64,000 nt of DNA from Sulfuricurvum sp. (lineage in GTDB: Bacteria; Campylobacterota; Campylobacteria; Campylobacterales; Sulfurimonadaceae), in contig NZ_JAQUHV010000001.1 of NCBI RefSeq assembly GCF_028681615.1, positions 1 to 64,000 of the forward strand, read 5' to 3'. A model generated the notes under the pieces. The model worked only from the letters and a program-made list of their open reading frames with translations. It did not search any database and had not been told where the DNA came from. Below, piece by piece: positions 1-64,000 of this stretch. How positions within the stretch are numbered: position 1 is the first letter of the stretch; every line of letters starts with the position of its first letter. The position numbers were made by a program, and so were the translations under genes.

Positions 1-87
1 GAAAGTCTCGAACCGTTTGACCTACTTAGTTTTCAATGATCTCAAACTCAAACTCAGTACCTTAACTCAAGGCCTATCAGCGTTTGT

Positions 88-124
88 GGACGGGAATTAT
101 AGGGGAAAATATCAAAGAAGTCAA
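88..124 (-). promoter_or_regulatory. strong sigma-70 promoter, possibly of an rRNA operon leaving the window
   Basis: Read on the minus strand, TTGACT (119-124) and TATAAT (96-101) are separated by exactly 17 bases, a near-consensus promoter. Upstream lies an A/T-rich tract that could act as an UP element. Downstream of the -10 comes a GC-rich discriminator (TCCCGTCC), a feature of growth-rate controlled stable-RNA promoters. No coding frame is visible in the transcribed bases 1-88, and their text resembles rRNA leader or spacer sequence. The promoter is directly visible; the rRNA assignment is inference because the gene lies outside the window. Confidence 0.65.
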
Positions 125-146
125 GAGCAAATTGAAAGAATTTATT

Positions 147-170
147 AAAAAGTGAAAAAAATCACTTTTT
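147..170 (-). terminator. A/T-rich hairpin terminator after the pilin-like gene
   Basis: Perfect inverted repeat AAAAAGTGA / TCACTTTTT with a six-base loop, touching the stop codon of the pilin-like gene and followed on the minus strand by a T-rich stretch. It also sits in the A/T-rich zone just upstream of the strong promoter at 88-124, so it may both end the pilin message and insulate that promoter. Confidence 0.55.
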
Positions 171-783
171 AATTGTAGCTGACCGATACATAGCCAGTTT
201 CGGGATGGATTGTGATCACAGATGTACCATCATTATGGGTAAGTGTAATATTACAGTCACTTGTTAACAATCCTGCAGTAGGAATATTACTATCAAAAGT
301 ATCATATGGTCTACCTAGATTATCAAAAGAAATTGTTGACCCGCAATTAGAAGTTGCCGTTACATTAAACTTATTAGTCAATAAAAGATTTGGATCACGA
401 TCAGGATATGTAGCAGGATCACATTCGCCATTCAACCAATACATTTTTTTACCGGATAAAGGATCAATTGCTGCTTCATCTGCTGCAATATTACTCGGAC
501 CACTCAAATCTTCATCTTTTCCAATATAATAATAAGTACCTCCAGTTGCACCACAACTTCTAAAACTTATTTGAGGTCTCGCATAATACCAATGAACCTG
601 TGAAGGATTATAAATATCATCAACCATAGCCAAATGTTGTGTGTATCGGATATGACTGGCAACTTGATCAGTAGCATTTTGAAGAGGATTAGTAGTGAAA
701 TTTGGCATTGCCAAAACTGCTAAAATACCTATTATTATAATAACAAAGACTAATTCAAGCATGGTAAAGGCAAAACGTTTCAT
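169..783 (-). CDS. type IV pilin-like / pseudopilin protein with N-terminal methylation motif
   Basis: About 204 residues. The N-terminus reads MKRFA then FTMLELVFVIIIIGILAVLA, the classic class III signal: a short basic leader, cleavage before Phe by a prepilin peptidase, Glu at mature position 5, then one long hydrophobic helix. The rest is a globular domain with four cysteines and no recognisable enzyme motif. The ATG at 783 is preferred over an in-frame ATG seven codons upstream because it has AAGGT at the right distance and leaves a normal short leader. It is monocistronic, with its own -10 element at 821-826. It could be a type II secretion-like pseudopilin or a minor pilin; no secretion genes are nearby to decide. 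Confidence 0.8.
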   Translation of the reverse strand: MKRFAFTMLELVFVIIIIGILAVLAMPNFTTNPLQNATDQVASHIRYTQHLAMVDDIYNPSQVHWYYARPQISFRSCGATGGTYYYIGKDEDLSGPSNIAADEAAIDPLSGKKMYWLNGECDPATYPDRDPNLLLTNKFNVTATSNCGSTISFDNLGRPYDTFDSNIPTAGLLTSDCNITLTHNDGTSVITIHPETGYVSVSYN

Positions 784-820
784 TATGAATACCTTATAAA
801 ACAAATTTCATCAAAAAACG

Positions 821-826
821 ATTATA
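821..826 (-). promoter_or_regulatory. -10 element of the pilin-like gene
   Basis: TATAAT on the minus strand, about 38 bases ahead of the chosen start codon. No convincing -35 box is present, which is common for housekeeping promoters in this phylum. Confidence 0.5.
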
Positions 827-863
827 ACAAAAAAAGGGAAAAGATTGATAAAGAAGAGTTTGG

Positions 864-885
864 ACCCCGCATATGCAGGGTTCAA
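864..885 (-). terminator. GC-rich palindrome downstream of aclA
   Basis: The stretch contains ACCCT-GCATATGC-GGGGT (minus strand), a hairpin of about nine pairs with a tiny loop, located just after the aclA stop codon. The bases after it are only moderately T-rich, so it is a weak intrinsic terminator candidate or a mRNA 3' end stabiliser. Confidence 0.4.
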
Positions 886-893
886 AAAAAGAA

Positions 894-2711
894 TTAAATT
901 TCGTCAGCAAGTTCGACGTTATAGAGGATATCGTCTGTCGGATGACGATACATCGGCATACCGAGGCGTTTTTCATCCAAGATATGACCGATAAATCCGA
1001 TAGAGCGACCGACTACGAAGAATGCGTTCAATGCACCCGCTTCGATAAACCCATCGATCTCTTCTTCAGAGTATCCGAGTGCACGCCACATATCAACCAT
1101 CAAGATACCGATCGTACCGTCAACGTTCAAGATCAAGTTATCTTTTTTAGATGTTGTCAATTTTTCAACTTCTAGAGCAAAATCAAGCAACGGAGTAGCC
1201 GGGAAATGCTCAGCCGCATATTTTTTCAATCCCGATACGCGAAGGTCAGGGTTACGGACCGATTTGATACGGTGACCGATACCTGAAATGGTTTTACCCT
1301 CTTTTTTCATATAATCGATAAATTCAGCCGGGCTCATACCACGGTCATTCGCGTATTTGAAATATTTTGCCGCATCATCGATCGCTCCACCGAAACGCGG
1401 CCCAATAGTAAGCAAACCGGTAACCAATGAACTGATAACGTCTTTACCTGCACGTGCGGTAACTTTTGCATTGTGTGCACCCGATACGGCAGGACCGTGA
1501 TCGGCAACGGTTTTAATAACCGTTTCAAGATAATCGGTTGCCCATTTCGGATAACGTTTTTTGAACCAAAGAAGTGAAATGACATCACCGATACCGAATC
1601 CGGTTTCCGGAGTTGCAACTGAACTGATCGGGTATCCCGCATACGTTGCTTCATCACCGCGGTCATCAGAGATAGTACAAATGAACTCTTTTTTACGACG
1701 TACTTTTGGTACTGAGCGCAATTCAGGTTCAACGATTTCACCGATTGTTCCCTCCGCACGAAGTTTTCCGTACACTTCCGCGATTGTGTGCGGAAGATCG
1801 TTAAAGCTTGCCGGAACGTAAATACCCGCTGCTGCCATCGCTTCATTTTTAGCCGCTGCCGTTTCAGCATCCGCATTTGCAGAAGCACCCGCATGACCGA
1901 ATTGGACACCTGAGCTGAAATGTTTAGCAATAGTACCGATACACCATGCGATAATCGGTTTTTTGATTTTACCCGATTTTACCGCTTCAATCACTTTGTA
2001 CTCTTCAGTACCCCCTACTTCACCGAGAAGAACCATGTATTTTACTTCAGGGTTGCTCTCCATACGAAGAAGATTGTCAATGAATACAGAACCAACAAAT
2101 CGGTCACCGCCGATAGCAACACCCTCTGCAATACCATCAGCATTGATAGAGATGATGTTTGAAAGTTCATTGAACAAACCGCCTGAACGGGTTACAAGTC
2201 CGCATGAACCGGCACGGTGAAGTTTAGAGTTAATGATATTTTCAATCGTTCCGCCGACGTTAGCGATTTTAAATCCGCCCGGAGCAATACCGCCGACCGT
2301 TGCCGGTCCGATAACAACAACACCCGCGTCACGAGCCGCTTGGTTCATTTTACGAGCCAAACGTTCAGGAATACCCTCAGCCGTGACCATAATTGTTTTG
2401 AATTGTCCTTTGATCGCGATAGCTTCCATTGTAACATCGTACGCCGTTCGGAACGAACCGAAGTTTAATAAAACGTCTGCATTTGGAAATGCAGCAGCCG
2501 CTTCAGTTGTATTACGAAAAACTGGAACCATAACTTCATCAGGACCGTAGAAAAATTTCTCGAATTTATTTCCTGATGTAGGAGCAACGATAGCCGCAAC
2601 CGATGGTTTAGCACGGTTGATAACATAGTCATAATCCAACATACGTTGGATAGCGCTCGCGTTGTTGTTCCAAAAAATTGCTTGTGTATCTTTGGTAAAT
2701 AAAGCACCCAT
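894..2711 (-). CDS. aclA: ATP-citrate lyase, large subunit
   Basis: About 605 residues. Together with AclB it cleaves citrate with ATP and CoA to acetyl-CoA and oxaloacetate, the key cleavage step of the reductive TCA cycle in the cytoplasm. The N-terminal half is a succinyl-CoA-synthetase-like CoA-binding and phosphohistidine region; the catalytic histidine lies in GHAGASANAD near residue 273. The C-terminal part (from about 340) is a citrate-synthase-like lyase domain with GIGHRIKS and the following NPD segment. Length agrees with two-subunit bacterial enzymes. Two adjacent ATG codons exist; the second (2711) has the better spacing from AAGGAG. It follows aclB by a few bases, so the two are co-transcribed. 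Subunit naming follows the Chlorobium convention (AclA the larger). Confidence 0.95.
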   Translation of the reverse strand: MGALFTKDTQAIFWNNNASAIQRMLDYDYVINRAKPSVAAIVAPTSGNKFEKFFYGPDEVMVPVFRNTTEAAAAFPNADVLLNFGSFRTAYDVTMEAIAIKGQFKTIMVTAEGIPERLARKMNQAARDAGVVVIGPATVGGIAPGGFKIANVGGTIENIINSKLHRAGSCGLVTRSGGLFNELSNIISINADGIAEGVAIGGDRFVGSVFIDNLLRMESNPEVKYMVLLGEVGGTEEYKVIEAVKSGKIKKPIIAWCIGTIAKHFSSGVQFGHAGASANADAETAAAKNEAMAAAGIYVPASFNDLPHTIAEVYGKLRAEGTIGEIVEPELRSVPKVRRKKEFICTISDDRGDEATYAGYPISSVATPETGFGIGDVISLLWFKKRYPKWATDYLETVIKTVADHGPAVSGAHNAKVTARAGKDVISSLVTGLLTIGPRFGGAIDDAAKYFKYANDRGMSPAEFIDYMKKEGKTISGIGHRIKSVRNPDLRVSGLKKYAAEHFPATPLLDFALEVEKLTTSKKDNLILNVDGTIGILMVDMWRALGYSEEEIDGFIEAGALNAFFVVGRSIGFIGHILDEKRLGMPMYRHPTDDILYNVELADEI

Positions 2712-2721
2712 CATTCTCTCC

Positions 2722-4038
2722 TTATTTCTCTAAAGCCATACGTACGATATCCGTTACGTGTGTTTCTGGCCCATAAACTTCGATATAGAGACCTAAACGG
2801 TCTGCCGCTTCTTTAATATCTTTTAGACCTTTTTCATAGTTCGGTCCGCCACGACGTACGTAAATACGAGTCCCGACCGCTTTCATTTTGTCTGCATAGG
2901 TTTCAAATGACTGGATAATTCCGGTAAAAGTTTTCGCAACATCGGTAAAGTTTGCAATCGCACCGCCGATGATCAAAATTTTATCGCGCCCTTTAGGATC
3001 TTTGTGACGTGTCATTAGATCAAGAACAGTATCCGCATAGAATTTAGTTTCGCCCGTTGTCGGTCCGCCTGAATACTCACCGTAGTTCGCAAGATCCGCT
3101 ACGTTTCCTGATAGGTCCGCAATAGTATCGGCATAAACAACCGATGCTCCACCACCCGCAACCATCGTCCAAATGCGCCCCATCGGATTTAGGATCGTAA
3201 GTTTCAAAGAAGCACCTGATTTTGAGTCTGCTTCAGCAATCGCTTTTTCTTCAGGAGATTGATCTTCCATACCGAATGCAGTTGGAAACTCAGCACCGCA
3301 CCATGCATCACCCATCATGAAACCTGCCGTGTCATCAAGACGAGCGACAAGGTCTAGAATGTGCATATCATTGCCGATCATTACAATCGGATTGATTTCA
3401 AGGTAAGCAAAGTTCAAATCACGGTAGAATTTATAAAATTGCTCAGCAAATGTAATGAAACGTTCTTTGTTCTCTGCCGGAATTCCCGCAGGTACATTTG
3501 CACGGATCAAATGAGCAATATTCGCATCATCCATAGTAATAGGAATCGTTACTTCGTTAACTTTTTCTTCCCATCCTTCTTCAACTTCCATACCGCCTTC
3601 AGCCGATAGATAAAGAACATCGTCTTCACCTACAGTTGTAGCTGAAATATAGTACTCTTGGTCTTGTGAGTGCGGAGTGAACGGCTCAACGATGAAATGA
3701 GTCAATGTCCCGTGTTGACCTGAAAGAAGAGTCGTTTCGTGAGAAATTTTATCGTCAATCCATTTGGCAGCTTCTTCGAGCGTGACATCGCCTGGTTTGT
3801 TGGTTTTAAACAATACTAGATCGTTTTTACCACGTTTACCAAAAAGCATATCCGGTTTTGCAACCAATGCTTCTTGTTTCAACCATTCAAAACCGTGTTT
3901 TTGCGCACATGCACGTAATTCATCACCACTGGTTACCAATACCGATTTAAATCCGTAATGAAACCCGCTGAAATATTTTTCCCAGTGTTTTGAGAAAATT
4001 GCTTTACCGTCGTATTCACGAATCGCTCTTTGAGCCAT
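2722..4038 (-). CDS. aclB: ATP-citrate lyase, small subunit
   Basis: 438 residues, the ATP-grasp and citrate-binding partner of AclA. The N-terminal part (MAQRAIREYDGKAIFSKHW) is the ATP-grasp region, equivalent to the start of eukaryotic ATP-citrate lyase; the later glycine-rich stretch RIWTMVAGGGASVVYADTI belongs to the citrate-binding portion. It is first in an aclBA operon, ends about 10 bases before aclA, has a strong AAGGAG site six bases before ATG, and a TATAAT element 30 bases upstream. Its presence, with no aclB-like duplication, supports carbon fixation by the reductive TCA cycle in this organism. Confidence 0.95.
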   Translation of the reverse strand: MAQRAIREYDGKAIFSKHWEKYFSGFHYGFKSVLVTSGDELRACAQKHGFEWLKQEALVAKPDMLFGKRGKNDLVLFKTNKPGDVTLEEAAKWIDDKISHETTLLSGQHGTLTHFIVEPFTPHSQDQEYYISATTVGEDDVLYLSAEGGMEVEEGWEEKVNEVTIPITMDDANIAHLIRANVPAGIPAENKERFITFAEQFYKFYRDLNFAYLEINPIVMIGNDMHILDLVARLDDTAGFMMGDAWCGAEFPTAFGMEDQSPEEKAIAEADSKSGASLKLTILNPMGRIWTMVAGGGASVVYADTIADLSGNVADLANYGEYSGGPTTGETKFYADTVLDLMTRHKDPKGRDKILIIGGAIANFTDVAKTFTGIIQSFETYADKMKAVGTRIYVRRGGPNYEKGLKDIKEAADRLGLYIEVYGPETHVTDIVRMALEK

Positions 4039-4068
4039 TGCAACTCCTTCGAAGAATCTTTTGCCAAG

Positions 4069-4074
4069 ATTATA
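4069..4074 (-). promoter_or_regulatory. -10 element of aclBA
   Basis: TATAAT on the minus strand about 30 bases before the aclB start codon; no clear -35 box. Confidence 0.5.
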
Positions 4075-4128
4075 TCATTTATGGGCTATTTGAATGATTT
4101 CTTAGAAGTTTTCAATCAAAGAAGATGC

Positions 4129-5313
4129 TTATTTGTTTACTTTAGTAACATATGTTACATATACGGGAATATTTTTGTAACTTATTGTAACCTTTTTTCC
4201 ATTTGAAGTTCGCATATTCTCTAATCGATACGATTGGCACTGAGTGATTCCGTAAAAACGGAGACGCAACTGTAGCTTATCGTTACCTGCATCGATGCAT
4301 CGGATCTTGTTATGATGTATCACTTGGGATAGTTCTTTCGCTACATGCATCGGATACGAAAAGTGATGGGTCGGATTTTTAATGAAACGATAAAACCACT
4401 GATTATAAAAGACGGCCATTACGTTGAGGATCAATATAATAAAAGCACTGTAAAACAATACCCGATATCGTCCCCTGAATTCCCGAAGACGGATTCGATA
4501 CGTGTGGAAGAACGTTTGTGCCGCTAAAGGAAGAGCAATCAACAAAAACGGGGCAAACGTTTGCACTTCAACTTTTTGGCGGAATGAAAGTAACAAAGAT
4601 ACAAGAAAAGCACTGCTCGCAATCATCCATATCAGATCCCACTCTTTCGCAAAAAAACGGCGATAAAGGACATAAAAAAGATACAAAAAGACGATAGGAG
4701 AAAAAATTGCCGCATAGACACCCAATGCATCCAGAAATCGGCTTTCCGGCAATCCGCCAACATGGATACCGTATAAGCGCATTGAAACAAGTAATAATCC
4801 CGATCCGATACCGATAAACAAGTAATCTTTTCGATACATTCCATACAAAGCTACTGCAAAAAACAAATAGGCAAACGCCGGATCAACCATCAATAAAAAC
4901 GGAAGCAATCCCAAAGCGTATTTTTCATATCGAAGATAGAGATAACTAAAGAGGAATAAGGATGCAATGACGAGTCCAGCATTATCAACAACCAAGGCAG
5001 CACTGGTGACTCCGGGTAGTAACACGTAAATCAAGATAATCCATAGACGGTCTCTGTCACGTTTAACGTAAAACTGAGATATGGCATACAATAAAATAAC
5101 CGAAACGAGATGCAACAGTATCATTGGAAGACGCAATGCGTAATCGTTGTGTCCGAGTATATTTAATGAAAGGTTGAGAAAAGACTGTAAAAGGGAAAAG
5201 TCGCCATAAAGTATTTTGGCTTCGTTATAACTGATAGAGAGACCTTTAATTTGCAATACGAGAAGAAGAGTATTAACTCCCAGTAAGGCTAAAAAAAAGG
5301 CTTTTTCTCTCAT
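4129..5313 (-). CDS. membrane glycosyltransferase-like protein (PMT/ArnT-like, GT39 type)
   Basis: 394 residues, mostly hydrophobic, with roughly nine or ten membrane spans followed by a C-terminal soluble tail (from about 320). The layout, with an acidic first loop (YNEAK) and an HNDYALRLPMILLH segment, resembles lipid-linked sugar transferases of the PMT/ArnT family that glycosylate proteins or lipid A at the outer face of the inner membrane. Canonical catalytic residues cannot be assigned with confidence and the protein is shorter than ArnT. Its start overlaps the end of the upstream glutaminase gene by four bases (ATGA type), so it is translationally coupled to it. No glycan gene cluster is nearby, so its acceptor is unknown. 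Confidence 0.6.
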   Translation of the reverse strand: MREKAFFLALLGVNTLLLVLQIKGLSISYNEAKILYGDFSLLQSFLNLSLNILGHNDYALRLPMILLHLVSVILLYAISQFYVKRDRDRLWIILIYVLLPGVTSAALVVDNAGLVIASLFLFSYLYLRYEKYALGLLPFLLMVDPAFAYLFFAVALYGMYRKDYLFIGIGSGLLLVSMRLYGIHVGGLPESRFLDALGVYAAIFSPIVFLYLFYVLYRRFFAKEWDLIWMIASSAFLVSLLLSFRQKVEVQTFAPFLLIALPLAAQTFFHTYRIRLREFRGRYRVLFYSAFIILILNVMAVFYNQWFYRFIKNPTHHFSYPMHVAKELSQVIHHNKIRCIDAGNDKLQLRLRFYGITQCQSYRLENMRTSNGKKVTISYKNIPVYVTYVTKVNK

Positions 5314-5879
5314 AACTTGAGAAAGTTGTCAATAATCTCGTGTCCGAATTCACTCATTATCGATTCGGGGTGAAACTGAACGCCGTAAATCGGTTTATCT
5401 TTAATTTCCAATGCCATAATTTCATGATCATCTTCACTGTACGCGGTCGGAATGATCACTTCCGGCAGATTCTCCTGCTCTACAATCAAAGAGTGATAGC
5501 GAGTAGCCGTAAACATTTCCGGTAGTTTATGGAAAATCGGTGTATCACCCTGGCGGATCATTTTAGACGTTTTACCGTGCATCATCCGATTTGCACGTAC
5601 AACGTTCCCTCCGAATACCTGTGCAATGCTTTGATGTCCCAAACATATCCCTAAAATAGGGACTTTATCGGCAAAGTAGCGGATTACTTCCAGAGTAACT
5701 CCGGCATCGTCAGGTGTTGCAGGACCGGGAGAAATAATAATTTTTTCCGGATGAAGTGCTTCGATCTCTTCTACCGTCATTTCATCATTACGGATAATTT
5801 TTAAATCAGCTCCGAGCTCCAAACAATACTGAACAATGTTGTAGGTAAAACTGTCATAATTATCAATCATTAATATCAT
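5310..5879 (-). CDS. pabA/trpG: anthranilate/aminodeoxychorismate synthase glutamine amidotransferase subunit
   Basis: 189 residues, a class I glutamine amidotransferase. Visible motifs are MILMIDNYDSFTYNIVQY at the start, ISPGPATPDDAG, the nucleophile cysteine in GICLGHQSIAQVFGG, and the His/Glu pair in VQFHPESIMSEFG. It supplies ammonia from glutamine to chorismate-using partners (TrpE for tryptophan, PabB for folate). Neither partner is in the window, so trpG and pabA cannot be separated; a dual role is possible. It sits nine bases after mqnE and overlaps the membrane transferase gene, placing two chorismate-derived pathways (menaquinone and folate/tryptophan) in one transcript. Confidence 0.88.
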   Translation of the reverse strand: MILMIDNYDSFTYNIVQYCLELGADLKIIRNDEMTVEEIEALHPEKIIISPGPATPDDAGVTLEVIRYFADKVPILGICLGHQSIAQVFGGNVVRANRMMHGKTSKMIRQGDTPIFHKLPEMFTATRYHSLIVEQENLPEVIIPTAYSEDDHEIMALEIKDKPIYGVQFHPESIMSEFGHEIIDNFLKL

Positions 5880-5888
5880 TCTATTTCC

Positions 5889-6950
5889 TTACCACGCTTT
5901 AATAACATTATACAAGCTATCACGTTCAATCGGTTCAAATCCGCTGTTTTTAATCAGTCCGACAAATTCGCTCAGATTAACGCCGTGTGCACTTTTTGCC
6001 CCCGCCGCCGAGTTGATTGATTCTTTTTCAATCGTCCCGTCTAAATCGTTGGCGCCGAACTCCTGTGCTACAAGCGCCAAATTAACCGTCGAAGTGACCC
6101 AATACGCTTTTAGATTCGGTACATTGTCCAAAACAATACGGCTTATTGCCATTGTTTTTAAAATCTCATGTGCAGTAATGTACTCTTTGACGTTCAAAAA
6201 GTTATTTTCACTTTGATAGACAAGCGGGATAAAACAGTTAAATCCGCATGTCACATCCTGCAAATCACGAATACGCATCATATGATCGATCCGATGAACA
6301 CGCTCTTCGACGTGACCGAATAACATCGTGACATTGGATTTCATCCCCCGTTCATGCCATTTACGGTGAATTTCAAGCCACTGCTGTGAATTGACTTTCC
6401 CTTTACAGATGTAATCCCGTACTTTTTCATCAAAGATTTCCGCTCCGCCGCCCGGCATCGAATCGACCCCGTTGTCAACCATAAGATCAAGTATCTCATC
6501 GTAGCTTTTGCCGTACTCTTCCGCGAGGAAATGGACTTCTGCCGCCGTGAGGGCTTTGATATGCAGCTGTGGATGGCGCGCTTTGATTTTACGAAATACT
6601 TCCAAATACCATTCCAATCCCGTATCCGGATTATGGGCGGAGACGATATGCACTTCAGAGATTCCGCGAGAAACAATATCATCAGTGATTGCCACGATCT
6701 CATCATGACTCATCGTATAGGGATTGGGATTTTTGCGGCTGGCACTGTATGCACAGAATTTGCAGACGTCTTTACAAACGTTGGTCGGATTAATATGGCG
6801 GTTAATATTAAAATAGGTTTGTTTTCCATGAAGCTCGCGTCGTCGCTCATCGGCGAGTTCACCGAGAGTAAAAAGATCTAACTCATAGAGCGCCGTCGCC
6901 TCTTCCAAACTCAAACGTTCACGCCGTTTTACTTTATCAATCAAATTCAT
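5889..6950 (-). CDS. mqnE: aminofutalosine synthase (radical SAM)
   Basis: 353 residues. A radical SAM enzyme of the futalosine menaquinone pathway, which joins 3-[(1-carboxyvinyl)oxy]benzoate to SAM to give 6-amino-6-deoxyfutalosine. The 4Fe-4S motif CKDVCKFC (Cys 59, 63 and 66) follows NINRHINPTNVC, typical of the MqnE/MqnC/CofH group. Downstream motifs GMKSNVTMLFGHVEERV and PLVYQSENNFLN fit MqnE better than MqnC. Menaquinone is the main quinone of this phylum and would serve the NrfD-type enzyme encoded at 25.9-30.9 kb. It is first in an operon with the glutaminase and a membrane protein. The ribosome site is poor, but a good promoter lies at 6982-7011. Confidence 0.9.
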   Translation of the reverse strand: MNLIDKVKRRERLSLEEATALYELDLFTLGELADERRRELHGKQTYFNINRHINPTNVCKDVCKFCAYSASRKNPNPYTMSHDEIVAITDDIVSRGISEVHIVSAHNPDTGLEWYLEVFRKIKARHPQLHIKALTAAEVHFLAEEYGKSYDEILDLMVDNGVDSMPGGGAEIFDEKVRDYICKGKVNSQQWLEIHRKWHERGMKSNVTMLFGHVEERVHRIDHMMRIRDLQDVTCGFNCFIPLVYQSENNFLNVKEYITAHEILKTMAISRIVLDNVPNLKAYWVTSTVNLALVAQEFGANDLDGTIEKESINSAAGAKSAHGVNLSEFVGLIKNSGFEPIERDSLYNVIKAW

Positions 6951-6981
6951 ATTAAAATCTTTAGTCGCTTATTTTTGGCGC

Positions 6982-7011
6982 ATTATAGCAAATGTTTTTT
7001 AGGTCTGTCAC
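6982..7011 (-). promoter_or_regulatory. promoter of the mqnE operon
   Basis: On the minus strand GTGACA (7006-7011), an 18-base spacer and TATAAT (6982-6987), ending about 30 bases before the mqnE start codon. Confidence 0.6.
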
Positions 7012-7053
7012 CTTCTGTGAATGTTGATAAAAACTATAATTTTACAGAAGCTA

Positions 7054-7082
7054 TTGACATTATTACTAATTAGTACTATTAT
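7054..7082 (+). promoter_or_regulatory. marR promoter with palindromic operator in the spacer
   Basis: TTGACA (7054-7059) and TATTAT (7077-7082) are separated by exactly 17 bases. The palindrome TACTAATTAGTA (7064-7075) lies fully inside that spacer, so a bound dimer would block RNA polymerase. The same palindrome recurs at 7582-7597 before the pirin gene. Both position and repetition point to autorepression by the adjacent MarR protein. Confidence 0.8.
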
Positions 7083-7115
7083 TCTTTTATCTAGAAAATT
7101 TCGAGGAGGCAAAGT

Positions 7116-7565
7116 ATGAAACGGGTACAAAGTTACGGCAAACATGAAGACATTGTATTACGAGCCCATATTGAACTTTCGAGGTCTTTGATTAAAATCC
7201 GGGCTAAAGAAATAGTATGGCTCTCAGAGAGGGATCTCACCCTGCCCCAATTTGGAATTTTAGAATCGCTCTACCATTTGGGCAAACTCAGTGTCGGACA
7301 AATCACAAAATTGACGTTGAGTACTCCTGGCAACATGACGGTCATCGTTAAAAATCTTCAATCAAAAGGATTGATTCGTATTCTGACGTCCGAAGAAGAC
7401 CGCCGGATTAAAATGCTTGAGATCACGAATGAAGGTTCAGAGATTATCCAATCGATATTTCCAACACATGTGGAAAATCTGACCGGATGGTACGACAAAG
7501 CATTAAATGAAGAAGAGGTACAAACTCTCTCCCGATTACTGCGCAAATTAGAAAAAGCGCAATAA
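7116..7565 (+). CDS. MarR family transcriptional regulator
   Basis: 149 residues, typical MarR length. The winged helix region is evident: LTLPQFGILESLYHL, then the recognition helix in STPGNMTVIVKNLQSKGLI, then the wing with EEDRRIKMLEITNEG. There is no cysteine, so thiol oxidation cannot be the signal; a ligand such as an aromatic or quinone is more likely. A strong GAGGAGG site precedes the ATG. The gene heads a plus-strand run with a pirin and an extradiol dioxygenase, and the operator palindrome appears both in its own promoter and immediately before pirin, so it probably represses both. This resembles MarR-controlled dioxygenase regulons such as MhqR in Bacillus, by analogy only. Confidence 0.88.
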   Translation: MKRVQSYGKHEDIVLRAHIELSRSLIKIRAKEIVWLSERDLTLPQFGILESLYHLGKLSVGQITKLTLSTPGNMTVIVKNLQSKGLIRILTSEEDRRIKMLEITNEGSEIIQSIFPTHVENLTGWYDKALNEEEVQTLSRLLRKLEKAQ

Positions 7566-7581
7566 AAAAATTTAGCCATAT

Positions 7582-7597
7582 ATTACTAATTAGTAAT
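7582..7597 (+). promoter_or_regulatory. second MarR-type operator before pirin
   Basis: ATTACTAATTAGTAAT is a perfect 16-base palindrome between the marR stop codon and the pirin ribosome site (AAGGAAGG). It shares a 14-base core with the site at 7062-7075. It may overlap a second start of transcription or act as a roadblock within the operon. Confidence 0.75.
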
Positions 7598-7613
7598 TAA
7601 AAGGAAGGTTCCA

Positions 7614-8333
7614 ATGTCATTTACACTTCATCACGCATCTGAACGAGGTGTTGCCGAACACGGTTGGCTGCACAGCCGATTCAGTTTTTCTTTTGCCGAA
7701 TACCATAATCCTAAACGTATGGAATTCGGAGCTTTGCGTGTCATCAATGATGATATCGTCGAAGCGGGCAAAGGTTTCGGGATGCATCCCCATCAGAATA
7801 TGGAGATCGTCTCTATCGTCACGAAAGGAGCACTTGAGCACCGTGACTCGGAAGGAAATCACGGCATCATCAAAGCGGGAGAAATACAATATATGAGTGC
7901 CGCATCAGGGGTGTATCACTCAGAGCATGCCACCAAAGATGAATCGGTTGCGTTATTTCAAATATGGATACATCCGAATCAAAAGGGGGGATCTCCTCTT
8001 TATGATCAACGCAGCTTTATCCACCATGATAAGACGAATAAATGGGTCACTCTCGTCAGCGGTGACGGACGTGAAGATTCCATCGTCATCAAACAAGATG
8101 CCTCAATCAGCGTGGCAGAAGTCGAGGATGGGGCAACAATAACGATCCCTCCGGTTACAAAAGATCATGGGCGATTGCTTTTGATCATCGAAGGAAAAGT
8201 AGAAATAAACGAACAAATTCTCGACTCAAGAGATGAACTTCAAATCACCGACGAGGAGGAATATGCCCTGATAGCTCATACAGCATCCAAGGTTTTATTA
8301 TTTGACGTGCCGATGCACTCACACTTATCATGA
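7614..8333 (+). CDS. pirin family protein (YhhW-like bicupin)
   Basis: 239 residues with the pirin hallmark sequences WLHSRFSFSFAEYHNP and GFGMHPHQNMEIVSIVTKG near the start; the histidines in HPHQNME, with a later glutamate and the HSEHA segment, form the metal site of the N-terminal cupin. E. coli YhhW has quercetin 2,3-dioxygenase activity, but the physiological substrate in bacteria is unknown. The protein is presumably cytoplasmic. It lies between the MarR gene and an extradiol dioxygenase and its stop overlaps the dioxygenase ATG by four bases, suggesting linked expression in response to the same signal. Confidence 0.88.
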   Translation: MSFTLHHASERGVAEHGWLHSRFSFSFAEYHNPKRMEFGALRVINDDIVEAGKGFGMHPHQNMEIVSIVTKGALEHRDSEGNHGIIKAGEIQYMSAASGVYHSEHATKDESVALFQIWIHPNQKGGSPLYDQRSFIHHDKTNKWVTLVSGDGREDSIVIKQDASISVAEVEDGATITIPPVTKDHGRLLLIIEGKVEINEQILDSRDELQITDEEEYALIAHTASKVLLFDVPMHSHLS

Positions 8334-9154
8334 ACCGTCGTCATTTTTTAGCCCTCATGGCAGCTTTGGCTGCCAATGCATCCGAAGAAAGGAGTCTTAT
8401 TATGCGTCAACCTGCCCTTTTTATCAGTCACGGTTCACCGATGAATATCGTCGATGACAATCCTTATACGCGACGTTTAAAACAGCTTGGCACCACTTTG
8501 CCTAAACCGAAAGCGATACTCATCCTTTCAGCGCATTGGGCGACAAACGGTTCGGCGGTGTCCGTCGTCGATAAACCCGAAACGATACATGATTTTTACG
8601 GTTTCCCCGATTCTCTTTATTCTATACAATATGATGCAGAGGGTGAGATGACGGCGAGTTTGTTATTAGCCCATCTGACACATGCCCGGATTGATCGTCG
8701 TCACGGCCTCGATCACGGTGCATGGTCGGTTCTGGTACATCTTTTCCCCAAACATGATGTTCCGGTTTTTCAATGTTCGATCGATTTGAGTAAACCGGCA
8801 CTGTGGCATTATGAACTCGGCAAAACACTGTCCACACTTAGAAATCAAGGGGTAATGATCATCGGAAGCGGGAATGTCACCCACAATCTAGGCGATATCG
8901 ATATGAACCGAGATGCTCCGGTTGCACCATGGGCAAAGGCATTCGACGATTCTTTTGCAGATGCGCTCGTCCATAAGCATGAAAAACTGATTAATTTTGA
9001 TTTCCCCTACTTTGAGCATGCCCATCCTACACTGGAACATTATCTACCGATATTACCTATACTGGGTTCACAACAAGAGAATGAAAGCATTACGACTATT
9101 TACGAAGGGTTTCAACACGGCACTCTCTCAATGCGATGTTTTCAGGTTGGATAG
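8330..9154 (+). CDS. class III extradiol dioxygenase (YgiD / DOPA dioxygenase type), two possible starts
   Basis: 274 residues from the ATG at 8330, or 250 from 8402. The core starts PALFISHGSPMNIVDDNPYT, which matches the YgiD/4,5-DOPA dioxygenase group; metal-binding histidines are visible in SHGSP, SAHWATNGS and the later GSGNVTHNLGD. The family opens catechol-type rings or is annotated as such. The upstream start overlaps the pirin stop and adds a leader with NRRHFLALMAALAANA, which looks like a twin-arginine signal ending in an Ala-x-Ala site, yet has no ribosome site. The internal ATG at 8402 is preceded by AAAGGAG at good spacing and gives the usual cytoplasmic form. Which is used decides the compartment. 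Confidence 0.85.
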   Translation: MNRRHFLALMAALAANASEERSLIMRQPALFISHGSPMNIVDDNPYTRRLKQLGTTLPKPKAILILSAHWATNGSAVSVVDKPETIHDFYGFPDSLYSIQYDAEGEMTASLLLAHLTHARIDRRHGLDHGAWSVLVHLFPKHDVPVFQCSIDLSKPALWHYELGKTLSTLRNQGVMIIGSGNVTHNLGDIDMNRDAPVAPWAKAFDDSFADALVHKHEKLINFDFPYFEHAHPTLEHYLPILPILGSQQENESITTIYEGFQHGTLSMRCFQVG

Positions 9155-9176
9155 TGGTTATGAATTCTCTGCACCA

Positions 9177-10115
9177 TTACCAATCAAATAATATCGTACA
9201 GTTTTTATTCGACTTTTTGGCGCAATAGAGTGCTTTTTCCGCACGGGCGATAATGCCATCAAACGTATCTCCCTGCTGATGAATCGTAACCCCTGCACTG
9301 ATGGTAACATGAACACTTTTTCCTAAATAGAGCAAATTAGAATGCTCTATTTTTGCGCGGATTTTATCCGCAAGTGCAAATGCCTGTGTCACATCACATC
9401 TTGTTAAAACTACAGCGAATTCTTCTCCTCCATAACGATACACTTTATCGGAATCACGAATTATCGATTTAATCGTTTGTGCTATAAAATAGAGAACCTT
9501 ATCCCCTGCCACATAACCATGTTCATCGTTAATAAATTTAAAGTTGTCCACGTCAAACATCATTAAAACCATGGAAATATTTTTATTCATCCCGGCCTCA
9601 ATGGACAATTCCATATCTTCTACAAACCCTTTTCGATTTCCGACTTTAGTGATAGGATCAATCGTAAGAGAAGTGAAAGCTTCATGCAAATCGGTAGTAA
9701 GCTCGATAATTTTGGATTGTGCTTTGTCAAGTTCACCAGACATATCTTGATTTAAAGCATTCAAATTTTCAATAAAAGTAATATGTTCTTTTTCCGTACT
9801 AGATGGAGCATTTTCGAGTTGTTCTTGCTGTTTCTTGGCCACCGAAGTTATATCCGCATGCGTTTCGACAAAAGACATAACGGAGCGTTTGGCAAGATCA
9901 AGATGTTTTGTGCCGTCATCTTTTGAAGCTATGAAAATCTGATGTTCAACGTCTTGCTGTTCTCTACGTAACTCTTCATCAGCTAATTCTAAAAAAAGTT
10001 CATCAAAATACTTTTTATAATGTGCCGGATAAGGTGAGATTTCCCTAGAACGTAAAAGTCCCATTACTTGATCATGAATGGCCATAACTTTTTTATAATT
10101 GTCTGTATTGTTCAT
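9177..10115 (-). CDS. diguanylate cyclase (GGDEF), soluble
   Basis: 312 residues with no membrane segment. The first 145 residues are helical, with a coiled-coil-like region, and match no sensor domain I know. The C-terminal GGDEF domain starts with DPITKVGNRKGF, contains MFDVDNFKFINDEHGY, and has the catalytic GGEEF motif. RDSD lies five residues before GGEEF, so the product-inhibition I-site is intact. It should make cyclic di-GMP in the cytoplasm. The ribosome site is GAGGAG and a TATAAT lies at 10139-10144. The gene converges on the dioxygenase gene with only 22 bases between them. Confidence 0.9.
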   Translation of the reverse strand: MNNTDNYKKVMAIHDQVMGLLRSREISPYPAHYKKYFDELFLELADEELRREQQDVEHQIFIASKDDGTKHLDLAKRSVMSFVETHADITSVAKKQQEQLENAPSSTEKEHITFIENLNALNQDMSGELDKAQSKIIELTTDLHEAFTSLTIDPITKVGNRKGFVEDMELSIEAGMNKNISMVLMMFDVDNFKFINDEHGYVAGDKVLYFIAQTIKSIIRDSDKVYRYGGEEFAVVLTRCDVTQAFALADKIRAKIEHSNLLYLGKSVHVTISAGVTIHQQGDTFDGIIARAEKALYCAKKSNKNCTILFDW

Positions 10116-10138
10116 ACTGATATACTCCTCTTCTGCAT

Positions 10139-10144
10139 ATTATA
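10139..10144 (-). promoter_or_regulatory. -10 element of the soluble GGDEF gene
   Basis: TATAAT on the minus strand about 24 bases ahead of the start codon, in an A/T-rich divergent region shared with glnD, which has a TACAAT at 10224-10229 on the plus strand. Confidence 0.5.
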
Positions 10145-10250
10145 TCTTCTATTTATAAATCAATTTAAATGGATATAGTTCATTTTATCAGCAACCATTT
10201 CAATAATAAAAAGATCGATTACGATACAATTAAAACAAAAAGTAGTCAGC

Positions 10251-12758
10251 ATGAGTATTACCGAACAGATTGAAGACCTCATCGAACGTAAGGCAAGCGA
10301 TTTCGAGATATCCAAACTTTTTAAATCCCATATATCCGATTACAAAAATTCTCTTCCTGAACTTTTCGAACGGAATCAGGGGAAAGATTTTCTCGTCATC
10401 CACACCAAAACCCTCGATTCAATCATCTCATTGATGTACAAAACCGTCTTACGACGATTATTTGGCAACTATTTACCGATGCGCAGTTCTATCCCGATTG
10501 CTTTCATCGCTTTGGGAAGTTATGGACGTGAGCAGCTGTGTGTGCATAGTGATATTGACTTGATGATCGTCTATGAACAAAACGGTGGTTATAACACTTC
10601 AGCCATCATTGAAAAATTCCTTTATCTAGCGTGGGATGCCGGACTCAAACTTGGACACCGTGTCCATGAAGTCGGGGACCTTTTTAATGCTTCCCGTGAA
10701 GATATTACGATCAAAACGGCCATGATGGAGTCGCGGCTTATCATCGGGTCGTCATTTACGTGGAGTACAACACAAAACCGTTTAAATGCCATACGCCATG
10801 ACAATCCAAAAGCCTTTATTATGGCAAAAATCGAGGAAGCCGAACTCCGTCGCAAAAAATTCCCCTCTTCTATGCAGCCGCATATTAAAGAAGGTGTGGG
10901 AGGACTGCGCGATTCTCAGCTGCTATACTGGATCGCTAAAACACTCTATGGGGTCAATACCCTTAAAGAGCTCACGGGAATTTTGTTTAGTGAAGAACAA
11001 TACCGGGAATACCGCATTGCCTTAGAATTACTTTTCAGGGTCCGGAGCGCTCTGCATCTGATCAGTGGAAAACAACAAGACCAACTCGTACTGGACTATA
11101 TGCCACGCATTGCCCAGATGTTAGGGTTTAGTGACGAACGTAGACTCGTCACTAAACTTTTGGAAGCCCAATGGCGTATCAATAACTTCACCCAAATTTA
11201 CGTTAAAAAAATGGCTCGTTTCCAATTATATCATGCTGCTTCAACCGCGAAAATCCGTGCCGGTCGGATTCAAAAAGGATTTTATGCGGTAGATGGGACA
11301 TTATACGCATCCTATAATGCCACACCTCCCTCTATTGATACTCTGTTGGAATTGCTCATCAGTCTGGAAGATCGTGAATGGAAATTCGATTCGAGCGTCC
11401 TGTTCCATTTCACCTACTCGCCAATCAAACATCCGCTGAAAGTCAAAACATATACCTTGCTGCGTAAACTGTTCGAACGTAATCATCTTTATGTTATTTT
11501 GAAACTCTTTTACGATGCGGGGATTTTACATCACCTCATCGGAGCATTTAAAAAAGTACTTCATCTTCCTCAGTTTGACGGCTATCACCTATATCCGGTC
11601 GATTTGCACTCCATCAAATGCATCGAAGCCCTCGAGAAAATCAATGATCCTTATGTCGAAGCACTCTATAAACCTCTAAGCGTGAGCGATAAACTTCTGC
11701 TAAAAGCCGTTATTCTTCTGCATGATACCGGCAAAGGACGCAAACAAGATCACAGTGAAGTAGGGACAAAACTGATTGTCCCGTTCCTCAAAAATCTCAA
11801 ACTTCCGACACAGCAATATGAGCGGGGAGCACTATTGGTACGGCACCATATTTTAATGAGCAATGTTGCTTATCGCGAAAATCTTTACCATGAAAAAACC
11901 CTTTATCAGTTTATGTCTAAAATCAAAACACCGGAAAATCTCACCCTGCTTTATATTCTCACCTATGCGGATATCAACGGCGTAGGGCCTGGAACCTATA
12001 CAAGTTTCGGTGCGAATTTACTCCATGAACTCTACGAAGCTTCTCTCGAAATTGCTTCCCAAAATGATCGAATTACCGATGCGATTAAACGGGTCAATAA
12101 AGAGAAAAAACTTCTTAACGATCCCGATTTTACACAACTTAGTAAAGTTGAACAGAAAAAAGTCCTCTCCATCGAATCCAATCTCTTTTTCTTTAAACAC
12201 ACACCAAGCGATATTTTAGCTATATCCAAAGAGGCGTTTCAATGCCAGACTTTCACCTATCAATTGAACATCGACGGGGGGCTCATAATCCATATTTTCC
12301 GGAAAATTCCTCTGAATTTAGGATATTTGTTAGGAAAACTCAGCTATTTGGATGTTGCATCTATGGATATTTTTACACTCTTTGACAGCATCAAATACTT
12401 TAAGATCGAATTTTTGCAACGCCCTCGTGAGGGGACGATGGAGCAAATCGAGATGATTGTGGAAGAAGCTTTCGATATGACTAAAAAAATTGATCTCCCT
12501 AAACCAGTCATAAAACCTAATGAAATTACAATCGATTGCGACCACTCAATCCACTATGCTCAGCTAAACTTGAATACCACAAACCAAAGAGGACTATTGG
12601 CTTATTTTGTCCAATGTTTCGATGAGGCAAATATCAATATTGCAACCGCTAAAATTCATACAAACAAAAATATGGCCAGAGATCACTTCTTAATTGAAAA
12701 ACAGCATAGAATGTGCGATAATGCGCGCGAAATAATCAATAAATTGGTAGGGATGTAA
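10251..12758 (+). CDS. glnD: PII uridylyltransferase / uridylyl-removing enzyme
   Basis: 835 residues. GlnD modifies the nitrogen signal protein PII in response to glutamine. Domains in order: nucleotidyltransferase with GSYGREQLCVHSDIDLMIVY (about 90-110); the linker with KEGVGGLRDSQLLYW (about 214-230); an HD phosphohydrolase with LLHDTGKGRKQDHSE (about 490-505) for the removal reaction; and at the C-terminus at least one ACT domain (LNLNTTNQRGLLAYFVQCF). It is slightly shorter than enteric GlnD and only the last ACT repeat is obvious. The ribosome site is weak. glmS begins two bases after the stop, which ties glutamine sensing to a glutamine-consuming enzyme in one transcript. Confidence 0.9.
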   Translation: MSITEQIEDLIERKASDFEISKLFKSHISDYKNSLPELFERNQGKDFLVIHTKTLDSIISLMYKTVLRRLFGNYLPMRSSIPIAFIALGSYGREQLCVHSDIDLMIVYEQNGGYNTSAIIEKFLYLAWDAGLKLGHRVHEVGDLFNASREDITIKTAMMESRLIIGSSFTWSTTQNRLNAIRHDNPKAFIMAKIEEAELRRKKFPSSMQPHIKEGVGGLRDSQLLYWIAKTLYGVNTLKELTGILFSEEQYREYRIALELLFRVRSALHLISGKQQDQLVLDYMPRIAQMLGFSDERRLVTKLLEAQWRINNFTQIYVKKMARFQLYHAASTAKIRAGRIQKGFYAVDGTLYASYNATPPSIDTLLELLISLEDREWKFDSSVLFHFTYSPIKHPLKVKTYTLLRKLFERNHLYVILKLFYDAGILHHLIGAFKKVLHLPQFDGYHLYPVDLHSIKCIEALEKINDPYVEALYKPLSVSDKLLLKAVILLHDTGKGRKQDHSEVGTKLIVPFLKNLKLPTQQYERGALLVRHHILMSNVAYRENLYHEKTLYQFMSKIKTPENLTLLYILTYADINGVGPGTYTSFGANLLHELYEASLEIASQNDRITDAIKRVNKEKKLLNDPDFTQLSKVEQKKVLSIESNLFFFKHTPSDILAISKEAFQCQTFTYQLNIDGGLIIHIFRKIPLNLGYLLGKLSYLDVASMDIFTLFDSIKYFKIEFLQRPREGTMEQIEMIVEEAFDMTKKIDLPKPVIKPNEITIDCDHSIHYAQLNLNTTNQRGLLAYFVQCFDEANINIATAKIHTNKNMARDHFLIEKQHRMCDNAREIINKLVGM

Positions 12759-12760
12759 TA

Positions 12761-14575
12761 ATGTGTGGCATTGTAGGGTATATCGGAGTAAAACCTGTTA
12801 AAAAAATATTGATTGACGGGCTTCGAGAGCTTGAATACCGAGGATACGATTCTGCCGGAATCGCAATATTGCAAGAAGGGCATTTTTCTCTTTTTAAAGC
12901 CGTTGGAAAACTGATCAACCTCGAAGAAAAAGCCAAAAATTATGAAAGTTCCGGATTCTCGGTCGGTATCGGACACACCCGCTGGGCAACTCACGGAAAA
13001 CCAACGGAACTAAACGCCCATCCTCATTTGGGACAAAACTCTTACGTGGTTCACAACGGAATTATCGAAAACTATCAAGAACTTAAAACGATGTTAATTG
13101 GACATGGGATACACTTCCTTAGTCAGACGGATACCGAAGTCATTGTACATCTATTCGAATATCACCTTAAAAGTGCCTCGACACCGTTCGATGCCTTTAA
13201 ACAAACGCTTGCACAAATAAAAGGTGCCTATGCAATTTTGCTTGTCAATGCAGATGCAGAAGGAACCATCTTTTTTGCAAAACACGGTTCTCCAATGATA
13301 ATCGGACGTAACCACGATAATGAAACCTTCTTCGGATCATCAGATGCCGCCTTGATCGGAAAGTGCCATGAGGTAATTTATCTGGAAGATGGGCATTACG
13401 GCTATGCATCATCCGGTGCCATCGCCCTGTTTGATGAACAAAACCGTGAAGTAGCTCCACGATTCACCGCTTTATCCGAAAACAAGCTCTCAGCACAGAA
13501 AGAAGGTTACCGCTTCTTTATGGAAAAAGAGATTTACGAGCAAAGTACTGTCTTATCCGACACGCTCATGGGACGTCTGCGGGATGAAAGCCTCTATTTT
13601 GAAGAATTGGATAAAACTTTATTCGATGGAATCAACGAAATCAAACTCTGTGCATGCGGAACAAGCTATCACGCCGCTTTGGTTGCCAGCTATTTATTTG
13701 AACGTCATTCCAAAATCCGCACGTCCGTTGAAATTGCCAGTGAATTCCGCTATCGCGAACCGTTTTTAACCTCCGATACCCTTTTCGTTGTTATCAGCCA
13801 AAGCGGAGAAACGGCTGATACGCTAGAGAGTCTGAAAATGGCCAAGAAATTCGGTCTCAAAACAATGGTAATCTGTAATGTCGACAACTCGTCGATGGTA
13901 CGCCTTGCGGATGCGAGTATTCTTACACGTGCAGGTATTGAAAAAGGGGTGGCTTCTACAAAAGCATTTGCAACACAGGTCTGTGTTTTATGGATGCTCA
14001 GCCTCTATTTAGCCGGTGAACGTAAAACGCTGAGCAGCAGTGACATTCAGCATCAAATCGGATTATTACGTTCTCTCCCTGCTATAGTCAGTGTCGATAA
14101 CGCTATCCACGAACAGCTTCGCCGCCTCTCAAAACGCTACCTTCACGGTCACGGTTTCTTCTTTATCGGTCGTGACGTATTCTATCCGCTCGCATTGGAA
14201 GGTGCATTAAAACTAAAAGAGATCAGTTATTTGCATGCAGAAGGGTATCCAAGCGGGGAAATGAAACACGGTCCTATCGCTCTAGCCGATCCGGAACTGT
14301 TTACCATTGCATTGCTCCCTCAACATATGCTTTATGATAAAACAAAAAGTAATATTGAAGAGCTAAGTGCCCGTGACTCAACGATTTGTTCAATCAGCCC
14401 GCTTGATTTTGATAAAGCGGATGATCACATATGTACGAATAATGCTGAAGATTATATGCTCGAATTTTTTGAAATGATGGTCGTATTACAACTCCTCTCC
14501 ATGGAAATTGCGATTCGTCTCGGCAATGACGTCGATATGCCTCGCAACCTTGCAAAAAGCGTTACGGTTGAATAA
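12761..14575 (+). CDS. glmS: glutamine-fructose-6-phosphate aminotransferase (isomerizing)
   Basis: 604 residues, full length. It makes glucosamine-6-phosphate for peptidoglycan and lipopolysaccharide. The N-terminal nucleophile is Cys2 in MCGIVGYIG, with GHTRWATHGKP and HNGIIENY of the glutaminase domain (1-230). Two SIS sugar-isomerase domains follow; CGTSYHAALVASY and SQSGETADTLESL mark the first, and the C-terminal tail ends in RNLAKSVTVE as usual. It is closely coupled to glnD. No glmS ribozyme is expected or seen, since its leader is only two bases long. Confidence 0.97.
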   Translation: MCGIVGYIGVKPVKKILIDGLRELEYRGYDSAGIAILQEGHFSLFKAVGKLINLEEKAKNYESSGFSVGIGHTRWATHGKPTELNAHPHLGQNSYVVHNGIIENYQELKTMLIGHGIHFLSQTDTEVIVHLFEYHLKSASTPFDAFKQTLAQIKGAYAILLVNADAEGTIFFAKHGSPMIIGRNHDNETFFGSSDAALIGKCHEVIYLEDGHYGYASSGAIALFDEQNREVAPRFTALSENKLSAQKEGYRFFMEKEIYEQSTVLSDTLMGRLRDESLYFEELDKTLFDGINEIKLCACGTSYHAALVASYLFERHSKIRTSVEIASEFRYREPFLTSDTLFVVISQSGETADTLESLKMAKKFGLKTMVICNVDNSSMVRLADASILTRAGIEKGVASTKAFATQVCVLWMLSLYLAGERKTLSSSDIQHQIGLLRSLPAIVSVDNAIHEQLRRLSKRYLHGHGFFFIGRDVFYPLALEGALKLKEISYLHAEGYPSGEMKHGPIALADPELFTIALLPQHMLYDKTKSNIEELSARDSTICSISPLDFDKADDHICTNNAEDYMLEFFEMMVVLQLLSMEIAIRLGNDVDMPRNLAKSVTVE

Positions 14576-14581
14576 ACCGTA
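14563..14581 (+). terminator. hairpin overlapping the glmS stop codon
   Basis: TACGGTT / AACCGTA, a perfect seven-pair stem with a five-base loop that contains part of the stop codon, followed by GCCTTTTACT. It probably ends the glnD-glmS message. Confidence 0.55.
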
Positions 14582-14674
14582 GCCTTTTACTCCACTTTCA
14601 TATATATTTAAAAATTATTTAGCTATCCTCAGCGATTACATCTTTCTTTTCAATTATTTATAAGGTACTAATGG

Positions 14675-16510
14675 ATGAATGCCAACCGCAAAATATTATT
14701 TATCGTCGCATTAATGTTGATCGGGCTTGCCGTAGCTACGATCACAAACGTCGCACTTAATTTTCGCGATTACGGCTATAACAATGCCATTGAAAAATCA
14801 AAAATGACTGCTGAAATCGTACGTGACGGTTTAACGGCACATATGGTTAACGGTATTATGGACAAACGGGAATTCTTTCTATCCAACATTGCCAATATCA
14901 AAGATGTACAAAAACTATGGATTGTACGTTCTCAAACCGTTATTGCCCAGCACGGTGAAGGATTAGACAACGAACATCCTCGTGATGCGATTGATCGAAG
15001 AGTTCTCAAAGAAGGAACTCCTGTTCGTGAGATCTATGAGGATTCGACAAATGCCGTTTTACGTGTAACAATCCCTTACATCGCAACTGCTTACGGAAAT
15101 CCAAATTGTCTTGCCTGTCATAATGCCAAAGAAGGGGATGTCCTAGGTGCAATCAGCATGGAATTCAATATTAATGATATTCGCCAAACCGGTGCAATGA
15201 CGATCGCTAAAATATTTGCAATTAACGTTATCTTCATTATCATTGCCCTTTGGGTCACCAACCACTATTTCAAACCTTTCATGAAACTCTTTGAAAACCT
15301 TCAAAATGGGATTAAACGGGCACGAACCGGAGATTTCAGCTATCGCTTCACTACAACACTCAAAGATGGCGGAAGTGAAGTAGCCGAGCAAATGAATACC
15401 CTCTTTCAAAAAATGGAAGATACCTTCGGAGGGATTAAACATAATCTCAATACCTTTGCTTCCCGTTCAAATATCTCGTGCAGTGATCCGCTCAGTACGG
15501 CTGGAATGATTATTCAAGAACTTTCTGATGTTTATAAATTCAAAAAAACCATTGAGCTTGATAGTACTAAAGATGCGATTTATGAGCGTTTTATCTATGT
15601 TTTAAAAGAAAAATTCAAATATGAGCATTTTGCACTTTATGAAGTGGACAAAACTACCAAAGAACGCAAGTTGATCCATATCAGTGAGGGGAAAACCTTT
15701 TGTCTCCCTATCGCCGATAAAGATGCATCGGAATGCAGAGCCCACCGTACAGCAAGTGACGTATATTCAACCGACTTCCCTAATCTGTGCACGAACTGTA
15801 TGCATGATAAAGAATACTCGTGTATTCCGTTTAATATCAATGATGATTTAGCCCTTGTTCTCTCTTTCTCAGCAAAAACGGTGGTAGAAATCGAGACAAT
15901 GAATCTCTCATTGCCAAGTATCAAAAACTATTTTGAAGCGGCAAAAGCGGTCATTGAGAGCCGGACTCTTATGGATAAATTGAGGGATTCTTCACTCCGT
16001 GACGGCGCTACGCGTCTTTACAATCGCCGCTTTTTGGAAGAATTTATTGACAAGAGCTCAGAACAAGCGTTACGTTCTAATATCTCTTACGCTATTTTAA
16101 TGATTGATATCGACTATTTTAAAATGGTTAACGATACCTACGGTCATGATTCAGGAGATATTGTTATTAAAACCTTGGCCGAAATCCTCCAAGAGAGTAT
16201 CCGTAAAGCCGATCTGGCCATCCGGTACGGTGGAGAAGAGTTTTTGGTTCTTCTCTATAATACGACACCGGAGGGTGCAGTACAAGTTGCCGAAAAGATC
16301 CGTGCCCGTTTCAACGAGAAAAAATACCATTTCGGAAACGATACTGTTGAAAAAACACTCAGTATAGGTGTAGCCCATTTCCCTTCACAAGCCGATTCCA
16401 TCTGGAAAGTCATTAAATATGCCGACTTGGCTCTGTATGAAGGTAAAAATACGGGGCGTAACCGTGTTATCGAGTTCCAAAAACATATGCATTCCGGAGA
16501 TCAGTTTTAA
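14675..16510 (+). CDS. membrane diguanylate cyclase with CxxCH haem motif and Cys-rich GAF-like domain
   Basis: 611 residues. Order: membrane span at 8-27; periplasmic sensor (about 30-175) with CLACH at 145-149, a c-type haem attachment motif; second span at about 178-196; HAMP-like linker; a GAF-like domain (about 290-430) with a cluster of cysteines (FCLP, ECRAHRT, LCTNC, YSCIPF); and a C-terminal GGDEF domain with DGATRLYNRRF, MIDIDYFKMVNDTYGHDSG and catalytic GGEEF. RKAD five residues before GGEEF gives an intact I-site. It likely couples a periplasmic redox or gas signal seen by haem, and perhaps a second cytoplasmic metal or thiol signal, to cyclic di-GMP output. The chemoreceptor at 33.7 kb carries a very similar CLACH sensor. 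Confidence 0.9.
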   Translation: MNANRKILFIVALMLIGLAVATITNVALNFRDYGYNNAIEKSKMTAEIVRDGLTAHMVNGIMDKREFFLSNIANIKDVQKLWIVRSQTVIAQHGEGLDNEHPRDAIDRRVLKEGTPVREIYEDSTNAVLRVTIPYIATAYGNPNCLACHNAKEGDVLGAISMEFNINDIRQTGAMTIAKIFAINVIFIIIALWVTNHYFKPFMKLFENLQNGIKRARTGDFSYRFTTTLKDGGSEVAEQMNTLFQKMEDTFGGIKHNLNTFASRSNISCSDPLSTAGMIIQELSDVYKFKKTIELDSTKDAIYERFIYVLKEKFKYEHFALYEVDKTTKERKLIHISEGKTFCLPIADKDASECRAHRTASDVYSTDFPNLCTNCMHDKEYSCIPFNINDDLALVLSFSAKTVVEIETMNLSLPSIKNYFEAAKAVIESRTLMDKLRDSSLRDGATRLYNRRFLEEFIDKSSEQALRSNISYAILMIDIDYFKMVNDTYGHDSGDIVIKTLAEILQESIRKADLAIRYGGEEFLVLLYNTTPEGAVQVAEKIRARFNEKKYHFGNDTVEKTLSIGVAHFPSQADSIWKVIKYADLALYEGKNTGRNRVIEFQKHMHSGDQF

Positions 16511-16545
16511 TCAATTTGAGTATTAAAAGATGAGAGAAGGATATC

Positions 16546-16567
16546 TCTTCCCGATTGTACGGGAAGA
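16546..16567. terminator. bidirectional terminator between the haem GGDEF gene and mrp
   Basis: TCTTCCCG / CGGGAAGA, an eight-pair stem with a six-base loop between two convergent genes. A-rich and T-rich flanks on either side suit use from both strands. Confidence 0.6.
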
Positions 16568-16577
16568 AAGAAAAGAG

Positions 16578-17750
16578 TTAGTGACAGCCGCAGCCTGTGC
16601 CACAGCTTCCTGAACTTGCAGGAGCCTCTTGTTTTGGTGCAGCAGCTGTAGAACATGCTGATACGCCCGGAGGTGTATTGGGTTGAATCGCTTGGTTATC
16701 AACTCCGCCCTCTTCATTGATTTTTTCGATTGATGCCCAAAGGCCTTCAGCGGCTTTCATATAACGCTTTGCCGTTTCCGATGTCGGTGCATAATAGGTA
16801 ACCGGTTTTCCTTCATCTCCACCTGTACGGATTGAAGGCTCGATCGGGATCTCGGCAAGAATACACGTTTCGAACTGCTCTGCCATCGCTTTTGATGTCC
16901 CTTTGCCGAAAATGTCGTATTCAACACCGGTATCCGGAGCAATAAAGCCGCTCATATTTTCAATGACACCTGCAATCGGAATATGAAGTTTTTTAAACAT
17001 ATCCAAACTTCTGCGGGAATCGTCCAAAGAGACCATTTGCGGAGTGGTTACGGTAACACCGACAGTAACCGGTACACTTTGAGCAAGGGTTAATTGAGCA
17101 TCCCCTGTGCCCGGAGGCATATCGATAACGAGACAATCCAAATCTGACCACATGATATCGCGCAAGAACTGCTCGATCGCTTTCATAATCATCGCACCGC
17201 GCCAAATAAGCGATTGCCCCTCTTCCATCAATGAACCCATAGACATAACTTCTATTCCGTATGCTTTGATCGGAAGAACCTTATTTCCGACAACTTCAGG
17301 CTTGATCCCGTCAATCCCCATCATACGCGGGATATTAGGTCCATAGATATCCGCATCCAAAAGACCCACTTTTTTCCCTTGCATTGCAAGCGCAACAGCA
17401 AGATTAACCGAAGTAGTCGATTTACCGACACCCCCTTTACCCGAGCTTACCATAATAAAGTTCTTAACTTGAGGGGCGATATTTTTACCCTTAGATGAAC
17501 TCTCGCGAGGCATTTTAGGAGCAGTAATCGTGACCACTACTTCTGATGCACCTGCACGCTTTAACTCATCCGTTGCTTCAACAGTGATCTGATGAGCTAC
17601 TTCAGGAGCACTTGAGGTGATATCTACCGTTACCTGAACGTTTGATCCCTCAATCTTAATCTCTTTTATAAATCCGAATGTCACGATATCTTTCGTGAAT
17701 CCCGGATAGGTTACTTTCGATAATGCTGATTTTACAATTTCTTCTGTCAT
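16578..17750 (-). CDS. mrp: Mrp/NBP35-type iron-sulfur carrier ATPase
   Basis: 390 residues. Domains: a MIP18-like (DUF59) N-terminal domain (1-80) and a ParA-like P-loop ATPase with SSGKGGVGKSTTSVNLAVAL (about 103-122) and DADIYGPNIPRMMG. These proteins carry and transfer Fe-S clusters to apoenzymes in the cytoplasm; the many Fe-S enzymes of this organism are the likely clients. The C-terminus is unusual: a Pro/Ala-rich linker with a cysteine, then GSCGTGCGCH as the last residues, which looks like a metal-binding tail beyond the usual CxxC. It ends at a bidirectional terminator and starts downstream of thiC in the same direction. Confidence 0.9.
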   Translation of the reverse strand: MTEEIVKSALSKVTYPGFTKDIVTFGFIKEIKIEGSNVQVTVDITSSAPEVAHQITVEATDELKRAGASEVVVTITAPKMPRESSSKGKNIAPQVKNFIMVSSGKGGVGKSTTSVNLAVALAMQGKKVGLLDADIYGPNIPRMMGIDGIKPEVVGNKVLPIKAYGIEVMSMGSLMEEGQSLIWRGAMIMKAIEQFLRDIMWSDLDCLVIDMPPGTGDAQLTLAQSVPVTVGVTVTTPQMVSLDDSRRSLDMFKKLHIPIAGVIENMSGFIAPDTGVEYDIFGKGTSKAMAEQFETCILAEIPIEPSIRTGGDEGKPVTYYAPTSETAKRYMKAAEGLWASIEKINEEGGVDNQAIQPNTPPGVSACSTAAAPKQEAPASSGSCGTGCGCH

Positions 17751-17844
17751 GTGTATAATTCTCCTCTTCTGTCTTGGTTAATACGCCAACGGAACTCGTC
17801 CCGTTTGACTACGCTAACGCTAAGTTTACCTCAGCGGTAGGCTC

Positions 17845-17861
17845 AAAATCGCTTACGATTT

Positions 17862-17862
<1 letters not shown>
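17845..17862 (-). terminator. hairpin overlapping the thiC stop codon
   Basis: AAAATCG / CGATTTT, seven perfect pairs with a four-base loop. One base of the thiC stop codon is in the stem. The T-run afterwards is short, so termination may be partial, with mrp transcription beginning or continuing downstream. Confidence 0.45.
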
Positions 17863-19256
<1,394 letters not shown>

Positions 19257-19286
19257 TTACAAAAGCTTTATTGGACTTATAAATAA

Positions 19287-19370
19287 GACCCCCTAAAAGG
19301 GTCGTATCTGTTTTAATGTAGATTAAAAATTTCAAGAGGATTTAGGAAATGAATCATTCACTCCTCTTGA
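19287..19370 (-). promoter_or_regulatory. thiC leader with two hairpins, no TPP riboswitch motif
   Basis: On the minus strand a perfect nine-pair stem TCAAGAGGA / TCCTCTTGA (19332-19370, 21-base loop) is followed by AATTTTTAATC. Then comes a hairpin GACCC / GGGTC (19287-19303) followed by TTATTTATAAG, about 50 bases before the start codon. The conserved CTGAGA and ACCTGA blocks of TPP riboswitches were looked for and not found. The first stem with its T-run could be a terminator; the function is open. Confidence 0.45.
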
Positions 19371-19419
19371 TATACTCTATAATTTATCGAAAACAAGATA
19401 AAAAAAAGCTTTTTAAGTG

Positions 19420-19425
19420 TATAAT
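19420..19425 (+). promoter_or_regulatory. -10 element of the ispDF operon
   Basis: TATAAT 30 bases ahead of the TTG start chosen for ispDF. It overlaps the more upstream in-frame start, which argues against using that start. Confidence 0.6.
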
Positions 19426-19455
19426 TTCGTAACAGTTTACAAAATAGGATACATT

Positions 19456-20577
19456 TTGTCTGATTTTACACTTGTGTTGCTTGCAGCAGGTAACTCAACT
19501 CGTTTTAAAGTACCGGTAAAAAAACAATGGCTACGAATCGGACATGATCCTCTATGGCTTTATGTTACTAACCGTATCAAAGAATCTATCCCTGAAGCCG
19601 ACGTCATATTGTCCGCACACGCCGATGAAATCCCTTTTATTACCCCATTATGTGATTTTACCGTCGTAGCAGGCGGAGAAACACGTCAGCAATCTTTGAA
19701 AAATGCTCTTAAAGAGGTCAAGACCCCTTATGTAATGGTGAGTGATATCGCTCGCGCATGTGTCGATCCGGACCTTATTTCTCGTCTTCTTTCCCATAAA
19801 GAACAGGCCGATACCATTGTTCCGGCGCTTGATGTGCATGACACCGTCGTATACGACAATAGTACGATCGAACGGACTTTAGTCAAACGTATCCAAACTC
19901 CGCAGCTTTCACGTACCGAAGTTTTACGCCATGCACTTGAAACGGATAGCGAATATACCGATGAGAGCAGTGCCGTCGTTGCATCGGGCGGAACACGTTA
20001 TTTTATTGAGGGAGACGAACGCGCCGCCAAAATCACCCTCTCTTCGGATATCGGCGCATTGGGATGTTTACAGGGACCGTCGAATGTTGTTTTTACCGGG
20101 AACGGGTTTGACGTTCACCCGTTTGAAGAGGGAAAACCGATGGTTTTGGGCGGAGTACCTATCGAAAGCCCTTTTGGATTCAAAGCACACAGTGACGGTG
20201 ATGTCGCGATTCATGCCCTTATCGACGCCTTACTCGGTGCAGCATGTTTGGGCGATATCGGAATGCTTTTCCCCGACACCGATAACGCCTATAAGAACAT
20301 CGACTCAAAATATCTTCTGGAGAAATGTGTCGAGAAACTTCATCAATTCGGATTTGTCATTCTCCATGCCGATATTACTATTATTGCTCAAACTCCGAAA
20401 GTTTCCCCTTATAAAGAGGATATGCGAAAAACACTCGCCACATTGTTGCATCTCTCCCCTGCCCGTATCAATGTCAAAGCGACAACAACCGAGCATCTTG
20501 GATTTATCGGACGCAAAGAAGGCTTAGGCGTCATTGCAACCGCATCAGTACACTATTTTGATTGGAAAAACGGATGA
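19456..20577 (+). CDS. ispDF: bifunctional IspD/IspF isoprenoid synthesis enzyme
   Basis: About 373 residues from a TTG start with AGGAT five bases before it. The N-terminal IspD domain (cytidylyltransferase, MEP to CDP-ME) has LLAAGNSTRFKVPVKKQW. The C-terminal IspF domain (cyclase, to ME-cyclodiphosphate; from about 215) has GFDVHPFEEGKPMVLGGV and AHSDGDVAIHALIDALLGA with its zinc ligands Asp and His. The fusion is typical of Campylobacterota and some alphaproteobacteria. It heads a gene run conserved in Campylobacter and Helicobacter: ispDF followed by the atypical regulator HP1021/Cj1608. The next gene starts within its stop codon (ATGA). Confidence 0.96.
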   Translation: MSDFTLVLLAAGNSTRFKVPVKKQWLRIGHDPLWLYVTNRIKESIPEADVILSAHADEIPFITPLCDFTVVAGGETRQQSLKNALKEVKTPYVMVSDIARACVDPDLISRLLSHKEQADTIVPALDVHDTVVYDNSTIERTLVKRIQTPQLSRTEVLRHALETDSEYTDESSAVVASGGTRYFIEGDERAAKITLSSDIGALGCLQGPSNVVFTGNGFDVHPFEEGKPMVLGGVPIESPFGFKAHSDGDVAIHALIDALLGAACLGDIGMLFPDTDNAYKNIDSKYLLEKCVEKLHQFGFVILHADITIIAQTPKVSPYKEDMRKTLATLLHLSPARINVKATTTEHLGFIGRKEGLGVIATASVHYFDWKNG

Positions 20578-21461
20578 ATATACTCATTATCGAAAACGAG
20601 ATTTATCTCGCACAAAGTATCGCTTCTAAACTCAGCGATCTCAGCCACAACTGCGACATCTCCAGCTCTACCAAAGAGGGGCTTCGAGGAATACCTTATG
20701 ATGTCGTTCTCCTATCAACCAACATCAGCGGCCAGGATATCTATCCTGTCATTGAGGCTTATAAAAACGCTGTCGTTATTTTAATGGTGAGCTATATCAG
20801 TAATGACACGGTTTCAAAGCCTCTTGCTGCAGGAGCCAAAGACTATATTCTCAAACCGTTTATGATCGAAGAGCTCATCCGAAAAATCCAACATTTTCAA
20901 AACCATGAACGCTTGCGCCGTCAAAATCAAACGTATGAACGCTACCTTGCCCATACCTTTAATTCGATCAATGTAGACGAAGATTTGGATAAAACTGAAC
21001 TGCCGCTCTTTATTTGCAGCGGATACCAAAAATATGCCGATGCATTTGCTTTTAGATACGCGGCCCATAAAGATAAACCGCTCCAGTTTATCTCTCTCAC
21101 GTCAGCGAAAGCATTTAGTGATATAGCATCGCTCAGCGATGACTCCATACTTTTTATCACCGATTTCCAAAACCTCAAAAAAAGTGAGCACAAAGCTTTT
21201 TATGAGCTTATCGCTAACCGAAAATGCATAATAGCAAGCACCGATCCGATCGATTCGCCTCCGTTTAGAGTTATCGAAATCGAAAGCGACAATCATCTCT
21301 TCGACCAAGGAGAGATTTTACCGATCGAAGAGTACGTCAAATACATCATGATCCACTTCCAAAACCGCTTCCCAGATACGGAACTTTCAAAAAAACTGGG
21401 TATTTCACGTAAAAGCTTATGGGAAAAGAGAAAGAAATATGGCATCGTCAAGAAAAAATAG
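20574..21461 (+). CDS. HP1021-type atypical orphan response regulator
   Basis: 295 residues starting in an ATGA overlap with ispDF. The receiver-like domain (1-120) starts MNILIIENEIYLAQSIASKL and keeps the Lys of YILKPF, but the phosphoacceptor aspartate is replaced by Ser48 in DVVLLSTNIS, so phosphorylation is unlikely. A middle domain (about 125-245) is followed by a C-terminal Fis-like helix-turn-helix (LSKKLGISRKSLWEKRKKY). H. pylori HP1021 and C. jejuni Cj1608 share order, length and the missing aspartate; they bind the replication origin and control redox and metabolic genes (established knowledge). Several cysteines are present (for example CDIS, FICSGY, KCIIAS) that could be redox-active. 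Confidence 0.88.
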   Translation: MNILIIENEIYLAQSIASKLSDLSHNCDISSSTKEGLRGIPYDVVLLSTNISGQDIYPVIEAYKNAVVILMVSYISNDTVSKPLAAGAKDYILKPFMIEELIRKIQHFQNHERLRRQNQTYERYLAHTFNSINVDEDLDKTELPLFICSGYQKYADAFAFRYAAHKDKPLQFISLTSAKAFSDIASLSDDSILFITDFQNLKKSEHKAFYELIANRKCIIASTDPIDSPPFRVIEIESDNHLFDQGEILPIEEYVKYIMIHFQNRFPDTELSKKLGISRKSLWEKRKKYGIVKKK

Positions 21462-22629
21462 ATCTCTCTTCATTGATCAAGAGGCTGTTTCTGCACTGAT
21501 TTTACTCAAATCAGGGATGTTGGCTCCTGTCAATCGCCTTATGAATGAAGCACAGAGTAAAGAAGTCTTAGCCAGCGGAATGTTTCAGGGGAAAACCTTT
21601 CCTTTCCCTCTTATCCTCTCTCCGAGCGGAAAAGTCAATGAAACGGTCCTGACATCGGCACAAAAAGGTGAAATTCTCGACCTCATCTGTGATAATACTC
21701 TGGTCGGCGAATTGTGTGTGGATGAAATCTATCCTATCGATCCGCGTGAACGGCTCCGCCAAATCTACGGAACTGAAGATCTCACTCATCCCGGTGTCAG
21801 TGCAACCCATAAACGTCTCGGTAAATATGCAATCTCAGGTGAATATTCCATTGATCTGACCCCTGTAGAATCGATCCAAGCAATGATTCAAGAAGCAAAA
21901 GAACAAACTGCTGCCAAACATACTACTGCTTTATTCATGGCTGCAAATCCCCTTCACCGGGCCCATGAACGTTTCATCCGCCAAAGCTTGGAGCGTACTG
22001 ACCTTATTGTTATTTTCTTGCTAAAACCGTACAACAGTGCCAATTTACAGTATGAACTTCGATACCAAACCCTTCAGTATTTTGTAGAAAATTTTCTTCC
22101 GCGCAACCGCGTCGTTATCGTTCCGTTGGAAAGCAGCTATATTTTTGCCGGAAGCAATGAAGTGATCCTGGATGCCATCGTTGCCAAAAACTATGGGTGT
22201 GATCGCCTTATGATCGGGCAAAACCATGCCGGTATCGGAATGTATTACGATCAGAATGCCAATAAATCGATTATTGACCGTTTGGTAGGTATCGATATCG
22301 AAGTGGGAATCGCCAGTGAATACGTTTATTGCAATCAGTGCAAAACGCTTGTCAGTGTCCAAACCTGTCCTCACGGGCATCATCACCATATTTCCTATCA
22401 TGCGGAATCTATTTTGGAGCTGATGCAGCAAGGGCTTCTCCCTCCGGCAGTATTGGTACGTAAAGAGATATCTTCAATGATCGTGGCATCTCTCTATCCC
22501 AACCGATTTAAAAATTTGGCCAAACTCTATTACGATATTATGCCGGTAAACGGTCTTCTCGAAGAGCACTCTGAAAAAGATTTTTACGTCGAATTGATGC
22601 GACTTTATCAAACCACCTCTCTCACGTAA
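21439..22629 (+). CDS. ATP-sulfurylase-like protein with altered active-site motifs
   Basis: 396 residues with ATP sulfurylase architecture: a PUA-like N-terminal half (IYPIDPRERLRQIYGTED, then HPGVSATHKRLGKYAISG) and a nucleotidyltransferase half with NPLHRAHERFI (170-180). A zinc-ribbon-like segment CNQCKTLVSVQTCPHG matches the metal site of some bacterial enzymes. However, the QxRNP signature is replaced by FMAANP and GRDHAG by GQNHAG, removing two arginines used for sulfate and phosphate binding, and the usual SGT segment is absent. It therefore may not be a classical sulfate adenylyltransferase. The Cj1607-Cj1610 region of C. jejuni has the same order. The start overlaps the regulator by 23 bases. 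Confidence 0.8.
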   Translation: MASSRKNRSLFIDQEAVSALILLKSGMLAPVNRLMNEAQSKEVLASGMFQGKTFPFPLILSPSGKVNETVLTSAQKGEILDLICDNTLVGELCVDEIYPIDPRERLRQIYGTEDLTHPGVSATHKRLGKYAISGEYSIDLTPVESIQAMIQEAKEQTAAKHTTALFMAANPLHRAHERFIRQSLERTDLIVIFLLKPYNSANLQYELRYQTLQYFVENFLPRNRVVIVPLESSYIFAGSNEVILDAIVAKNYGCDRLMIGQNHAGIGMYYDQNANKSIIDRLVGIDIEVGIASEYVYCNQCKTLVSVQTCPHGHHHHISYHAESILELMQQGLLPPAVLVRKEISSMIVASLYPNRFKNLAKLYYDIMPVNGLLEEHSEKDFYVELMRLYQTTSLT

Positions 22630-22638
22630 GGAATTGTT

Positions 22639-23151
22639 GTGAATTTTCGCTTGTTTTTTATCACCGTCGGCTACAGCGGTCTTTCTCCGAAGGCCCCCGG
22701 TACGATGGGAACATTGGCATCATTACCTTTTGGAGTCGCCATTTTAATATTTCTAGGGCCGCAAACCCTTTTTTTGGCAACGCTGCTCATTACCCTTATC
22801 GCCATCAAAACGATTGATCGCTATGAAGCCGAGACTCAAAGCCATGATTCTCAGCACATTGTTATCGATGAACTCGTAGGAATGTGGTTTGCCCTCTCTA
22901 TCGCACCGGGAATTATGTTTGCTTTTTCAGACTTAGGAGTTTGGACAAACGGCATTGCAATTCAAATTGCACTCAGTTTACTATTTTTTCGTCTTTTTGA
23001 CATTAAAAAACCCTCAATTATCGGTCGAATCGATCGTGAGGCTAAAGGGGGGCTTGGTGTAATGGGAGATGATATTATCGCAGGATTCGCCGGAGGTATT
23101 GCTTCAGCCCTTATTTGGCAGATGATCCTCAAATCCGGATTCATCGGCTAA
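22639..23151 (+). CDS. pgpA: phosphatidylglycerophosphatase A
   Basis: 170 residues from a GTG start with TAAGGAA upstream. PgpA removes phosphate from phosphatidylglycerol phosphate at the inner membrane. Family features seen are YSGLSPKAPGTMGTLASLP near the start, HIVIDELVGMW, and KPSIIGRIDREAKGGLGVMGDDIIAG. About four hydrophobic segments are visible. It closes the ispDF-regulator-sulfurylase-like run, as in Campylobacter, and is followed by a compact hairpin terminator. Confidence 0.93.
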   Translation: MNFRLFFITVGYSGLSPKAPGTMGTLASLPFGVAILIFLGPQTLFLATLLITLIAIKTIDRYEAETQSHDSQHIVIDELVGMWFALSIAPGIMFAFSDLGVWTNGIAIQIALSLLFFRLFDIKKPSIIGRIDREAKGGLGVMGDDIIAGFAGGIASALIWQMILKSGFIG

Positions 23152-23169
23152 TTTTATCTCATAGATATC

Positions 23170-23183
23170 GAGGGATCACCCTC
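23170..23183. terminator. terminator between pgpA and the converging operon
   Basis: GAGGG / CCCTC with an ATCA loop, followed by TTATCTT on the plus strand. It lies in the short gap between convergent genes. Confidence 0.5.
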
Positions 23184-23188
23184 TTATC

Positions 23189-23680
23189 TTAAATATTCAA
23201 CGGATCGTCTGTCGGTTCAATCTCTTCAAAATCTTCAATAATTTGATCTAAAATCTTTTGAGTCATTTTGATCTTTGAAATATTTTCATCAAATATTGGT
23301 TTTGATGCAGGAAACGCTTCCGAGAGCTCTTGATAAATCAAAACGCGTCCCCCGAAATGACGGTTGAATTCATCAAACGCACTGCGTAAATATGCTTTTT
23401 TCGTTGTATGACGGAAAAGCGCTTTGATCATTTTTTTACGCTCTTTGATCGGAATCGATTCATCGATCGCTTCAGCTACCCGTTTAATATCCAAACGCGA
23501 TAAATAGGCACCGCAATGGTATGGAGACAACAATTTATCGGAGAGTTCATCAACGAATCCCGGAACCGGTTCTTCGTCAGGATCGGTCTCACTGCTCGTT
23601 TCACATGAACCCGTATCACATTTACCCCGCACAAATTCATCGAATTCGGCTCGTAAATCGCTGTAATCATTTTCTTTCAT
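23189..23680 (-). CDS. unknown protein, last gene of the molybdoenzyme operon
   Basis: 163 residues, not recognised. It is soluble, strongly acidic and mainly helical by composition. An N-terminal CDTGSCETSSETDPDEEP stretch contains two cysteines; a central basic patch reads KERKKMIKALFRHTTKKAYL; the C-terminus is acidic again. There is no signal peptide or catalytic motif. Its start overlaps the previous gene by four bases (ATGA) and all upstream genes back to torD are coupled or nearly so, which argues for a role in maturing or delivering the molybdoenzyme, perhaps as a chaperone. It may play the part that DUF3305/DUF3306 proteins play in formate dehydrogenase clusters elsewhere, but I see no sequence match to those. 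Confidence 0.75.
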   Translation of the reverse strand: MKENDYSDLRAEFDEFVRGKCDTGSCETSSETDPDEEPVPGFVDELSDKLLSPYHCGAYLSRLDIKRVAEAIDESIPIKERKKMIKALFRHTTKKAYLRSAFDEFNRHFGGRVLIYQELSEAFPASKPIFDENISKIKMTQKILDQIIEDFEEIEPTDDPLNI

Positions 23681-24120
23681 TCTTTGTCTCCTCGTATTAA
23701 GTCATAAAAATAGCGGCTTAGCGACCGCAGCGCAATATCGTCTTTAAAATCCTCACGCTCAGCATACTGTTCTAATGCCCTCGGCATGATCAAATCACCG
23801 GAGAGTTCATTGTTTTCAATCGTAATCAAATCAACTAAACCCTGTTCTTGTGCAAACTCCGATGCTGAATCTACCAAACTTAGTGCTTCAACTTGATATT
23901 CCGATCCGATCACAGCGCCGCTTAGTTTCGAATGCCTCATTTGAGAAATCGTAAAAACAACGTCATCGGGACGGATATTCATCGGAATCACCATTGCGTT
24001 AATCCCATCGGCTTTGAATAATTTATTCATCATCGATGAGAATCGGTTACTGTGTGCCTCTTCGGCAATAAAGCCGAAAAGTTTGGTCTCGACTGTAATC
24101 GAATTATCGTTGTTCATCAT
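23677..24120 (-). CDS. stand-alone protein resembling the substrate-binding half of shikimate dehydrogenase
   Basis: 147 residues. The first 90 residues (KLFGFIAEEAHSNRFSSMMN, then LFKADGINAMVIPMNIRPDD and MRHSKLSGAVIGSEYQ) follow the pattern of the AroE N-terminal domain, in which a small-molecule site is built from an IG-x4-SxSP loop and an alpha/beta core. The NADP-binding Rossmann half is absent and the catalytic Lys-Asp pair is not evident, so it is not a shikimate dehydrogenase. It overlaps both neighbours (17 and 4 bases), so its function should be tied to the polyferredoxin and molybdoenzyme genes. The relationship is judged by eye and is tentative. Confidence 0.7.
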   Translation of the reverse strand: MMNNDNSITVETKLFGFIAEEAHSNRFSSMMNKLFKADGINAMVIPMNIRPDDVVFTISQMRHSKLSGAVIGSEYQVEALSLVDSASEFAQEQGLVDLITIENNELSGDLIMPRALEQYAEREDFKDDIALRSLSRYFYDLIRGDKE

Positions 24121-25216
24121 TGTTCAGCCCCCATAATTCCATAGCTTCTTCCTCTTCCAAACGGCATCTGCGACAAATTTTCTCACCGCCTACAGAACTA
24201 AACATTGCGTCACACTCATTACATCGCCGTACCAAGTAGGTAACCAGATTTTGAACCGTCGGTGTATACCACTCTTTGAGATTATAGGATGGCGACACCG
24301 TTATCGCATCACTTTCACATACGTCATGACACAAATGGCATTTGACACATAAAAATGGGTCAAAGTCGATTTTCGAATTGCGCATATCAGAAGTTAATGC
24401 ACCCGTAGGGCAAATCCGATAACACATTTCGCATGCGGTGCATTTCGTTTCATCCAAAAGTTTTTGGGAGGTGAACGAAATCCGATCCCCTTCCACTACA
24501 TGATAGACCGAAGGCTTTTCTAGCCGTTTAAGAGCTGTAAAAAAAACTTTCCTTCGATCGGTAATTTTTTTGGTCCGCAACCCTTGGGTGTGAGTACTAT
24601 CTAGGGTATGTGATATATACTCATCTGTACTCATCTGTACTTCACGCTCAAAATTTGCTTTATACGCACCAATTTTTTTGAGATGAAACGTTTTAAAAAA
24701 ATCTCTTCTATCCGGTGTCGATTCGGATTTTTCACTCTCAGTATACGCTTCTTCAACTAGATCCACACTATACTCTGATTCTATCGCTTCAAGAGCATAA
24801 TTGACATTCTCTATACGTTCTCTAAGATCACGTAAAATTGACTCACCGATCGAACATGAACCGCAATGACCGATATCGAGTTTAAGCCCTTTTTTCATAC
24901 CGCACAATGCGATTAAGTGTTCACTCCCCAATGCTGCCAGACATGGTACATTTTTTTGACACGATACAAGCAGTGACGTATCACTCACAAAATCGAAGAA
25001 AAAATCGGTTGGACTGAAATCATCCAGTGCCAAAGCTTCTGTGGGACATGATGAAACACACCCTGCACACCCGACACATGTAGATTGGTTAATTGAAGGC
25101 AAACGACCACTCAGGACAATCGCACCGGTTGGACAAACATCGGCACATATTGTACAAATCGAATTGATACTGAGTGCGCGAACACATCGTGCGGGTGATA
25201 AACTCAGCAATCCCAT
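24104..25216 (-). CDS. polyferredoxin-like Fe-S protein with C-terminal zinc-ribbon-like knuckle
   Basis: 370 residues, cytoplasmic. Four 4Fe-4S motifs can be read: CTICADVCP and CVGCAGCVSSCP near the N-terminus (20-65), then CTACEMCYRICP and CVKCHLCHDVC in the second half. Between them are additional cysteines (ALCG and HCGSCSIGES), and the C-terminus has CNECDAMFSSVGGEKICRRC, a two-knuckle zinc-ribbon pattern. It lies six bases after torD and overlaps the next gene. Similar ferredoxins are found beside Tat-exported molybdoenzymes such as formate dehydrogenases, where they are thought to help cofactor assembly or electron supply; here the same is inferred. It has no signal peptide, so it is not a periplasmic subunit. 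Confidence 0.82.
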   Translation of the reverse strand: MGLLSLSPARCVRALSINSICTICADVCPTGAIVLSGRLPSINQSTCVGCAGCVSSCPTEALALDDFSPTDFFFDFVSDTSLLVSCQKNVPCLAALGSEHLIALCGMKKGLKLDIGHCGSCSIGESILRDLRERIENVNYALEAIESEYSVDLVEEAYTESEKSESTPDRRDFFKTFHLKKIGAYKANFEREVQMSTDEYISHTLDSTHTQGLRTKKITDRRKVFFTALKRLEKPSVYHVVEGDRISFTSQKLLDETKCTACEMCYRICPTGALTSDMRNSKIDFDPFLCVKCHLCHDVCESDAITVSPSYNLKEWYTPTVQNLVTYLVRRCNECDAMFSSVGGEKICRRCRLEEEEAMELWGLNNDEQR

Positions 25217-25222
25217 CTATTT

Positions 25223-25834
25223 TTAAACCTCTGCGCTCAAAGTTTCATTATCACTCAAAATAAATTCCAGTGCTGTTTCGGCTGCATCGTAATAAAGAGG
25301 CGTACGAGCTTCATACTTCATATTAATAAGATACATCGGTGCCCAACGAAGAAGATGGATATTTAAAAAACGGTGTTGTTCTTTTTTTAATTCTAGTACT
25401 GCTTCAGTATCATTTTCACTCAAAGCTTTTTTCTGTGCTTCGCATAAATGATGCATAAATTCAAACTCGATACCAATATGGTCTGATGATACGACACGTG
25501 CAACTTCATAATCAACTAAAAAGTCATATGCACTGTAAATATCCGTTACAGGGTTTGCGCCGCCTGTTTCAATCATCTGATCACTTCGGGTATAAAATGT
25601 TTCATACGGTACTAAATGCAAAATCGATAGATTCGTAAAGTCCGGATTCAGATACTCTTCCAATATCTCTTTATTCGGAAGATTTTTTCGCTGTTCCCAT
25701 GATTCCCAATGAGGAAAAAATTCTAAAACAGTCGGGTCATTTTTGAGTGTCTCTAAAATATCATTATCCAGTTCTTGGAGTAATATTCGAGATAGCAATG
25801 CGTAAATATTGCTTCGAGCAATGATCTCATCCAT
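25223..25834 (-). CDS. TorD-family molybdoenzyme chaperone
   Basis: 203 residues, all-helical, no cysteine and no signal peptide. It opens ARSNIYALLSRILLQELDND and contains PYETFYTRSD and the DHIGIEFEFMHHLCEAQ segment; that last one matches the family motif of the TorD/DmsD/NarJ superfamily (DHxxxELxFM). Such proteins bind the twin-arginine leader of their partner and hold it until the molybdenum cofactor is in place. The obvious client is the catalytic subunit encoded immediately upstream, but a strong hairpin terminator separates the two genes, so the chaperone group may also have its own promoter. Confidence 0.88.
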   Translation of the reverse strand: MDEIIARSNIYALLSRILLQELDNDILETLKNDPTVLEFFPHWESWEQRKNLPNKEILEEYLNPDFTNLSILHLVPYETFYTRSDQMIETGGANPVTDIYSAYDFLVDYEVARVVSSDHIGIEFEFMHHLCEAQKKALSENDTEAVLELKKEQHRFLNIHLLRWAPMYLINMKYEARTPLYYDAAETALEFILSDNETLSAEV

Positions 25835-25856
25835 AACGATTAAGCCTTTAAAAGTG

Positions 25857-25870
25857 ATTGTAGGATTGTA
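25857..25870 (-). promoter_or_regulatory. possible promoter elements of the torD group
   Basis: Two TACAAT hexamers on the minus strand (25865-25870 and 25857-25862) directly after the hairpin and about 25-35 bases before the torD start. Either could serve as a -10 element for the chaperone and accessory genes. Confidence 0.4.
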
Positions 25871-25871
25871 G

Positions 25872-25897
25872 CCTAAAGGGCTGAAAAGCCCTTTAGG
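25872..25897 (-). terminator. hairpin between catalytic subunit and torD
   Basis: CCTAAAGGGCT / AGCCCTTTAGG, a perfect eleven-pair stem with a four-base loop. There is no long T-run on the minus strand, so it may attenuate read-through or protect the 3' end of the enzyme message, lowering chaperone relative to enzyme. Confidence 0.65.
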
Positions 25898-25926
25898 TGT
25901 CCTTATTAGAAAGAGAAGCAGAAAAT

Positions 25927-28900
25927 TTAGCTCTTGATGTTTACATCATACGAGGTAGGATCAAGTTTAACCCACGGGCGGAAAATGTGTTTCGGACGGC
26001 GAAGTTTGGAATTTGAATCCAAACCGCGTGTAAGTTTATCTCTCCATGCTTGATACACTTTCATATTATTGTCGTAATTGACAAAAATATCTCCGATTTT
26101 ATCTCCCGCTTGTGCCGGTTCAAGCAATACTTTTTGGTGCCAGCAGTGCATTCCCGAAACCGGGTCTGGATGCGGAGCCGCTACCGCATTTTGCCATGAA
26201 CCGGAGAGTCCGTCCCACCATACGTTTTCAGAGTCACGGTTGTATTCAGCGAAGCGTTCCGCTTTAAACCCTTTGATTCCCTCAACGTATTTGAGTTTGC
26301 CCTCTTTGCCGTCCATTTGAATTTCTGCGACTGGAACCCCGAAACTGTTGATACCGGTTGTACCGCTATAATCATCAATTTTGGTTTGAGCACCTTCTTT
26401 ACCGACATTTACAGGAGATTCAGCCAAGAATTCTTTATTCGTTAGATCTCTTGGTGCAACACCTGGTGCTACTTTACCGTCAGATACACCATTTGGAATG
26501 GTAACTGCATTGGTCAATTTCCAGCGTCCGCCATGATGTGAACATGCCAATGTTCCCGGTAAAACACCCTCTGTCGGTATTGCCATAGCAACAAAATGTC
26601 CGCTTTCCAATCCCGAAACCGTATCTACGATTCGAACACGAATCGCATCTCCGCGTTTAAATCCAAGGCGTGCGGCATCTTTCGTAGAAATCCAGATCGG
26701 GTCATGGTTTTGACTGATCTCCATTAGATGTTTAGAGTTTGCAGAACGCGTATGAATGTTATACGGTAAACGGAATACCGTATTGAGCGCAAAAGAGTTC
26801 TCTTCTTTCATATAGACATGATTGACGTGTGAAAGGATATGAACCATTTCCTCTTTCTCTTTGTCATTACGAGGATAGATCGCCATAGCATATTCCGGCC
26901 ATTTCCAATCTTTTGCCACCCATTGAGTATAGACATCGAGTTTACGTGTAGGAGTCGTAAATCCTTGCACTTTTTTACCGTCTACTACAATACCGATTTT
27001 TTTCGAGTCGCCTTTGTCATCCACCGCACTGATGATACCTGCAGAGTCCACACTCATCGAACCTGCATCGTATTTATGCTCATACGATTCAACTTTTCCC
27101 TCTTCGATTTTGAGTTCACGTTCTTGGACATTGTAGATTTTATCCTCTTCGAGCCAAGTACCGTGATCACGCATATATGAATAAACCGGGAATTCATCGT
27201 TTGCATAGCGTTCGTCGTTCATAACAGTTTCGTGCAATTTAGGTAAATTATCCCCGAACGCTGCATCGTACCATTCAGCGATGGTGACCGGTTTACCTGG
27301 ATTGCGTTTTGATTCCCACATTTGTTTAATGTTCAAACTACCATCCGGATCGATGTAGTTAACACATAAGTCAAACATGAACTCATTCTCTTCCCAAACT
27401 TCTCCAAGACCAGCTTTGATGTGTGCTTCAAGAGTCGCACGATTTGGGTTTTTAGGTTTCCACCCCGACTTTTCGAGAGCTACACGTAATACCGGTTGAC
27501 GGAAAGATGTCCATCGTGCCGGAATTGTTGCTTCAGAATGTTGGTCGTGACGTTCACCCGCAAGTCCAGTTGGAAGAACATAGTCCATATACCAGTTAGT
27601 CTCAGACCATACCGGAGAAAGATTAACGGTTAATTCCATAATTTCTTCATTTTTCAACACTTCAAGCCAACGGAATCCATCCGGATTGATCCAAACCGGA
27701 TTGTACATACGAGGCATATACACAGCAAGTTTGCTCGGCACTTGCAACCCGCGATCATTCCATTTTTTCTGCCACTCTTTGTCACTTAGCAAATGAGGGA
27801 GCAAGAATGAAAGCTCATACGTTGACAAAGGCCATTCAGGAGGCCATGTCAATTCATTCCAAGCTTTTACTTTCGGAACGTCTTTACCAGATTTTCCTTG
27901 ACCAACCGTTGCACTTCCACCTTTTCCGCCGACAGCTATGTCATGCCAGTGATACCAACCCGTTCCACCGACATTTCCGATAGCACCGCGTAACCCGGTA
28001 ACAAAGAAAACCGATTTACCATTCATCCAACCACCGCGGTTACCGGCTGCTGTTGCACGCCAAACATAGGTAGAAATCGCATCTTCAGCCCAAATAAACA
28101 TTTCATAGAGTTTTTCAAGCTTATATGCCGGTATGTGAGTCTCTTTGACCGCAAATTCTAGGGTATACGGAGAATACATATCTTTTAATAGCTCTAAATA
28201 GCTCTCAAAATCACGTCCGGCAGGAAGTTTTGAAATATAGGTTTTCTCAACCATATAATTGAGATATTCGCTATCGTTCATCAATGTTTCCCAGTTGAAC
28301 CATCGTTTTACAAATGCTTTATTAACTTTATTTTCATGCAAAATACGATTTGCCAAATAAAGATAAATCGCCGACTCTGTTCCCGGCCATGGAGCCAACC
28401 AAAGATCGGCGATCCCTGCAGAGTTTGAAAGGCGCGGGTCCATAACGACCATTTTCGCACCTTTTTTACGAGCATCAGCAATCATTCCGGCAGCTTGCTG
28501 AAAATAGTGGCCAGCATCTGCAGCATGCGATGAATTCAAGAAAATCAATTTCGCATTTGCCCAGTCTGGGCTGGTACGGTCATCATTTACAAAATGAATT
28601 GACGGTGTACGTCCGTTAGCCGAACAGATATTGGTATGAGAATTGTATGAATCCAGACCCAACGTCTCCCAAACTTTAGGAACAAATCCATTCTCATTCG
28701 GTCGTCCGATATGATACATAACCGATTTGCGAGAAAGTTCATCTCCTTTTCGGATCGTATCACCCATTTTTTTACCGATCGTGGTCATCGCTTCGTCCCA
28801 CGTCGTACGAATCCATTTTCCTTCACCCCGTTTTGAACCCGGAGCACGTTTGAGTGGGAACGGAATACGATCCGGATCATACATTTGCGATTGTGCGGCA

Positions 28901-29322
28901 TACCCTTTTGCACAGTTGCGTCCGCGTGACCCCGCATGGAGCGGATTTCCCATATATTTTCGTACCGTCAATGTTTTTTTATCAACCCATGCAGTCAAAC
29001 CGCATGATGCTTCACAGTTTGAACATGCAGTCGGAATAAGCATGAAATCGTGCACTAAAATACCGTCAGGGTTCTCTTCACTTCGTACACCATGACGATT
29101 AATACCACCGCGTTTCCAATCGGTACCGTCAAGCTCTTGGAAGTTATCCCACTGATCAAGCGGAGGATAAAATGACAAGGTATCAGGTGTATTGGTAAAT
29201 TTACTTGCTTTCACCGACTCTGCCACTGCGTCGGTTGAAAATACACCCTTCGCTATAGCGGCACCGGCTACAGTGAGAGCGGTCCCTTTTAAAAATGTTC
29301 TTCTGCTTTCTAAATACATCAT
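25927..29322 (-). CDS. Tat-exported molybdopterin oxidoreductase, catalytic subunit (PsrA/SoeA-like)
   Basis: 1131 residues, a large DMSO-reductase family enzyme. The leader has SRRTFLKGTALTVAGAAIAKG, a twin-arginine signal. A 4Fe-4S site follows: Cys100, Cys103, Cys107 and Cys137 (CX2CX3CX29C, ending GRNCAKG). The likely molybdenum ligand is Cys233 in NSHTNICSANGR, which speaks for the polysulfide/thiosulfate/nitrate-type branch rather than the Ser-ligated DMSO/TMAO type. The C-terminal domain includes DAARLGFKRGDAIRVR. With a four-cluster Fe-S subunit and an NrfD anchor it forms a quinone-linked periplasmic enzyme. The substrate cannot be fixed from sequence: polysulfide, thiosulfate, tetrathionate and sulfite are all possible. 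Length exceeds PsrA by several hundred residues. Confidence 0.85.
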   Translation of the reverse strand: MMYLESRRTFLKGTALTVAGAAIAKGVFSTDAVAESVKASKFTNTPDTLSFYPPLDQWDNFQELDGTDWKRGGINRHGVRSEENPDGILVHDFMLIPTACSNCEASCGLTAWVDKKTLTVRKYMGNPLHAGSRGRNCAKGYAAQSQMYDPDRIPFPLKRAPGSKRGEGKWIRTTWDEAMTTIGKKMGDTIRKGDELSRKSVMYHIGRPNENGFVPKVWETLGLDSYNSHTNICSANGRTPSIHFVNDDRTSPDWANAKLIFLNSSHAADAGHYFQQAAGMIADARKKGAKMVVMDPRLSNSAGIADLWLAPWPGTESAIYLYLANRILHENKVNKAFVKRWFNWETLMNDSEYLNYMVEKTYISKLPAGRDFESYLELLKDMYSPYTLEFAVKETHIPAYKLEKLYEMFIWAEDAISTYVWRATAAGNRGGWMNGKSVFFVTGLRGAIGNVGGTGWYHWHDIAVGGKGGSATVGQGKSGKDVPKVKAWNELTWPPEWPLSTYELSFLLPHLLSDKEWQKKWNDRGLQVPSKLAVYMPRMYNPVWINPDGFRWLEVLKNEEIMELTVNLSPVWSETNWYMDYVLPTGLAGERHDQHSEATIPARWTSFRQPVLRVALEKSGWKPKNPNRATLEAHIKAGLGEVWEENEFMFDLCVNYIDPDGSLNIKQMWESKRNPGKPVTIAEWYDAAFGDNLPKLHETVMNDERYANDEFPVYSYMRDHGTWLEEDKIYNVQERELKIEEGKVESYEHKYDAGSMSVDSAGIISAVDDKGDSKKIGIVVDGKKVQGFTTPTRKLDVYTQWVAKDWKWPEYAMAIYPRNDKEKEEMVHILSHVNHVYMKEENSFALNTVFRLPYNIHTRSANSKHLMEISQNHDPIWISTKDAARLGFKRGDAIRVRIVDTVSGLESGHFVAMAIPTEGVLPGTLACSHHGGRWKLTNAVTIPNGVSDGKVAPGVAPRDLTNKEFLAESPVNVGKEGAQTKIDDYSGTTGINSFGVPVAEIQMDGKEGKLKYVEGIKGFKAERFAEYNRDSENVWWDGLSGSWQNAVAAPHPDPVSGMHCWHQKVLLEPAQAGDKIGDIFVNYDNNMKVYQAWRDKLTRGLDSNSKLRRPKHIFRPWVKLDPTSYDVNIKS

Positions 29323-29332
29323 AATTTACCTC

Positions 29333-30232
29333 TTAGCTCATATTTAACAATTGTGGAATAACGAGCCAAACATGTTTGCTCACCCACAAACCGACCAATG
29401 CCGATACGGCAGCGATTTTCAACAAATAATACGATTTGTTTTTCAAGCTCAAGCATACTAATGCCATCGGAGCCAAGAATGCCATTACTTGGCCGATCCA
29501 GAACATTGCAGTGTATTCACCGCCTTTGACAAAAGCCAAGGTTGCAGCAACCTCTTCGGCTTTCATACCACCGAAAATATACTCAGACATATAAAGGACA
29601 AAGGCAGCGAATGCACTTAAACCTAAAATAATGGCGAGATCTTTTTTGATTGCATCTGAAAATTTGTTTCCGCCAAGCAAAATCATTGTTGCAGAACCTG
29701 CCAAAAATGCCGCCAACATCATTTGTGCCGATTCAGTTGGCATTTGCCACAATTCGCGTGCTGTTGATTCTGCCATCAAAGCTGCGGTATACAATGTAAC
29801 CGGAATTGCCAGCAATACTGTCCACCCGAGCAATTTATCGTACATTGCTTCATCTTTTTTAAGATAGATCGCATACGCCATTGCAAAGAGAAGTCCGACA
29901 AACCCTGTCGCCATCCACGCACCGATCGTAATTGCCGATGTCAAATGAGGATGGGCAAAAATATGCCAGAAACGGAACATTTGATGTAAATCAATGACCG
30001 TAAAGAATAAGAAGACATGGATAAATACAATCGAAATTGCTACAGCCGGAAAACGGATAAAACCGGTTTGCTCCGGATATTTTTTCAACAAGAAAAATGC
30101 GAGGAAAATAATACCGGTACCGATACTTTTCGCCCACATATTCATCGTAATAATCCAGCCCCAAAAAATAGCCGGTAATGGAACGTCAAGAACTACGATC
30201 GCATTGGTTGCCGCAAGTGTTTCGTGTACCAT
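29333..30232 (-). CDS. NrfD/PsrC-type membrane anchor subunit
   Basis: 299 residues with about eight or nine hydrophobic helices. It begins ETLAATNAIVVLDVPLPAIFWGW and carries family-like segments such as GAWMATGFVGLLFAMAYAIY. NrfD-type subunits have no haem; they exchange electrons between menaquinone and the four-cluster Fe-S subunit. Its start codon shares one base with the stop of the Fe-S gene (TAATG) and its stop is 10 bases before the catalytic gene. The anchor completes a three-subunit complex of the polysulfide reductase type, and the menaquinone gene mqnE in this window provides the likely quinone partner. Confidence 0.88.
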   Translation of the reverse strand: MVHETLAATNAIVVLDVPLPAIFWGWIITMNMWAKSIGTGIIFLAFFLLKKYPEQTGFIRFPAVAISIVFIHVFLFFTVIDLHQMFRFWHIFAHPHLTSAITIGAWMATGFVGLLFAMAYAIYLKKDEAMYDKLLGWTVLLAIPVTLYTAALMAESTARELWQMPTESAQMMLAAFLAGSATMILLGGNKFSDAIKKDLAIILGLSAFAAFVLYMSEYIFGGMKAEEVAATLAFVKGGEYTAMFWIGQVMAFLAPMALVCLSLKNKSYYLLKIAAVSALVGLWVSKHVWLVIPQLLNMS

Positions 30233-30870
30233 TAGTGGTGCCCTCCTAGAGGAAGATGGGTCAACTTGTTAAATAGGTTATGACCTTCGCCGCGGAATGA
30301 TGCCAACGGATTGAGTTGAACGTTGCCGCCGCCGACATAGAAGTGGTGTGGATCAGTCCCTTTTTCAGGTTTACGAACTTGTACGTCACCTTGGTGCTGT
30401 TGAATATATTTACTGATGTTGGAGGTCGGATCATCCAAATCACCGAAAATATTTGCCTCTACCGGACATGCTACGACACATGATGGCATCATTGCACTTG
30501 CAATACGATGCGCACAGTAGGTACATTTATCTGCCGTTTGTGTTTGAGGATCAATATAGATCGCACCGTACGGACATGCCATAACACATCCTGCACATCC
30601 AATACAACGTTCTTTGTCAATATTAACAATTCCGTTTTCGATATAGTGCAATGCACTTACCGGACAAATACGTTCACACGGTGCATTGGCACAGTGATTA
30701 CAACGAAGCGGAGTAAATGTTCGCTTCGTTTCAGGGAAAGTTCCCACATCGATATATTTTACACGAAGACGCCATGTACTAAGCGGAACTTCGTTTTCCA
30801 CTTTACACGCAATCTCACAGCCCTTACACCCCATGCAAAGGTGAAGGTCTACCAAGAAACCTAACTGCAT
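30232..30870 (-). CDS. four-cluster Fe-S subunit of the molybdoenzyme (PsrB/DmsB type)
   Basis: 212 residues without a leader; it is probably exported bound to the catalytic subunit. Four cysteine groups are typical: CMGCKGCEIAC, CNHCANAPCERICP, CIGCAGCVMACP and CTYCAHRIASAMMPSCVVACP. The third group begins a predicted cluster chain from the molybdenum site to the membrane anchor. It is the first gene of the operon, preceded by AAGGAG, which is an unusual order since catalytic genes often come first in psrABC and soeABC. The C-terminal 60 residues after the last cluster are Gly/His-rich (GGGNVQLNPL, LPLGGHH). Confidence 0.92.
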   Translation of the reverse strand: MQLGFLVDLHLCMGCKGCEIACKVENEVPLSTWRLRVKYIDVGTFPETKRTFTPLRCNHCANAPCERICPVSALHYIENGIVNIDKERCIGCAGCVMACPYGAIYIDPQTQTADKCTYCAHRIASAMMPSCVVACPVEANIFGDLDDPTSNISKYIQQHQGDVQVRKPEKGTDPHHFYVGGGNVQLNPLASFRGEGHNLFNKLTHLPLGGHH

Positions 30871-31118
30871 ATATTCTCCTTGATTCCTATCTCACGTTAC
30901 TTAATTTTCATACATAAGCGATATGAATAATCTTTATTCGATACCATGATTACAGGCATTTGACGGCATTACTGCTGCGTTGATAGTAACCTAATTAGCT
31001 TTAACTGAAACTAAAATAGAACACTGTTTTGCTATAACTTTTTGATATTTGTAACCATTTGGAGGTTTTCCCGGAGATGGGAAAATTTTATTGAATAAGA
31101 TGTAAAGTTTTATTGATT
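30871..31118. other. intergenic region upstream of the molybdoenzyme operon
   Basis: About 250 bases between the hisD stop and the Fe-S subunit start, both on the minus strand. It should hold the molybdoenzyme promoter, but no consensus -35/-10 pair stands out. A hairpin TTTTCCC / GGGAAAA is present at 31066-31085, with its T-run on the plus-strand side, so it is not an ideal hisD terminator. No small gene was recognised. Confidence 0.5.
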
Positions 31119-32411
31119 TTAGTTATCTAAACGGCATCGTACAGATGCTTCATGTGCACCTAAACCTTCCGTATTGGCAATCAAAGCACATGCTTCACCG
31201 ATTTCATTGATCGCTTGCCGGGAAAAAGAAATAATAGAAGATTTTTTCATAAAATTTTCTACCCCGAGCGGTGAATAAAACCGTGCCGTTCCGCCGGTCG
31301 GCAGGGTATGATTCGGACCTGCAACGTAATCCCCGATTGCCTCGGGAGTATAATGACCTAAAAAGATCGCTCCGGCATGCTTGATAGAAGGGAGCAATGC
31401 AAAAGGATTGTCGGTTGCTACCTCTAAATGCTCTGGTGCGATCTCGTTCATAAGATTGACCGCTTCTTCCATGGTTTCCGTCACAATGATTGCAGCGCGC
31501 TCTTTAATCGATTTACGGGCGATCACTTCACGAGGAAGTTTTTTCAACCATATTTCAATCTCTACGGCACACGCATCCGCGAATTTTTGTGACGGCGTGA
31601 TCAAAATGGAACTTGCCATCTCATCATGCTCTGCCTGAGAGAGCAGATCAATCGCGATATGAGAGGGGTTTGCCGAATCATCCGCCAACACACCTATTTC
31701 ACTCGGCCCTGCGATCATATCGATATTTACTTCCCCGAACACCATTTTTTTGGCTGTTGCGACAAAGATATTTCCGGGTCCCGTAATCACATCGACTTTC
31801 GGAATCGTTGCTGTACCGTATGCCATTGCGGCAATCGCACTCGCACCACCGACTTTAAACACTTCCGTAACACCGCATAAATGACATGCTGCCAATAAAA
31901 GCGCATTGGGCTCATTATCCGGAGTCGGAGTGGTAACTACAATATGTTCAACGCCCGCCACTTGAGCCGGGATGACATTCATCAACAATGAGCTTGGATA
32001 TGCTGCTTTTCCTCCGGGGATATAAAGACCTGCACGGTCAACCGGAGTCACTTTTTGCCCAAGAATGGTCCCATTGGCTTCCGTATCAAACCAACTTTTA
32101 GGAAGCTGTTTTTCATGGTATGATCGAATACGATCATACGCCAAATGCAATGAAGATTTAAGTGTCGGGTCTAATGCCTCGTACGCTCGTTTCATATCTG
32201 AAGGATTAATACGCAAATCATCGCCGCAAGAAGGATTCCAGCGGTCAAATTTCTCAATATGACGGATCAGTGCATTATCATCTTCACTACGGATTTCGTC
32301 AATCAACGTCTTGACAATCGAGGATACATGTTCCATATCCATCTTGCCGCGGCCGAGAAGTTCACTGAATACGGTTTTGAAATTGGCATCACCGGTATGA
32401 ATAAGTGTCAT
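31119..32411 (-). CDS. hisD: histidinol dehydrogenase
   Basis: 430 residues, full length. It performs the last two oxidations of histidine synthesis with NAD. Clear family segments are YIPGGKAAYPSSLLMNVIPA, GPGNIFVATAKKMVFGEV, SQAEHDEMASS (zinc and base residues Glu/His), EHLEVATDNP and GPNHTLPTGGTARFYS. It is the last gene in the run aroK, thioredoxin-like protein, hisD, with 12 bases to the upstream gene. The combination of shikimate and histidine enzymes is a scattered amino-acid operon rather than a his operon. Confidence 0.96.
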   Translation of the reverse strand: MTLIHTGDANFKTVFSELLGRGKMDMEHVSSIVKTLIDEIRSEDDNALIRHIEKFDRWNPSCGDDLRINPSDMKRAYEALDPTLKSSLHLAYDRIRSYHEKQLPKSWFDTEANGTILGQKVTPVDRAGLYIPGGKAAYPSSLLMNVIPAQVAGVEHIVVTTPTPDNEPNALLLAACHLCGVTEVFKVGGASAIAAMAYGTATIPKVDVITGPGNIFVATAKKMVFGEVNIDMIAGPSEIGVLADDSANPSHIAIDLLSQAEHDEMASSILITPSQKFADACAVEIEIWLKKLPREVIARKSIKERAAIIVTETMEEAVNLMNEIAPEHLEVATDNPFALLPSIKHAGAIFLGHYTPEAIGDYVAGPNHTLPTGGTARFYSPLGVENFMKKSSIISFSRQAINEIGEACALIANTEGLGAHEASVRCRLDN

Positions 32412-32423
32412 AATTATCCTTTT

Positions 32424-32843
32424 TTACTTTTTCGTCGTACTTTTTTTAAACTCTTCTTTTACAATATCCAGAGCTTTTAAAAAACTCTCGGCATCTGCTG
32501 CTCCCATTATCGGTTCAAACATCGGCTCGCCATTCGGCTTGAGGAACCATGTTCCCGGTGTTCCCGGCACTTCCAACTGATGCGGGAAAATCGGATTTTC
32601 ATCGATATATGCAATTGAACTGATAAAATCGCTATTCAATTTTTGAACTACTCTTGGATCTTTCATTGTCGTACTTTCATATTGGACACAATAATGGCAA
32701 TGGTGATTAGAAACAATGAACATCAAAGGTTTATTCATCGATTTTGCTTTGGCAATCGCCGAACTGTAATCTTTTTCCCATTTGATACTTCCACCAAACA
32801 ACGACAATACCGAAAGCAAAAGTATTAACACTAGCTTTTTCAT
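32424..32843 (-). CDS. exported thioredoxin-fold protein
   Basis: 139 residues with a Sec leader (MKKLVLILLLSVLSLFGGS). The mature part has a thioredoxin fold of the SoxW/DUF255-like kind: KPLMFIVSNHHCHYCVQYES with the redox pair CHYC at about 49-52, and the cis-proline segment VPGTPGTWFLKPNG. It is likely a periplasmic thiol reductase or disulfide-handling protein, possibly for cytochrome c maturation or for sulfur oxidation proteins. It lies two bases from the aroK stop, so it is co-expressed with biosynthetic genes without an evident link. Confidence 0.82.
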   Translation of the reverse strand: MKKLVLILLLSVLSLFGGSIKWEKDYSSAIAKAKSMNKPLMFIVSNHHCHYCVQYESTTMKDPRVVQKLNSDFISSIAYIDENPIFPHQLEVPGTPGTWFLKPNGEPMFEPIMGAADAESFLKALDIVKEEFKKSTTKK

Positions 32844-32844
32844 C

Positions 32845-33351
32845 TTATTTCACCTTTTTTAAAATCTCTTTAGCAATTTCACTAAGCTCTTTATCACTGA
32901 CATCGATAATAATATCGGCAACTTTTTTGTAAAGAGCTGAGCGTTCCTCATAGAGTTTTTTGGCTTTTTCTATGTCTTGAAACAGCGGTCTCTTGCGAAG
33001 TTTTTTTGCAGCATCCGGGTGTGCCAGGATGCGATTGTGAATCGTATCAAAAGGGGCAGATAAATAGACGATCGTCCCGATTTTTTTTAGATTAGGGACT
33101 TTAAAAAAGCCCCCTCCGGTCGAAATCAATGTCCCTTTTACCTCTTTTTGAAGCCAAAGGGCCACTTTTCTTTCCAATTCACGAAAATATTCTTCACCCT
33201 CTTCTGCAAAGATTTTCTTTATACGCCGATTTTCCATACTCTCGATGATATCATCGGTATCTAATGCAACCAGACTGGACAGTTTCACGATTTCACGTGC
33301 GACAGAACCTTTTCCAACTCCCATAAAACCGATTAAAACGATGTTTTTCAT
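32845..33351 (-). CDS. aroK: shikimate kinase
   Basis: 168 residues. It phosphorylates shikimate in aromatic amino acid synthesis. The P-loop reads GFMGVGKGSVAREI; the GKGS form, instead of GKST, resembles adenylate kinases and keeps a Ser one place later. Further family features are LDTDDIIE (shikimate-binding Asp), FAEEGEEYFRELE, STGGGFFKV and RKRPLF (lid arginines). It begins a minus-strand run with the thioredoxin-like gene and hisD, and is divergent from a small cupin gene. Confidence 0.92.
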   Translation of the reverse strand: MKNIVLIGFMGVGKGSVAREIVKLSSLVALDTDDIIESMENRRIKKIFAEEGEEYFRELERKVALWLQKEVKGTLISTGGGFFKVPNLKKIGTIVYLSAPFDTIHNRILAHPDAAKKLRKRPLFQDIEKAKKLYEERSALYKKVADIIIDVSDKELSEIAKEILKKVK

Positions 33352-33370
33352 AAATTCTCTACTGTTGGTT

Positions 33371-33376
33371 TATAAT
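33371..33376 (+). promoter_or_regulatory. -10 element of the cupin gene
   Basis: TATAAT about 38 bases before the TTG start, in the short gap divergent from aroK. Confidence 0.5.
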
Positions 33377-33413
33377 GACGCAATCATATCATGCGTTAAC
33401 TTAGGAGTGCTTC

Positions 33414-33722
33414 TTGACCCATATTGACAACCTGTATAAAATGCCAAATCCCACTGAAAACAATGAAATATTTTCGACACTTTTTCATAATGAAACACTC
33501 AAAATTGAGTCCATCCGTTCAAATCTGAAAACTCCCGGAGAACTCTATGATCAAGACCAGGACGAATGGGTTTTGCTTCTCGAAGGGGAAGCTAAGTTGG
33601 AGATTGGCACTCAAACGCGGGAGATGATTTCGGGCGATTACCTCTTTCTCCCGAAGCATACTCTTCACAGAGTCCTATCAACCTCAGAGAATGCTCTCTG
33701 GCTCTGTATTTTCAGCTCTTAA
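33414..33722 (+). CDS. small single-domain cupin
   Basis: 102 residues from a TTG start, chosen because AGGAG lies six bases before it; an ATG nine codons later lacks a ribosome site. The cupin core is visible in [18 protein letters not shown], with [17 protein letters not shown] as the second motif. Metal ligands look reduced (Glu in DEW, one His in HTLHR). It is cytoplasmic, function unknown; similar cupins bind small ligands or act on sugars. It converges with the chemoreceptor gene and overlaps it by 11 bases at the 3' ends. Confidence 0.8.
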
Positions 33723-35298
33723 ACTCGTTAATACGTTCTGATAACGAATTGGCTACATTCAATAATTGTTTTGAATCATTCTCAATTCTCTCGACACTGT
33801 GACGATTTGATTCGGAAACATCATTGATCTGAGAGATTTTATCTATAATCCATTCGATATGACCGACCACTTCAACCGAATCCTGATGAGAACGTTCAGC
33901 CACGGAAACGGAACGCTCCATTTCCAAAGAAGTGGCAGAAATTTTTTCTTCTACTTCATTGGAGATCACAGTCAACTCATTCATATTTCTGGCATTATCC
34001 CCCATTTTGTCGCTTACATCGTTAATAGCCTGAACGATTGTACTGACACTGATTTCTATCTCTGTCAAACTTTTTTGAGTCCGCTCCGCCAGTTTTCGTA
34101 CTTCATCGGCTACAACAGCAAATCCGCGTCCGTGCTCACCCGCCCGTGCTGCTTCGATAGCCGCATTAAGTGCCAAAAGATTCGTTTGATCCGCTATATC
34201 TTTAATAACCCCTAAAACATTTTTAACCTGATCGGCGTCCTGACGCAACGAAACAAGCTGAGATGACATCTCATGTTCGATTTCAATGTATCCGTCTACC
34301 TCCTGAACCAAACGAGAAAGGGCATCTTTTGCAGTCACAAGCTCACCATTGGCGTTTGCCACATTACGTTGGGTCTGTTCCGACACCGTAATGGCAGCCG
34401 AAAGAATCTCTTTGATGGAATGGCTTTTCTGGGTTGTAGCCTCAACAATGAGTCGTTCTTGTTCGACGCCGCCGGAAATCGTACGTGTTGCATTGGTGAT
34501 CGTTGTAGCGATAATCGCATTTTGTTTTCCGAGATCTTTAACTTCATTGACCGTTTCTTGAATCATAGAGACAAAATTATTCACGGCCAGAGCTGCTTGA
34601 GAAAACTCATCTTTTTTGGTGACTTCAAGACGTTTGGTTAAATCTTTATCTCCGCTTACCAATGCACCGATACGATTGCGCAGTCCTTCCAACGGCATCA
34701 GAACCTCTTTCCCGAAGAAAAGATTTAAGACCGAAACAAAAATAATAACAACAACGCTAAGTGCAATCAATAGAACTGTTTGAGTTTTGCCGATTTCAAT
34801 ATCATTTTTTTCAAGTGAAATGACCAAATCCATAACACCCATTACATCGCCGACTTGCGCATTTGTATGACAGGCAAGACATCGTTCTTCTGCGACAAGA
34901 GGCTGTAAAAGCCGTATCGTATGGGACCCGTTCGTATGTTCGATTACTTGAGCCTCTTTCGTTTTAAAAATTTCCCGAATAAGCGGTTCTTCCGTGAATT
35001 TTTCGTTAGGGGCAAGAAGATCGATTACCGCTTGGGATTTTTCTACTTTGAGTGTTTCAATCCCCTCAATTTTTTGGGCTTTGCTGATCGTTTCCATAAC
35101 GACATTGGGATCACCCGCCAGCATACTCTGAGTCAGTGTCTGAAAAATCGATTGGCTTAACATCGTAAGCGAGCGTTTCGCCGTATCATTTGAAAAATCG
35201 TGAAACGTTGTCGTCAAATACCAATATATCGCCCCTAGCCCCATAAAGCTGAAAAGAAGCGTGGAAAAAATGATTTTCGATTTTACGGTATTGAACAT
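33712..35298 (-). CDS. methyl-accepting chemotaxis protein with CxxCH haem motif
   Basis: 528 residues. Membrane span at about 7-28, periplasmic sensor 30-170 with CLACH at 140-144 (c-type haem site), second span at about 172-194, HAMP linker, then a cytoplasmic signalling hairpin with the conserved tip [20 protein letters not shown]. The sensor resembles that of the diguanylate cyclase at 14.7 kb (the residues after CLACH read GDVMGVMDL here and GDVLGAISM there). Established examples of haem-binding chemoreceptors sense oxygen, redox state or NO. It likely guides swimming through CheA. No C-terminal CheR/CheB docking pentapeptide is seen. Confidence 0.92.
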
Positions 35299-35328
35299 CG
35301 GAAGACCCCATATTAAAAAATGTTAGGA

Positions 35329-36714
35329 TTATTGTACCGTATATCGGTCGCCTTTTTGCGGTAAAGTTACAATTCCTTGTGCCGTTTGCATTTTTATCGG
35401 CAAATTCATAGGTCGGCGCATCGATAACGGATCTACTTTGCTGACACTGAAATGAAGGTGCGGACCGCTCGTATATCCGGTATTTCCGGAATAGCCGATC
35501 AAATCTCCTTTGGAAACTTTTTGACCGATTGAAACAGCGACTCCCCCTTGTTTCAGATGGTAATAATTCCCCATCGTTCCGTCGCTGTGCTCGATAATGA
35601 CATAATTGGCATATTGACGATATTCAGGACTTGCACCGCCAAAGTTATTACTTCCTTCCGCTCCAACAACAATCCCCTCACGTGCCGCATATACCGGGGT
35701 TCCTACCGGCACGGGAAAGTCAACCGCATAAGCAGAAAGCCCTTTATGGGATGTTTCACCGTTATACCCTTGAGAGACAACGACTTCAGAACCTTTTATA
35801 AAAGGCAATTTATAAAGATAATCATCTTGATGCACCGCAAAAGCCGATCCCCGGACCCAACCATAAGAAGAACGGTAATCAACGCCTTCAGAAGCAGAAA
35901 TACGGGAAAGTTCCAAAACCTTTTTTTTACTTCTACCCGGAATTTCGACAAAAAGAGGCAATCTGCCGGATGCCTTTAAATTAGTTAACGTTTCAAAATC
36001 GATGTGCAGTGTTACCGTATACGGATTTAAATTTTCGGCTTCAAATTCAAAATTTCCTGCTTTATTTTGATCCGCACTTAAAATAACGCTGTTCCGGGAG
36101 CCGATTCTCGCAATTTTTTTCACTCCTGATACTTCAGAGCGTTTTAAAATCCGTAAATGTTCTTCGTAGGCTTGTTCTTGTTCAAGGGCAAATTGAATAC
36201 TTTTTTGTTCCAACTCCTGCTCGGCACTTAAAGCTTCAATGCTTTTAATCGAATGATGGGGATAATTCTTTTGATAGAAGGCAATAACTTCGGCACGGAT
36301 ACGAGGATTGTGGAGCGGATCCATCGGAACGGAAATCAAATCTTCAAAACTCTTTTTGTCTGACTGCGTTATTGCGGTATTCAAGGATTTGCGGTACAGC
36401 GCGTCAATCGATTCTTTGGTGCGCGATAGCGTCCGTAAATCTTTCAAATAAGCACTCAATACCTCATTATCAATCTGTTTTGCACCGGAGAGCTCATTGC
36501 CGACAACCAATGTCGCTTCAACACTGTCCAAAAAATTGCGCAAAATATTTTTGTTGGGCTCCATAATAGGTTGTTGACTCAGTTTTTCAATCGAGACGGT
36601 ACTTTTTTGCAGAGGCTCAGCCAAAGTATTATAGACAACAGGCGCAGGTTCGGCGTGAAGCGTCAAAAAAACGAGAAAAAGCAACATTGCGACACGTACC
36701 AAAACCAACTCCAT
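35329..36714 (-). CDS. exported M23 family metallopeptidase
   Basis: 461 residues with a Sec leader (VLVRVAMLLFLVFLTLHAEP). A helical region (60-190) is followed by a beta-rich region and a C-terminal LytM domain (about 320-440). Zinc ligands are visible in SHKGLSAYAVDF (His and Asp) and in PHLHFSVSK, with an additional His in YYHLKQGG. These enzymes cut peptidoglycan cross-links in the periplasm; relatives in Helicobacter and Campylobacter help set cell shape. Only a poly-A stretch precedes the ATG, without a Shine-Dalgarno site, and a possible -10 (TAGAAT, 36724-36729) lies very close to the start. Confidence 0.88.
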   Translation of the reverse strand: MELVLVRVAMLLFLVFLTLHAEPAPVVYNTLAEPLQKSTVSIEKLSQQPIMEPNKNILRNFLDSVEATLVVGNELSGAKQIDNEVLSAYLKDLRTLSRTKESIDALYRKSLNTAITQSDKKSFEDLISVPMDPLHNPRIRAEVIAFYQKNYPHHSIKSIEALSAEQELEQKSIQFALEQEQAYEEHLRILKRSEVSGVKKIARIGSRNSVILSADQNKAGNFEFEAENLNPYTVTLHIDFETLTNLKASGRLPLFVEIPGRSKKKVLELSRISASEGVDYRSSYGWVRGSAFAVHQDDYLYKLPFIKGSEVVVSQGYNGETSHKGLSAYAVDFPVPVGTPVYAAREGIVVGAEGSNNFGGASPEYRQYANYVIIEHSDGTMGNYYHLKQGGVAVSIGQKVSKGDLIGYSGNTGYTSGPHLHFSVSKVDPLSMRRPMNLPIKMQTAQGIVTLPQKGDRYTVQ

Positions 36715-36747
36715 TTTTTTTTAATTCTATCATTATTGCTCTAAGAG

Positions 36748-36753
36748 TATAAT
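36748..36753 (+). promoter_or_regulatory. -10 element of fba
   Basis: TATAAT 28 bases before the fba start codon, within the divergent gap with the M23 peptidase gene. Confidence 0.55.
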
Positions 36754-36781
36754 ATCGTCAATTTTAACTGTGGGGTAAAGA

Positions 36782-37864
36782 ATGTCCAAAGGTATTTTAG
36801 AAGTAATGAAACCTGGTGTACTGTTCGGTGATGATGTTCAAAAACTATTTGAAATTGCAAAAGAAGAGGGATTTGCACTCCCAGCGGTCAATGTAGTCAA
36901 TACTGATTCGATCAACGGTGTCCTCGAAGCGGCTAAACTGGTTAACTCACCGGTCATTATCCAATTCTCCAACGGCGGAGCAAGTTACTACGCAGGAAAA
37001 GGGCTCAGCAATGAGGATGAAAAAGCGGCTATCGTCGGAGCAATCGCCGGAGCAAGACACGTTCACATGATGGCTGAAGCCTACGGTATTCCCGTAATTT
37101 TGCATACCGACCATGCCGCTCGTCATCTTCTTCCATGGATCGATGCCCTTCTCGATGCAGGTGAAAAGCATTTTGAACAATACGGTAAACCCCTCTTCAG
37201 TTCACATATGCTCGATCTCTCCGAAGAGAGCTTGGAACAAAACGTGGCAACGTGTGTAGAATACATGAAACGTATGTCTAAAATCGGTATGACTTTGGAG
37301 ATCGAACTCGGTGTTACCGGTGGAGAAGAAGACGGTGTCGATAATAGTAATATCGATAATGCCCTACTCTACACTCAGCCTGAAGATGTTGCATATGCAT
37401 ATGAGCGACTCAGCGCAGTGAGCAACCGATTCACCATTGCCGCTTCATTCGGAAACGTCCACGGTGTTTACAAACCGGGTAACGTCGTCCTCACTCCGAT
37501 CATCCTCAACAACTCCCAAAAATACATCAGAGAAAAATTCGCTACCGCATCCGATAAACCGGTAAACTTCGTATTCCACGGCGGTTCAGGGTCTACCCAC
37601 GAAGAGATCCGTGAAGCGATCAGCTACGGCGTTATCAAAATGAACATCGATACCGACACCCAATGGGCGACATGGGAAGGGGTAAAAGATTATTATGAGA
37701 AATACAAAGATTATCTCCAAGGACAAATCGGAAATCCTGAAGGGGAAGAAAAACCGAATAAAAAATATTATGACCCGAGAAAATGGTTGCGAGACGGACA
37801 AAAAACGTTAATTAATCGTGTGAAAGTAGCATTTGAAGATTTGAACGCTATTAATAGAAACTAA
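36782..37864 (+). CDS. fba: class II fructose-bisphosphate aldolase
   Basis: 360 residues, class IIA length, like E. coli FbaA. It catalyses the reversible aldol step of gluconeogenesis and glycolysis; with the reductive TCA cycle it is expected to work toward sugar synthesis. Zinc and substrate residues appear in FALPAVNVVNTDS, ILHTDHAARHLLPW, EIELGVTGGEEDGVDN, FGNVHGVYKPGNV and VFHGGSGSTHEEI. Peb4-type isomerase lies next to it in convergent orientation, a pairing also found in C. jejuni (Cj0596/Cj0597). Confidence 0.96.
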   Translation: MSKGILEVMKPGVLFGDDVQKLFEIAKEEGFALPAVNVVNTDSINGVLEAAKLVNSPVIIQFSNGGASYYAGKGLSNEDEKAAIVGAIAGARHVHMMAEAYGIPVILHTDHAARHLLPWIDALLDAGEKHFEQYGKPLFSSHMLDLSEESLEQNVATCVEYMKRMSKIGMTLEIELGVTGGEEDGVDNSNIDNALLYTQPEDVAYAYERLSAVSNRFTIAASFGNVHGVYKPGNVVLTPIILNNSQKYIREKFATASDKPVNFVFHGGSGSTHEEIREAISYGVIKMNIDTDTQWATWEGVKDYYEKYKDYLQGQIGNPEGEEKPNKKYYDPRKWLRDGQKTLINRVKVAFEDLNAINRN

Positions 37865-37870
37865 GCAGTA

Positions 37871-37888
37871 TTGCCTCGAAAGAGGCAA
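37871..37888. terminator. hairpin between fba and the peb4-type gene
   Basis: TTGCCTC / GAGGCAA with a GAAA tetraloop, seven pairs, seven bases after the fba stop codon. The T-run is weak, but the location between convergent genes fits a terminator. Confidence 0.45.
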
Positions 37889-37932
37889 ACAAACCAAAGG
37901 GTGAATTCCCCTCGGTATTTATATCTGATTAT

Positions 37933-38775
37933 TTATTTAGAGTAAGTGATTTTCGCTTTTGCGCGTAAGTCAGCCATTTTTTTATCCATATAGGCTTTAA
38001 ATTTATCCATTTTCAAACGCTGCTCGATAAAGTTTTTAACATCATCAAATCCAAGTTTTTTAGCCGCTTTTCTGTCTTCGACATAGATAACGTGATATCC
38101 GAATTGGCTTTGAACCGGAGTAGAGGATATCGTTCCCTCTTTCATTGCGAATGCGGCATCGTTAAACGACGGTACCATTTGTCCGCGGGGGAAGTATCCG
38201 AGGTCTCCCCCTTTTGCCGCGCTCGGTCCTGTTGATTTCGATTTCGCCTGTGCGATAAACTCATTTCTCAATCGATCTCCGCTGAGCCCTTTCATACTTT
38301 TGATAATCGCGTTGGCTTCCGCTTCTGTTTTTACCAAGATATGGCGTGCGTGGATCTTCTCTTTATCCACGAACTCATCCGGGTTTGCATCGAAATAGGC
38401 TTTAACTTCTTTCGCATCGATTTTAATCGATTCGAATTGTTGTTGTTCCCATACTTTTGCCGCCAGTTGTACTTTTAGTCGGTTGACCAGGTTCTCTAAT
38501 TCTTGTTTGTACTCTTTGGTATCCAGTACTCCTGTTTTTTGAGCATCGTCGTATACCAGCTCCTGGGCTATCATCCCTTCGATGATCCGTTGGCGCAATT
38601 CGTTTTGTTTATCCGCCGGAAGAGAATCGAATCGACCCTGTGTCCCCTCTAGCAATACTTTATTCACTTCATCCGATGTAATCTCATCGCCGTTGACGGT
38701 CGCCAATACGGCTGCAGATGCACTCGCTCCACTCAACAATAAACCCAAAATCCAAGCGCTGTAATATCGCTTCAT
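37933..38775 (-). CDS. periplasmic parvulin-type peptidyl-prolyl isomerase (Peb4/PpiC type)
   Basis: 280 residues with a Sec leader (RYYSAWILGLLLSGASASA). An N-terminal SurA-like helical chaperone region (25-135) precedes a parvulin domain (about 138-230) with KIHARHILVKTEAEA, AAKGGDLGYFPRGQMVP and FGYHVIYVED. C. jejuni Peb4 and H. pylori HP0175 assist outer membrane protein folding and are the closest analogues by layout and gene context. A TATAAT lies at 38823-38828 and a hairpin occupies the leader. Confidence 0.92.
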   Translation of the reverse strand: MKRYYSAWILGLLLSGASASAAVLATVNGDEITSDEVNKVLLEGTQGRFDSLPADKQNELRQRIIEGMIAQELVYDDAQKTGVLDTKEYKQELENLVNRLKVQLAAKVWEQQQFESIKIDAKEVKAYFDANPDEFVDKEKIHARHILVKTEAEANAIIKSMKGLSGDRLRNEFIAQAKSKSTGPSAAKGGDLGYFPRGQMVPSFNDAAFAMKEGTISSTPVQSQFGYHVIYVEDRKAAKKLGFDDVKNFIEQRLKMDKFKAYMDKKMADLRAKAKITYSK

Positions 38776-38793
38776 TGTTATCCTTGTGTTGTT

Positions 38794-38828
38794 CCCCTGT
38801 AGAAGGGGTTTTTGATTTCGGCATTATA
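38794..38828 (-). promoter_or_regulatory. promoter and leader hairpin of the peb4-type gene
   Basis: TATAAT (38823-38828, minus strand) followed within about 15 bases by a CCCCT / AGGGG hairpin (38794-38808) in the expected 5' leader, about 20 bases ahead of the start codon. Confidence 0.5.
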
Positions 38829-38866
38829 ATACATTTGTGAGTATAGTACGCAATAAACAACCAAAA

Positions 38867-40783
38867 TTAAATAATAGTAGTACTGCGTTTCTGCTGTGCA
38901 ATTTTTAAATAGCGGTCTATAGTCTGTAATAGGAAATGTTTATCAATCGGTTTAGCCAAATGGGCATCCAATCCAGCTGCAATGATTCGTTCTCTGTCTC
39001 CGATTAATGCATGAGCGGTAAGCGCAATGACCGGTACAAATCCTCGAGAATCACGTTTATCGATCTCTTTAATCAGACGATTTGCCATCAAACCGTCCAT
39101 AACCGGCATATCGATGTCCATCAAAACTAAATCAAAACGTTCTTTGAGATAAACATCTACGGCTTTTTGTCCATTTTCAACTGCTACGACGCGGAAGTGC
39201 TCTTGTAATAAGATAGTTTCAAGCAGTTTAAGATTGATAAGATTATCTTCCGCCACCAATATTTTGATGTTCTCCGCTTGAGGAATACTTTGTGCCTCAA
39301 AGCTATGCGAAATATACTCTTTCGGCATTGCATTCCAGATGACCGCCAATGTTTTATGGAGAGAACTAGGGAGTATCGGTAACGTTACAATTGATTCAAC
39401 CGAATCTATCAACGCATCGGCTTTCTCACCATAATCAAGTTTCATAATCGGAACAATGCGCAAGTTCGGATATGCTAATTTAATTGCATCAATCTGAGAT
39501 TTTGAGATATGCGGTATGTCTAAAAACAAGACGTCACTCTCATGCAACTCTGTATTGACTAAATCGTGAATCCCTTTCGGCTGCACACTGAAAAGCTCCA
39601 AATATTTGTATAATAGAGCTCCTTGTGCTGAAAGTTGAATATCTTGGGTATAGATAGCCGCACGGGTCCCTTCGATAAAGTCAAAGGTCCCCTCTTCATT
39701 CATTTGATGCGTAACACGGAATGAGAAGCGGGAACCTTTCCCTTCTTCCGAAGCAAGCATCAGATGGGAGTCCATCATATCCACGTATTTATGGCTTAGA
39801 CTAAGCCCGATTCCGAGACCGTCTTTGCCTTTGCGTTGATTATCCCAGGCAGAAGCGAACGGACGCAAGAGTGTTTTAATTTTTTCATTTTCAATACCGA
39901 CGCCCGTATCACTTACGGCATATTCCACCTCGATAAAATTGCTTTCTTCTTTTACGATCAATATTTCGACAAGTACACGCCCGCCGTTTTCAGTAAATTT
40001 AATACCGTTTTGGACTAGATTACGCATAACTGCAAGTATTTTATCCTGGTCACCGATCATTGTTTTAGGCAAATGCGGATCGATCAGAAACATCAAATCA
40101 ATTTCTTTGGAAAGAGCAATATCTCCAAACTGCTGAGAAAAACTTTCATAGACTTCAAGCGGGTTAAAGAGCGCCAAGTTGGTATGAACGCTTCCACTTT
40201 CGACCTGCATTAGTTCTAAAAGATTTTCAATATTTCGCATCATGGACAGAGCACTTCGGCTCGTCATCTGAACGTATTCCAGCTGCCATGAACTTAGAGG
40301 CGAGCTTTTGAGCAGGTCGCTGAAACCGATAATAGCATTCATCGGTGTTCGGAATTCATGAGAAATATTGGTCAGGAATTTCTTTTTGAAATCTTCAAAA
40401 TAACGTTCTGCAGCACGTGCTCTCTCAATAATCGAGGTATCTCGGAAAACAACACCAACCATCGGAAAGTTATCCAGCACAATCGTTTCTGATTTTACTG
40501 AAACATCGTACGTCACTCCACCAGCATTGATTTTACCCCGATAGTTCCCGGATTGTGAGAGAAGAAAAGTGAGATTGACCCCCTGCGGTTCAAACCACTC
40601 ATTTAGCGGAGCAATAGCATCAAGTGCTTTTGTTCCTAAAAATTCCATCAACAAGTCATTGCATCCAATCAATGATCCTGAAATATCCGCATAAATCATC
40701 GGATCAGAATGTAATTGGGCACACGAAGTGAGCAACGTTACTACAGAAGCGTGATCCTTTGTGAAGCTTTCTAAGTAAATCAT
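38867..40783 (-). CDS. soluble hybrid histidine kinase (PAS-HK-two receivers)
   Basis: 638 residues without membrane spans. N-terminal PAS-like domain (about 20-125), then HisKA with the phospho-histidine in SHEFRTPMNAIIGFSDLL, HATPase with QNGIKFTENGG, DTGVGIENEKI and GLGIGLSLSHK, a middle degenerate receiver-like segment (about 380-490), and a C-terminal true receiver with VLMDIDMPVMDGL (phosphoacceptor Asp) and LAKPI. No output domain follows. The gene is nine bases downstream of its paralogue (40793-42739) and the two share organisation, including the extra pseudo-receiver; a tandem duplication is likely. The partner regulator is not in the neighbourhood. Confidence 0.9.
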   Translation of the reverse strand: MIYLESFTKDHASVVTLLTSCAQLHSDPMIYADISGSLIGCNDLLMEFLGTKALDAIAPLNEWFEPQGVNLTFLLSQSGNYRGKINAGGVTYDVSVKSETIVLDNFPMVGVVFRDTSIIERARAAERYFEDFKKKFLTNISHEFRTPMNAIIGFSDLLKSSPLSSWQLEYVQMTSRSALSMMRNIENLLELMQVESGSVHTNLALFNPLEVYESFSQQFGDIALSKEIDLMFLIDPHLPKTMIGDQDKILAVMRNLVQNGIKFTENGGRVLVEILIVKEESNFIEVEYAVSDTGVGIENEKIKTLLRPFASAWDNQRKGKDGLGIGLSLSHKYVDMMDSHLMLASEEGKGSRFSFRVTHQMNEEGTFDFIEGTRAAIYTQDIQLSAQGALLYKYLELFSVQPKGIHDLVNTELHESDVLFLDIPHISKSQIDAIKLAYPNLRIVPIMKLDYGEKADALIDSVESIVTLPILPSSLHKTLAVIWNAMPKEYISHSFEAQSIPQAENIKILVAEDNLINLKLLETILLQEHFRVVAVENGQKAVDVYLKERFDLVLMDIDMPVMDGLMANRLIKEIDKRDSRGFVPVIALTAHALIGDRERIIAAGLDAHLAKPIDKHFLLQTIDRYLKIAQQKRSTTII

Positions 40784-40792
40784 CTTCGTTCC

Positions 40793-42739
40793 TTATGCAC
40801 TTACGTGTAAATATTTGTGAAGAATATATTCAAGTTTTTCACGAGTAAGCGGTTTGGAAAGGTAATCATCCAATCCGCGTCCTAAAATATACTCGCGATC
40901 TCCTTCCATAGCCAGTGCGGTTAATGCGATAATTGGCATTCGTCCAACGCGCGTCGGCCCTTCTGCGGCCTTGATCTCTTGGGTAGCCAAAATACCGTCT
41001 TTGATCGGCATATCAATATCCATAAAGACGATATCAAACCTATGTTCTTGACAACTCTCTACCGCTTCATCTCCATTCGAGACAGCTGTTACAGCGATCC
41101 CATACTCTTTAAGCAGCAATTTAATCAAACGCTGATTGATTAAATTGTCCTCAACGACCAGTGCACTCACCCCCTGCTGAATTTGTGGGGCAACAGCCGG
41201 AGTCTCTTTCTGAAGACCTAACACATCCACTAAATGCTCCAATAATGTGGTCGGCAATAGCGGTTTGGAAAGAGACGTATCAATCAGATGAAGCATTTTT
41301 GCCTGAAGCCGTTCATGTTCTTCCAGCAACAAGACCGTTTTACATGTCCGTTGCATCCGTGCAAGCGGCATCGTCCAGTCGCTTTTTTCCTGTGAAGCAA
41401 TAATATAAACCACTTCTACATCCGAAAAAATGGATTCATCTACCATTTGTGTTTTCGTGACACTAACTCCGAAACTGCGTAAATAGTTGGTTAGATGGTT
41501 GGCGTCATCGAGGCGTTTATCATCAACAAGGACTACTTTGACACTATGGGCGTTGATCATTTGCATCGCATGATCGGAAGATCCGTCCAAGGTCAATGCA
41601 AAGCTAAACGATGAGCCGCGCCCTTCATCACTGGTGATTTTGAGTTCACCCCCCATCAGGGAAATAAGACCATGAGACAGACTCAAACCGACACCCAAAC
41701 GGCTATCGGCATGATCGCCCGAAACAAACGGACGGGTAATATAACTCAGATCGGACTTACTGATCCCTTTTCCCGTATCTTTGACCATAAAACCGATATT
41801 GCACGTTCCCGTCGTATTGCGTTTGAGAAGCTTTACCTCAACCGTAATACGTCCACCCTGCGGAGTAAATTTCAATGCGTTATTGTAAAGGTTATTGATG
41901 ACTTGTTTAATTTTACGGATATCGCCGCTTGTGTAGGTCGGAAGTTTCGGGTCAATAAAAAATGAAACATTGACTCCTTTATCCCCTGCCATCGAAACAG
42001 CTCCTCGAGCGAGTTCTTCCATCTCGGCAACAATATTAAATTCACTTTTGCTGACGTTCAAACGGCCGTTTTGCATTTGGGCCAAATCAAGCAGATTTTC
42101 GATATTTGACATCAGACTGCGCGCTGAACCCTGTACCGAATGGATATATTCCAGTTGTGTATCGCTCGGAGATGTTTTAGACAAAAGTTCGATAAACCCT
42201 AAGATACCGTTCATCGGAGTACGGAATTCATGTCCGATATTGGCTAGAAACTTCGTTTTGAGCTGTTCAACTTTGACTATTTCAGCCTTCAGATCCACAA
42301 GGGCACTCTGATCTTCCAGCCGCAACAGATAAAGATCCGTTCCGCTTTCTTGGATTAATGTGGATGTTGCCGACATTGTGTGCATTTTTCCCGAAGGATC
42401 TCGAATAGTAAGCCCATACCCTTTCGGAAAATGGGTTCGTAGATAGTCCAGCCAGCTTTTATCAAATTCGGTAAATACCTCTTCATCTTCATGATCAAAA
42501 AGCTCACGGATACTCTCATGATTGTTACGTAATTGTTCGATCGTTTGGAGGGGTACCAAATCAAAAAAAGCTTTATTTGCTCCGATCCATCCGTTCTCTT
42601 TTGTAAAGAAAAGCAATGCGGCGGTATCCGTGTCCAAAACCCTGTAAAAAAGCTCTTTATTGATACTTTGATCACCTACCTCTGCAAAACGATGCTCGTC
42701 TTTCGTAAAAAGTTTTTTAATGAATTGTAGTAACCCCAA
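40793..42739 (-). CDS. soluble hybrid histidine kinase, paralogue of the downstream gene
   Basis: 648 residues from a TTG start with AGGGGAC upstream. N-terminal PAS-like domain with DTDTAALLFFTKENGWIGAN (about 32-130), HisKA with GHEFRTPMNGILGF, HATPase with NNALKFTPQGG, DTGKGISKSDL and GVGLSLSHGL, then a receiver-like segment with VVLVDDKRLDDANHL in which the expected phosphoacceptor strand reads YIIAS, so it is degenerate, and finally a canonical receiver with VFMDIDMPIKDGI. It is cytoplasmic and probably senses an internal ligand or redox state through PAS. It is first of the two-kinase operon. Confidence 0.9.
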   Translation of the reverse strand: MGLLQFIKKLFTKDEHRFAEVGDQSINKELFYRVLDTDTAALLFFTKENGWIGANKAFFDLVPLQTIEQLRNNHESIRELFDHEDEEVFTEFDKSWLDYLRTHFPKGYGLTIRDPSGKMHTMSATSTLIQESGTDLYLLRLEDQSALVDLKAEIVKVEQLKTKFLANIGHEFRTPMNGILGFIELLSKTSPSDTQLEYIHSVQGSARSLMSNIENLLDLAQMQNGRLNVSKSEFNIVAEMEELARGAVSMAGDKGVNVSFFIDPKLPTYTSGDIRKIKQVINNLYNNALKFTPQGGRITVEVKLLKRNTTGTCNIGFMVKDTGKGISKSDLSYITRPFVSGDHADSRLGVGLSLSHGLISLMGGELKITSDEGRGSSFSFALTLDGSSDHAMQMINAHSVKVVLVDDKRLDDANHLTNYLRSFGVSVTKTQMVDESIFSDVEVVYIIASQEKSDWTMPLARMQRTCKTVLLLEEHERLQAKMLHLIDTSLSKPLLPTTLLEHLVDVLGLQKETPAVAPQIQQGVSALVVEDNLINQRLIKLLLKEYGIAVTAVSNGDEAVESCQEHRFDIVFMDIDMPIKDGILATQEIKAAEGPTRVGRMPIIALTALAMEGDREYILGRGLDDYLSKPLTREKLEYILHKYLHVSA

Positions 42740-42854
42740 AGTTGTCCCCTGAATTAATTTGCATGGAAATTAGTTATTGTAACACAAAATCTTCATACTC
42801 ATGTTTTTTTTTCGGGTCGTGATACAATACGCATAAAAATTATGGGCAGTCTGA

Positions 42855-43502
42855 ATGAAAAAAGCGACCAGAAAAGAGATAGAAGCTATTAAAGCGGCTC
42901 TCTTGGAACGATATTCCGATGCGGTAACGGAACTAAGCTACGCAAACGCGTATGAGTTAGTCATTGCCGTGGCTCTATCCGCTCAATGTACCGACAAACG
43001 GGTCAACCTCATCACTCCGGCATTATTTGAAGCATATCCAACCCCAAGAGATCTGGCAAATGCCGATATTGAAGACGTAAAAAAAATCATTCAAAGCTGC
43101 TCGTTTTTTAATAACAAAGCGATTAATCTCATCGCAATGGCGAAAAGGGTTGTTGACGTTTACGGAGGAGAAATTCCGCTCGATGAGAAAGAGTTGGTGA
43201 CGTTAGCCGGAGTAGGTCAAAAGACCGCACATGTTGTCCTTATCGAATACACGCAAGCCAACTTGATGGCGGTTGACACTCATGTCTTTCGTGTCAGTCA
43301 CCGATTAGGGTTAAGTGATGATTTCACTGCTATCTCGACGGAAGAAACTTTGGTCAAAAAGTTCAAGACCAACCTCCATCAACTCCACCAGGGTCTTGTA
43401 TTGTTCGGACGATATATCTGTACCGCAAAAAATCCTAAATGCGACAGTGAGTGTTTTTTGAGAGAGTTTTGTAAAAGCACCGACAGCTTTAAACCCAGAT
43501 GA
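42855..43502 (+). CDS. nth: endonuclease III (DNA glycosylase/AP lyase)
   Basis: 215 residues. It removes oxidised pyrimidines from DNA. The helix-hairpin-helix with catalytic Lys is LVTLAGVGQKTAHVVL, and the catalytic Asp lies in AVDTHVFRVSHRLG. The C-terminal 4Fe-4S motif is CTAKNPKCDSECFLREFC, that is C-X6-C-X3-C-X5-C; the classical spacing in E. coli Nth has X2 in the middle, so there is one extra residue. The ribosome site is weak, a TACAAT lies at 42823-42828. A small lipoprotein gene follows, overlapping or within 15 bases. Confidence 0.94.
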   Translation: MKKATRKEIEAIKAALLERYSDAVTELSYANAYELVIAVALSAQCTDKRVNLITPALFEAYPTPRDLANADIEDVKKIIQSCSFFNNKAINLIAMAKRVVDVYGGEIPLDEKELVTLAGVGQKTAHVVLIEYTQANLMAVDTHVFRVSHRLGLSDDFTAISTEETLVKKFKTNLHQLHQGLVLFGRYICTAKNPKCDSECFLREFCKSTDSFKPR

Positions 43503-43516
43503 GATACAATAACCCC

Positions 43517-43732
43517 ATGAAAAAACACTACTTTTTAATTCTGCTACCTGTATTAGTTTCGGGCTGTTTTAATGATCGCGGAGTCAGTATGCGCTATTAC
43601 AACGACTGTGAAGAGTATTATGATGCCCAAGGGTATTACCACAAGCAATGTGACAAAAATCTAATCGATTATAAAGATATGAAAGAGGTGCTTCAGCCCG
43701 CACAGAATCCTGAAAGAGGAAGCGTTAGGTAA
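43517..43732 (+). CDS. small lipoprotein of unknown function
   Basis: 71 residues from ATG 43517. The leader MKKHYFLILLPVLVSGC ends in a lipobox (LVSG then Cys), so it is exported and lipidated. The mature part is short, rich in Tyr and Asp/Glu with three more cysteines (NDCEEYYDAQGYYHKQCDKN). It has no recognised domain. An in-frame ATG at 43499 overlapping the nth stop would add six residues before the leader; translational coupling with nth is possible, but the shorter form has the normal signal peptide layout. Confidence 0.75.
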   Translation: MKKHYFLILLPVLVSGCFNDRGVSMRYYNDCEEYYDAQGYYHKQCDKNLIDYKDMKEVLQPAQNPERGSVR

Positions 43733-43737
43733 GGGCG

Positions 43738-44454
43738 TTATTTAATCGCTATAAACGTTGCAAAATTAGCCCATCTGAAAAGGACTTCACACGTTTTGAA
43801 TCCATTATTTTTAGCCATTTGGATATTTTCATTCATGGTATACGGGATTAAGACGTTTTCGAGAGCTTCACGTTTTTGGACAATCTCGTATTCACTGTAA
43901 CCCTGCACTTTTTTAAACTCATAATAGCAATCGATCAGTTCTTTATTCAGTTTCGGATCTTCACTCACCACTTTTTCGCTAAAAATAAATGACCCGCCTT
44001 CATTCAATGTTTCGGCAATCGTCCGCACCAATGTATCACGCACCATCGGGCGGATAAACTGAAGGGTATAGTTACTGATAATAACTTGTGCTTTTTCATA
44101 CGGAAATTGGAGGATATCGCCTTCGTAGAGTTCGATGGAAGAGCCGTATGCCTCTAATTTTTTGTGGGCATGGGTAATCATGGCAGGTGAATTATCGATA
44201 CCGATTAAACGAACACCGCTGTTTTTCCCTGCAGCGCGCTCTATCTCTAGGAGCAAAGAGGCCGTAGAACATCCTAAGTCATACACGATTCCCCCCTCTG
44301 CAAGAGCATTTAAGGTAAATCTGCGTGTTAGCGCTTGTGATTCTTTGTAAAACGGGACTGAGCGTACAAGCATATCATCAAAGACGGCAGCAACATCTGC
44401 ATCAAATTCAAATTGTTTTGAAATAGGTTTCGTAAATAGGGTATCGGTTTTCAT
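43738..44454 (-). CDS. cmoA: carboxy-SAM synthase for tRNA wobble uridine modification
   Basis: About 238 residues from ATG 44454, which matches the usual CmoA N-terminus; an upstream in-frame ATG would add 19 atypical residues. CmoA converts SAM and prephenate to carboxy-SAM, used by CmoB to make cmo5U in tRNA. Family features are [34 protein letters not shown] (SAM loop), [18 protein letters not shown] and FIFSEKV. No cmoB gene is in the window. It is monocistronic and convergent with the lipoprotein gene. Confidence 0.92.
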
Positions 44455-44559
44455 GGATGAAATTGTAGCGTAAAGGATCGAGTTTGGAGGGGCTTGTGTG
44501 TGACGAAACAAACATTTAGGCCCCTCATCGACACTTAAAGCAATTTTCAGTCCATTTTT

Positions 44560-46056
44560 TTAGAACAAGGTAGGAATCGAATTTTCCTCGCTTTTTTTCC
44601 CTTTGCTCGGCTGCGGTTTCGTTTCTCCGAAAAATGTGAGCTCGTTTTCACGTAAAATTCGGATCACATTCGTAGTACCCGGTGTTCCGATCGGATATCC
44701 CGCCGTAAAGACATAAGTGTTCTTTTTGTTCAGGATATTGCGAGAAAGCCCGCTGTGGATAATATCACTCAACATCTCTTCCAAACGCCCTTTTTTAGTT
44801 ATATAGGCAGGAACTACCCCCCAAACTATTGTCAGAAGTCGAGCCACACGTTCTTCATGCATTGCAGCATATATCGTCATTTTTGGACGGTACCGGGAGA
44901 GTTTTTTTGCAGACGCACCCGAGGTTGTCATTGCAATGATCCCCTCCGCATCGAGTGAGTCGCCTAAACGCACTGCGGATTCATTGACCACATCCATCTG
45001 ATCGTCATATCCGAAATCAAACTTGCCGAAAGGATAAATCTCCTCAATAGCCTGAATCGTATTTACCATTGTCTCAACGACCAAAACCGGGTTATGTCCG
45101 ACCGAACTCTCTTCAGAGAGCATTACGGCATCCGTACCGTCAAGCACCGCATTCGCTACGTCACTAATTTCGGCACGGGTTGCAGACTCTTTTTCCGTCA
45201 TCGACAGCAACATCTGTGTTGCGGTAATAACCGGTTTGGAATGTTCATTTGCTTTATCGATTAGCATCTTTTGAATGGTCGGTACCCGGTAATACGGGAC
45301 TTCAATTCCCAAATCCCCTCTGGCCACCATTATCCCGTCCGAACTACGTAAAATTTCATCAATATTTTCAACTGCATCAAATTTTTCTATCTTCGCAAAC
45401 AACTGTACCTCTCCGCCATAGGAGCGAACCACTTCACGTGCATTGATCATATCCTGAGCATTTTGAACAAAGGATATCGCCATAAAATCGACCTTATTCG
45501 CCACACCCCACTCTATATCCGTTTTATCTTTTTCGGTCAAAATATCGATACCCAAACGGGTATTAGGAAAATTGACCCCTTTGTTTGACGAGAGCTTTCC
45601 TTTGTTTTCGACTGTCGCCCGGACATAAAGATCACAAATTTCATCGATACGGGCTCGAATAGTACCGTCGTATAAATACATTATTTCCCCGATATTCAAC
45701 TTCTGTAAAATATCTTTTTTATTGATTGAAAGCTTATAGTGTTTTTCTTCCACCTTTAGTCCAACACATGTTTCAAAATAAAAATCGAGACGATCTCCGC
45801 TTTCGAGATAAAAGTCTTCTTTAAGCTCTCCGATACGTATTTTCGGACCTGAGATATCTTGTAATACTCCGACCAGCAATCCTGTATCACGCATAGCCTG
45901 ACGGATATTGGATAAAACTTGTGAATGATATTCATGCGTTCCATGTGAAAAATTAAGTCGGAATACATTGACTCCGGCTTTGATAAGTGCAGTCAGTATT
46001 TCAACCTTATCCGATGCCGGACCAACAGTTGCTACTATTTTTGTTCGTTTTTGCAT
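44560..46056 (-). CDS. pyk: pyruvate kinase
   Basis: 498 residues. It converts phosphoenolpyruvate and ADP to pyruvate and ATP. Landmarks are KRTKIVATVGPASD, FRLNFSHGTHEYH, GVLQDISGPKIRIGE, VDFMAISFVQNAQD, DGIMVARGDLGIEVP and TATQMLLSMTEKESATRAE. The C-terminal tail after residue 470 (FGETKPQPSKGKKSEE) is an extra charged extension. In an autotroph using the reductive TCA cycle its flux must be controlled; an inverted repeat sits just before the gene (46081-46100). Confidence 0.95.
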   Translation of the reverse strand: MQKRTKIVATVGPASDKVEILTALIKAGVNVFRLNFSHGTHEYHSQVLSNIRQAMRDTGLLVGVLQDISGPKIRIGELKEDFYLESGDRLDFYFETCVGLKVEEKHYKLSINKKDILQKLNIGEIMYLYDGTIRARIDEICDLYVRATVENKGKLSSNKGVNFPNTRLGIDILTEKDKTDIEWGVANKVDFMAISFVQNAQDMINAREVVRSYGGEVQLFAKIEKFDAVENIDEILRSSDGIMVARGDLGIEVPYYRVPTIQKMLIDKANEHSKPVITATQMLLSMTEKESATRAEISDVANAVLDGTDAVMLSEESSVGHNPVLVVETMVNTIQAIEEIYPFGKFDFGYDDQMDVVNESAVRLGDSLDAEGIIAMTTSGASAKKLSRYRPKMTIYAAMHEERVARLLTIVWGVVPAYITKKGRLEEMLSDIIHSGLSRNILNKKNTYVFTAGYPIGTPGTTNVIRILRENELTFFGETKPQPSKGKKSEENSIPTLF

Positions 46057-46080
46057 AAGAATTGCCTGCCTTAAATTTTC

Positions 46081-46100
46081 GGAAATGGTAACACATTTCC
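46081..46100. promoter_or_regulatory. inverted repeat upstream of pyk
   Basis: GGAAATG / CATTTCC, seven perfect pairs with a six-base gap, 25 bases before the pyk start codon, about where a promoter would be. It could be an operator or a leader hairpin. Confidence 0.4.
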
Positions 46101-46190
46101 ATACTGTTCTTGGAAACGATGTCGTTAAGTTTTGAGCAATCTCAGCTAATTTAGACTACAATAAGATATATAAGTGATAGGAATGCAATA

Positions 46191-46844
46191 ATGAACCAAA
46201 GAGCAATTGATACCGATATTGTATTGATCGATATTATTGACTTTTCGCGTCTATCGATGAATGAGCAGCTTGAAATCATCTCCTATCTCTCACTGACCTA
46301 TAAAAAAATGATCCAAAAGATGGTCAAAAGTTCCGGTATCCCCATGGAAAAAATGCTGCAGGGAATTATCCCGACCGGAGATGGGTTTTATTGTATATTG
46401 CATCCAAATCTAAAAGGATTCGGTCCTATTTTAGGGCTTTCATTTATCCATTTTTCCGATTTAATCGCAAAAGAATACCCTTATTTCCGCGGGATTCGTG
46501 TTGCGGTTCACACAGGAAAAGTACATCGCTTCGAGGATATCTTAGGACACGAAAATTTTGTCGGTGACGGACTAAACGAATGCGCCCGTTATATTGAAAT
46601 CAAAAATCTTATTATCAGTACGGTTATTATTTCAGATCGCGCATATGAAGTGTTACAGGATTTTTTACACTTACATGAAGATTTTCATGCCCTTTTGGAG
46701 AAATGTGAATTTCGCCACAGTTCTTTGCATACTTTCCAAGATAAACACAACTTTACCCGCAACGGATATCTGATATGGATGCGCAAAGGTGGAATCATCC
46801 CTCCGCCAAAACCTGACTGGAGTATCCCTTCAAAAAAACGATAA
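46191..46844 (+). CDS. class III nucleotidyl cyclase-like protein
   Basis: 217 residues, soluble, essentially one cyclase homology domain. Visible motifs: VLIDIIDFSRLS (10-22), with Asp14 as first metal ligand; IIPTGDGFYCIL (59-70), with Asp64 as second; IRVAVHTGKVHRFED; and FVGDGLNECARYIE, with Asn129 and Arg133 in the transition-state positions. The lysine that selects adenine in many adenylate cyclases is not at its usual place before GDG, so substrate choice is unclear. It stands alone, without sensor or transmembrane part, upstream of the coiled-coil gene. A TACAAT lies at 46157-46162. It is divergent from pyk. Assignment rests on motif reading by eye. Confidence 0.75.
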   Translation: MNQRAIDTDIVLIDIIDFSRLSMNEQLEIISYLSLTYKKMIQKMVKSSGIPMEKMLQGIIPTGDGFYCILHPNLKGFGPILGLSFIHFSDLIAKEYPYFRGIRVAVHTGKVHRFEDILGHENFVGDGLNECARYIEIKNLIISTVIISDRAYEVLQDFLHLHEDFHALLEKCEFRHSSLHTFQDKHNFTRNGYLIWMRKGGIIPPPKPDWSIPSKKR

Positions 46845-46902
46845 TCGGGGTCATTGCAATTTTTTGCTAAGATAATAGAGATAAATCCCAAAAGGAGGAT
46901 AT

Positions 46903-47562
46903 GTGCGTTTTACCGTTGATGAATATGCAAAGACATTTAAAATGTCAAAAGAGATGATCCAAAATAAACTCCGGACCAAACGGCTTAACTATATCATAGA
47001 GGGGGGAGTGACCTATATCATAGTCCCACGAAGTTCTTTAGATGATGCCAAGCGTCAAGAAATTGCACAAAGCACTAAACCTACATCCTCCGTACCTGCC
47101 CCTCAAAAAACAACGGTAGGGATGATTATTGCCCTCTATCAAAAAGAAAATCAGCAGCTAAAGCTTAAAATCAAAGAACTTGAAACTAAAATAGACCGCC
47201 TTGTCAATGATAAAGAGCAAATGCTCATTGCCGAACGCGAGCGGATTGAAGAGATTTATACCGCCAAAGATGAGCAATTGAAAAATCTTTTGGAAGTCAT
47301 TAATACAAAACTGCTCCTTTCGCAAGGAAACAGTGTTCATGATGTCGACATAACAGCGACACCCCCAGTCGCACCGTCCCTGCCGAACGGGGTAATAGAA
47401 CTTAAACGCTACCTCAAATTTATCGGCATGGGTTCAGATGAACGGAAATCGGTTAAACGACGCTTTGAGCTGGCCTATGGAAGTGATATACGCATTATCC
47501 AAAAAGAGGGAGAATTTTACGTCGACCTCTCTAAATACGACTACACGGATTTTCTCTCTTAA
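46903..47562 (+). CDS. coiled-coil protein with N-terminal helix-turn-helix-like domain
   Basis: 219 residues from a GTG start with a very strong AAAAGGAGGA site. The N-terminal 55 residues (VDEYAKTFKMSKEMIQNKLRTKRLNYI) look like an excisionase/MerR-like helix-turn-helix that reads a small site. A long coiled coil (about 75-150, KENQQLKLKIKELETKIDRL) follows, then a conserved-looking C-terminal domain (165-219, VIELKRYLKFIGMGSDERKS). I recognise it as a type common in Campylobacterota but cannot give a function. Candidates are a nucleoid or DNA-segregation factor or a transcription regulator. It ends in a hairpin overlapping the stop codon. Confidence 0.75.
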   Translation: MRFTVDEYAKTFKMSKEMIQNKLRTKRLNYIIEGGVTYIIVPRSSLDDAKRQEIAQSTKPTSSVPAPQKTTVGMIIALYQKENQQLKLKIKELETKIDRLVNDKEQMLIAERERIEEIYTAKDEQLKNLLEVINTKLLLSQGNSVHDVDITATPPVAPSLPNGVIELKRYLKFIGMGSDERKSVKRRFELAYGSDIRIIQKEGEFYVDLSKYDYTDFLS

Positions 47563-47579
47563 GGGGAATTCCCCCTTTT
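47561..47579 (+). terminator. hairpin overlapping the stop codon of the coiled-coil gene
   Basis: AAGGGGAATTCCCC followed by CTTTTACCCC and TTTTACCCC-like repeats. A short perfect stem with a T-run, starting on the last stop-codon base, is a good intrinsic terminator. Confidence 0.65.
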
Positions 47580-47877
47580 ACCCCTTTTACCCCTTTTTCT
47601 ATCATTCACTTTCCTCTTTTTCTCTAAATTTTTAACACCCAACCCGTTTCAAATCGTTAAATCCGCTTCTTTCGTCCATTTCTTGATCTATTTTTGAAAA
47701 TTAACATACGATTTTCCGTATATTTTATCCATTATATTAGTATTTAAAGTTGGTATAGATCATGCTTTGTAATTAAGTGCGTATATATACTACGTTATTT
47801 ATGTATATATATGTATTTTTAATTATATTTTATACGTTTTAATGTTTATTTTAAGAAAAGCATATTACAATGGAGCA
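47580..47877. other. AT-rich intergenic region before the XRE gene
   Basis: About 300 bases without a gene. From about 47690 it is markedly A/T-rich compared with its surroundings, with TATATA-type runs (GTATATATAC at 47780, TATATATATG near 47805) and an inverted repeat ATACG / CGTAT (47706-47721). No DnaA-box cluster was seen. It likely carries the promoter and operators of the XRE regulator. Confidence 0.5.
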
Positions 47878-48123
47878 ATGGAAATGAGTGATCTTTTTAA
47901 TCTTCTTCACAATGCCATTGAGGCACAACACAACGGTAAGAAGATTTCTCAAAAAGAGATGGCAAGCAAACTGGGAATTTCCATGCGAACCTATCAGGAT
48001 TGGAGACTTGGAAATGCCAAGCCTCAAGCTGCTAAAGCGGTACTTGATATGTTAGGGATGCTTGAAGATGATGAAATAATTCGGGTAGTGCGAAAAATTA
48101 ATAAGTTAGGGGATAAATCATGA
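47878..48123 (+). CDS. small XRE-family DNA-binding protein
   Basis: 81 residues from ATG 47878, which has GGAG three bases ahead; a second in-frame ATG at 47884 is better spaced, and upstream in-frame codons have no ribosome site. A Cro/C1-type helix-turn-helix is clear: ISQKEMASKLGISMRTYQDW then RLGNAKPQAAKAVLDML. The remainder is a short acidic/basic helix. It overlaps the next small gene by four bases. Its position behind an AT-rich stretch suggests it may repress its own promoter. It could be the DNA-binding half of a two-gene module such as an antitoxin, but the partner is not recognisable. Confidence 0.8.
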   Translation: MEMSDLFNLLHNAIEAQHNGKKISQKEMASKLGISMRTYQDWRLGNAKPQAAKAVLDMLGMLEDDEIIRVVRKINKLGDKS

Positions 48124-48365
48124 GCAGTTTAAGTGAACAAGAACGCATCGGTTTGGAAGAGGTTTTTTTATCGATCTCTTCTTCTCAAAACTTTATGAAG
48201 AAATGGTCAATTTGGGGTAAAAACTTCAGTGAGCATTTCGATGCCAAAAAGTTTACTTCACCGCTTTTATTGACCCATAATTCCAGAAGATGGCTAAAAA
48301 TCAGTCTAAAAAACCACAAAATCACAAAACTATTCAACAAAATGCAAAAAAGAAGAAAAATTTAA
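48120..48365 (+). CDS. small unknown protein coupled to the XRE gene
   Basis: 81 residues, start in an ATGA overlap with the XRE gene. N-terminal half acidic and helical (SEQERIGLEEVFLSISSSQN), C-terminal half strongly basic (HNSRRWLKISLKNHKITKLF, then NKMQKRRKI). No known domain, signal peptide or cysteine. A toxin partner of an XRE antitoxin, or a nucleic-acid-binding accessory protein, would fit the arrangement, but neither is supported by motif. Confidence 0.65.
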   Translation: MSSLSEQERIGLEEVFLSISSSQNFMKKWSIWGKNFSEHFDAKKFTSPLLLTHNSRRWLKISLKNHKITKLFNKMQKRRKI

Positions 48366-48395
48366 GGTAAGAGATATTAAAGTATTCGCGGCTAA

Positions 48396-48441
48396 AACAC
48401 TTATACCTTCTATACTCCGATGTATGGGAGGTTCAAGTGTT
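48396..48441 (+). promoter_or_regulatory. long leader hairpin upstream of the HU gene
   Basis: A nested stem of about 18 pairs: outer AACACTT / AAGTGTT, inner ACCTTCTATAC / GTATGGGAGGT (two G-T pairs), loop TCCGAT. It ends 29 bases before the HU start codon, and the flanks both read ATTCGC. It has no T-run, so it is more likely a leader element or small RNA than a terminator. Confidence 0.6.
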
Positions 48442-48470
48442 ATTCGCATATCTAAGATCAAGGGCAATAA

Positions 48471-48755
48471 ATGAATAAAGCACAATTCGTAGAGTTGGTT
48501 CAAAAAAGCGGCGGTTATAAAACAAAAGTTGAAGCTGAAACAGCTATTAAGGCTTTCACGGAAGCTGTAACCGCAGCTCTTGTTGCGAAAGAAGAAGTCT
48601 CATTGGTAGGATTTGGAAGTTTTGCATCTTCTCTTCAAAAAGGGAAAAGCGGTAAAGTTCCTGGAACAACTAAAACATACAGCACTGCTGACAAAATGGT
48701 TCCTAAATTTAAACCGGGCAAAAGTCTTAAAGACAGCGTTGCTGCCGGAAAATAA
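48471..48755 (+). CDS. hup: HU-type nucleoid DNA-binding protein
   Basis: 94 residues, HU length. MNKAQFVELVQKSGGYKTKVEA opens the helical dimer part, VSLVGFGSF is the hallmark strand, and the DNA-contacting arm follows, with PGTTKTYSTADKMVPKFKPG in place of the usual RNP sequence. The arm lacks the classical RNPxT motif at its tip; it reads KSGKVPGTTKTYS. It should coat and bend DNA. A 46-base leader hairpin and a downstream hairpin (48767-48784) frame it. Confidence 0.92.
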   Translation: MNKAQFVELVQKSGGYKTKVEAETAIKAFTEAVTAALVAKEEVSLVGFGSFASSLQKGKSGKVPGTTKTYSTADKMVPKFKPGKSLKDSVAAGK

Positions 48756-48766
48756 TTTTCTCTTTC

Positions 48767-48784
48767 TCTTCCGGGGGTTCCCCT
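48767..48784 (+). terminator. terminator after the HU gene
   Basis: CCGGGGG / CCCTCGG with a three-base loop, twelve bases after the stop codon, followed by TACTTCTCTTCC. Confidence 0.55.
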
Positions 48785-48839
48785 CGGTACTTCTCTTCCC
48801 TATAAATAACCTGTTAGCACTGTATCATTTAAATTTAGT

Positions 48840-48845
48840 TATAAT
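48840..48845 (+). promoter_or_regulatory. -10 element of the helicase-like gene
   Basis: TATAAT about 55 bases ahead of the ATG; the ribosome site is AGGAG. Confidence 0.45.
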
Positions 48846-48900
48846 TTTTAGTACAATTGCGTATATACCCTCTAACAAATGCCGGTAGGAGAAGCTTTAA

Positions 48901-50337
48901 ATGTTTATATCATTTTTAAATCGCTTTATCTCCAAAAAATCTCAAACGATTGCTACGGTGGAAGAAAGTAACGCCGAATCTGTCACATTATTTCAATCCA
49001 TCGCCGATAAAGCGAATGGTGCCTTTTTCGAACATTTTAAACTGTATCATCAAAATACAGTCACCCCAATTGATTTACTCATCTTTCTTCCTGAGAGGGG
49101 GGTTTATTTCGGAGAAAAAATTTTATGGACTGTCGACGAGTTAAAAGGGGCACAAATCGAACGTTCATCCAAACGAAGCAATAAAAGTTCTACAACCCAA
49201 TTAGAAAACACAGAACGGAAAATTCATCAGAAGCTGAATGACGTATTATCTTTTGACTCAACGCCCATAGAGCGTTTTTTTTGGATGCCTTATCTTTCTG
49301 AGGATGATTTTGATTCACTGGATTCATCTTTCCATGAACTGCTCCCTAAAGGGCGTCTACTCTTTAAAAATGAATCCAAAGACTCTATTGAAGAAAAATT
49401 GAAATCTCTTGCCCCTTCTCAGACTGAACCATTTTCATTGATAAAAGTCATTGGCTCACTCACGTCCCACACATTGCTCCTACCAACAGAAGCAAATTCT
49501 TTCGGTTCTTTAATTTCAGAAGAACAAATCCAATTTTTGAACACCCCCATCAATAATAGTATCAATCTGTTAAGCGGTGATTACGGAAGCGGGAAAAGTA
49601 CTGTCTTGTTGCGTAAAGCATTGTTGATGTTGCTTGATGACCCTACACAAAAGATTATGATTATTACACCGACAAAACTGGGAGGAGAGCTTCTGCGGGA
49701 TGAACTGATCGAATTAATCGATTATGCTGCGGTAAGCGTCGACATTGCTTCTCTCTCTTTTTATACGCCGGCTCAAAAGGATTCTTCTGACTATAAGAAA
49801 AGCTTTCAAGAATCAACGGCCATACTCTGTGATGATACCGATCATATGGAACCCGATTTTATTGAAACACTTAAAAAACAAAAATCAAGCCGGTATTTAG
49901 TGCTCTGTTCTGTTTCAGATTTGCCGACATCCACAAGCAGTGCCAAATTGATTAATCACTACCGATATAATGCACGGCATCATCTCATCCAATGCACCGG
50001 TCAAGCGCTGCTTACAACGCTTCTCAACAGTATACGCCAGCGAATGGAAACAGCATCTTTGTCGCATGTTTTAATCGTCCTCCCTGATTTTGAAGCAGCG
50101 AAAGAATATAAAAAAGTCATTGACGACTCTTTAGATATTTCCTGCCAAATTTTAACTCCCTCATTTAGTTTACAATACAGAAATCTGGATGATCTGATCC
50201 TCACTACGCCTGAATGTCTCAGCGGAATATCCGTTCCTCATTTATATCTTATATCCCTGCACGAGAATAACGATTATCCTTTTATACTAAGCCGTGCATC
50301 AGAAACCGCAACTATAATCTCATTACAGAATTCTTAG
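48901..50337 (+). CDS. P-loop protein resembling a degenerate superfamily I helicase with an N-terminal NERD-like domain
   Basis: 478 residues. The N-terminal part (about 25-130, IDLLIFLPERGVYFGEKILW) has the pattern of a NERD nuclease-related domain, with an acidic/basic region after it. A P-loop domain follows: Walker A GDYGSGKSTVLLRKA (226-240), ITPTKLGGELLRDEL as motif Ia-like, and Walker B ILCDDTDHMEP (308-318). The second helicase lobe is short and lacks a recognisable arginine-finger motif VI. It is about half the size of active UvrD-type helicases. It may bind nucleic acid and ATP without unwinding. It sits 15 bases before msrB. Function is unknown. Confidence 0.7.
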   Translation: MFISFLNRFISKKSQTIATVEESNAESVTLFQSIADKANGAFFEHFKLYHQNTVTPIDLLIFLPERGVYFGEKILWTVDELKGAQIERSSKRSNKSSTTQLENTERKIHQKLNDVLSFDSTPIERFFWMPYLSEDDFDSLDSSFHELLPKGRLLFKNESKDSIEEKLKSLAPSQTEPFSLIKVIGSLTSHTLLLPTEANSFGSLISEEQIQFLNTPINNSINLLSGDYGSGKSTVLLRKALLMLLDDPTQKIMIITPTKLGGELLRDELIELIDYAAVSVDIASLSFYTPAQKDSSDYKKSFQESTAILCDDTDHMEPDFIETLKKQKSSRYLVLCSVSDLPTSTSSAKLINHYRYNARHHLIQCTGQALLTTLLNSIRQRMETASLSHVLIVLPDFEAAKEYKKVIDDSLDISCQILTPSFSLQYRNLDDLILTTPECLSGISVPHLYLISLHENNDYPFILSRASETATIISLQNS

Positions 50338-50352
50338 TTATAGAGGCTTGCA

Positions 50353-50757
50353 ATGAACAAAGTGATCAAAACCGACCAAGAGTGGCAATCACTCCTATCA
50401 CCCGAAGCGTATCATGTTGCACGCCAACACGGAACCGAAAGGGCATTCAGCGGCGAATATGCCGATTTTAAAGGGAATGGAATCTATAAATGTGTCTGCT
50501 GCGGCACACCATTATTTGATTCCTCCGCTAAATTTGATTCAGGTACTGGATGGCCGAGTTTTGATCGTCCCATTTCTCCTGAAGTACTTGAAGAGAAACG
50601 GGATATATCACACGGCATGATCCGTATAGAAGTGCTTTGTGCTACCTGCGATGCCCATTTAGGGCATGTTTTTCCGGACGGTCCCGCTACAACCGGACTG
50701 CGCTATTGCATGAATTCCGTTTGCCTCACCTTTACACCACACCCACAGGAGTCTTAA
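50353..50757 (+). CDS. msrB: peptide methionine-(R)-sulfoxide reductase
   Basis: 134 residues. Zinc cysteines appear in [11 protein letters not shown] and [15 protein letters not shown]; the substrate region is [12 protein letters not shown]; and the catalytic cysteine is in [11 protein letters not shown], where the usual sequence is RYCINS. A further cysteine follows four places later. It has no leader, so it repairs oxidised methionine in the cytoplasm. The next gene starts within its stop codon (TAATG). Confidence 0.95.
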
Positions 50758-51290
50758 TGCGCTTTCTTTTTGTTTTATTCGTCACCGCTGTTCTCAGCTT
50801 TGCTGCCGGTCATCCCCGCGTTTTATTGGAAACGACACAAGGAAATATAACCTTAGAATTATATGAGGATGTCGCCCCACTGGCTGTAGAAAATTTTACG
50901 ACACTTACAAAAAACGGTTATTACAACGGCCTTACGTTCCATCGAATCATCCATAATTTCATGGTACAGGGCGGTGACCCGACCGGAACCGGTGCCGGAG
51001 GAGAATCTATGTGGAAAAAGCCGTTTAAAGATGAGTTTAAGTCCGGTGTCGTTTTTGATAAAGCAGGTGTTTTGGCTATGGCCAACGCAGGACCGCGCAC
51101 CAATGGAAGCCAATTTTTCATTACAACCGCACCAACCCCATGGCTTAATGGATACCACACTATTTTCGGTCGAGTCGTAGCAGGAATGGACACTCTTGGT
51201 AAATTGAATAACGTTCAAACCAATGGCCAATACGGCGGTGACAAACCGCTTCAAACCCAAAAAATCATTAAAGCCACCCTTCTTCCTTAA
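50757..51290 (+). CDS. exported cyclophilin-type peptidyl-prolyl isomerase
   Basis: 177 residues from ATG 50757 (an upstream in-frame start inside msrB is rejected). The Sec leader [18 protein letters not shown] is followed by a cyclophilin domain: FHRIIHNFMVQGGDPTGTGA contains the catalytic Arg, followed by NGSQFFITTAPTPWLNGYHT. It assists folding in the periplasm. It overlaps msrB by one base, pairing two protein-repair functions. A GCCCGT / ACGGGC hairpin (51304-51337) closes the unit. Confidence 0.93.
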   Translation: MRFLFVLFVTAVLSFAAGHPRVLLETTQGNITLELYEDVAPLAVENFTTLTKNGYYNGLTFHRIIHNFMVQGGDPTGTGAGGESMWKKPFKDEFKSGVVFDKAGVLAMANAGPRTNGSQFFITTAPTPWLNGYHTIFGRVVAGMDTLGKLNNVQTNGQYGGDKPLQTQKIIKATLLP

Positions 51291-51303
51291 CCCCTCTTCT
51301 TCT

Positions 51304-51337
51304 GCCCGTCAAAGTCTCATCAAAGAGATAAACGGGC
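51304..51337 (+). terminator. hairpin after the cyclophilin gene
   Basis: GCCCGT / ACGGGC with an inner TCTC / GAGA stem, 14 bases after the stop codon and followed by ATAATTTCG. It precedes the Pho-box-like repeats. Confidence 0.5.
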
Positions 51338-51341
51338 ATAA

Positions 51342-51407
51342 TTTCGTAATCATTTCGTAACCATTTTGTAATGGTTTCGTAATATTATCCCGGCCCTCGT
51401 TTATAAT
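51342..51407 (+). promoter_or_regulatory. Pho-box-like repeat array and promoter of the phosphate transporter
   Basis: Four repeats of TTTCGTAA type start at 51342, 51353, 51364 (TTTTGTAA) and 51375, spaced exactly 11 bases, the helical period of PhoB-type sites. The C. jejuni PhosR box also has GTTTC units 11 apart (established knowledge). A TATAAT follows at 51402-51407, about 20 bases after the last repeat, and the PiT start codon at 51428. The spacing and the gene downstream support phosphate control. Confidence 0.75.
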
Positions 51408-51427
51408 CTTAATTTTAGGAAGTATTC

Positions 51428-52909
51428 ATGTTCTCGCGTGACAACCTCTTTTTCGGCGGTATTTTTGTCCTCATGACTACCATTTTTATGGTATGGGGCT
51501 TTAATTATCTCGCAAACAACCATACCCTTTTCATCATCGCAACCCTTTTTGGGATTTTTATGGCGTTTAACATCGGGGGTAATGATGTTGCCAACTCATT
51601 TGGCACAAGTGTCGGTGCTAAAACATTAACGGTCAAACAAGCACTTATGATCGCTTCAATCTTCGAGCTCGGGGGAGCGATGCTCGCAGGTGCGGCAGTA
51701 ACAGATACGATTCGCAAAGGGATTGTCGATATCTCAGCAATGGATTTTGATCCGATGCTTTTTGTTTTCGTCATGATGGGTTCACTCCTCTCTGCAGGGA
51801 CATGGTTGCTTTACGCATCAAGAAAAGGATACCCTGTCTCCACAACCCATGCTATTGTTGGAGGGATATTAGGGGGATCTATCGCCCTTGGATATGTAAC
51901 AATGCAAGCGGGTGAGTCGGTTTTCGGTCTGGTTCATTGGGACCAAATCACAAAAATTGCTATCAGTTGGGTCGTTTCACCGATTTTAGGTGGGATGGCA
52001 TCATATGGAATTTACTGGTATTTGAAAAGAAATATTTTGGATTACAACGATGCGGTCGAAGCCCATATGAATTCCATCAAAGAGCAACTGAGTGCCCTCA
52101 AAGCATCTCACAACGAAGAAACTGCCACATCCGAAGAAAAAGCAGCGTATCAAAACCAAGTTCATGAACTCAACCGACTCAAGAAAAAACAAAATGCTTT
52201 CTATGCTCTTCGTACGCATGCACCGATCGCAGCGGCATTCGGTACAGCGATGATTGCTGGAATGTTGTTGTTCAAAGGACTAAAAAATGCTCATCTCGGC
52301 TTGGATGACACCCAAATTTTTGTTCTCCTTGCCGTCCTTTCAACGCTGATGTACGGAGTTGTATATGCTATTATCAAAGTGATGCATAAAGATACTCCGC
52401 ATAAAGCAACCATGCGTGTCTTTAGCATGCTCCAAGTCCTGACGGCTTCTTCATTCGCGTTCAGTCACGGAGCTAATGACATCGCAAATGCGATCGGACC
52501 ATTTGCCGCAATTATCGATATCTTAGCGACAGGTCAGATCAATGCCGAGTCACCGGTACCGGTTATTGCCATGGCAACATTCGGTGTCGCTCTTGTTGCC
52601 GGTCTATGGTTTATCGGAAAAGAAGTTATCGATACCGTTGGAAGCCGCATTACAGAAATATTCCCTGTAACCGGTTTCGCAGCCGAACTGGGAGCAACGC
52701 TCGTTATTTTGCTCGCAACCAAGATGGGTATTCCCGTATCTTCAACCCATATTCTCGTCGGAGCGATCATCGGTATCGGAATGCTCAACCGCAATGCAAA
52801 CTGGGCGCTTATGCGTCCTATCGCAATGGCATGGATCATCACGCTCCCTGCGTCTGCAATTATGGCAGCACTCTTCTTCTTTATCCTCAAAATCGTATTT
52901 GGCTATTAA
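51428..52909 (+). CDS. pitA: PiT-family inorganic phosphate transporter
   Basis: 493 residues, about ten membrane spans with a long charged cytoplasmic loop (about 210-265, ALKASHNEETATSEEKAAYQ). The two signature motifs are GGNDVANSFGTSVGAKTL near residue 55 and SHGANDIANAIGPFAAI in the second half, which form an inverted repeat in the family. It brings in metal-phosphate with protons or sodium through the inner membrane. The Pho-box-like promoter suggests induction at low phosphate, which is unusual for a low-affinity PiT carrier. A stop-overlapping hairpin ends the gene. Confidence 0.92.
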   Translation: MFSRDNLFFGGIFVLMTTIFMVWGFNYLANNHTLFIIATLFGIFMAFNIGGNDVANSFGTSVGAKTLTVKQALMIASIFELGGAMLAGAAVTDTIRKGIVDISAMDFDPMLFVFVMMGSLLSAGTWLLYASRKGYPVSTTHAIVGGILGGSIALGYVTMQAGESVFGLVHWDQITKIAISWVVSPILGGMASYGIYWYLKRNILDYNDAVEAHMNSIKEQLSALKASHNEETATSEEKAAYQNQVHELNRLKKKQNAFYALRTHAPIAAAFGTAMIAGMLLFKGLKNAHLGLDDTQIFVLLAVLSTLMYGVVYAIIKVMHKDTPHKATMRVFSMLQVLTASSFAFSHGANDIANAIGPFAAIIDILATGQINAESPVPVIAMATFGVALVAGLWFIGKEVIDTVGSRITEIFPVTGFAAELGATLVILLATKMGIPVSSTHILVGAIIGIGMLNRNANWALMRPIAMAWIITLPASAIMAALFFFILKIVFGY

Positions 52910-52918
52910 GCCAAATAC
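52895..52918 (+). terminator. hairpin overlapping the PiT stop codon
   Basis: GTATTTGGCT / AGCCAAATAC, ten perfect pairs with an ATTA loop. The stop codon TAA lies in the loop and first base of the second arm. It is followed by a T-rich stretch. Confidence 0.65.
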
Positions 52919-53060
52919 CTCTCACATATTTATTTTCCTATTCTGCCCAATCAAATTTATACATCAGTAATGATTCCGTTTCGGTTTATGATTCTCTGTC
53001 TTTGAGTGGGAGGATGCGGATAGTGTGAAGGGGAGCAGATTTACTTCCCCTTATGGAGTA

Positions 53061-53909
53061 TTATTGAGGCTTTTTGATTTTACCTAATGCATCTAATACG
53101 GTTTGTTGTTTTTGCGGTTCAACTGCTTTTTTATCTGATACAAACATATAAAATTCGACACGTCGATTTTTGACACGATCTTCTTCACGGGCGTTGGATG
53201 CAATCGGATTTGAGGAACCGAAACCTGCTGAAGATAAGCGATCTGCACTGACCCCGTCACGAATCAATTCTCTGACTACGTTTGCAGCCCGTGCACTTGA
53301 TAATTCCAAATTATCTTGATATCGTCCACCGGCAGGAAGTTGTGCATTATCAGTATAGCCCCTGACGGAAATATCAACCGACGCCGGTAACGTATTAATG
53401 ATTTCAGCAATACGTCTCAGGAACATGTGTTTTTCTTCATCATCAATCGTCGCATCAGAACCGCGAAACGGCACACTAACCGGTAATTTCAATAACACAC
53501 CGTCTATCGTTTCATCCAATGGCCCGGCACCGCTTCCGGTTTGGTCACCCATATCTTGCTGAAGTTTGCTCATCATTTTTTCAATCGATTGCTGGACCTG
53601 AGGATCACCTGTTAAAAGTGCCCCACCCTCTGAAACCGGCATTTGCCCTGATGGATTAGCCGAAGCGTCCGGTACCGGCTTTACCTCTGCTTCCATCGGA
53701 ACTACAGGGCTGGTTGTTTCAGGTGCCGGAGCATAATCGTAGATTTTAACAAACTCCTCTTTTACCGCTCGGAGCTTTTCTTTATTGACAGAGGCTATCG
53801 CGTAAAGTGCAATAAAAAGTGCCAACAAGAGACTGAAAAAGTCGGCCGTCGGAACCGCCCATTTTTCCCCTGCAGGACATTCACATTTTTTACATTTTTT
53901 CTTGCCCAT
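53061..53909 (-). CDS. motB: flagellar motor stator protein MotB
   Basis: 282 residues. The short cytoplasmic N-terminus is Lys/Cys-rich (GKKKCKKCECPAGEKW). One membrane span follows, with the proton-carrying Asp in VPTADFFSLLLALFIALYAI (about 22-41), a flexible periplasmic plug region (60-120), and an OmpA-like peptidoglycan-binding domain (about 140-270, VDISVRGYTDNAQLPAG and AGFGSSNPIASN). It anchors the stator to the wall. It sits 11 bases after motA. The four-cysteine cluster at the N-terminus is unusual. Confidence 0.92.
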   Translation of the reverse strand: MGKKKCKKCECPAGEKWAVPTADFFSLLLALFIALYAIASVNKEKLRAVKEEFVKIYDYAPAPETTSPVVPMEAEVKPVPDASANPSGQMPVSEGGALLTGDPQVQQSIEKMMSKLQQDMGDQTGSGAGPLDETIDGVLLKLPVSVPFRGSDATIDDEEKHMFLRRIAEIINTLPASVDISVRGYTDNAQLPAGGRYQDNLELSSARAANVVRELIRDGVSADRLSSAGFGSSNPIASNAREEDRVKNRRVEFYMFVSDKKAVEPQKQQTVLDALGKIKKPQ

Positions 53910-53920
53910 TTATTGTCTCA

Positions 53921-54691
53921 TCAATTAAACTGACTGTGTTTCTCTTCCACAGGTGAAAGGAAATTAAGCAATTTGGCTTCTAATGTGCGTGGATTATCAC
54001 CATGTACAATTCCGATGATCCCCTCTAGCATCATTTTTTGTTCTTTTACAACGTGATGTGCTTTGGCTTTCAGTTTATTTCCCATAGGCCCGATCAAAAC
54101 GTATGCACTGAAAATCCCGGTTACAGTCGCCGTAAATGCCCCAGCGATCCCCTCAGCCATTTCTGCTGGACTATCGAGTTTTTGAAGTGCTAGAATAAGC
54201 CCCAAGACTGCCCCTACTAGACCCAAAACGGGAGATGTCTCACCGGCAAGGATCCAATAATGCGCACATCCATGATAATATTCTTCAGTCTCTTCGATTA
54301 CTTGTTCAAGGGTTTCGGAAATCGTATGTATTTCATTTCCGTCAACGGCCATGCTAAGACCCTGTTTCAAAAAGGCGTTATCAAGTTGTGCAACTTTTTG
54401 CTCCAGCGATAATAAACCGTCACGACGCGCCATAATGGAGAGGTCAACGATCTCTTTAATCCGTTCATGCAGATTCACCTGAGATTTTTTGAAAATCATA
54501 CCGAGACTTTTAAATGCCCCTTTGACATGCTCGACATCTGTACTGACCATCGATGCTAAAAGAGTTGTCGGCATGATAATAATAAGCGATGTGATATGGA
54601 CAACATGTACAGGATTTCCACCCTCCATCAAGTCCCCGATAGAAATAGTGGTAATAGCGCCTAAGATTCCTAAAATGACCGTTAAATCCAC
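53921..54691 (-). CDS. motA: flagellar motor stator protein MotA
   Basis: 256 residues from a GTG start with AGAAGGAG. Four membrane spans, with spans 3 and 4 at about 150-205 holding the functional proline (AGETSPVLGLVGAVLGLILAL) and ATVTGIFSAYVLIGPMGNKL. The cytoplasmic loop with charged residues for rotor contact lies at about 75-140. Together with MotB it forms the proton channel that drives flagellar rotation. Upstream on the minus strand is a possible -10 (TACAAT, 54753-54758). No sodium-type signature was looked at in detail, so the ion is assumed to be a proton. Confidence 0.92.
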   Translation of the reverse strand: MDLTVILGILGAITTISIGDLMEGGNPVHVVHITSLIIIMPTTLLASMVSTDVEHVKGAFKSLGMIFKKSQVNLHERIKEIVDLSIMARRDGLLSLEQKVAQLDNAFLKQGLSMAVDGNEIHTISETLEQVIEETEEYYHGCAHYWILAGETSPVLGLVGAVLGLILALQKLDSPAEMAEGIAGAFTATVTGIFSAYVLIGPMGNKLKAKAHHVVKEQKMMLEGIIGIVHGDNPRTLEAKLLNFLSPVEEKHSQFN

Positions 54692-54791
54692 GTGACTCCT
54701 TCTCGCTTAAGGTAACTTCTATCCGTATGGCGCTACCTTGCCTAATTTGTCGATTGTACCTTGTTTTCACTAAAAATTGTCAAAATCCAAC

Positions 54792-55955
54792 CTATTTTCC
54801 ACCTATATTTCGGTTGAAAAATGAAAATAAAATCTTAATTGTAATCATTAAAAATATTGCACTCCCCATACTTGCTACGATAAATGCGTAATACTCTTCA
54901 TGACTTATTGCATGAGCATGATATCCGAGAGTTGCAATCGCTACCAAAAAGGTAAGTGGCATTGAGTTAGACAAAGAAAATAATAACGCGTTTTTAAACC
55001 CGAAATAGCCGGTAAATGCACTGACTCCGGCTATCAAGCGGATGGATACGATTCCGATCGCAATAACAAGCGCCGATTCCAAAATCATCGGATCCGAAAA
55101 AGCGTCCAATGAAAGAGTTGAGCCGACATGGATAAAAAAAATGGGGACCAAAAACCCAAATCCGAACGATGAAAGTTTTTCAGGAAGCTCTATCTTATGT
55201 TTAAAATAGGTTGTGATCAGCATCCCTGCTAGAAATGCTCCCAAAATTGCATCGATTTTAAAATGGAGCATTACCCCGATTAAGATAAAAAGCAAAGCCA
55301 TAGAAAAACGGACATCCTGGTCTTTACTGTCTTCCATCGGCATAATGAGCGTTTTGAGTCCGGGATACCACCAAAAAAGAATTCGTATTCCCCGGAAAAA
55401 GAGGACAAAACCGATCAAAAAACCGATCAAGACGAGCAGCGTAAAGAAAAAATCGATATTAAATCCGTACGTCAACCCCCCGTTAAGTACCGTCATTGCC
55501 AAAATACTGATCAGTTCTCCGACAATACCGATATTCAGAGCCAACGCAAGCCAAGGTTCATTTCGACCGTATTCTTTGATCAATGCCATCAACATCCCGA
55601 GAGAAAATATCGGAAATGAGACCATGTAGACAGAGCTTAGGTGAAAATACGCAACCAATCCGAAGGAAAAACCGTACACCATGACGAAAAAAAGTGCCGT
55701 TCGCCGAATGAGCGATTTTTTCTCAAACTGGAATCCTTTAAGATCGACTTCCATCCCCGCTAAAAACATCAGATACAAAAATCCGACTTCGGCAATAATT
55801 TTAAAGAGTTCATTTTCCACTAAAAATCCGAAATATGCGGCAAAACTTCCCATCATGATCTCGACAACGACAACCGGAATTCTGCTGACGCGGGACAAAA
55901 ACGGAGAGAGCAATACCAAAAGCGATAGTGTGATAATTACGACTGTATTACTCAC
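54792..55955 (-). CDS. Kef/CPA2-type cation:proton antiporter membrane protein
   Basis: 387 residues, about eleven to twelve hydrophobic helices and no soluble regulatory domain (no RCK/TrkA-N part). Typical segments are FLYLMFLAGMEVDLKGF, KIDAILGAFLAGMLIT and SFGFGFLVPIFFIHVGSTL. It probably exchanges potassium or sodium for protons across the inner membrane; the ion cannot be told from sequence. Its stop is downstream of folP by two bases, so it is transcribed with the folP-holB group. Confidence 0.85.
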   Translation of the reverse strand: MSNTVVIITLSLLVLLSPFLSRVSRIPVVVVEIMMGSFAAYFGFLVENELFKIIAEVGFLYLMFLAGMEVDLKGFQFEKKSLIRRTALFFVMVYGFSFGLVAYFHLSSVYMVSFPIFSLGMLMALIKEYGRNEPWLALALNIGIVGELISILAMTVLNGGLTYGFNIDFFFTLLVLIGFLIGFVLFFRGIRILFWWYPGLKTLIMPMEDSKDQDVRFSMALLFILIGVMLHFKIDAILGAFLAGMLITTYFKHKIELPEKLSSFGFGFLVPIFFIHVGSTLSLDAFSDPMILESALVIAIGIVSIRLIAGVSAFTGYFGFKNALLFSLSNSMPLTFLVAIATLGYHAHAISHEEYYAFIVASMGSAIFLMITIKILFSFFNRNIGGK

Positions 55956-55957
55956 AG

Positions 55958-57097
55958 TTAGCCCCTCAACGCTTTCCAGACATTTATTGCCTGTGCATGT
56001 TCTTTTACATCATGCACCCGCACGATGGAAGCACCCTGCTCTATCGCTTTGAGATGAATTGCCAAAGATCCTGCCAATCGTTCGTCACTGCTTGATGGAG
56101 AAATCGCATCAATCATTGATTTTCGACTTGCTCCCACCAACATTTTTTTTCCTAAACGAAGAAAATGACTTTGATTGGTTATCAGTGAGAGATTATCTTC
56201 CAACCGCTTTCCGAAACCGATACCGCAATCTAAGATAATTTCTTTAATGCCATACGATTCCGCTTTTGCAATCCGCTCACGGAAAAAATGTTCTACATCA
56301 GCAATGACGGAGAAATAGGCAGGATTTTCCTGCATATTTACAGGCTCACCCTGCATATGCATGATGACTGCCGTCGCACCGTAACTGCCGCACAGCCGGG
56401 CAACCTCATCGTTTGCCAATCCTGTGATGTCATTGATTATCGTAAATCCTCTCTCCAAGGCATATGAGATTACTTCCGGTTCATAACTGTCTAGACTGAA
56501 TGTTGTTTTCTCATATAACCGCTGCTCGTACAGTGCATCGATAATAGGACGAACCCGTCGCAGTTCTTCTTCCGCACTTACAGCTACACTACCAGGGCGG
56601 CTCGATACACCACCCAAATCGATGATGTCAGCTCCCTCTTGAATCATCGTCTCAATCCGTTTTATGGCTTGACTACCCTGAAACCGGCTGGCATGATAGA
56701 AACTGTCATCATTGGCGTTGAGTATTCCCATGATGGAGACCCTGTTTTCGTACTTTAAATGACAAAAGCTCTCCAACTCCATGGAAAGCTGTTTGAGTCC
56801 GAATGGTTGCGCTTTCTCTTTTTTGACGAGTTGTTGAAGTTGACGCTCGGATGCAATCAGTAAAACATCTACACGAGGAGTTAATGCCGTTACTGTCCCT
56901 TTAGGAACAGCCAGATCGGCACCGATACTCAGGGCATCTTGTTTGAGAATATTGGCAGCACCCACATGCAGATCTCGAATCCGGATCAGATGAAGGGAGC
57001 CTTTGTCTTCTAAAATAGAGATACCGCCACCGTCTACTCCTAACGTTTTCAGTTCGCGACGGAGATCTATCGTATTAGAAAGTTTCTCAACGACCAC
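55958..57097 (-). CDS. folP: dihydropteroate synthase with N-terminal extension
   Basis: 379 residues, about 100 more than E. coli FolP because of an N-terminal extension (1-115). The TIM-barrel core has MGILNANDDSFYHASRFQG, where the usual sequence is GILNVTPDSF, GADIIDLGGVSSRPGS, GIGFGKRLEDNL and VGASRKSMIDA. It joins p-aminobenzoate to the pterin pyrophosphate. Helicobacter FolP has a similarly extended form. It overlaps holB by 11 bases. Sulfonamide sites differ from E. coli at the first motif. Confidence 0.92.
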   Translation of the reverse strand: MVVEKLSNTIDLRRELKTLGVDGGGISILEDKGSLHLIRIRDLHVGAANILKQDALSIGADLAVPKGTVTALTPRVDVLLIASERQLQQLVKKEKAQPFGLKQLSMELESFCHLKYENRVSIMGILNANDDSFYHASRFQGSQAIKRIETMIQEGADIIDLGGVSSRPGSVAVSAEEELRRVRPIIDALYEQRLYEKTTFSLDSYEPEVISYALERGFTIINDITGLANDEVARLCGSYGATAVIMHMQGEPVNMQENPAYFSVIADVEHFFRERIAKAESYGIKEIILDCGIGFGKRLEDNLSLITNQSHFLRLGKKMLVGASRKSMIDAISPSSSDERLAGSLAIHLKAIEQGASIVRVHDVKEHAQAINVWKALRG

Positions 57098-57710
57098 GTT
57101 TGACCTCTTTGAGAAAATTCATCAAAACCATGACCAAGACACTTTGGAAACGGCTGTTAAGTTCGATGAGTCGAAGTGCCTTATCAAATCCCTCCAGCTG
57201 CGATGAAGTCAGAGGAAGCTTTTCGATGTGAATTGCCTGATGCATGAGTTGCTCGATAAGAGCTTTGGCTTCATGTTTTTTCAGACGGTCGTGTTCTTTG
57301 ACAAAGGCAAACAGTCCGGAAAGATCAAGATTTTTTAAAGTGATCGGCAAAAGCTCATAAATACGTTCATGATGTTCTTGTGTCATAGTGAGCCGTGAAC
57401 GGACGGTTGGTAAAAATGTACTTTTATTAGGTGCTATCAGAATAAAAACAATATTTCTCGGAGGTTCTTCGAGGATTTTAAGCAGAGCATTTTGTGCCGG
57501 AACCGTGAAACTTTTAGCTCCGAGAATCAGTGTTTTTGTATTCTCTTCGCTTTTATACGCTTCGGAAATCACCTCTTTGGCATCTTCGATCTTAAAATCA
57601 TCTCTCATAAAAGTGACACAGCGCAAAGGGTGTAAAGACTCCTCTATCTCTCTGGCCCGCTCTTCCAGCTCCGCTGTTATGAGGATTCCGCCCCGTTCAC
57701 TCGCGAACAT
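57087..57710 (-). CDS. holB: DNA polymerase III delta-prime subunit
   Basis: About 207 residues from ATG 57710 (GGGGAG site); a longer start at 57734 is possible but overlaps hobA by 38 bases. This is shorter than E. coli HolB and corresponds to the reduced delta-prime of Helicobacter. The clamp-loader AAA+ fold is recognisable from ILGAKSFTVPAQNALLKILE and PTVRSRL (sensor region); the P-loop lysine is missing, as usual for delta-prime, which does not hydrolyse ATP. It lies between hobA and folP, as in H. pylori HP1230-HP1232. Confidence 0.88.
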   Translation of the reverse strand: MFASERGGILITAELEERAREIEESLHPLRCVTFMRDDFKIEDAKEVISEAYKSEENTKTLILGAKSFTVPAQNALLKILEEPPRNIVFILIAPNKSTFLPTVRSRLTMTQEHHERIYELLPITLKNLDLSGLFAFVKEHDRLKKHEAKALIEQLMHQAIHIEKLPLTSSQLEGFDKALRLIELNSRFQSVLVMVLMNFLKEVKRGR

Positions 57711-58245
57711 TAATCTCCCCGAACAATACGGCACTCAGCGTTTTATCAAAAAGGCGGTAAAGTTGCAGTAGTTTGATATCAATAAGAGGATCATGCGAAC
57801 GCAACACCAAAGCGTTTTGAAACCGTTCATCCATGATCCATAATAAACTATGGGTACTCCGTTTCGCGATATCTGCACGACGGTCATCCCCTTTTCCGAT
57901 ATACCAAAAAAGGTACTCACCTTTAAAGGTAATATCGAGCATATCGCCGAGCATATCAATGGATTCACCTCCACTCATCGAATCATAATGAGGATAGAGG
58001 GCATCGATACAGACGATAGGGATTAACGGTCGGTCAGGAGAACGTTTATTGAGGGATGTGGTAATGTAATGGGCAAACCATTTTCGGTCTTGATCGGTGA
58101 TCAAAACAAGACTTTTGCCACCCATCATTTGATCCATAGCATTAGCGATAGCCGGAGTCCATTCGAAACGCTGTTCTTCGAACCAGCTCATCGATGCCCC
58201 TTCGGAGCGAATCGACTCTAATGTCCATTGATCAAATTGACGCAC
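57697..58245 (-). CDS. hobA: DnaA-binding replication initiation protein HobA
   Basis: 182 residues. HobA (H. pylori HP1230) is a Campylobacterota-specific protein that binds domain I-II of DnaA and helps assemble it at the origin. It has a sugar isomerase (SIS)-like fold by structure. Here the protein begins RQFDQWTLESIRSEGASMSW and the context lysC-hobA-holB-folP is the same as in H. pylori, which carries most of the assignment. Its neighbours overlap at both ends. Its Arg/Asp residues for DnaA contact cannot be identified by eye. Confidence 0.88.
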   Translation of the reverse strand: MRQFDQWTLESIRSEGASMSWFEEQRFEWTPAIANAMDQMMGGKSLVLITDQDRKWFAHYITTSLNKRSPDRPLIPIVCIDALYPHYDSMSGGESIDMLGDMLDITFKGEYLFWYIGKGDDRRADIAKRSTHSLLWIMDERFQNALVLRSHDPLIDIKLLQLYRLFDKTLSAVLFGEINVRE

Positions 58246-59456
58246 TATTGATCCAATGCGTAAGCGCTGTGAAGCGAACGAACCGAAAGCTCCGCATATT
58301 TTTCATCGATTACCATCGATACTTTAATCTCTGAGGTCGAAATCATCATAATGTTAATGTTCTCTTTAGCCATCGTTTGGAACGCTTTTGCCGCTACTCC
58401 CGTATGTGATTTCATACCGACACCGACGATAGATACTTTACAAATATTTTCGTCGTAACCGACTTCTTTGATTTCATCATTGGCAATAAAGGTTTCAACC
58501 ACTTTCTTCGCATCAATAAGCTCTGTTTTCGGAACGGTAAAATCGAGGTTGGTTTTACCGTCATGTCCTGACGTTTGGATAATCATATCGATGTTGACGC
58601 TATTGTCTGCCAAACGGGTAAAAATATCCGAAGCGATTCCCGGACGGTCAATAACACCGCTGAGTGATACACGTGCTTGGTTTTTATCGAGTGCGATTCC
58701 GCTGACAAGTGGTTGTTCCATAATATTCTCTTCCTTTGTGATAAGTGTCCCTTCCGCATCACTAAAGCTGGAACGGGTAACAAGATTTACATTTAATTTT
58801 TTTGCAAGTTCAACAGAACGGTTTTGGAGTACTTTGGCTCCCAAAGAGGCGAGTTCAAGCATCTCGTCATAGCTGATTTTATCCATTTTGCGTGCTTTTG
58901 GCTCGATACGAGGGTCTGTAGTGTAAATACCGTCAACATCGGTATAAATCTCACATAAATCAGCTTTCAACGCACCGGCAACCGCAACAGCGGAAAGATC
59001 CGAGCCTCCGCGTCCGAGGGTGGTCACCTGACCGCTTTCGCTTACCCCCTGGAACCCTGCTACAACGACCACTTTTCCCTCTGCAAGTGCCGCATGCATT
59101 GCGGAGGGGTCAATACTCTCTATTCGTGCTTTCGTGTGGATACTATCCGTCACGATTCCGGCACGACGACCGCTCATCGACGTTGCTTTATGCCCCATAG
59201 CGTTCAGTGCAATGGAGAGCAAAGCCGCTGTAACCCGTTCACCTGAACTTAGAAGCATATCGACTTCGCTTCGCTCCGGCGACGCTGTATAGTGTTCCGC
59301 GTACGAAATCAGTTTGTTTGTTTCACCGCTCATTGCCGAAACTACGACAACAACTTGATGCCCCTCATTAAGCGTTTGGGCGACACGGTTGGCAACGTTT
59401 TGGATACGCTCCAAATCCCCGACACTGGTGCCGCCGAATTTTTGAACAATTAGCAT
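58245..59456 (-). CDS. lysC: aspartate kinase
   Basis: 403 residues. First step of the aspartate pathway (Lys, Thr, Met). The kinase domain starts QKFGGTSVGDLERIQNVA, with VVSAMSGETNKLI, the GRGGSDLSAVAVAGAL loop and TDVDGIYTTDPRI. A C-terminal pair of ACT domains (about 265-403) gives feedback control, with GVIDRPGIASDIFTRLADNS and MKSHTGVAAKAFQTMAKENI. It directly abuts rppH and hobA with start/stop overlaps, in the order known from Helicobacter. Confidence 0.96.
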   Translation of the reverse strand: MLIVQKFGGTSVGDLERIQNVANRVAQTLNEGHQVVVVVSAMSGETNKLISYAEHYTASPERSEVDMLLSSGERVTAALLSIALNAMGHKATSMSGRRAGIVTDSIHTKARIESIDPSAMHAALAEGKVVVVAGFQGVSESGQVTTLGRGGSDLSAVAVAGALKADLCEIYTDVDGIYTTDPRIEPKARKMDKISYDEMLELASLGAKVLQNRSVELAKKLNVNLVTRSSFSDAEGTLITKEENIMEQPLVSGIALDKNQARVSLSGVIDRPGIASDIFTRLADNSVNIDMIIQTSGHDGKTNLDFTVPKTELIDAKKVVETFIANDEIKEVGYDENICKVSIVGVGMKSHTGVAAKAFQTMAKENINIMMISTSEIKVSMVIDEKYAELSVRSLHSAYALDQ

Positions 59457-59926
59457 TACAGATACCCCTTGGTTCTAAAATAGGAAATGACACGTTCATA
59501 GACCGGTTTTTTGAAATGGGCGATATGGGTAAGTAACTCATCGATAGCAACAAAACGATAAGCTTTAAATTCAGGATGTTTGGTATCCAAATCGATTTTA
59601 GCCCCTTTTTTCAAACGCACTAAATAATAACGCTGTTTTTGACCTACATACGGAGCCATTTTTGCCGCTACGTGTGAAGGAAAATCATACGCAATCCATT
59701 CAGGATATTCTGCAACAATCTCTATCTTATTGGTACCAATCTCTTCTTCGAGTTCCCGAAACAGGGCTTCTTCACTCGATTCGCCCTCATCAATTCCCCC
59801 TTGGGGAAACTGCCAAACCCCCACCAAATCACTCCGTTCGGCGATAAAAACATCTTTGATCTCAGGATACTCATGAGAGACAATAATCGCCGCCACATTC
59901 GGTCGGTAGAACTTTTTTTCGGTCAT
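59456..59926 (-). CDS. rppH: RNA pyrophosphohydrolase / Nudix hydrolase
   Basis: 156 residues with a clear Nudix box, [20 protein letters not shown] followed by IG. It starts [20 protein letters not shown] and contains QFPQGG. RppH removes pyrophosphate from the 5' end of mRNA and hydrolyses diadenosine polyphosphates. Located directly before lysC, as in H. pylori and C. jejuni. A possible -10 (TACAAT, 59958-59963) on the minus strand precedes it, making it the first gene of the rppH-lysC-hobA-holB-folP-antiporter run. Confidence 0.93.
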
Positions 59927-59985
59927 TCACCATCTTCTTCGTATATTTTAAAGAGGTATTGTAAACTATTCGCTATTAAAAATAC

Positions 59986-59991
59986 TATAAT
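59986..59991 (+). promoter_or_regulatory. -10 element placing hemW as a leaderless transcript
   Basis: TATAAT ends only six bases before the hemW ATG at 59998, so transcription would start at or near the A of the ATG. No Shine-Dalgarno sequence is present in between (TCTCAAT). Confidence 0.55.
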
Positions 59992-59997
59992 CTCAAT

Positions 59998-61059
59998 ATG
60001 CTTTTATATATTCATATCCCTTTTTGCGATAGCAAATGCTCCTACTGTGCGTTTAATTCGTATGTTGATAAATTTTCCCTGCGCGAAGCGTACATGAATG
60101 CCCTTGTCTCACAACTCGAGACAGAACTCATCCGCTTTAACGTCAGTCGAGATAATCCTATCGAAACGGTATTTATCGGAGGGGGTACCCCTTCTACGGT
60201 CGAGCCATCTTTATACCGTCCGATTTTTGCAATGATAGAGCCTTATCTTGCTGATAAATGCGAGATCACATCCGAAGCCAATCCTAACAGTGCGACACGT
60301 TCTTGGCTGGAAGGGATGTATGAGCTGGGAGTCAACCGACTCAGTTTCGGAGTTCAGAGTTTTAATAATGAAAAATTAAAAACACTTGGCCGTGCTCATC
60401 ATACCCAGCATGCACTCGAAGCCATCCGTACCGCTTCGGCTATCGGGTATAAACATCTCAGTATCGATTTGATTTACGGTGTTCGCGAAGATACGAAAGC
60501 CCTCTTAAAAGCGGATATTGATCAAGCTCTACTCCTCCCGATCGATCATATCAGCCTTTATGCCCTTACAATAGAAGAGAATACGCTATTTGAAAAAACC
60601 CCTGAACTTGCTCAAGAAGAGTTGGATCTGACGCAATGGCTGTTTCACACCCTCCGTGAAAACGGATTTAACCAATACGAAATTTCCAATTTCGGAAAAT
60701 ACCGTTCCATTCACAATATCGGGTATTGGGAACACAAACCCTACATCGGTCTGGGTTCGGGTGCCGTCGGGTTTTTAGACAATCAACGCTATTATCCCTC
60801 GACGTCTGTCGAGCACTACATCCAAAATCCTTTAGAGATGACGATTGAAACGATCGAATCCGATGCATTGCTCAGTGAAAAACTCTTTTTAGGTTTTCGC
60901 AGTTGTGTCGGTGTAGAAGAGAGTCTGTTGAGTCAAAAACAAAAAAATCATGCGCAACTGCTCGCCAAAGAGGGGATGATTTATCTGCATGAGGGTCGCT
61001 ATTTCAATAACGATTTTTTATTAGCCGATGAAATCGCACTGAGAGTAGAAGGGTTTTAA
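59998..61059 (+). CDS. hemW: HemW, radical SAM haem chaperone (formerly HemN-like)
   Basis: 353 residues. The motif PFCDSKCSYCAFNSY holds the 4Fe-4S cysteines (Cys10, Cys14, Cys17, CX3CX2C), the pattern shared by HemN and HemW. Length and the segments TVFIGGGTPSTVEPSLYRPI, EITSEANPNS and RLSFGVQSFNNEKLKTLGR fit HemW. HemW traffics haem and often is misannotated as coproporphyrinogen oxidase; the N-terminal additional motif of HemN is absent. H. pylori has the same gene near this locus. Its promoter arrangement suggests leaderless translation. Haem-dependent sensors and enzymes in this organism are plausible clients. Confidence 0.9.
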   Translation: MLLYIHIPFCDSKCSYCAFNSYVDKFSLREAYMNALVSQLETELIRFNVSRDNPIETVFIGGGTPSTVEPSLYRPIFAMIEPYLADKCEITSEANPNSATRSWLEGMYELGVNRLSFGVQSFNNEKLKTLGRAHHTQHALEAIRTASAIGYKHLSIDLIYGVREDTKALLKADIDQALLLPIDHISLYALTIEENTLFEKTPELAQEELDLTQWLFHTLRENGFNQYEISNFGKYRSIHNIGYWEHKPYIGLGSGAVGFLDNQRYYPSTSVEHYIQNPLEMTIETIESDALLSEKLFLGFRSCVGVEESLLSQKQKNHAQLLAKEGMIYLHEGRYFNNDFLLADEIALRVEGF

Positions 61060-61114
61060 CTTTCTTTGGATAGAATTTGTCTCTTAAAGAAAATCTTGAT
61101 TTTTGGATAATGCA

Positions 61115-61528
61115 ATGTTTGGTATGGATTTAGGTGAAATTTTAGTTATCGCGATTATTGCGGTATTATTTTTAGGGCCGGAGAAACTTCCTGAAACGAT
61201 GGTAGTAATTGCCAAATTTTTCAAAAGTGTTAAAAGTACGGTCAATACCGCGCGTGCTACTATTGAAGAAGAGATGAAACTCTCTGAAATAAAAGAAGAA
61301 GTACTCAATTATAAAAATGAACTGACCAGTGCGAGCTCGGAATTGGAACGGATGACCAATGTCACCGAAATCGGTTCTGAGCTGACAGGAATTAAAAGCG
61401 AGCTTGATTTTAATACTATTACTCCATCGGCTCCCTCAGCACCGAAAGAACCCGAAGTGGTTACCTTTGCACCCAAACCAAAAGAGATTAAACCAGCAGA
61501 TGCTAAACCTATCGAAGAGAATGCCTAA
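61115..61528 (+). CDS. tatB: twin-arginine translocase subunit TatB
   Basis: 137 residues from ATG 61115; a TTG four codons upstream is possible, but the shorter form has the standard N-terminus MFGMDLGEILVIAIIAVLFL followed by GPEKLPE. After the single membrane helix comes an amphipathic helix and an acidic/coiled region (about 45-110), ending in a Pro-rich tail. It recognises twin-arginine leaders together with TatC, which overlaps it by one base. No tatA is present here. Substrates in this window include the molybdoenzyme (25.9 kb) and the oxidase-like gene (63.4 kb). Confidence 0.93.
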   Translation: MFGMDLGEILVIAIIAVLFLGPEKLPETMVVIAKFFKSVKSTVNTARATIEEEMKLSEIKEEVLNYKNELTSASSELERMTNVTEIGSELTGIKSELDFNTITPSAPSAPKEPEVVTFAPKPKEIKPADAKPIEENA

Positions 61529-62310
61529 TGTTTGATGATTTACGTCCTCATTTAGTTGAGCTGCGCAAGCGGCTTGCGATCAGCGTCGCCTCCGTTATAA
61601 TCATGTTTTTTATTGCCTTTAACTATTATGAACCGATCTTACACTGGATCAGCCAACCCTTAAATGATGCACTCTCTCTTGTAGCAAAAACCTCCCCAAA
61701 TGCTGCAAAAGGGATGGCCACAACCAATCAAATCGGTGGTACTTTTTTCGTCGCGATGAAAGTCTCTTTTTTTGCCGCGCTGTTGGGTTCATTACCGATC
61801 ATTCTTTCACAAATTTGGCTTTTTGTCGCTCCGGGGCTGTATGCCAATGAAAAGAAAATGATGATCCCTATCGTCGTCGGCGGTACTGTTATGTTCTTAA
61901 TCGGTGGAGCATTTGCCTACTATGTTGTCACTCCGTTTGGATTCCAGTACCTGATCGGGTTCGGAAGCGCTTCCTTTGTTCCTATGATCAACATCGAAGA
62001 TTATGTCGGTTTTTTCACAAAAATTATGTTTGGTTTTGGATTAGCTTTTGAACTTCCGATCTTTTGCTACTTTTTAGCCCTATTAGGGCTTATCGATGAT
62101 CGGATGATGATCGGTTTTTTCCGTTATGCCATCGTCCTTATTTTCATCATAGCAGCCCTTTTAACACCACCGGATGTGTTAACTCAGCTCTTAATGGCTG
62201 TTCCACTCATTTTCCTTTATGGACTTTCTATCATCATTGTCCGATTTGTCAACCCGGCCCCGAAAGAGGAAGCCTACATCGAAGAAGACGAAGAAGAGAC
62301 GATTGACTAA
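61528..62310 (+). CDS. tatC: twin-arginine translocase subunit TatC
   Basis: 260 residues, six membrane spans. The conserved N-terminus FDDLRPHLVELRKRLAIS carries the leader-binding residues, and the periplasmic cap and SPLFVAPGL-like segment (WLFVAPGLYANEKKMM) are visible. It forms the receptor complex with TatB. Its gene starts within the tatB stop codon, and the next gene (queA) starts inside its own last codons. Confidence 0.95.
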   Translation: MFDDLRPHLVELRKRLAISVASVIIMFFIAFNYYEPILHWISQPLNDALSLVAKTSPNAAKGMATTNQIGGTFFVAMKVSFFAALLGSLPIILSQIWLFVAPGLYANEKKMMIPIVVGGTVMFLIGGAFAYYVVTPFGFQYLIGFGSASFVPMINIEDYVGFFTKIMFGFGLAFELPIFCYFLALLGLIDDRMMIGFFRYAIVLIFIIAALLTPPDVLTQLLMAVPLIFLYGLSIIIVRFVNPAPKEEAYIEEDEEETID

Positions 62311-63325
62311 CCCCCTTCTGACTGAAAGCTATGACTACTATCTACCCGATGGTCTCATAGCAACCCATCCGATCCATCCCAGAGAACATGCCCGTTTGCT
62401 TGTCTATAAGCGTGCGGATCGCTCCATAACCCATGCCCGTTTCGATGCATTGCTCCATTTTCTCCCGGAAAGCTGTTCTATCCTCTTTAATGATACTAAA
62501 GTGATTAAAGCCCGGCTTTACGGGCACAAAAGCAGTGGTGGAGCCATCGAGCTTCTTATCAACCGTCCTCTGGATGCGTACACGATCAATGTTTACATCA
62601 AAGGGCGTGTAAAAGAAGGTACGCTGCTGAATTTTGAAAGTAATCTCACAGCACGCGTCGTTGCGTTAAGTGATGACGGATCACGTACGGTGAACTTTTA
62701 TCTGGGCGAGAGCCTTATCCGATTTGAAGAACTTTTGCCGATCCTTGATACAATCGGTCATATTCCCCTCCCTCCTTATCTGGGTCGGGAAGATGACAGT
62801 GAGGATGAGCGTGAATACCAAAGCGTATTTGCCGCGCATGAAGGGGCCGTTGCCGCCCCTACCGCATCACTGCACTTTAGTGACGAGCTATTTGAGTCCG
62901 TTTGTGCTTCCCACCCTCATGCATTCGTAACCCTCCATGTCGGTTCGGGAACGTTTAAACCGGTCGAGGCAACTGTTATTACCGATCATCCTATGCACTC
63001 GGAGTATTTTGAAATTAGAGACTCCGCACAAGCTCTGATACAAGGTTCCGCTCCGCTGCTGTGTGTCGGTACAACCTCTACCCGAACAGTCGAGTATCAT
63101 GTCCGAACCCAGCAAATCCAAGGGGAAGCAAACCTCTTTTTACACCCCGGTAATCCCCCTATACGAGTCAATCATCTGCTGACGAATTTCCATTTGCCGA
63201 AATCGACTTTGCTGATGCTCGTAGCCTCTTTCGTAGGGCTTGAAGAGACACACCGAATCTATCAAGAAGCCATTGATGAAAAATACCGCTTTTTTTCATA
63301 TGGTGATGCGATGCTTATACTCTAA
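62303..63325 (+). CDS. queA: S-adenosylmethionine:tRNA ribosyltransferase-isomerase
   Basis: 340 residues from a TTG start that overlaps the tatC stop by eight bases, preceded by GAAGAGA; longer in-frame starts lie deep inside tatC and are rejected. QueA transfers and rearranges ribose from SAM to preQ1 at tRNA position 34. Family features are YDYYLPDGLIATHPIHPREH, FNDTKVIKARLYGHK, PTASLHFSDELFES, THVGSGTFKPV-like HVGSGTFKPVEATVITDH, and the C-terminal FHLPKSTLLMLVASFVG. Length and motifs are complete. Confidence 0.94.
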   Translation: MTNPLLTESYDYYLPDGLIATHPIHPREHARLLVYKRADRSITHARFDALLHFLPESCSILFNDTKVIKARLYGHKSSGGAIELLINRPLDAYTINVYIKGRVKEGTLLNFESNLTARVVALSDDGSRTVNFYLGESLIRFEELLPILDTIGHIPLPPYLGREDDSEDEREYQSVFAAHEGAVAAPTASLHFSDELFESVCASHPHAFVTLHVGSGTFKPVEATVITDHPMHSEYFEIRDSAQALIQGSAPLLCVGTTSTRTVEYHVRTQQIQGEANLFLHPGNPPIRVNHLLTNFHLPKSTLLMLVASFVGLEETHRIYQEAIDEKYRFFSYGDAMLIL

Positions 63326-63375
63326 ATTATTCCAGATTATGATAAAATAGTGATATTCCTTTGCAAGGCATTATC

Positions 63376-64000
63376 ATGGATAAAATCAACCGCAGACATT
63401 TTTTAGGCGCCGGCCTTATTTTGGGAGCGTCTACCCTTTTGGGAAATGAAACTCCTCAAAAAATCATTACAGAGACAAAAGAGTTTGTCCCTCCTGTGAT
63501 CGCATTTCCTGAGAAAAAACCTCTTAAAGTCATTTCAGACCGTCCACCGCTTCTTGAATCACCGCGTGATATCTTTACTCAAGTCATCACTCCGAACGAT
63601 CAGTTTTTCGTCCGTTGGCATATGCCCGATATTCCGACCTACATCGATCTCAACGAATTTCGTCTTCAGGTTCAAGGAGCGGTTGAAACACCTCTTTCCC
63701 TCAGTGTAGATGATTTGAAATCAAAATTTGAACCGGTTGAGATCACATCGGTTCTCCAATGCGGCGGTAACAGCCGTAAGTATTACGCCAAAACGGGACA
63801 AGCAACCCACGGCGTCCAATGGGGACACGGAGCGATGGGGTGTGCTGTTTGGAAAGGGGCTCGCCTAAAAGACATTCTCAACATGGCCGGAGTTAAAGCA
63901 ACTGCAAAATTTGTAGGTGTTAACGGTTTGGAAAAACCTGCGGTTGATGAAACGCCGCACTTTTTCCGGGAAATGGAAATTGATGAAGCACTCAGCGGCG
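63376..64000 (+). CDS. Tat-exported sulfite oxidase-like molybdopterin protein (partial, runs off the right edge)
   Basis: First 208 residues of a gene cut by the window end. The leader NRRHFLGAGLILGASTLLGN is a twin-arginine signal. The oxidoreductase molybdopterin-binding domain contains ESPRDIFTQVITPNDQFFVR, and the molybdenum-ligating cysteine is Cys129 in LQCGGNSRKYY, where sulfite oxidase relatives often read LQCAGNRR. Relatives are the SorA sulfite dehydrogenases and SoxC proteins; with a cytochrome partner downstream, out of view, it could oxidise sulfite in the periplasm. The GGNSR variant should be compared with true SorA. A weak -10 (TAAAAT, 63343-63348) precedes an AAGGCA ribosome site. 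Confidence 0.85.
   Translation, partial: MDKINRRHFLGAGLILGASTLLGNETPQKIITETKEFVPPVIAFPEKKPLKVISDRPPLLESPRDIFTQVITPNDQFFVRWHMPDIPTYIDLNEFRLQVQGAVETPLSLSVDDLKSKFEPVEITSVLQCGGNSRKYYAKTGQATHGVQWGHGAMGCAVWKGARLKDILNMAGVKATAKFVGVNGLEKPAVDETPHFFREMEIDEALSG

Follow-up and report, generated by a model that had tools for sequence, protein, structure and literature searches.

TorD-family chaperones are established maturases of molybdenum enzymes. In arx operons, a TorD-type chaperone (ArxD) and a polyferredoxin-like protein (ArxB2) are encoded together with an NrfD-anchored exported enzyme. The Psr operon has been reviewed as lacking a chaperone gene. In vitro, reconstitution of the NapA cluster required NapF, a cytoplasmic four-cluster ferredoxin that is dispensable in some bacteria (PMC10609526).

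A window of 64,000 nucleotides from a Sulfuricurvum-like Campylobacterota genome was analyzed (the window being the whole stretch of DNA under study). The seven genes described in an earlier note on this DNA are all present as open frames in the given order, on the minus strand at positions 23189-30870 (Table 1). Pfam domains found across the locus comprise Fer4, NrfD, Molybdopterin/Fe4S4, Nitrate_red_del and Shikimate_dh_N. The same gene order was seen in dozens of genomes and the array is thus not due to chance.

Table 1. Features of the molybdoenzyme locus and its helper genes (window positions).
Feature	Position	Strand	Properties
feS, Fe-S subunit	30232..30870	-	212 aa; four-cluster ferredoxin subunit, TtrB/PsrB/NrfC type; Fer4_11 E=2e-21
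nrfD, NrfD-type membrane anchor	29333..30232	-	299 aa; PF03916 E=8e-12
moA, catalytic Mo/W-bisPGD subunit	25927..29322	-	1131 aa; PF00384, PF04879, PF01568, weak TAT_signal
hairpin, moA-torD gap	25871..25898	-	12-pair stem
torD, TorD/NarJ-family chaperone	25223..25834	-	203 aa; PF02613 E=4.5e-14
polyferredoxin	24104..25216	-	370 aa; Fer4 families, invariant Cys columns
AroE-like N-terminal lobe (shikimate dehydrogenase substrate-binding domain)	23677..24120	-	147 aa; PF08501 1.8e-6
acidic all-helical protein	23189..23680	-	163 aa; no Pfam, NCBIfam or PHROG family

From feS to the acidic gene, the genes are spaced by -1, +10, +92, +6, -17 and -4 nt. The tight coupling that had been proposed for the whole array therefore holds within feS-nrfD-moA and within torD to the acidic gene, but not at the moA-torD junction, where a gap of 92 nt contains a strong hairpin. 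Since the genes of the downstream quartet overlap or nearly touch, the seven genes are better read as two modules, feS-nrfD-moA and TorD-polyferredoxin-AroE-like-acidic protein. In relatives the quartet genes mostly overlap or touch as well, and the moA-torD spacing is 2-764 nt, two loci excepted. The region 25832-25929 has an RNA fold z-score of -3.3 and similar hairpins occur in the moA-torD gaps of several relatives; the hairpin may attenuate transcription or mark a processing site where the modules meet.

The catalytic subunit MoA carries the Tat signal SRRTFLKG, and an N-terminal Tat motif was found in all of its relatives (96/96). Cys233 is the likely Mo ligand: it is invariant in 13 relatives and lines up with the Cys found in PhsA, ArxA and NapA. 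As all three enzymes have it, a Cys at this position does not discriminate between them. In a phylogenetic tree MoA forms its own clade of Cys-ligated, Tat-exported enzymes, with members from Aquificota and Myxococcota. It did not group with the arsenite oxidase ArxA, which lies on a separate branch. FeS, 84-98% identical among the Sulfurimonadaceae loci compared, has no export signal of its own, and nrfD is the only NrfD match in the genome. Sulfur compound turnover as the physiological reaction is our guess from clade and context. The enzyme is probably the one called PsrABC in Sulfurimonas papers.

To follow the helper genes, 180 genomes of the class were scanned. The moA and polyferredoxin genes were present in the same 26 genomes. 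The acidic protein was found in 25 of these, the 26th having a contig end there; outside the moA genomes only a weak paralogue was observed. Within the family (161 genomes scanned), G208 and G218, both 99% complete and devoid of moA, were also missing the polyferredoxin and the acidic protein. Among the high-quality Sulfurimonadaceae genomes sampled, moA was present in 120/125. The expectation that the genes following torD are tied to the enzyme is borne out by these counts, and the converse pattern, a trio occurring mostly without a molybdoenzyme, does not hold.

The quartet behaves as a unit together with its chaperone. In nine relatives with genome-length contigs, 170 kb to 1.5 Mb separate it from the enzyme genes, and it is still whole, TorD included. 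In ten genomes in which the acidic gene is 20 kb to 1.5 Mb away from moA on one contig, the array TorD-polyferredoxin-AroE-acidic protein is intact, and in 8/10 it is located beside pgpA-sat. This recurrent position could mean that position alone is conserved and that the neighbourhood is inherited inertia with no functional tie. Joint absence and retention despite long-range separation make this hardly credible. Sat (ATP sulfurylase) was rejected as a functional partner or substrate clue, as sat adjoins the quartet even where the enzyme genes lie elsewhere; a review of the genus Sulfurimonas assigns Sat to assimilation. The AroE-like and acidic genes were not found beside TorD-polyferredoxin in Aquificota loci, and neither is therefore universally needed.

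The preservation of the distant quartet with TorD favours dedicated maturation over extra subunits. A role as small subunit of arsenite oxidase has been put forward for ArxB2 (PMC6683785), and the polyferredoxin, perhaps with other helpers, might by the same token be a true subunit of the mature enzyme. We regard this as very improbable: none of the four helpers has an N-terminal Tat motif, no Sec signal was seen on them either, a separate Fe-S subunit is already encoded, and many genomes have the quartet apart from the structural genes. Alternatively, the quartet could serve more than one exported molybdoenzyme, including a type II enzyme (G000, contigs C28/C22). Both enzymes co-occur in Campylobacterota (14/18, Fisher p 9e-11), their genes adjoin in Aquificota and Myxococcota, the type II cluster has TorD and polyferredoxin paralogues of its own, and in several genomes an acidic-protein paralogue lies near it. 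However, 12 of the 26 moA genomes keep the quartet without a type II enzyme, and we consider shared service improbable.

We favour, with moderate confidence in the reading as a whole, that TorD, polyferredoxin, AroE-like and acidic protein form a dedicated cytoplasmic maturation unit of a periplasm-facing, quinone-linked molybdoenzyme, with MoA-FeS on an NrfD anchor. TorD would hold the Tat signal and the core of apo-MoA. The polyferredoxin, working in a NapF-like way by analogy, may load the [4Fe-4S] cluster(s) of the MoA pre-enzyme or keep them reduced. The AroE-like lobe and the acidic helical protein would act as non-catalytic scaffolds of a pre-export complex, from which the MoA-FeS pair would be freed to Tat and dock on NrfD. 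Cluster loading and complex formation by the helpers are what we infer; the co-occurrence as such is compatible with cluster loading, reductive activation or regulation alike.

Assignment of the chaperone is straightforward: TorD matches Nitrate_red_del with 53.1 bits (cut-off 22.2) and its gene adjoins that of the Mo enzyme, placing it in the TorD/NarJ family. The polyferredoxin has four [4Fe-4S] motifs; its middle domain adds four further invariant Cys, and a Cys4 knuckle lies at the C-terminus. The four motifs are invariant across the family, as would be expected of an electron donor that either activates the enzyme reductively in the cytoplasm, ahead of export, or supplies it from a cytoplasmic reductant, with the other two genes tuning the process. 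In E. coli, HydN and YsaA, ferredoxin-like partners of formate dehydrogenase H, are read as alternative electron routes (PMC6004506). Yet MoA is Tat-exported and NrfD gives it a quinone route, leaving a cytoplasmic ferredoxin unneeded in turnover, and the polyferredoxin gene travels with torD and not with the enzyme genes. We judge the donor role unlikely overall, though reductive activation is conceivable. Of the dedicated maturation or electron-supply route that the earlier note envisaged, maturation gains from the movement of TorD with the unlinked trio, whereas electron supply in turnover is unlikely given the quinone anchor and the lack of export signals on the helpers.

Maturation by the helpers might involve signal-peptide mimicry. 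The polyferredoxin has an internal RRxFF motif at residues 170-174, and an internal twin-arginine-like motif is present in 68/69 homologues tested. In a reading that we consider unlikely, this motif ([SDN]RRx[FL][LF]), in the linker between the two ferredoxin halves, would mimic a Tat signal and let TorD or the Tat gate dock on the polyferredoxin; mimicry would in this way bring chaperone, cluster donor and pre-enzyme together. With the degenerate shikimate dehydrogenase lobe and the new helical protein added, the result would be a complex of four parts, not described before, that loads the metallocentre of a core Sulfurimonadaceae enzyme.

The AroE-like protein has the shikimate dehydrogenase substrate-binding fold (the PF08501 match is above the curated cut-off), and a full-length relative superimposes on AroE with a TM of about 0.8 (Foldseek). 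The column of the catalytic Lys is occupied by Q, A, S, R, W, G or V in 34/34 relatives. The NAD(P)-binding domain is absent from the window copy. Many relatives keep the full two-domain fold, and on the tree the protein has switched between full length and truncation at least 4-5 times, the Rossmann half having been lost repeatedly. The designation as an AroE-like half thus fails as a general description and applies to a lineage-specific truncation. Loss of the Lys and repeated truncation make oxidoreductase activity unlikely. A second, separate AroE-like gene of this genome scores 197.2 bits, slightly below the cut-off of 200.2, and does have the K and NTD motifs. The acidic protein is predicted to be all helix (AF2 mean pLDDT 85), and a fold search of the PDB returned nothing with an E below 0.001.

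Nearly all high-quality Sulfurimonadaceae genomes sampled encode the MoA enzyme, whose reaction is putative, and members of this family abound in redox zones and vents. A maturation block that travels with its chaperone offers a direct genetic handle on cluster delivery to such enzymes. Two of the four kinds of helper, here in a sulfur-oxidising bacterium, had not previously been tied to exported molybdenum enzymes, and the shikimate dehydrogenase fold, a metabolic fold, has apparently been recruited as a non-catalytic part. A testable role is also offered for ArxB2, whose function is called unclear in the arx literature.

Compared with known systems, the enzyme shares with PsrABC/PhsABC a Tat-signalled Mo-bisPGD catalytic subunit, a four-cluster Fe-S subunit, a membrane anchor and a Cys at the Mo-ligand position. 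MoA is only 24% identical to PhsA/PsrA over half the length, scores 134.7 bits against the curated PhsA equivalog model (cut-off 694), and differs in its length of 1131 aa, its gene order (B-C-A) and the four added helper genes. PsrA1 is said to be present in all Sulfurovum, whereas moA was not found in G003, a further sampled genome of group f4, which holds the Sulfurovum-like loci; this tells somewhat against identity of MoA with Sulfurovum PsrA1. TtrB is the best curated (NCBIfam) match of FeS and TtrC matches the anchor, but scores for TtrA, TtrB and TtrC (48.1, 203.4 and 24.9 bits) all lie below the cut-offs (1750, 416 and 314). Membership in the sulfur-disproportionation MOLY cluster was rejected; the full cluster is confined to Desulfobacterota according to its paper.

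Among ferredoxin-like helpers, NapF resembles the polyferredoxin as a cytoplasmic multi-cluster ferredoxin in the maturation of an exported Mo enzyme, and E. coli NapF starts with a twin-arginine-like motif (VKIDASRRGIL). NapF differs in size (164 aa), architecture and partner (NapD instead of TorD), and the polyferredoxin reaches 40.3 bits against the NapF equivalog (cut-off 102.2). The FDH3-associated Fe-S protein of alphaproteobacterial formate dehydrogenase loci is likewise a 4Fe-4S protein near TorD and a Mo enzyme, with Mrp also encoded in the Sulfitobacter locus; it has 654-656 aa, no twin-arginine motif and marginal similarity outside the clusters.

The arx operons (arxB2ABCD), which encode an anaerobic arsenite oxidase, differ in their ArxA-type catalytic subunit, which is 23-27% identical to MoA over part of its length, and in that no AroE-like or acidic gene is annotated in them; AioXSR-type regulators are absent from the moA locus. 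Outside the cluster motifs, similarity between the polyferredoxin and ArxB2 is marginal (E 0.003 and 0.02). ArxB2 has the same layout of 2x2 ferredoxin motifs, middle Cys domain and C-terminal Cys4, its internal motif reads RRxFF in Sulfuricella and RRxLF in Cereibacter, and its gene adjoins TorD/ArxD. As a correction to the earlier note, the polyferredoxin is not peculiar to this kind of operon, given a candidate counterpart of the same layout in arxB2 and a functional precedent in NapF.

All seven reading frames were found in the order proposed in the earlier note: Fe-S subunit (feS), membrane anchor (nrfD), catalytic Mo/W-bisPGD subunit (moA), torD, polyferredoxin, AroE-like protein and acidic protein. 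In this order they carry the Pfam domains Fer4; NrfD; Molybdopterin, Fe4S4 and dinucleotide-binding; Nitrate_red_del; Fer4; Shikimate_dh_N; and none. Successive genes are spaced by -1, +10, +92, +6, -17 and -4 nt. The 92-nt gap between moA and torD contains a 12-pair hairpin, and its fold lies 3.3 sd below shuffled sequences; in several relatives this gap likewise holds a hairpin. Because of this hairpin-bearing gap, the seven genes are better seen as two modules, a structural one (feS-nrfD-moA) and, after it, a helper one (torD-polyferredoxin-AroE-acidic), than as the single seven-gene operon suggested before, although the gene order itself was read correctly.

The acidic gene lies within 9 kb of moA in 78 genomes of the family and on a separate contig in 53. 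In ten others both genes share a contig, 20 kb to 1.5 Mb apart (9/10 on genome-length contigs). The quartet from torD to the acidic gene was whole in all ten, adjoining pgpA-sat in eight. Therefore, the TorD chaperone travels with the other three helper genes rather than with feS-nrfD-moA, the strongest argument for regarding the trio as maturation factors.

Within the class, moA was detected in 26 of 180 genomes and the polyferredoxin in the identical 26. The acidic protein was found in 25 of these; in the 26th the contig ends within the polyferredoxin. Outside them, only a weak acidic paralogue was present, beside a type II molybdoenzyme (G134). This co-occurrence has a Fisher p of ~1e-30, although relatedness makes the genomes non-independent. 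Across the family, moA occurs in 148 of 161 genomes (120 of the 125 high-quality ones). Here moA and the acidic protein were both present in 141 and both absent in 9 (p 4e-8), and in several discordant genomes matches run into contig ends. MoA, polyferredoxin and acidic protein are all missing from two nearly complete genomes (G208, G218). The maturation reading of the earlier note is favoured, as TorD keeps with the trio when unlinked from moA; the quartet probably prepares the metal centres of the moA enzyme before export.

The polyferredoxin has two ferredoxin-type Cys sets per half, four more invariant Cys in mid-protein and a C-terminal CxxC-CxxC. Its linker (residues 143-215) is poorly conserved; two Arg are the only positions conserved to at least 85% (71 homologues), followed by x-[FL]-[LF]. 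In a second count, RRx[FL][FLI] occurred beyond residue 60 in 68 of 69 homologues versus 1.1% of 1265 other proteins, and within residues 136-230 in 66 of 69 versus 0.8 expected on shuffling. We hypothesize that this motif binds TorD. In Aquificota a hydrophobic stretch even follows it. A reading of the motif as the imitation of a Tat signal is rated as rather unlikely.

The catalytic Lys of AroE is absent from all 34 AroE-like proteins compared. A full-length relative (277 aa, L067) was predicted with pLDDT 90 and resembles AroE structures (TM ~0.8). A separate AroE-like gene of the source genome has the K and NTD motifs and scores slightly below the AroE cut-off. On the polyferredoxin tree, at least 4-5 interchanges between full-length and N-domain-only forms were counted, mostly losses if the two-domain fold is assumed to be older. 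Since the N-lobe alone is retained, the protein more likely serves as a scaffold or binds a ligand than carries out redox chemistry. Seven helices were predicted for the acidic protein (pLDDT 85), to which Pfam and further family searches assigned no family; a fold search with its predicted structure gave no match. Short paralogues of it adjoin a cluster for a type II enzyme and an LRV repeat protein, which in some genomes also includes an Mrp-type ATPase.

Coordinates of the array and of features in related loci
Sequence	Positions	Strand	Feature
Window	23189-30870	minus	Seven-gene array
Window	23170-23183	plus (scan)	Short terminator-like hairpin between convergent pgpA and acidic genes
G000 (source genome), C28 and C22 (L135, L145)	153-3038; 23970-25419		Second exported Mo enzyme, type II family
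G176, C11	254641-254883		Second acidic gene copy, broken (two in-frame TGA), ~3 kb past the intact one
L153	6497-7642		ArxB2 of arx cluster
L155	8923-9966		ArxB2 of arx cluster

MoA carries the Tat motif SRRTFLKG, and a Tat motif is present in 96 of 96 relatives. The cubane-domain Cys set is present, and the invariant Cys233 sits where PhsA, ArxA and NapA have their Cys. Against the PhsA model, moA scored 134.7 bits (cut-off 694). In a tree, it groups with Aquificota and Myxococcota sequences in a clade with full support; the sister group comprises Rhodococcus, Thermomicrobium and Natrinema proteins without an N-terminal Tat motif, and the Azoarcus plasmid enzyme branches next outward, long branches elsewhere in the tree being unsure. 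In the Rhodococcus jostii RHA1 pRHL3 and Natrinema loci (L140-L142), the relatives lacking this motif have a fused Fe-S/NrfD subunit and are followed by an Mrp/NBP35 gene; DsrE and TusA lie ahead in Rhodococcus, rhodanese and TauE in one Natrinema locus. Catalytic genes in two overlapping or adjoining frames (moA in L143 and L124; type II in G145, G036 and G031) are frameshifts or assembly errors. Every sequenced Sulfurimonas is reported to have PsrA, Sulfuricurvum being close by (PMC4584964). No NrfD-type enzyme other than the moA enzyme was found in the genome; judging from distribution, moA is probably the same gene as this PsrA.

The type II enzyme of the source genome has its own TorD and polyferredoxin, and its homologues share 73-84% identity across families of the class. 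In Aquificota (L112, L120) and Myxococcota (L114, L116, L119), genes for a type II molybdoenzyme, its NarH-like and heme-b/cytochrome c subunits and a rhodanese lie directly upstream of feS-nrfD-moA-TorD-polyferredoxin, forming a two-molybdoenzyme locus. In Campylobacterota both enzymes are at separate sites yet co-occur (14/18). The rhodanese and an Aquificota FadL-type porin hint at sulfur chemistry, which is no more than a lead.

The trio had been regarded as accessory proteins beyond known operons. However, the polyferredoxin has parallels in ArxB2 and NapF, and the AroE-like protein is degenerate and variably truncated; together with the two-module structure, these are the most useful corrections to the first reading. 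ArxB2, described as arx-specific and of unclear role (PMC6549141), has the polyferredoxin layout and an internal RRxFF/RRxLF motif. The gene adjoining arxA in Sulfuricella shares the internal motif of the polyferredoxin (GRRAFF), close variants occur in Cereibacter (ARRRLF) and the Azoarcus plasmid operon (GRRQLF), and E. coli NapF has a related DASRRGIL at its start. Homology to ArxB2 outside the cluster motifs is suggestive, not proven; ArxB2 may act in maturation and not as a subunit. On the Azoarcus sp. KH32C plasmid (L144), the NrfD-type Mo operon adjoins arsenic genes and AioXSR-type regulators; TorD is followed by DUF309, HisF-like, rhodanese-like and polyferredoxin genes, an arrangement that differs from arxB2ABCD on the other two plasmids. 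Two alphaproteobacterial formate dehydrogenase loci (L156, L157) encode TorD and a large 4Fe-4S protein, in Sulfitobacter Mrp too, possibly a parallel accessory set.
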